Assembly: GCA_014859225.1 (NCBI GenBank)
Contig: JACUUP010000028.1
Coordinates: forward strand, 1 to 14,469
Reading direction: 5' to 3'
DNA from: Candidatus Aerophobota bacterium
GTDB lineage: Bacteria; Aerophobota; Aerophobia; Aerophobales; B3-G15
Length of the DNA: 14,469 nucleotides
Within the stretch, counting starts at the first letter, position 1. Each line of letters starts with the position of its first letter. The position numbers and the translations under genes are program-made. The notes below the pieces were generated by a model. That model ran no database searches and was not told the DNA's origin. It saw nothing but the letters and a program-made list of their open reading frames with translations. Positions 1 through 14,469 of this stretch are shown here, piece by piece.

Positions 1-43
1 TAAATGACCCTTACATTGCGTTTCTGCCGTACTTATTCAGTAA

Positions 44-196
44 ACAATATTCCTGTGTATAAAAATTTTAGCTGAATGGCTGGAAGTTAAAACTTCTCAG
101 GTAGAAATTGAGAAGGGAGGGACTTCTCGAATTAAAAAAGTGAAAGTAATCGGGGATGCGGAAAAGTTAATAGATAAGTTTAGAAATTTTACATAA
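44..196 (+). pseudogene. 3' fragment of a DUF167 (YggU-type) gene
   Basis: The frame is open from the stop at 41-43 to TAA at 194-196. From about base 65 it reads ILAEWLEVKTSQVEIEKG followed by GTSRIKKVKVIG. This matches the C-terminal half of DUF167 proteins: a helix with a leucine-valine core, the V-E-I strand, then G-x-T-S-R. The N-terminal half (the strand before the lysine-rich loop and the A-N-x-A-L helix) is absent in all three forward frames of the 60 bases upstream, and no ATG, GTG or TTG precedes the conserved part in frame. I read it as a truncated relic at a junction. DUF167 function is not established. The family match comes from memory of its consensus, so confidence is moderate. 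Confidence 0.55.
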
Positions 197-246
197 AAGT
201 ATTTTTTAGAATGGATATGTAAAAATTAATGTAATTGTTTAAATTT

Positions 247-270
247 ATTAACATCTAAATTAACATCTAA
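247..270. repeat. Two tandem copies of a 12-bp repeat before the oxidase gene
   Basis: ATTAACATCTAA occurs twice head to tail (247-258 and 259-270), ending 9 bases before the ATG at 280. The position suits a regulator-binding repeat or a slipped duplication. TTAACAT recurs near 1570 and 1632 in the same AT-rich block, so low complexity is an alternative explanation. Confidence 0.5.
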
Positions 271-279
271 TATGACATT

Positions 280-1398
280 ATGACCGATATTAATATAACT
301 ATAATTGGTGCAGGAGTTATAGGACTGGCAATTGCCTGGGAACTTTCCCGAAAATACGAAAATATTGTCATAGTGGAAAGGCACAATAGTTTCGGGCAGG
401 AAACCAGCAGCAGAAACAGTGAAGTTATTCATTCTGGCATACATTACCCTCCAGGTTCTTTAAAAGCCAATTTATGTGTTGAGGGTAGAGGAATGCTCTA
501 TGATATTTGTAAAAATAATGGTGTTGGCCATGAAAGGGTAGGGAAGCTTTTGGTGGCTACAAGCGAGGAAGAGATTGATTTATTGGAAACTTTAAAAAAG
601 CAGGGGGAAGAAAATGGAGTGGAGGGACTTTTATTTTATGAACCAGCCGATATTAAAAGAATTGAACCTGCGGTAAATGCAAAATTAGCCATATATTCTC
701 CTGATTCAGGAATAATAGACTCTCATAACTTGATGAGTTATTTTGCTCATGTAGCAGAATCCAGAGATGCTCTGATTGTATATAATTCAGAGGTTATTGA
801 TATAGCAAGAAAAAATTATGGATTTGAGTTCAAAGTAAAGGGCCTGGATAAAACGATAGACAAATTTACTACTAAAATTTTGATAAATTCAGCGGGCCTG
901 TGCTCGGATAAAATAGCCGGGATGTGTGGGATAGATATAGATGAGGCTGGCTACAGGCTGCATCTTTGTAAAGGAGAATATTTCTCCTGGAATAAAAAAA
1001 TCCTAAATCATTTAATATATCCGGTACCTCACAAATTTTCTCTTGGTATACATGCTGGCCTGGACTTAAATCATGACATTAAATTTGGACCCAATGCTTA
1101 CTTTGTAGACGAAATTGATTATCAAGTAAATACTGAGAAAGAAAAGTTTTATAATTCCATTAAAAAATATCTTCCTGTTATAAAACTGGATGAGCTTTCA
1201 CCGGCTATGTCCGGTATAAGACCAAAACTGCAAACAGAGGAGGAAGATTTCAGAGACTTCATAATTTGCCCTGAATCTGAAAGAGACTTACCAGGACTAA
1301 TAAACCTTATTGGGATAGAATCTCCAGGGCTAACAGCCGCTCCTGCCTTAGCCCTGTATGTTGCAAAAATGATAGACAGTATTTACAGTAATTTATAA
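280..1398 (+). CDS. FAD-dependent oxidoreductase, L-2-hydroxyglutarate oxidase (LhgO) family
   Basis: A 372-residue flavoprotein of the DAO superfamily. The N-terminus carries the dinucleotide-binding fold GAGVIGLA (residues 10-17), with an acidic residue closing the second strand in IVER (E33). The stretch SSRNSEVIHSGIHYPPGS just after residue 42 is the flavin and substrate signature of LhgO-type enzymes. The C-terminus has SGIRPKL and GIESPGLTAAPALA, the FAD-closing segment expected at the end of the family. Members oxidise L-2-hydroxyglutarate or related 2-hydroxy acids to the 2-oxo acid and pass electrons to quinone or another acceptor; the exact substrate here is inferred. The length is slightly under the roughly 400 residues usual for LhgO. 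ATG 280 has no evident Shine-Dalgarno site. Composition is AT-rich compared with the aldolase and permease. It stands alone, with no pathway partner nearby. Confidence 0.85.
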   Translation: MTDINITIIGAGVIGLAIAWELSRKYENIVIVERHNSFGQETSSRNSEVIHSGIHYPPGSLKANLCVEGRGMLYDICKNNGVGHERVGKLLVATSEEEIDLLETLKKQGEENGVEGLLFYEPADIKRIEPAVNAKLAIYSPDSGIIDSHNLMSYFAHVAESRDALIVYNSEVIDIARKNYGFEFKVKGLDKTIDKFTTKILINSAGLCSDKIAGMCGIDIDEAGYRLHLCKGEYFSWNKKILNHLIYPVPHKFSLGIHAGLDLNHDIKFGPNAYFVDEIDYQVNTEKEKFYNSIKKYLPVIKLDELSPAMSGIRPKLQTEEEDFRDFIICPESERDLPGLINLIGIESPGLTAAPALALYVAKMIDSIYSNL

Positions 1399-1666
1399 GA
1401 TGCTTTTCCAGCCAGCAAGGATGATTCTTTCATTTCTACCAAACTTAAATTATTATGTTAATTTTTTAATAATTACATTAAACTTAAAGTTATCTGATAA
1501 CATATGTCCCAAAATTGCCTTCATATAAGCACCCTAAAAATCCCTATTTATCAATTACTTTTATTTTGGTTAACATAATATCTATTATCGGAAGTTATAG
1601 GGGGAGTGCAATTTTTACAATTTTGGGTAAAATTAACATAAGACTTGAAATAAGGGGGGTGCTTTT

Positions 1667-1942
1667 TTGAACTACTCAACCAAAGGTATAAATCGCATTA
1701 TTAAGGTAAGCTATTACTGGAGAAAAATTTTGTGTAAAAGTTTTGCCCGCCCCTTACTTTTTAAAATTACCAGTCTCTTATCAGTAAAACCCTTTGCAGG
1801 ATTGACATACAAAGAACATATGAATGGCGGTTTACACTTTACTGGAGGTTTACCTACAAATGAAAACAAAAGCCTGAAGGTATTTACAGCAAAATATATA
1901 ACACAACGTGTTAGAATTTTTAAGGGTAAAAAAGAGGGTTGA
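1667..1942 (+). CDS. Orphan 91-residue protein, function unknown
   Basis: An open frame starting at TTG 1667, preceded by a strong GGGGGGTG purine run at 1654-1661 with about 5 bases of spacing, which is the main argument that it is translated. The product is very basic: lysine and arginine are spread throughout and the tail is KGKKEG. It has no clear membrane segment, no cysteine cluster and no motif I recognise. The middle part, PFAGLTYKEHMNGGLHFTGG, looks more protein-like than random, so it could also be a fragment of a longer protein. It lies in the AT-rich block between two non-coding stretches and has no operon partner. A chance ORF in AT-rich DNA cannot be excluded. Confidence 0.35.
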   Translation: MNYSTKGINRIIKVSYYWRKILCKSFARPLLFKITSLLSVKPFAGLTYKEHMNGGLHFTGGLPTNENKSLKVFTAKYITQRVRIFKGKKEG

Positions 1943-2362
1943 AGGCGAGCTTATTTTATTAAAATAAATTAAGGCATAACTTTAATTTTTGAATTCGCAC
2001 AGATTAGAAATTCTGGATAAGAATTTTTGACCCCATATTCTAATTTTCTGGGTGAGATTTGAAGATTTATTTTTTTAGCGCTCACCTAACATTTTCAGAC
2101 AATTTATTTTGACCGGCACTCTTTTTTAAATTTGAACTCCCCTACCCTATCCTTACTATCACATGCTCAGCAAGCTTTCAAACTTTCCGCCTTTGATTCA
2201 CACAATTGGTTTGTGTAGTGTTATAGAAGAAAACATCCCTAATGAGGCGTTTTAGAGCGATACTTTTCATTTGGGTAATGGTTTTATATCTCCTGATGGT
2301 TTGGGGGGCTCCTGAAGGCTTTATTTACAATTTTTTTGCACATTTTTTATTCAGAAGACTGC
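1943..2362. other. AT-rich intergenic stretch with small palindromes
   Basis: I find no convincing gene here. It holds an 8-bp perfect AT palindrome at 1951-1967 (TTATTTTA, T, TAAAATAA), an inverted pair GGTGAG (2051-2056) and CTCACC (2081-2086), and ACACAA/TTGTGT at 2200-2216 with a 5-base loop. None has the GC stem plus T-run of an intrinsic terminator. The 70-codon frame that opens at 2242 has no ribosome-binding site and runs antisense into the yjbQ gene, so I leave it out. Confidence 0.5.
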
Positions 2363-2788
2363 TCATTCTCCAAGCACCTGGACTACGATTTCTCTGTGAC
2401 GAGGTTTGTTATCAAACTCCAGAAAAATTATCTGTTGCCAGGTTCCCAGGATGAGCTTGCCATTAACAAAAGGAACCGAGATAGATGCTCCCACAAGCGA
2501 GGCCCTTACGTGCGAGTGTCCATTCCCATCATGCCATCGTCTATCGTGATGATAGGTTTTCCCGGAAGGAATGTAGGTATCAAAAAACTCCTCAAGATCC
2601 TTCACCAATCCTGGTTCATGCTCTACTGTTGTAACCGCCCCGGTTGATCCTGGAACAAAAATAGTAACAGTTCCGCTTAGAAGTTCTGATTTTTTCACTT
2701 CCGCCTGCACCTTGTCCGTAATATCAAATACCTCATACCCTCCCCTATCATCTATAGTTATCTTACCGGTAAAAACAGATACCTTCAT
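2363..2788 (-). CDS. yjbQ: YjbQ family protein (UPF0047, secondary thiamine-phosphate synthase)
   Basis: A 141-residue single-domain protein of full family length. Diagnostic motifs are in order: GTVTIFVPGSTGAVTTVEHE (residues 39-58), then RWHDGNGHSHVRASLVG (84-100) with its clustered histidines, then LGTWQQIIFLEFD (114-126). UPF0047 proteins form compact trimers with a histidine-lined, probably metal-binding site. E. coli YjbQ has weak thiamine-phosphate synthase activity in genetic tests, but the physiological role is unclear, so the name reflects family rather than proven function. The start ATG has a good GGAGAGG site upstream. It lies 71 bases after the AlkD gene on the same strand, and a possible 15-codon ORF overlaps its start codon (ATGA), so co-transcription and coupled translation are plausible. 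Confidence 0.9.
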   Translation of the reverse strand: MKVSVFTGKITIDDRGGYEVFDITDKVQAEVKKSELLSGTVTIFVPGSTGAVTTVEHEPGLVKDLEEFFDTYIPSGKTYHHDRRWHDGNGHSHVRASLVGASISVPFVNGKLILGTWQQIIFLEFDNKPRHREIVVQVLGE

Positions 2789-2832
2789 GTATTCCTCTCC
2801 TTCTTTGTTATGGAGGTTAGGTCCTGATTCAT
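2785..2832 (-). CDS. Possible 15-codon leader ORF overlapping the yjbQ start
   Basis: On the minus strand a strong GAGGAGGT site is followed after nine bases by ATG, encoding MNQDLTSITKKERNT and ending in a TGA that overlaps the yjbQ start as ATGA. The site begins about 10 bases after the AlkD stop. The strong ribosome-binding site and exact stop-start overlap suggest translational coupling. The frame is closed by a stop just upstream, so it is not the tail of a longer gene. Chance, or a decayed gene start, remains possible. I recognise no attenuator features in the peptide. Confidence 0.35.
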   Translation of the reverse strand: MNQDLTSITKKERNT

Positions 2833-2859
2833 AAAATTTTTACCTCCTCAAACTTATTC

Positions 2860-3573
2860 TTATTTTCTATTATAGAACCCTCTCGCTAAATAATGTTTTC
2901 TTTTTTCCTCGGGAAATTTCTCAATGGCGTAGCGAAGTGTAGTTCTTGCCATTTTGTCAGCGTATTTATCAAGAAATTCTTCTTCTGCCTTGTAATCTCT
3001 TTTCCCAATCTCGCGTAGCATCCAGCCAACTGCTTTTTGAATTAAATCATGTTCATCGTCTACAAGTATTCTAGCAATTGCAAAAGTTTCTTCAAATTGA
3101 TTGTTTTTTATGAAGCTAAATGTTGCTATAATAGCTATTCTTCTTTCCCAGAGCATTTTTGATCTGGCTAACTGGTAGAGAATAGCTTTTGGCTTGCCTG
3201 AAAGATACTCTCCTACTATTTTATAAGCCGATAAATCCACTAAGTCCCAGCTATTTATGTATTTTGTATTTTGTAAATATGTTCTGTAGACTGCTTCTTT
3301 TTCCTTTCCCTTTTGAAATTTATCAACCATGATAAGGAGCGAAGCTAATCGTTCCTCGTGAATTTTAGAATGTAGCAAATCCACTATATCCAGTAACGCA
3401 AGCTCGTTATATTTTTTTGCTATCTTTCGTACATGCGGGACCGCCACACCTAAAAAAACATCCCCTTCGCCGTATTCTCCTGCGCCTGTTTTGAAAAATC
3501 GCTGCAGAATCTTTGCTTTTTCTGGATTTTCTTGAGCGCTCAACTCTTTTTTTAAAATAGAAAGTGTGCACAT
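2860..3573 (-). CDS. AlkD-like DNA alkylation repair glycosylase
   Basis: A 237-residue all-helical protein built of HEAT-like repeats, the AlkD family. It binds DNA around a damaged base and excises cationic alkylpurines such as N3- and N7-alkyl adducts without flipping the base. The key residues of the Bacillus cereus enzyme are visible: INSWDLVD supplies W109 and D113, LWERRIAI supplies R144/R145, and GWMLRE supplies W184. The N-terminal GVAVPHVRKIAKKY (42-55) is the usual helix-two signature. The length is normal. ATG 3573 is the assumed start; no strong ribosome-binding site is obvious because the repeat element E1 begins 12 bases upstream and has probably replaced the native 5' region. 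It is followed on the same strand by yjbQ and is AT-richer than the neighbouring aldolase. Confidence 0.9.
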   Translation of the reverse strand: MCTLSILKKELSAQENPEKAKILQRFFKTGAGEYGEGDVFLGVAVPHVRKIAKKYNELALLDIVDLLHSKIHEERLASLLIMVDKFQKGKEKEAVYRTYLQNTKYINSWDLVDLSAYKIVGEYLSGKPKAILYQLARSKMLWERRIAIIATFSFIKNNQFEETFAIARILVDDEHDLIQKAVGWMLREIGKRDYKAEEEFLDKYADKMARTTLRYAIEKFPEEKRKHYLARGFYNRK

Positions 3574-3584
3574 GGTTAAATATA

Positions 3585-3664
3585 AAAAAAGGGGACAGAT
3601 TTATTTATTATGTTTTACATATAGTAGAGGACACGCTATGAAAAATAAATCTGTCCCCTTTTTT
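3585..3664. repeat. Element E1: 80-bp unit with perfect 22-bp inverted termini
   Basis: Bases 3585-3606 and 3643-3664 are perfect inverted copies of AAAAAAGGGGACAGATTTATTT, enclosing 36 bases. The inner part contains TTTTACATATAGTAG and then AGAGGACACGCTATG (to 3640), which reads as a Shine-Dalgarno site and ATG that run straight into the right terminus. The same termini and inner stretch recur in E2 (6562-8143) and, degenerated, in E3 (13519-13736). The size and lack of any gene suggest a MITE-like, internally deleted derivative of a mobile element. As RNA it would fold into a long hairpin flanked by A and T runs, so it may also end transcription of the aldolase gene, whose stop is 64 bases away. 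Confidence 0.85.
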
Positions 3665-3727
3665 GTTTTCTCAACAAAGCTTGTTTTGCAGCAAAATCTG
3701 TGCTACCTGGAATGCTCAGCCTACGTA

Positions 3728-4795
3728 TTACTTTCTGCTATTTCTCTTTTCTCTGTCATACCTTGCATCCTGCATCACGTTTGTTACCACCTGTATTAAC
3801 CGCTGCGCCTCTTCTGTTGGTCTTCCCCAGAAATTTCTACCAATAATCCTTCCTTCTGCACCTGCATCCATGACGATTCTGGTAGTCTCTTCCAGTTCTT
3901 TTTCAGGGTCTTTACCGAGCTTTGGTCCTCCTGACACCACGACAAATGTTCTACGTGCCGGACCTACCACAAGGTTCATTCGCCTTACGTGTAGTTCGTA
4001 GGAAATGCTATGCTCATTTTCTGGTTCAAGATCCAAATACATCTCTGGTGCTTCAGGCATCTTTGCTTTAACAAAGTTCTGAAGCATATCTTTGTAAGCA
4101 TCTATGTTTCTTGCTGGTCGAGGAAATTTCGTCTTTACCACATCGGCACCAAGATCTTCCGCAGCAGCCACCGCGTTATGGCACCAGTAGAGGCTATCTG
4201 CCCCGACTCTTTCTGGAAGTGGTCCTCGTGCATATGCCCAGATAACAACCGGAAGACTGGCATCATGTGCTTCTTCTACGATCTCACCAATTCGTTCCAC
4301 ATCCTCCATGGTTTCCTCACCACCAATATAGAAGGTAAGACCAACAGCAGTTGCGCCCATCTCCAGAGCTGTGTATATCATCATGCGGGAATCTCCATAA
4401 CAGGCATGTCGGGGATAGGAAACCTCTTCGTTGCTTGCCACTCTGAAGTGCCCGTCAAGTTTAACAATAAGAGGTACCCAGGGGCAGATTAAACTCTGGT
4501 ATTTGGCTGCTGTGCGAAGTGGCAAAACCAGTGCAGACACACCAGCCTTGTTGGCAAGCTCAATGACGGCATCGGGTTCAGCTGACCGCTCCCACTTTGC
4601 CACGTGACCTGCACCATGTTCAACCCGTTGGTCAAAGGGAAGCCCAAGAAATGTACCCCTCCCGGGACCATGCTGGTAAAACATCTCGTAAAGCTTTTTT
4701 CTTCGCCCTCTACCAATGTTGCCGTCTGTAGAAATTTGGCTAAGGTCTGGCCTTTCTGCGATATTTTTCTGAGCATTTGAAGATATTCTTGCCAT
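3728..4795 (-). CDS. Class I fructose-bisphosphate aldolase, DhnA/archaeal type
   Basis: A 355-residue TIM-barrel aldolase of the DeoC/LacD superfamily, DhnA group. It cleaves fructose 1,6-bisphosphate reversibly to dihydroxyacetone phosphate and glyceraldehyde 3-phosphate through a Schiff base. The likely Schiff-base lysine is K221 in LGADVVKTKFPRP. The early FDQRVEHGAG (54-63) is the DhnA signature for the first strand, and GATAVGLTFYIG (147-158) and VVSGGPK (286-292) are the later strand ends; the last forms the phosphate site together with AGAEGRIIGRNFWGR near 311-325. The length is longer than the 260-300 residues of core DhnA proteins because of N- and C-terminal extensions. The ATG has a strong AAGGAGG site 8-9 bases upstream. 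A good promoter lies at 4863-4890. It reads toward E1 and stands as a single gene. Related names (LsrF-like thiolase, phospho-sugar aldolase) fit less well. Confidence 0.9.
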   Translation of the reverse strand: MARISSNAQKNIAERPDLSQISTDGNIGRGRRKKLYEMFYQHGPGRGTFLGLPFDQRVEHGAGHVAKWERSAEPDAVIELANKAGVSALVLPLRTAAKYQSLICPWVPLIVKLDGHFRVASNEEVSYPRHACYGDSRMMIYTALEMGATAVGLTFYIGGEETMEDVERIGEIVEEAHDASLPVVIWAYARGPLPERVGADSLYWCHNAVAAAEDLGADVVKTKFPRPARNIDAYKDMLQNFVKAKMPEAPEMYLDLEPENEHSISYELHVRRMNLVVGPARRTFVVVSGGPKLGKDPEKELEETTRIVMDAGAEGRIIGRNFWGRPTEEAQRLIQVVTNVMQDARYDREKRNSRK

Positions 4796-4862
4796 TCATT
4801 TCCTCCTTATTGTAGGTTATTATTATTGGATTTTATTACCTTCTTCTATTTTTCTTATTGTT

Positions 4863-4890
4863 ATTATAATGAAAATCGCAGAACTGTCAC
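4863..4890 (-). promoter_or_regulatory. Sigma-70-type promoter for the aldolase gene
   Basis: On the minus strand GTGACA (4885-4890) is followed by a 16-base spacer and a perfect TATAAT (4863-4868), leaving a leader of about 60 bases before the ATG at 4795. Read from sequence only. Confidence 0.6.
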
Positions 4891-4944
4891 GAAAAAAATC
4901 TACAGCATTACCAAGGGTGTCTCGTCTAGAAAAAAACTATTCAA

Positions 4945-4973
4945 TTGACATGCTGTTCCTTCTCATATACCAT
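4945..4973 (+). promoter_or_regulatory. Possible promoter for the CPBP-DUF72 pair
   Basis: A perfect -35 box TTGACA (4945-4950), a 17-base spacer and a weak -10 box TACCAT (4968-4973) point toward the gene starting at 5095, giving a leader of roughly 115 bases. The -10 match is 4 of 6, so this is moderate. The rest of 4796-5094 holds the divergent aldolase promoter and no gene I accept. Confidence 0.4.
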
Positions 4974-5094
4974 AGAATGAAATTAAGATACACAGAGCAG
5001 CAGCGTGTGGTGGGGACAGCTGGCATAGCCTATTTCATACAGCTGCACATCGTTTCTTCCCCTTCCCAACTCCTGGATACATTAGGAACGTACT

Positions 5095-5814
5095 ATGAAC
5101 AACTACAACAATAGCCTATCAGAGGATACCCAAAGCGCACTACCATCACGAAAGACTCAACGCATAGAAGTAGCAGTGTTTCTCTTTCTCGTTATGCCAT
5201 CCCTGGTCCTTTCTCATTTCGTGATGAAAGTGCACCTGATAAACTTCAAGCTGGTAGTTGCCTCACTCATTCTGCAGAATCTGTCGCTGTTAAGCCTCGT
5301 GTTGTTCTTCGTGTGGCGTAACGGTGAATCACGCATACGAATTGGTTGGGATTTTTCTCAGGGGTGCTCAGAGGTAGCTCTTGGAGCACTGCTTTTCTTT
5401 CCGGTCTTCTTTGGAACAAGTGCGCTGGGTGCTGCGTTAAAGAACCTTGGATTTTCTGCTCCAGCTGAATCACTACCTGCCTTTCTGATGCCGAACAATC
5501 TCCCCGAATACCTACTTGCCATACTACTGGTAACGATCATCGCTGTTGTAGAGGAGACCATTTTTCGAGGATACCTGATTCTCCGGTTCAAAACAATCAC
5601 GAAAAACCTTCCGGCACTGGTCGCTTTGTCTACAGTAATTTTTGCCCTGGGTCACGGCTATCAGGGTTGGACAGGTTTGGTGATGGTGATGGTCATGGGT
5701 ATAATCCTGGCACTCGTATATATCTGGCGAAAGAGTCTCGTTGCTCCGATGGTCATACACTTTTTACAAAATTTTATAGCTATCGTCGTTGTTCCGATTG
5801 TTCAAAAAGGTTAG
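5095..5814 (+). CDS. CPBP family intramembrane glutamic endopeptidase
   Basis: A 239-residue polytopic membrane protein with about six or seven hydrophobic segments. It carries the three CPBP (Abi, Rce1-like) active-site motifs inside membrane helices: VVEETIFRGY with E153, E154 and R158, FALGHGYQG with H187, and MVIHFLQN with H222 and N226. The glutamate and histidines activate water for cleavage of a transmembrane or C-terminal peptide. Bacterial members are linked to processing of peptides, bacteriocin self-immunity or protein sorting; nothing here tells which. An AGGA site lies 7 bases before the ATG. The DUF72 gene follows after 14 bases, so the two probably form an operon. Confidence 0.88.
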   Translation: MNNYNNSLSEDTQSALPSRKTQRIEVAVFLFLVMPSLVLSHFVMKVHLINFKLVVASLILQNLSLLSLVLFFVWRNGESRIRIGWDFSQGCSEVALGALLFFPVFFGTSALGAALKNLGFSAPAESLPAFLMPNNLPEYLLAILLVTIIAVVEETIFRGYLILRFKTITKNLPALVALSTVIFALGHGYQGWTGLVMVMVMGIILALVYIWRKSLVAPMVIHFLQNFIAIVVVPIVQKG

Positions 5815-5828
5815 GAGGAGCTCTACTG

Positions 5829-6587
5829 ATGAAAAGGGCAAGACATCTTCACGTGGGAACCTCTGGGTGGCACTATACGCACTGGAAGGGTCCTTTCTAT
5901 CCATCTCATCTGGCTACCAAAGAGTTTCTTGCCTACTACAGCCGATACTTTTGCACCACAGAGATCAACAATACCTTTTACCAACCAGCAAAGAAAAAAA
6001 GTCTTACCCGCTGGCGAAATACTGTGCCGGACGACTTTGTTTTTAGCGTAAAAGCCAGCCGCTATATCACTCATTATGCAAAATTAAAAAGCCCACAACG
6101 GCACTTGTCTCCTTTTCTGGAAGCGATACAATCACTTGGACACCAGCTGGGATGTATCCTTTTTCAGCTTCCACCCCGCTGGCGTTGCAATGTAGGGCGT
6201 CTTACCTCATTTCTCAAACTTTTACCAGAGCAGTATCGCTATACATTTGAGTTCCGTGACCCTAGCTGGTTCTGCCACGAAGTATACGAAGCGCTAAGCA
6301 AGTACAAAGTTGCATTCTGCATATATGAGCTCGGTGATGTCTGTTCACCCAAGAAAGTTACCACTGATTTCGTGTACGTCCGACTGCATGGCCCAGCGGG
6401 TCCTTATCGTGGGAAATACTCAACCGAACAACTCGCTGGATGGGTTGGCGCTTTTTCCAGTTGGCAAAAGCAGGATAAGACAATCTACTGCTACTTTGAT
6501 AATGACGAGAAAGGATTTGCAGTGGCAAACGCCCTGGAGTTACAGCACATGATAGTGAAAGAAAAAGGGGACAGATTTATTTATTGA
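5829..6587 (+). CDS. DUF72 family protein with repeat-derived C-terminus
   Basis: A 252-residue TIM-barrel-like DUF72 protein (YecE family), function unproven. ATG 5829 is chosen because an AGGAGG site ends 9 bases upstream and the family motif starts at once: HVGTSGWHYTHWKGPFYP (residues 8-25). Further landmarks are EINNTFYQ (45-52), FVFSVKASRYITH (70-82), LFQLPPRW (111-118), TFEFRDPSW (139-147), VYVRLHGP (182-189) and CYFDNDEKGFAVANAL (221-236), the normal end of the barrel. The open frame extends upstream to 5667, but that part overlaps the CPBP gene and lacks family sequence. The last residues, EKGDRFIY and the stop, are encoded by the left terminus of element E2, so the original tail has been cut off or replaced after the conserved core. 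Confidence 0.9.
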   Translation: MKRARHLHVGTSGWHYTHWKGPFYPSHLATKEFLAYYSRYFCTTEINNTFYQPAKKKSLTRWRNTVPDDFVFSVKASRYITHYAKLKSPQRHLSPFLEAIQSLGHQLGCILFQLPPRWRCNVGRLTSFLKLLPEQYRYTFEFRDPSWFCHEVYEALSKYKVAFCIYELGDVCSPKKVTTDFVYVRLHGPAGPYRGKYSTEQLAGWVGAFSSWQKQDKTIYCYFDNDEKGFAVANALELQHMIVKEKGDRFIY

Positions 6588-8143
6588 CATATATTTTACA
6601 TATAGTAGAGAATACGCTATAGTATAAGGATATGTAGTGTAGATACGAAGTGAGCTATGATTTTCACGCATAGCAGTAGATAAGCTCAATAATCCATGAG
6701 TGAGGTGCAAGAATGAACATGTCCCTGCAGTTCCTGGGAGCTGCCAACAATGTAACTGGTTCGAGTTACCTGCTGGACGTTGATGAAACCAGGATCTTGG
6801 TTGACTGTGGTCTTTACCAGGAAAGAGAATTCAAGCACAGAAATTGGGAGCCATTTCCGGTTGATGCAAAAAGTATACAATTTGTCCTGCTCACCCATGC
6901 ACACCTTGACCATTGCGGTCTTTTGCCCAAGCTGGTTAGAGAGGGGTTTGAGGGTAAAATCATATGCACCTCTGCCACTAAAAAAATAGCTCAAATAGTG
7001 CTTGTAGATGCTGCACGCATCCAGGAAGAGGATGCTAAGCTCAAGAAAGAGAGGCATCAGCGGGAGGGAAGAAAAGGACCTTACCCGGAGCTACCTCTTT
7101 ACACTCAGCAGGATGCTGAGGCTGTTTTTTCTCTGTTTGAAACGGTAGAATACGAAACAGAGCTCAAGCTCAACCGCTCAGTGAAGACCATTTTTTATGA
7201 TGCTGGACACATACTTGGCTCAGCCATGGTTAAGGTTAACGCTTCATCGGATAATGAACAAAGAGCCATCGTATTCTCCGGTGATGTGGGACGCTGTGAT
7301 AAACCCATTGTGCGTGACCCTACGTTTATCAGGCAGGCTGACTACATCCTCGTAGAATCCACCTATGGTGACCGAGCTCTTGAAGGCTCACTTGATACGA
7401 AAGAGAAGTTAGCCGATACGGTCAACTCCACTGAACGCAAAGGGGGAAATATAGTAATACCGAGTTTTGCCATAGAGAGAACTCAGGAACTTCTGTATGT
7501 TTTAAATGAACTTCTCATAGAGGATCGTATCTCTCATCTTATGACCTTTGTGGACAGTCCCATGGCGATCAATGTCATAGATGTTTTTAAACAACACCCA
7601 GAGTACTTTGATGAGGACATGTTGCAACATATTGAAAGTGAGAGCTCCCCTTTTTATTTTAAAAACCTTAAGCTCACAAGAACTACCAGCGAATCCAAGG
7701 CAATCAATCACCTGAGAGGTTCCTGTATTATTATTGCTGGCTCTGGAATGTGCACTGGAGGTAGAATAAAGCATCATCTCATCCACAATATTTCCCGTCC
7801 AGAGTCCAGTATCCTATTTGTAGGCTACCAGGCAAAAGAAACGCTGGGACGGCAAATAGTCGGTGGAGCCAAAGAGGTGAGAATTCATGGTTCAATGCGT
7901 ACGGTAAAAGCCGAGGTCAGCCAAATCAACGGTTTTTCAGCCCATGCCGATAAAAATGAACTTTTAAAATGGTTGGCTGGTTTTGAGCTACCACCCCGGA
8001 AGCTATTTGTCGTTCATGGGGAAGATAACGCTACATCAGAATTTGCCAGGTTGGTGAGAGAAAACTATGGCTGGAACGTAGCTATTCCAGAGTACAAGAG
8101 CAAAGCCATCTTAGACTAAGAAAAATAAATCTGTCCCCTTTTT
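6562..8143. mobile_element. Element E2: inverted-repeat-bounded unit carrying an RNase-like gene
   Basis: The left end, 6562-6582, and right end, 8123-8143, are perfect 21-bp inverted copies of the E1 terminus. The left end continues into TTTTACATATAGTAGAG and ATACGCTAT (to 6620), matching E1 with a 5-base difference in length. The right end keeps the GAAAAATAAATCTG junction seen in E1. E2 therefore looks like E1 with about 1.5 kb between ACGCTAT and GAAAAATAAATC. Each end carries only its own half, as expected for one element rather than two separate insertions. It holds a single complete gene and no transposase, so any mobility would need help in trans. I see no target duplication. My recollection that such termini occur near IS200-like/REP-associated transposases is unverified. 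Confidence 0.6.
6713..8119 (+). CDS. Beta-CASP metallo-beta-lactamase-fold ribonuclease (YSH1/CPSF-like)
   Basis: A 468-residue enzyme with the metallo-beta-lactamase core and a beta-CASP insert, full length for the bacterial RNA-processing exonuclease group (COG1236). The two-zinc site is intact: THAHLDHCG (61-69, HxHxDH), H166 in DAGHILGS, D191 in SGDVGR and H435 in VHGED. Beta-CASP motifs follow: ESTYGDR (215-221, motif A), SGMCTGGRIKHHL (344-356, motif B region) and NGFSAHAD (406-413, motif C). Relatives cleave or trim RNA. The start has GAGGTG five bases upstream. The gene lies wholly inside E2: its TAA at 8117-8119 is followed after 3 bases by the right terminus. I see nothing broken, so it should be active. 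The link to the element is positional. Confidence 0.93.
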   Translation: MNMSLQFLGAANNVTGSSYLLDVDETRILVDCGLYQEREFKHRNWEPFPVDAKSIQFVLLTHAHLDHCGLLPKLVREGFEGKIICTSATKKIAQIVLVDAARIQEEDAKLKKERHQREGRKGPYPELPLYTQQDAEAVFSLFETVEYETELKLNRSVKTIFYDAGHILGSAMVKVNASSDNEQRAIVFSGDVGRCDKPIVRDPTFIRQADYILVESTYGDRALEGSLDTKEKLADTVNSTERKGGNIVIPSFAIERTQELLYVLNELLIEDRISHLMTFVDSPMAINVIDVFKQHPEYFDEDMLQHIESESSPFYFKNLKLTRTTSESKAINHLRGSCIIIAGSGMCTGGRIKHHLIHNISRPESSILFVGYQAKETLGRQIVGGAKEVRIHGSMRTVKAEVSQINGFSAHADKNELLKWLAGFELPPRKLFVVHGEDNATSEFARLVRENYGWNVAIPEYKSKAILD

Positions 8144-8176
8144 CTTCTGACCCTCTCTTCACTCTCTTCAAGAAGG

Positions 8177-9088
8177 TTACCTTGTCAGGGGCCAGGTGCA
8201 AGCCGCTGCTTTTCTAATTTGTGCTTGGTGCCTTGGGCAGAGCGCGTTACCCTCATGCAGACGGCTTGCGCGAAAATGCAGGCAGATATGTCCGTTGAAT
8301 ACATTGTCCAGAATAGACTGACCGCCATGAGGATAGCCATGGATGGAACCTGCCACCTGGAGGCCGTTGAGGTGCACGATTACGGCACGTCTCTCCCAGC
8401 TCCAGTTACCACCATAGATTCTACGCAAAACCTGGGTATCCTGGCGGGTAAGCGGTTCAACATCGGCATGGTTACTCCCGTCATACCTGCGTATGCGAAA
8501 GCTCAGTCCAGTTTCCACATCGGTAAGTATGGCTCCAGCCCCACGAGGAAACAGTCTATCCACGTCTCGCCAGTGCAAATCGCTGATTGTTGGCGTATCC
8601 TCGTCCGGTATCTTGAGCGTCGTTCCCACACGCAGGATCTCGGAACTGTCAAGATTATTCAATCTCTGAATCTGTTCCACCGTGGTATTCCAGCGCCGTG
8701 CAAGCCCCCAGAGCGTATCACCGGCTCGCACCCGGTAGACTCTTAAAGATAACGAGCTGCTTCCTTTCTCCTCCAGTGCCCTCCAGGTAGCAGGACCAAC
8801 CACTCCATCTGCTTGCAAGCCGAGGTAGTCCTGGGCAAGTATTACTCCCAGCCGGGTTTGCAGTCCAAAAATTCCATCTGCAGGACCAGCCATAAAACCG
8901 CGCTCTATTAGTTGTTTTTGCACATCCCGCACCGCATCTCCCCGAGCACCGGGAAACAGGTAACGCGAATCTGCTCTACTGCAAGAAGAAAGACTGCAAA
9001 CAAAAGCACCAGAAAACACTACAAAAATAAGACAAAGGATTGTCCATCTTTGAATTGAAATAGTCAGCCTTGCTCTTTGTTTTTTCAT
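8177..9088 (-). CDS. Secreted peptidoglycan-binding/LysM protein with a His/Cys-rich C-terminal domain
   Basis: A 303-residue envelope protein. Residues 1-36 form a signal peptide with a basic start, a hydrophobic core and a possible lipobox LSSC (33-36), so it may be a lipoprotein. Residues 46-107 are a peptidoglycan-binding type 1 domain (GDAVRDVQKQL, GFMAGPADGIFG, GVVGPATWRAL). Residues 117-161 are a LysM domain (VYRVRAGDTLWGLARRWNTT, then LRVGTTLKIP). The C-terminal part (184-295) matches a domain I recall from anaerobic Gram-positive bacteria. Its recognisable points are SNHADVEPLT (205-214), WSWERRAVIV (229-238), IHGYPHGG (249-256) and GHICLHF (266-272). The histidines and cysteine look catalytic or metal-binding and loosely recall L,D-transpeptidase ends, but I cannot assign an activity. 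It is transcribed away from the permease and has only a weak ribosome-binding site. Confidence 0.82.
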   Translation of the reverse strand: MKKQRARLTISIQRWTILCLIFVVFSGAFVCSLSSCSRADSRYLFPGARGDAVRDVQKQLIERGFMAGPADGIFGLQTRLGVILAQDYLGLQADGVVGPATWRALEEKGSSSLSLRVYRVRAGDTLWGLARRWNTTVEQIQRLNNLDSSEILRVGTTLKIPDEDTPTISDLHWRDVDRLFPRGAGAILTDVETGLSFRIRRYDGSNHADVEPLTRQDTQVLRRIYGGNWSWERRAVIVHLNGLQVAGSIHGYPHGGQSILDNVFNGHICLHFRASRLHEGNALCPRHQAQIRKAAACTWPLTR

Positions 9089-9348
9089 TCACTGCCACAG
9101 TTTATCGTCCTGCTCTGAACTGAAGAGGCACTGATAGATCATTGTATTCCGATGATGTCCTTTTCTCGCCTTTCTCCATTCATGCTGAGGAAAATCCCGA
9201 TAAACACCCTCCCCTTCTATCCTGTGCTTTTAGATTATCTTTTTAGGATTTCATTGCTCTTGAAATATTTTATCTACATCGGTCAATTTGTCCAGTTTTG
9301 AAGATACGGCGTGATGGAGAAAAATTTTAGACGACTTAACGCGATATA
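9089..9348. other. Divergent intergenic region between the LysM and permease genes
   Basis: No gene is visible. The region lies between two divergent starts and ends at the permease promoter. On the minus strand TTGACC near 9286 has no well-spaced -10 box, so I do not call a promoter for the LysM gene. I see no purine riboswitch-like core. Confidence 0.5.
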
Positions 9349-9377
9349 TTGCAAAATGCTACAATCTCTGGTATAAT
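9349..9377 (+). promoter_or_regulatory. Strong sigma-70-type promoter for the purine permease
   Basis: TTGCAA (9349-9354), a 17-base spacer and a perfect extended -10 TGGTATAAT (TATAAT at 9372-9377). The expected start is near 9384, leaving a leader of only about 16 bases before ATG 9400. That leaves no room for a riboswitch, so control, if any, should be at the promoter. Confidence 0.75.
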
Positions 9378-9399
9378 TCCCAATTAATTATCAGGCAAA

Positions 9400-10728
9400 A
9401 TGAATCTATATTCTTACAAACATAAGGCGATGCTGGACAAATTATTCCACCTAAAACGCAATAAAACCTCGCCCCAGGTTGAAGTCATCGCCGGACTTAC
9501 TACTTTCCTGGCGATGGCATACATTGCTTTTGTGAACCCGGAAATCCTAAGTGCTGCTGGAATGGATAGAAGCGCCCTGATCGGGGTAACCTGTCTTGTC
9601 ACCGCTGTTGCAACGATTGCAACCGGGATTTTTACCAATACTCCTATTGCTATGGCTCCGGGCATGGGTCTAAACGCTTTTTTTGCCTACTCACTGGTGC
9701 TTGGAGGCATAGTGAATTGGGAGACAGCTCTTGGGATTGTATTTCTCTCGGGGCTTCTTTTTCTTGCGTTAACCCTCCTTGGTGCACGCCAGGCAATTGT
9801 TCGCTCTATTCCACATTCACTGGTAATCGCTATTTCTGTGGGCTTAGGCATCTTTATCACCTTCATTGGTCTTACTAACCTGGGTTTGGTCGTTAGAAGT
9901 GAGGCGACGCTGGTTGGATTAGGTCCTATCAACAGCAACGTCTTGATAGGTCTTTTTGCTCTCCTTTTTATTATTATTCTGGAAATCAAAAAAATCAAAG
10001 GCTCCCTTTTTCTTGGTATTATCGTAGCAACAGCTGTTGCGGTGGCTATGGGAAAAGTAGAGCTTCCCTCATCTCCGTTTGCTTTTAACCTCCACATACA
10101 GCCTTTAGTCTTCAAGATAGATATTGCAGGAGCTTTGCGCTGGAGTTTTATCAGTGCAATTTTTTCTCTGATGTTCATGGACCTCTTTGATAGCCTGGGA
10201 ACGTTAGTGGCTGTTGCTCAGGAGGCAAATCTCGTAGAAAAAGATGGGAATATACCGAAATTGGGTCGTTTGCTCACCCTTGATGCTCTTGCTACCATGT
10301 TTGGAGCTCTCATCGGCACATCTACCACAACCTCCTACCTTGAATCGGCTGCAGGTATAGAATCTGGAGGCAGAACCGGGCTCACCGCAATTATCACTGG
10401 ATGTGCCTTCCTTGGCGGTCTTTTCTTTATTCCCATAATTGGTATTGTTCCTCCCTATGCTACGGCGCCAGCGCTCATTATGGTGGGACTCTACATGATG
10501 CGGCGCATCGTTGAAATTAACTTTAAAGACCTTGAGGTAGGTATTCCCTGTTTTTTAGTGATTATTCTCGTATCGTTTACCTACAGCATTAGCACAGGAC
10601 TTGCCTTTGGTTTCATCTTCTATGTTGTGCTCAGAAGTATACTCGGCAAATTCAAAGAAATATCTGTTACCCTCTGGGTGATTTTTGCACTATCTCTTTT
10701 CCACCTCATACTGCACAACTTTATGTAA
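9400..10728 (+). CDS. NCS2 purine permease, AzgA/PbuG (hypoxanthine/guanine/adenine) type
   Basis: A 442-residue membrane transporter with about 12-14 hydrophobic segments, the usual length of the AzgA-like branch of the NCS2 (nucleobase-cation symporter 2) family. Diagnostic segments include TFLAMAYIAFVNPEILS near residue 35, NTPIAMAPGMGLNAFFAYSL near 80-98, and FMDLFDSLGTLVAVAQEANL near 260-280. The signature GTSTTTSYLESAAGIESGGR lies near 308-327, where AzgA and PbuG members have TTYIESAAG and GGRTGLT. These proteins import purine bases with protons; the exact base is not readable. ATG 9400 follows a weak CAGG site; an internal ATG at 9430 (MLDKLFHLKR) is an alternative start at the conserved part. 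The gene is monocistronic with a clear promoter, and no clear terminator follows. Confidence 0.9.
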   Translation: MNLYSYKHKAMLDKLFHLKRNKTSPQVEVIAGLTTFLAMAYIAFVNPEILSAAGMDRSALIGVTCLVTAVATIATGIFTNTPIAMAPGMGLNAFFAYSLVLGGIVNWETALGIVFLSGLLFLALTLLGARQAIVRSIPHSLVIAISVGLGIFITFIGLTNLGLVVRSEATLVGLGPINSNVLIGLFALLFIIILEIKKIKGSLFLGIIVATAVAVAMGKVELPSSPFAFNLHIQPLVFKIDIAGALRWSFISAIFSLMFMDLFDSLGTLVAVAQEANLVEKDGNIPKLGRLLTLDALATMFGALIGTSTTTSYLESAAGIESGGRTGLTAIITGCAFLGGLFFIPIIGIVPPYATAPALIMVGLYMMRRIVEINFKDLEVGIPCFLVIILVSFTYSISTGLAFGFIFYVVLRSILGKFKEISVTLWVIFALSLFHLILHNFM

Positions 10729-10881
10729 GAAAGAAATAGAAAACTGGTAGAGTTGCCATTATGGTTTATGCACGGCTACTATGGAAAAAATAGCAAGGAA
10801 GGTCAAGCGAGCGAATCAAGCCGTCTAAAATGACTTGATACGGTTAAGCAAAGGTAGCTTTGCACCTTTCTACTGAAAACT
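10729..10881. other. Intergenic stretch after the permease
   Basis: No gene is seen. It contains a small hairpin, GCAAAG-GTAG-CTTTGC at about 10848-10863, and an inverted pair ATCAAG/CTTGAT around 10815-10839. Neither is followed by a T-run, so I do not call a terminator. Confidence 0.4.
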
Positions 10882-10970
10882 TCATTCCTGCGAAACTTGT
10901 TCCTGCAGGTAGTAAGCAGGGAGCAGGAATCTATTGCACGTCATTCCTGCGAAAGCAGGAATCCATTGCA
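10882..10970. repeat. Two copies of a GAAA-loop palindromic repeat, one interrupted
   Basis: Copy B (10941-10970) reads TCATTCCTGCGAAAGCAGGA then ATCCATTGCA, an 8-bp perfect stem (ATTCCTGC/GCAGGAAT) with a GAAA loop. Copy A (10882-10938) has the same two halves but with a 27-base insert (10896-10922) between GAAA and GCAGGAAT. The two copies are separated by two bases. This resembles the widespread bacterial intergenic palindrome of the ATTCC(C/T)GCGAAAGC(A/G)GGAAT type. Confidence 0.8.
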
Positions 10971-11174
10971 CTTTGATATTGAAAACTCCAAATGTCAAGA
11001 CCTGACCCTCTGAAATTTGACTTCTCTTTTTCTCTGTTAGAAATAGTGCTGATAGAAATTGTAGTCAAAAATAAATGTTCAAAACCTGAACCCTTTTTAC
11101 CTTTACCACTTTGCTTGTTTTTTAATCCCTCAGCTCCTTGTAGTCTCTATCGCTTACATGAAACTATCTCCGGG

Positions 11175-11441
11175 TTATCTCTTTTGTTTTTTGCTCAGTA
11201 TGGCTTTTGCGGGAATGAGAAGTGCAATCAAAAAGAGAATGACTCCTATGAGGGTAAATATAAAGGTTGCCGCATCACCCAGAATAATGCTGTATGAAAA
11301 CATGAAGCTGTAGGCGATCACCCCTATAACGAGAATAAGCCACCACGACCAGGTTTCTCCCTTGCGATATGGATACAGGGCAAGGATGACGTGTTCATAA
11401 GTACAAATACTTACGGGTTTTGGAATCGGGTGGTAGCATTT
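11175..11441 (-). pseudogene. Decayed gene for a small multi-pass membrane protein
   Basis: On the minus strand a frame runs from an in-frame TAG at 11442-11444 to TAA at 11175-11177 with no usable start codon. It encodes YEHVILALYPYRKGETWSWW near 11340-11399, then a hydrophobic helix (LILVIGVIAYSFMFSYS), a short polar turn (ILGDAA) and a second helix (FIFTLIGVILFLIALLIP) ending in basic KKQKR. The charged YRKGETWSWW loop before a helix is typical of small four-helix membrane proteins of unknown function. Two helices remain and the N-terminal part seems lost, so I read it as a relic. The 101-residue plus-strand frame over this DNA is its shadow. Confidence 0.5.
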
Positions 11442-11739
11442 CTACTATGGCAAAAGGAGTGGAGACTTATATACGAATCTTCTTTAGGTTTGTAAGTGAA
11501 TAGGGGTTTATGCGGATAGTGCAGATTAGCCTACGCCTGTGTTGATAGAGAATCTACCTTGGGTGCGACTCCGGGCTATTCATGTAACCACTCATTCTAT
11601 AGAGCTTGCAGCATTTTACCAGTATTACATCAATATGTCAAATGTCTACGGTAAGTCAGGTAAAATAACCTATATCAAGACCCGAGCCTCTGTTATCTTA
11701 CTGTATGAGTCGCTCGCTCGTTTCTATAGTTTTATCCAG
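11442..11739. other. Intergenic stretch with no recognised gene
   Basis: I see no supported gene, terminator or repeat. A plus-strand frame starting at 11539 runs through it but owes most of its length to being antisense to the DUF2892 gene and has no ribosome-binding site. The stretch may include older gene debris that I cannot identify. Confidence 0.4.
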
Positions 11740-11958
11740 TTACACCGGACAGGTGTTTTTCCCGATAGTAGCGTACAATCCACACCAACTCCATATTGCC
11801 TGAAAGAAACAAAAACCCGCAAAAAAGAGCACAACCGGATTCCAGGTGTAGGCTCCAAGTACAAAAAGCACGAAACCTGCAAGCAGACGTATGATGCGGT
11901 CAAGCTTGCCAATATTACGGGCTTTTTTGCGCATGCTCTTTTTTGCCAACCGTTTCAC
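11740..11958 (-). CDS. DUF2892 (YgaP-type) small membrane protein
   Basis: A 72-residue protein with the DUF2892 pattern. A basic N-terminus leads to NIGKLDRIIRLLAGFVLF, then a second hydrophobic segment WNPVVLFFAGFCFFQAIW, and it ends in SWCGLYATIGKNTCPV, the conserved C-x-x-Y-x-x-x-G-x-x-T-C tail. The family has two membrane helices and in some proteins is fused to a rhodanese (YgaP). The paired cysteines suggest a link to sulfur or thiol chemistry, but stand-alone members have no proven role. The reported start is GTG at 11958. ATG at 11934 (MRKKARN) would give 64 residues and fits the conserved part equally well; neither has a strong ribosome-binding site. No operon partner is near. Confidence 0.85.
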   Translation of the reverse strand: MKRLAKKSMRKKARNIGKLDRIIRLLAGFVLFVLGAYTWNPVVLFFAGFCFFQAIWSWCGLYATIGKNTCPV

Positions 11959-12198
11959 CAGAGCACGGTATGACTTTTTTTGAACAAATCAAAATAACGA
12001 CTACCGCTTTAAATAGCACTTTGACCAGACAGGAATACTCTTTTCTCTTACTAGAATTACTGCTTTGGTTAGTGACCCAACAATTTCTATGTTACCCCCA
12101 CCTATCTTCAGGTATTTTCCCTTTATTATAACCTCCCTATTTCTGCCTCTTTTTGTTTTTACATACTCCTCTCATTGTTCTGTTATATTTCTTGTCTA

Positions 12199-13443
12199 TT
12201 ACAGGTATTGCCACGGCAAGGAGACGATAGAATCACTCAACCTGGCTGGTCGTGGACATCGGCAAATTACATATCCTGCCTTTGCCTGATGGTTTTCCTT
12301 TACGAAAGAAACCAGGTTCGGAACATCCCGCAGCGTTGGGTTAACTTTCCACTTTACCTCTATAGGAATAATATCTTGTCCGAATTCAACCACAAAATCC
12401 ACCTCAGCACCGTCTTTTGTCCGGAAGTGATGGAGTTGACCATCCCCTCGATACTGGAGCCGCTTCCAGATTTCCGTACCGACCCATTGCTCGAAATATT
12501 TACCCGGCTCAGCCCGAACTACGTTAATATCGGGGATTATGCCGCTTGCTGCATGCCGGATACCCATATCAAAGAAGAAAAAACGCGGCGTAGAAAGCAG
12601 GTTCTTGCGTGGACTTTTTGAATACGCAGGTACATGAAACCCCATGAACATGTCTTCCAGGAGTTGATAGTATGATTTGACCGTGGGTTGCGACAATCCG
12701 ACATCGCGGGATATTGCAGTATAGTTCACAATTTGACCTGACTCACTTGCAGCCAAGCGCAGGAAATTCACAAAAGCACCCCAATCCCTCACCAGTGATT
12801 CCCGTCGTATTTCTTCTTCCAGGTGGACAGCAACAAAAGAGCGCAAGATTGCTTTGCGGTCTTCCTCTTCAAGCAGCGCGATACCCGGCAGCTCCCCGTA
12901 AGCCATCCTCTCTTCTATGTCTGCTGCAGGAAAGGTAGAACGTAAAGAAGGTCTATGCACGAACGGAATAAGAATAAAGTCAGATGCGACAGTACGAGTA
13001 TGCGCAGGTGGCCTCTCCATTAATGTTAGGGGATAGAGACGATGCAAAATGCAGCGTCCCGGTAAAAGGTTTACTCCTGTTTTTCGCAACTTGCGGGCCG
13101 AACTACCACAGAGGATAAATCGCCACCGTGTCTTGTCGCTGTCGTAGAGCACCTGGACCGCATCAAATACCAATGGAACAAACTGTGCCTCATCAACGAG
13201 AACAAGGTGAGCTTTATCTTTTTTCGGCAAAGCCTCACATTCCCTGCGGAATAGACCCGGATCAGCCAGAAGACGTGTCCGTTCCTCTGGATCTGCCAGA
13301 TTGTAGTGTAGTGATGGAGCGGGTAAAAGCGCGTTGAGCAGCGTTGTTTTACCGGTCTGGCGGGCACCGAAGAGAATGTGCACAAACGGTTTTACAATAT
13401 CTTTCTCAAGTGAGGATGACAATAACCGATCAATAATTTCCAC
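12199..13443 (-). CDS. AAA ATPase with DUF4143 C-terminal domain
   Basis: A 414-residue protein of the AAA_14/DUF4143 type, common in mobile and accessory gene pools of bacteria and archaea. Walker A is GARQTGKT (26-33), Walker B is HLVLVDEAQ (79-87), and ILCGSSARKL (110-119) is the sensor strand. The C-terminal DUF4143 part has a winged-helix-like segment (YTAISRDVGLSQPTVKSYYQ) followed by a region with AEVDFVVE and PIEVKW that recalls PD-(D/E)XK nuclease residues. Function is unknown in general; suggestions include nuclease-linked or regulatory roles. The start is GTG 13443, preceded by a GAGGA site about seven bases away. Length and motifs are intact. The degenerate element E3 begins 75 bases upstream and the toxin-antitoxin pair lies beyond it, so this is an accessory island. 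Confidence 0.88.
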   Translation of the reverse strand: MEIIDRLLSSSLEKDIVKPFVHILFGARQTGKTTLLNALLPAPSLHYNLADPEERTRLLADPGLFRRECEALPKKDKAHLVLVDEAQFVPLVFDAVQVLYDSDKTRWRFILCGSSARKLRKTGVNLLPGRCILHRLYPLTLMERPPAHTRTVASDFILIPFVHRPSLRSTFPAADIEERMAYGELPGIALLEEEDRKAILRSFVAVHLEEEIRRESLVRDWGAFVNFLRLAASESGQIVNYTAISRDVGLSQPTVKSYYQLLEDMFMGFHVPAYSKSPRKNLLSTPRFFFFDMGIRHAASGIIPDINVVRAEPGKYFEQWVGTEIWKRLQYRGDGQLHHFRTKDGAEVDFVVEFGQDIIPIEVKWKVNPTLRDVPNLVSFVKENHQAKAGYVICRCPRPARLSDSIVSLPWQYL

Positions 13444-13518
13444 TTTATATTCCTCGCCTTTTAGTAAACTGTATTTTAGAATAGGAAGCTCAATAAGTCA
13501 AGTTTTATTCAGAAAGAG

Positions 13519-13736
13519 AAAAATGGGGACAGATCTATTTATTGTCAGGACACGGTATGTCTACAGAATATGCACAGAGAAAGCGACAAAAAGCAGGGTC
13601 GGAGGTGACATTCCGCAAGAAGAGCAGGGATACTTGGAAAAATAGTCCATAGAGAAAAGGTAACAGATAGTCTCCGAGTCTATTGGAGACGGTGTCAAGG
13701 GAAACTATACCTACTATAAATCTGCCCCCCCTTTTT
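13519..13736. repeat. Element E3: degenerate 218-bp member of the GGGGACAGAT repeat family
   Basis: The left end (13519-13541) reads AAAAATGGGGACAGATCTAT and the right end (about 13714-13736) reads TATAAATCTGCCCCCC with a T-run, an imperfect inverted pair matching the E1 and E2 termini. Inside, CAGGACACGGTATG (13546-13559) corresponds to the GGACACGCTATG junction of E1, while the TACATATAGTAG part is missing. The rest is unlike E1 or E2. It fills most of the gap between the ATPase start (13443) and the toxin stop (13752). Confidence 0.6.
13557..13652 (+). CDS. Possible 31-codon ORF inside E3
   Basis: ATG 13557 lies six bases after AGGA at the conserved GGACACGGTATG junction and opens a frame starting MSTEYAQRKRQKAGSEVTF and ending at TAG 13650-13652. 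The peptide is strongly basic. I recognise no family. It may be what remains of the gene originally carried by the repeat family, or a chance frame. Confidence 0.25.
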   Translation: MSTEYAQRKRQKAGSEVTFRKKSRDTWKNSP

Positions 13737-13751
13737 ATCGTCGTTTAGGTT

Positions 13752-14204
13752 TTAAAAACTCCCGGATGATGTTTCCCGGAAGATGATGCTCAAAAACTGG
13801 GCTGGTGATACGATTTTTATACCCTTGTATTCTTTCAAAGGTAAAAGATGGCGTTTATCTCCAGAGACAATGTACCTGACTTTACCCCCAACACCACATT
13901 CAAGGATCCGATTATCAGCTTCCTTCTGTTTGATAACCGAGATTTTTATTGTAGGTGCAACTTGAATGGTCTCCTTTTTTATTCTTTCTATAGTTGTCTC
14001 AATTCTTTCTCTTCCCCAGTCAAAATCTTTCTCAAGAGTTTCCCTCAATTCTTTGAGAATAAATGGGGAAATATAGACTTCAATTTCTCCCCTCCAGATC
14101 AAATCTAACACTTCTCTCGGTGCTCCTTTGAAATTCAGTCCAGAGAAAAAAACATTGGTATCTATTACCACCTTCGGACGAAAAGTCTTATTTTCTGCGA
14201 GCAT
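13752..14204 (-). CDS. PIN-domain toxin (VapC-like, COG1569 type)
   Basis: A 150-residue PIN-fold nuclease, normal length for the COG1569 group of putative toxins. The acidic site residues are in place: VVIDTNVFFSGL near residue 15 (first Asp), ISPFILKELRETL with a central Glu near 50, KEADNRILECG near 95 (Asp), and YIVSGDKRHLLPL near 110-120 (Asp). Such toxins cut RNA when free of their antitoxin. The frame can begin at TTG 14207, but the ATG directly after it at 14204 is the more likely start. It overlaps the antitoxin gene by 17 bases, implying translational coupling. Its stop is 15 bases from the right end of E3. Confidence 0.88.
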   Translation of the reverse strand: MLAENKTFRPKVVIDTNVFFSGLNFKGAPREVLDLIWRGEIEVYISPFILKELRETLEKDFDWGRERIETTIERIKKETIQVAPTIKISVIKQKEADNRILECGVGGKVRYIVSGDKRHLLPLKEYKGIKIVSPAQFLSIIFRETSSGSF

Positions 14205-14424
14205 CAATAATATCTTCTACTTGGTCTTCGGTAATTCCTTTCTCTCTTGCTTTCATTTCTCCATACCGGTAAATCTCTTTCCATTCTTGCTCTTCCACAT
14301 ATCGTCGTAAGGCTTCTCTTATTAATTCGCTCCTTGTCCTTCCTTCCTTTTTCATAAGCTCTTTTACCTTTTCTGCCATCTCCGGGGGCACGGATAAGCT
14401 TATAGTTTTCGTTGTTCTTCCCAT
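14188..14424 (-). CDS. Ribbon-helix-helix antitoxin (CopG/Arc type)
   Basis: A 78-residue DNA-binding antitoxin. KTISLSVPPEMAEKVKELMK is the strand plus first helix of the ribbon-helix-helix fold and GRTRSELIREALRRYVEEQE its second helix. The tail GEMKAREKGITEDQVEDIID should wrap around the PIN toxin and block it. Family members repress their own promoter as dimers. The ATG has an AAGGAG site five bases upstream. Toxin and antitoxin genes overlap, antitoxin first, the usual order. The upstream sequence (14425-14469) is AT-rich and contains TTAACACTAAG-like bases that could be part of the operator, but the window ends before a promoter can be judged. Confidence 0.88.
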   Translation of the reverse strand: MGRTTKTISLSVPPEMAEKVKELMKKEGRTRSELIREALRRYVEEQEWKEIYRYGEMKAREKGITEDQVEDIIDARRK

Positions 14425-14469
14425 AATAACTCCTTGTTGATACTTAGTGTTAACGGCTTAAATATAATA

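Follow-up and report, generated by a model that had tools for sequence, protein, structure and literature searches.

A beta-CASP ribonuclease gene between paired ends of the TIRYT kind in a Candidatus Aerophobota genome

The window, that is the whole stretch of 14,469 nucleotides analyzed here, carries an intact beta-CASP ribonuclease gene enclosed by two perfectly inverted termini that match the ends of a transposase-bearing element elsewhere in the same genome. The arrangement is best explained, in our judgment and with moderate confidence, by one non-autonomous shell, made up of a right-type end and a left-type end that carries its leader (a 'TIRtron' without transposase), around a ribonuclease gene that had long been resident.

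Results

Paired termini around the ribonuclease gene

A repeat search of the window identified 24-nt arms at 6559-6582 and 8123-8146 that form a perfect inverted repeat (100% complementarity, spacing 1540 nt). A preliminary description of this DNA had reported inverted termini of 21 bp, and they thus prove to be longer than stated. The left-type terminus (terminal inverted repeat, TIR; AAGAAAAAGGGGACAGATTTATTT, plus strand, 6559-6582) continues into ATTGACA, a sequence also found at this point in the transposase-bearing element at C2, and from 6562 onward its first 28 nt equal the left end of that C2 element, with no difference. The right-type terminus (AAATAAATCTGTCCCCTTTTTCTT, minus strand, 8123-8146) begins 3 bases past the stop codon of the ribonuclease open reading frame (plus strand, 6713-8119), as had been described. 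Both ends are in the correct orientation: the one on the left is of the left type, the one on the right of the right type.

The same two ends, together with the leader, occur as an empty hairpin dimer, E1 (plus strand, 3585-3664), whose 27-nt arms at 3585-3611 and 3638-3664 are 93% complementary and whose predicted fold as single-stranded DNA has an energy of −21.9 kcal/mol (z −9.5). The left-end leader of the ribonuclease unit (plus strand, 6583-6620, ending in ACGCTAT) is 90% identical over 31 nt to E1 positions 3609-3639, and E1 is the only comparable match in the genome for the leader beyond the terminus. The earlier statement that the junctions match E1 on both sides holds: the left side aligns to E1 over 59 columns (86%) as far as ACGCTAT and the right side over 28 nt (96%; CTAaGAAAAATAAATCTGTCCCCTTTTT), and the left and right parts of the ribonuclease unit together make up E1 with no remainder. 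Moreover, the E1 homology on the left ends exactly at the start of E1's right arm, and the same arm is found at 8123.

It is possible, if on balance unlikely, that two independent insertions bracketed a resident gene by coincidence, a right-end-less E1-like copy having landed after the DUF72 gene and a solitary right-type end after the ribonuclease stop codon. Except in dimers and transposase copies, however, a left-type end with leader is seldom seen, and such a history must also accommodate a perfect 24-bp repeat and a left-hand homology that stops where E1's right arm begins, with that arm reappearing at 8123. We favor one shell over two unrelated insertions because of the polarity of the ends, the leader shared with E1 only, and breakpoints that correspond to E1's two halves.

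The left neighbor is a DUF72 gene (plus strand, 5829-6587; PF01904 over residues 24-241), to which the left terminus contributes the last codons and the stop (..KEKGDRFIY*; region 6550-6587), and relatives' proteins end near residue 240. The gene upstream of the C2 element likewise has a terminus-encoded C-terminal tail, KKGDRFIFSSLVFPVL* (L012:5860-5907). Since termini read in frame form C-terminal tails in both genes, insertions appear to replace the stop codons of their neighbors. The convergent right neighbor encodes a LysM/peptidoglycan-binding protein (minus strand, 8177-9088; PF01476, PF01471). When the flanks are joined at an A-run, the DUF72 gene gains an in-frame stop four codons on, which fits a single insertion and is not significant.

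The ribonuclease gene is the sole gene of the 6559-8146 unit, and no transposase remnant was found between leader and gene. The earlier suggestion that a transposase had been deleted in favor of this gene thus loses ground, and the lack of any such trace also counts against a single shell, as does the abundance of solitary ends.

The ends belong to a REP-type transposase

A gene for a Y1 tyrosine transposase (PF01797) lies between the same ends, 754 bp apart, at C2:6357-7120. Its 230-aa product scores 79.2 bits against NF047646, the NCBI model of REP-associated tyrosine transposases (cut-off 80), and has no C-terminal helix-turn-helix extension, a feature of TnpA-REP of subclass 2.1. The termini carry GGGGACAG, which matches the GGGGWSAS motif of the published TIRtron/TIRYT repeats, described as single, dimeric and grouped (PMC3733652, PMC6006769). 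These features identify the termini as TIRs that belong to a tyrosine transposase of the REP type (Y1, HUH) and of the TIRYT kind.

The agreement with TIRtron/TIRYT elements (PMC3733652; PMC6006769, subclass 2.1) extends to a Y1 transposase gene placed between long GGGGWSAS TIRs, to TIR repeats that are single, dimeric or grouped, and to an overlap between a TIR and the 3' end of the transposase gene, but in the present genome one of the pairs has a host ribonuclease gene inside it where a transposase gene would be expected. REPINs and RAYTs share a related transposase, inverted dimers that fold into hairpins and a mostly intergenic location; in the present family, by contrast, the repeat is a TIR and not a REP hairpin, and the GTAG foot of the palindrome that characterizes REPINs and REPs is absent from the ends.

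A second transposase of the same kind, at C77 (L010:1400-2400), has GGGGTCAGGTCTTGCAATAT ends and a C-terminal helix-turn-helix; this C77 enzyme is a relative of the C2 transposase, with GGGGTCAG ends. Ends of the CAAGACCTGACCC type, related to those of the C77 transposase, are present in the window near 11000.

A third copy in the window, E3 (plus strand, 13520-13738), is a decayed pair of the same ends (13520-13540 and 13716-13738). Over 110 nt its interior (13596-13704) shares 75% identity with the 3' part of the C2 transposase gene, and E3 is therefore an internally deleted transposase element. It speaks for the favored reading in that ends of this family again frame what is left of a transposase gene.

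In the C2 element, the transposase start is preceded by TTGACA-16-TAAAAT within the left end, and the transposase stop codon lies inside the right end. The left end of the ribonuclease unit contains a promoter-like TTTACA-17-TATAGT sequence (plus strand, 6595-6623) with 10 of 12 consensus bases and a second site, TTGACA-18-GAGAAT (6584-6613), likewise with 10 of 12. The second hexamer of the 6595-6623 site straddles the end of the E1 homology and reads TATAGT at the ribonuclease copy, where alone it is complete, and TATGAA in E1. From these matches we infer that the element's end may drive transcription of the ribonuclease gene, just as it would for the transposase gene in C2.

The ends are complementary over 24 nt and other ends are located just past stop codons, features that would also suit regulatory or RNA-stabilizing repeats, in which a hairpin forms from both ends of a transcript and the ends are not transposon ends at all. 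We consider this highly improbable: ends of this family also flank a transposase gene and transposase remnants, and a transcript starting from the promoter predicted within the left end would be without the left arm.

The repeat family across the genome

The 16-base core GGGGACAGATTTATTT occurs 57 times with at most one mismatch in the 1.8-Mb assembly, and the reversed control pattern does not occur in the genome, so the repeat is not due to chance. The search for the termini in this genome and its relatives, proposed as a check in the preliminary description, was thus successful only in the former: exact copies of the core are missing from all 16 phylum relatives. In a set of 369 more distant genomes, 8 unrelated ones have such copies.

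The copies comprise 24 solitary ends, 12 close inverted hairpin dimers (two with an extra tandem end) and further pairs, namely those around the C2 transposase, the ribonuclease and the decayed E3 interior; a C19 pair, 388 bp long, encloses a second repeat family. Apart from the ribonuclease pair, none of the pairs holds a non-transposase gene of its own. Termini standing singly beside unrelated genes had been named as evidence against a paired element; the 24 solitary ends are such cases, yet paired copies exist too.

At C19 (L016:1860-1920 of the present genome, G000) a 583-codon open frame takes its first codons from a terminus (ATGAAAAATAAATCTGTCCCC, MKNKSVP..), and the ATG-terminus string of this frame is also present in E1. 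Solitary ends on C6, C189 and C17 have about 115 nt in common and terminate in a GGTCTGACCC-type end, and we therefore regard them as hybrid elements. Hybrid elements at L014, L030 and L037 measure about 130 bp and have a GGGGACAG end on one side and a GGTCTGACCC end opposite.

The distribution of the ends also bears on the alternative of two insertions, which retains a real, if minor, share of our confidence because solitary ends are common enough. Many of the 24 begin within about 25 bases past a stop codon, as they do in other, unrelated phyla, and three gene-sized intervals (C2, C236, C264) are bracketed by directly oriented ends. When 26 ends were placed uniformly, with approximate contig sizes, at least one inward-facing pair within 1.6 kb arose in 12% of simulations; given five close pairs, at least one was inward-facing in 76%. 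In a tally based on manual reading of the genome-wide core matches, two of the five close non-dimer pairs face inward, and random orientation yields at least two inward pairs 37% of the time.

The ribonuclease gene and its history

The enclosed gene encodes an intact 468-aa metallo-beta-lactamase ribonuclease of the TTHA0252/YSH1 type with lactamase-B, Beta-Casp and RMMBL domains (PF16661, PF10996, PF07521). As described earlier, the zinc and beta-CASP motifs are complete: HAHLDH, GH, GDVG, VEST, FSAHAD and VHGE all align with those of TTHA0252, which is also the nearest solved protein (E=2e-85). Domain order, catalytic motifs and size are those of bacterial ribonucleases of the TTHA0252 type, from which the present gene differs in context only. 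No PADLOC match to a defense function was obtained for it. Identity with Cas14 of CRISPR type VII was considered and rejected, the score being 407 bits against a cut-off of 800.

The gene is single-copy in this genome. Orthologs 60-67% identical to it are present in 6 of 16 phylum relatives, in differing neighborhoods, and neither such termini nor anything resembling paired ends of another inverted-repeat family flanks them within the stretches examined. A seventh relative, G010, has an internally deleted remnant in which the first 32 or so codons are fused to a later internal segment (L076:6640-6762). No relative shares the locus, since full-length DUF72 matches in the phylum are only 31-42% identical and lie elsewhere, and no full-length homolog of the LysM protein was found in the phylum. 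In G001 (L072/L073) and G015 (L074/L075) the assembly is interrupted within the ribonuclease gene, and the two pieces overlap identically over about 125 bp, a possible sign that the sample contained the gene in more than one variant or context.

In phylogenetic analysis the ribonuclease copies of the phylum form one clade (support 99/97), within which the copy studied here stands on its own branch, whereas an AlaRS tree groups this genome with G001; some exchange of the gene inside the phylum is therefore likely. One clear and recent lateral transfer, between two genera, involves G007 and G012, whose ribonuclease copies are 91% identical compared with 68% for AlaRS. Their common block (L069:6159-7749, L071:6752-8490) comprises the gene and the tail of the upstream gene, with no terminal repeats, which argues that the gene has moved in the phylum by other means. 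A foreign origin is ruled out by the single phylum clade and by GC and GC3 values like those of neighboring genes. By all that its sequence indicates, the ribonuclease gene is an ordinary gene, long resident in the phylum and not imported cargo.

These observations weigh on the proposal that the unit is a working non-autonomous transposon, mobilized in trans by the C2 transposase with the ribonuclease as its cargo. The identity of its ends with those at the C2 transposase gene, a patchy occurrence of the gene in the phylum and its mixed neighborhoods would suit it. Against it stand the single copy of the gene, the lack of the ends in any phylum relative and the G007/G012 transfer, in which part of the adjoining gene was carried along but none of the ends, and we consider it improbable. 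Of the earlier description as cargo in a non-autonomous element, the mobile-element ends, the transposase copy at C2 and the fit of polarity and junctions to one element are retained, and movement as cargo is not supported.

Discussion

The preferred reading, one shell around a resident gene, can be put as a tentative sequence of events. Repeats of a TIRYT transposase have spread in this one genome in three forms: an element that includes the transposase gene, dimers of the hairpin kind, and ends that stand alone. An E1-like dimer or a transposase element would then have become joined with the ribonuclease gene inside the convergent DUF72/LysM interval, so that the gene takes the place held by the transposase gene in the C2 element, and the left end is predicted to give it a promoter. 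A second copy of the ribonuclease unit was not found in the genome, no empty site was seen in the relatives, none of which shares the locus, and none of the 16 has these ends by exact core match. A bolder version, in which a TIRYT-type single-strand transposase system swapped its own transposase gene for a host RNA-processing gene, moves this cargo and expresses it from a left-end promoter, seems to us improbable.

MITEs with passenger genes, for example the composite TIME units (PMC4133298, PMC13367494), likewise have non-autonomous ends that enclose a gene with no role in transposition. As far as the available portions of those accounts go, their ends are Tn3-derived and mobilization is reported, which sets them apart from the present unit.

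The repeats belong to a known class, the enclosed gene is ordinary and resident, and there is a single example, from a fragmented metagenome assembly. The published accounts considered here treat TIRYT and RAYT repeats as miniature elements and do not mention cargo genes. If our reading is correct, a gene framed by a left and a right end would show that such ends can capture genes and supply them with a new promoter.
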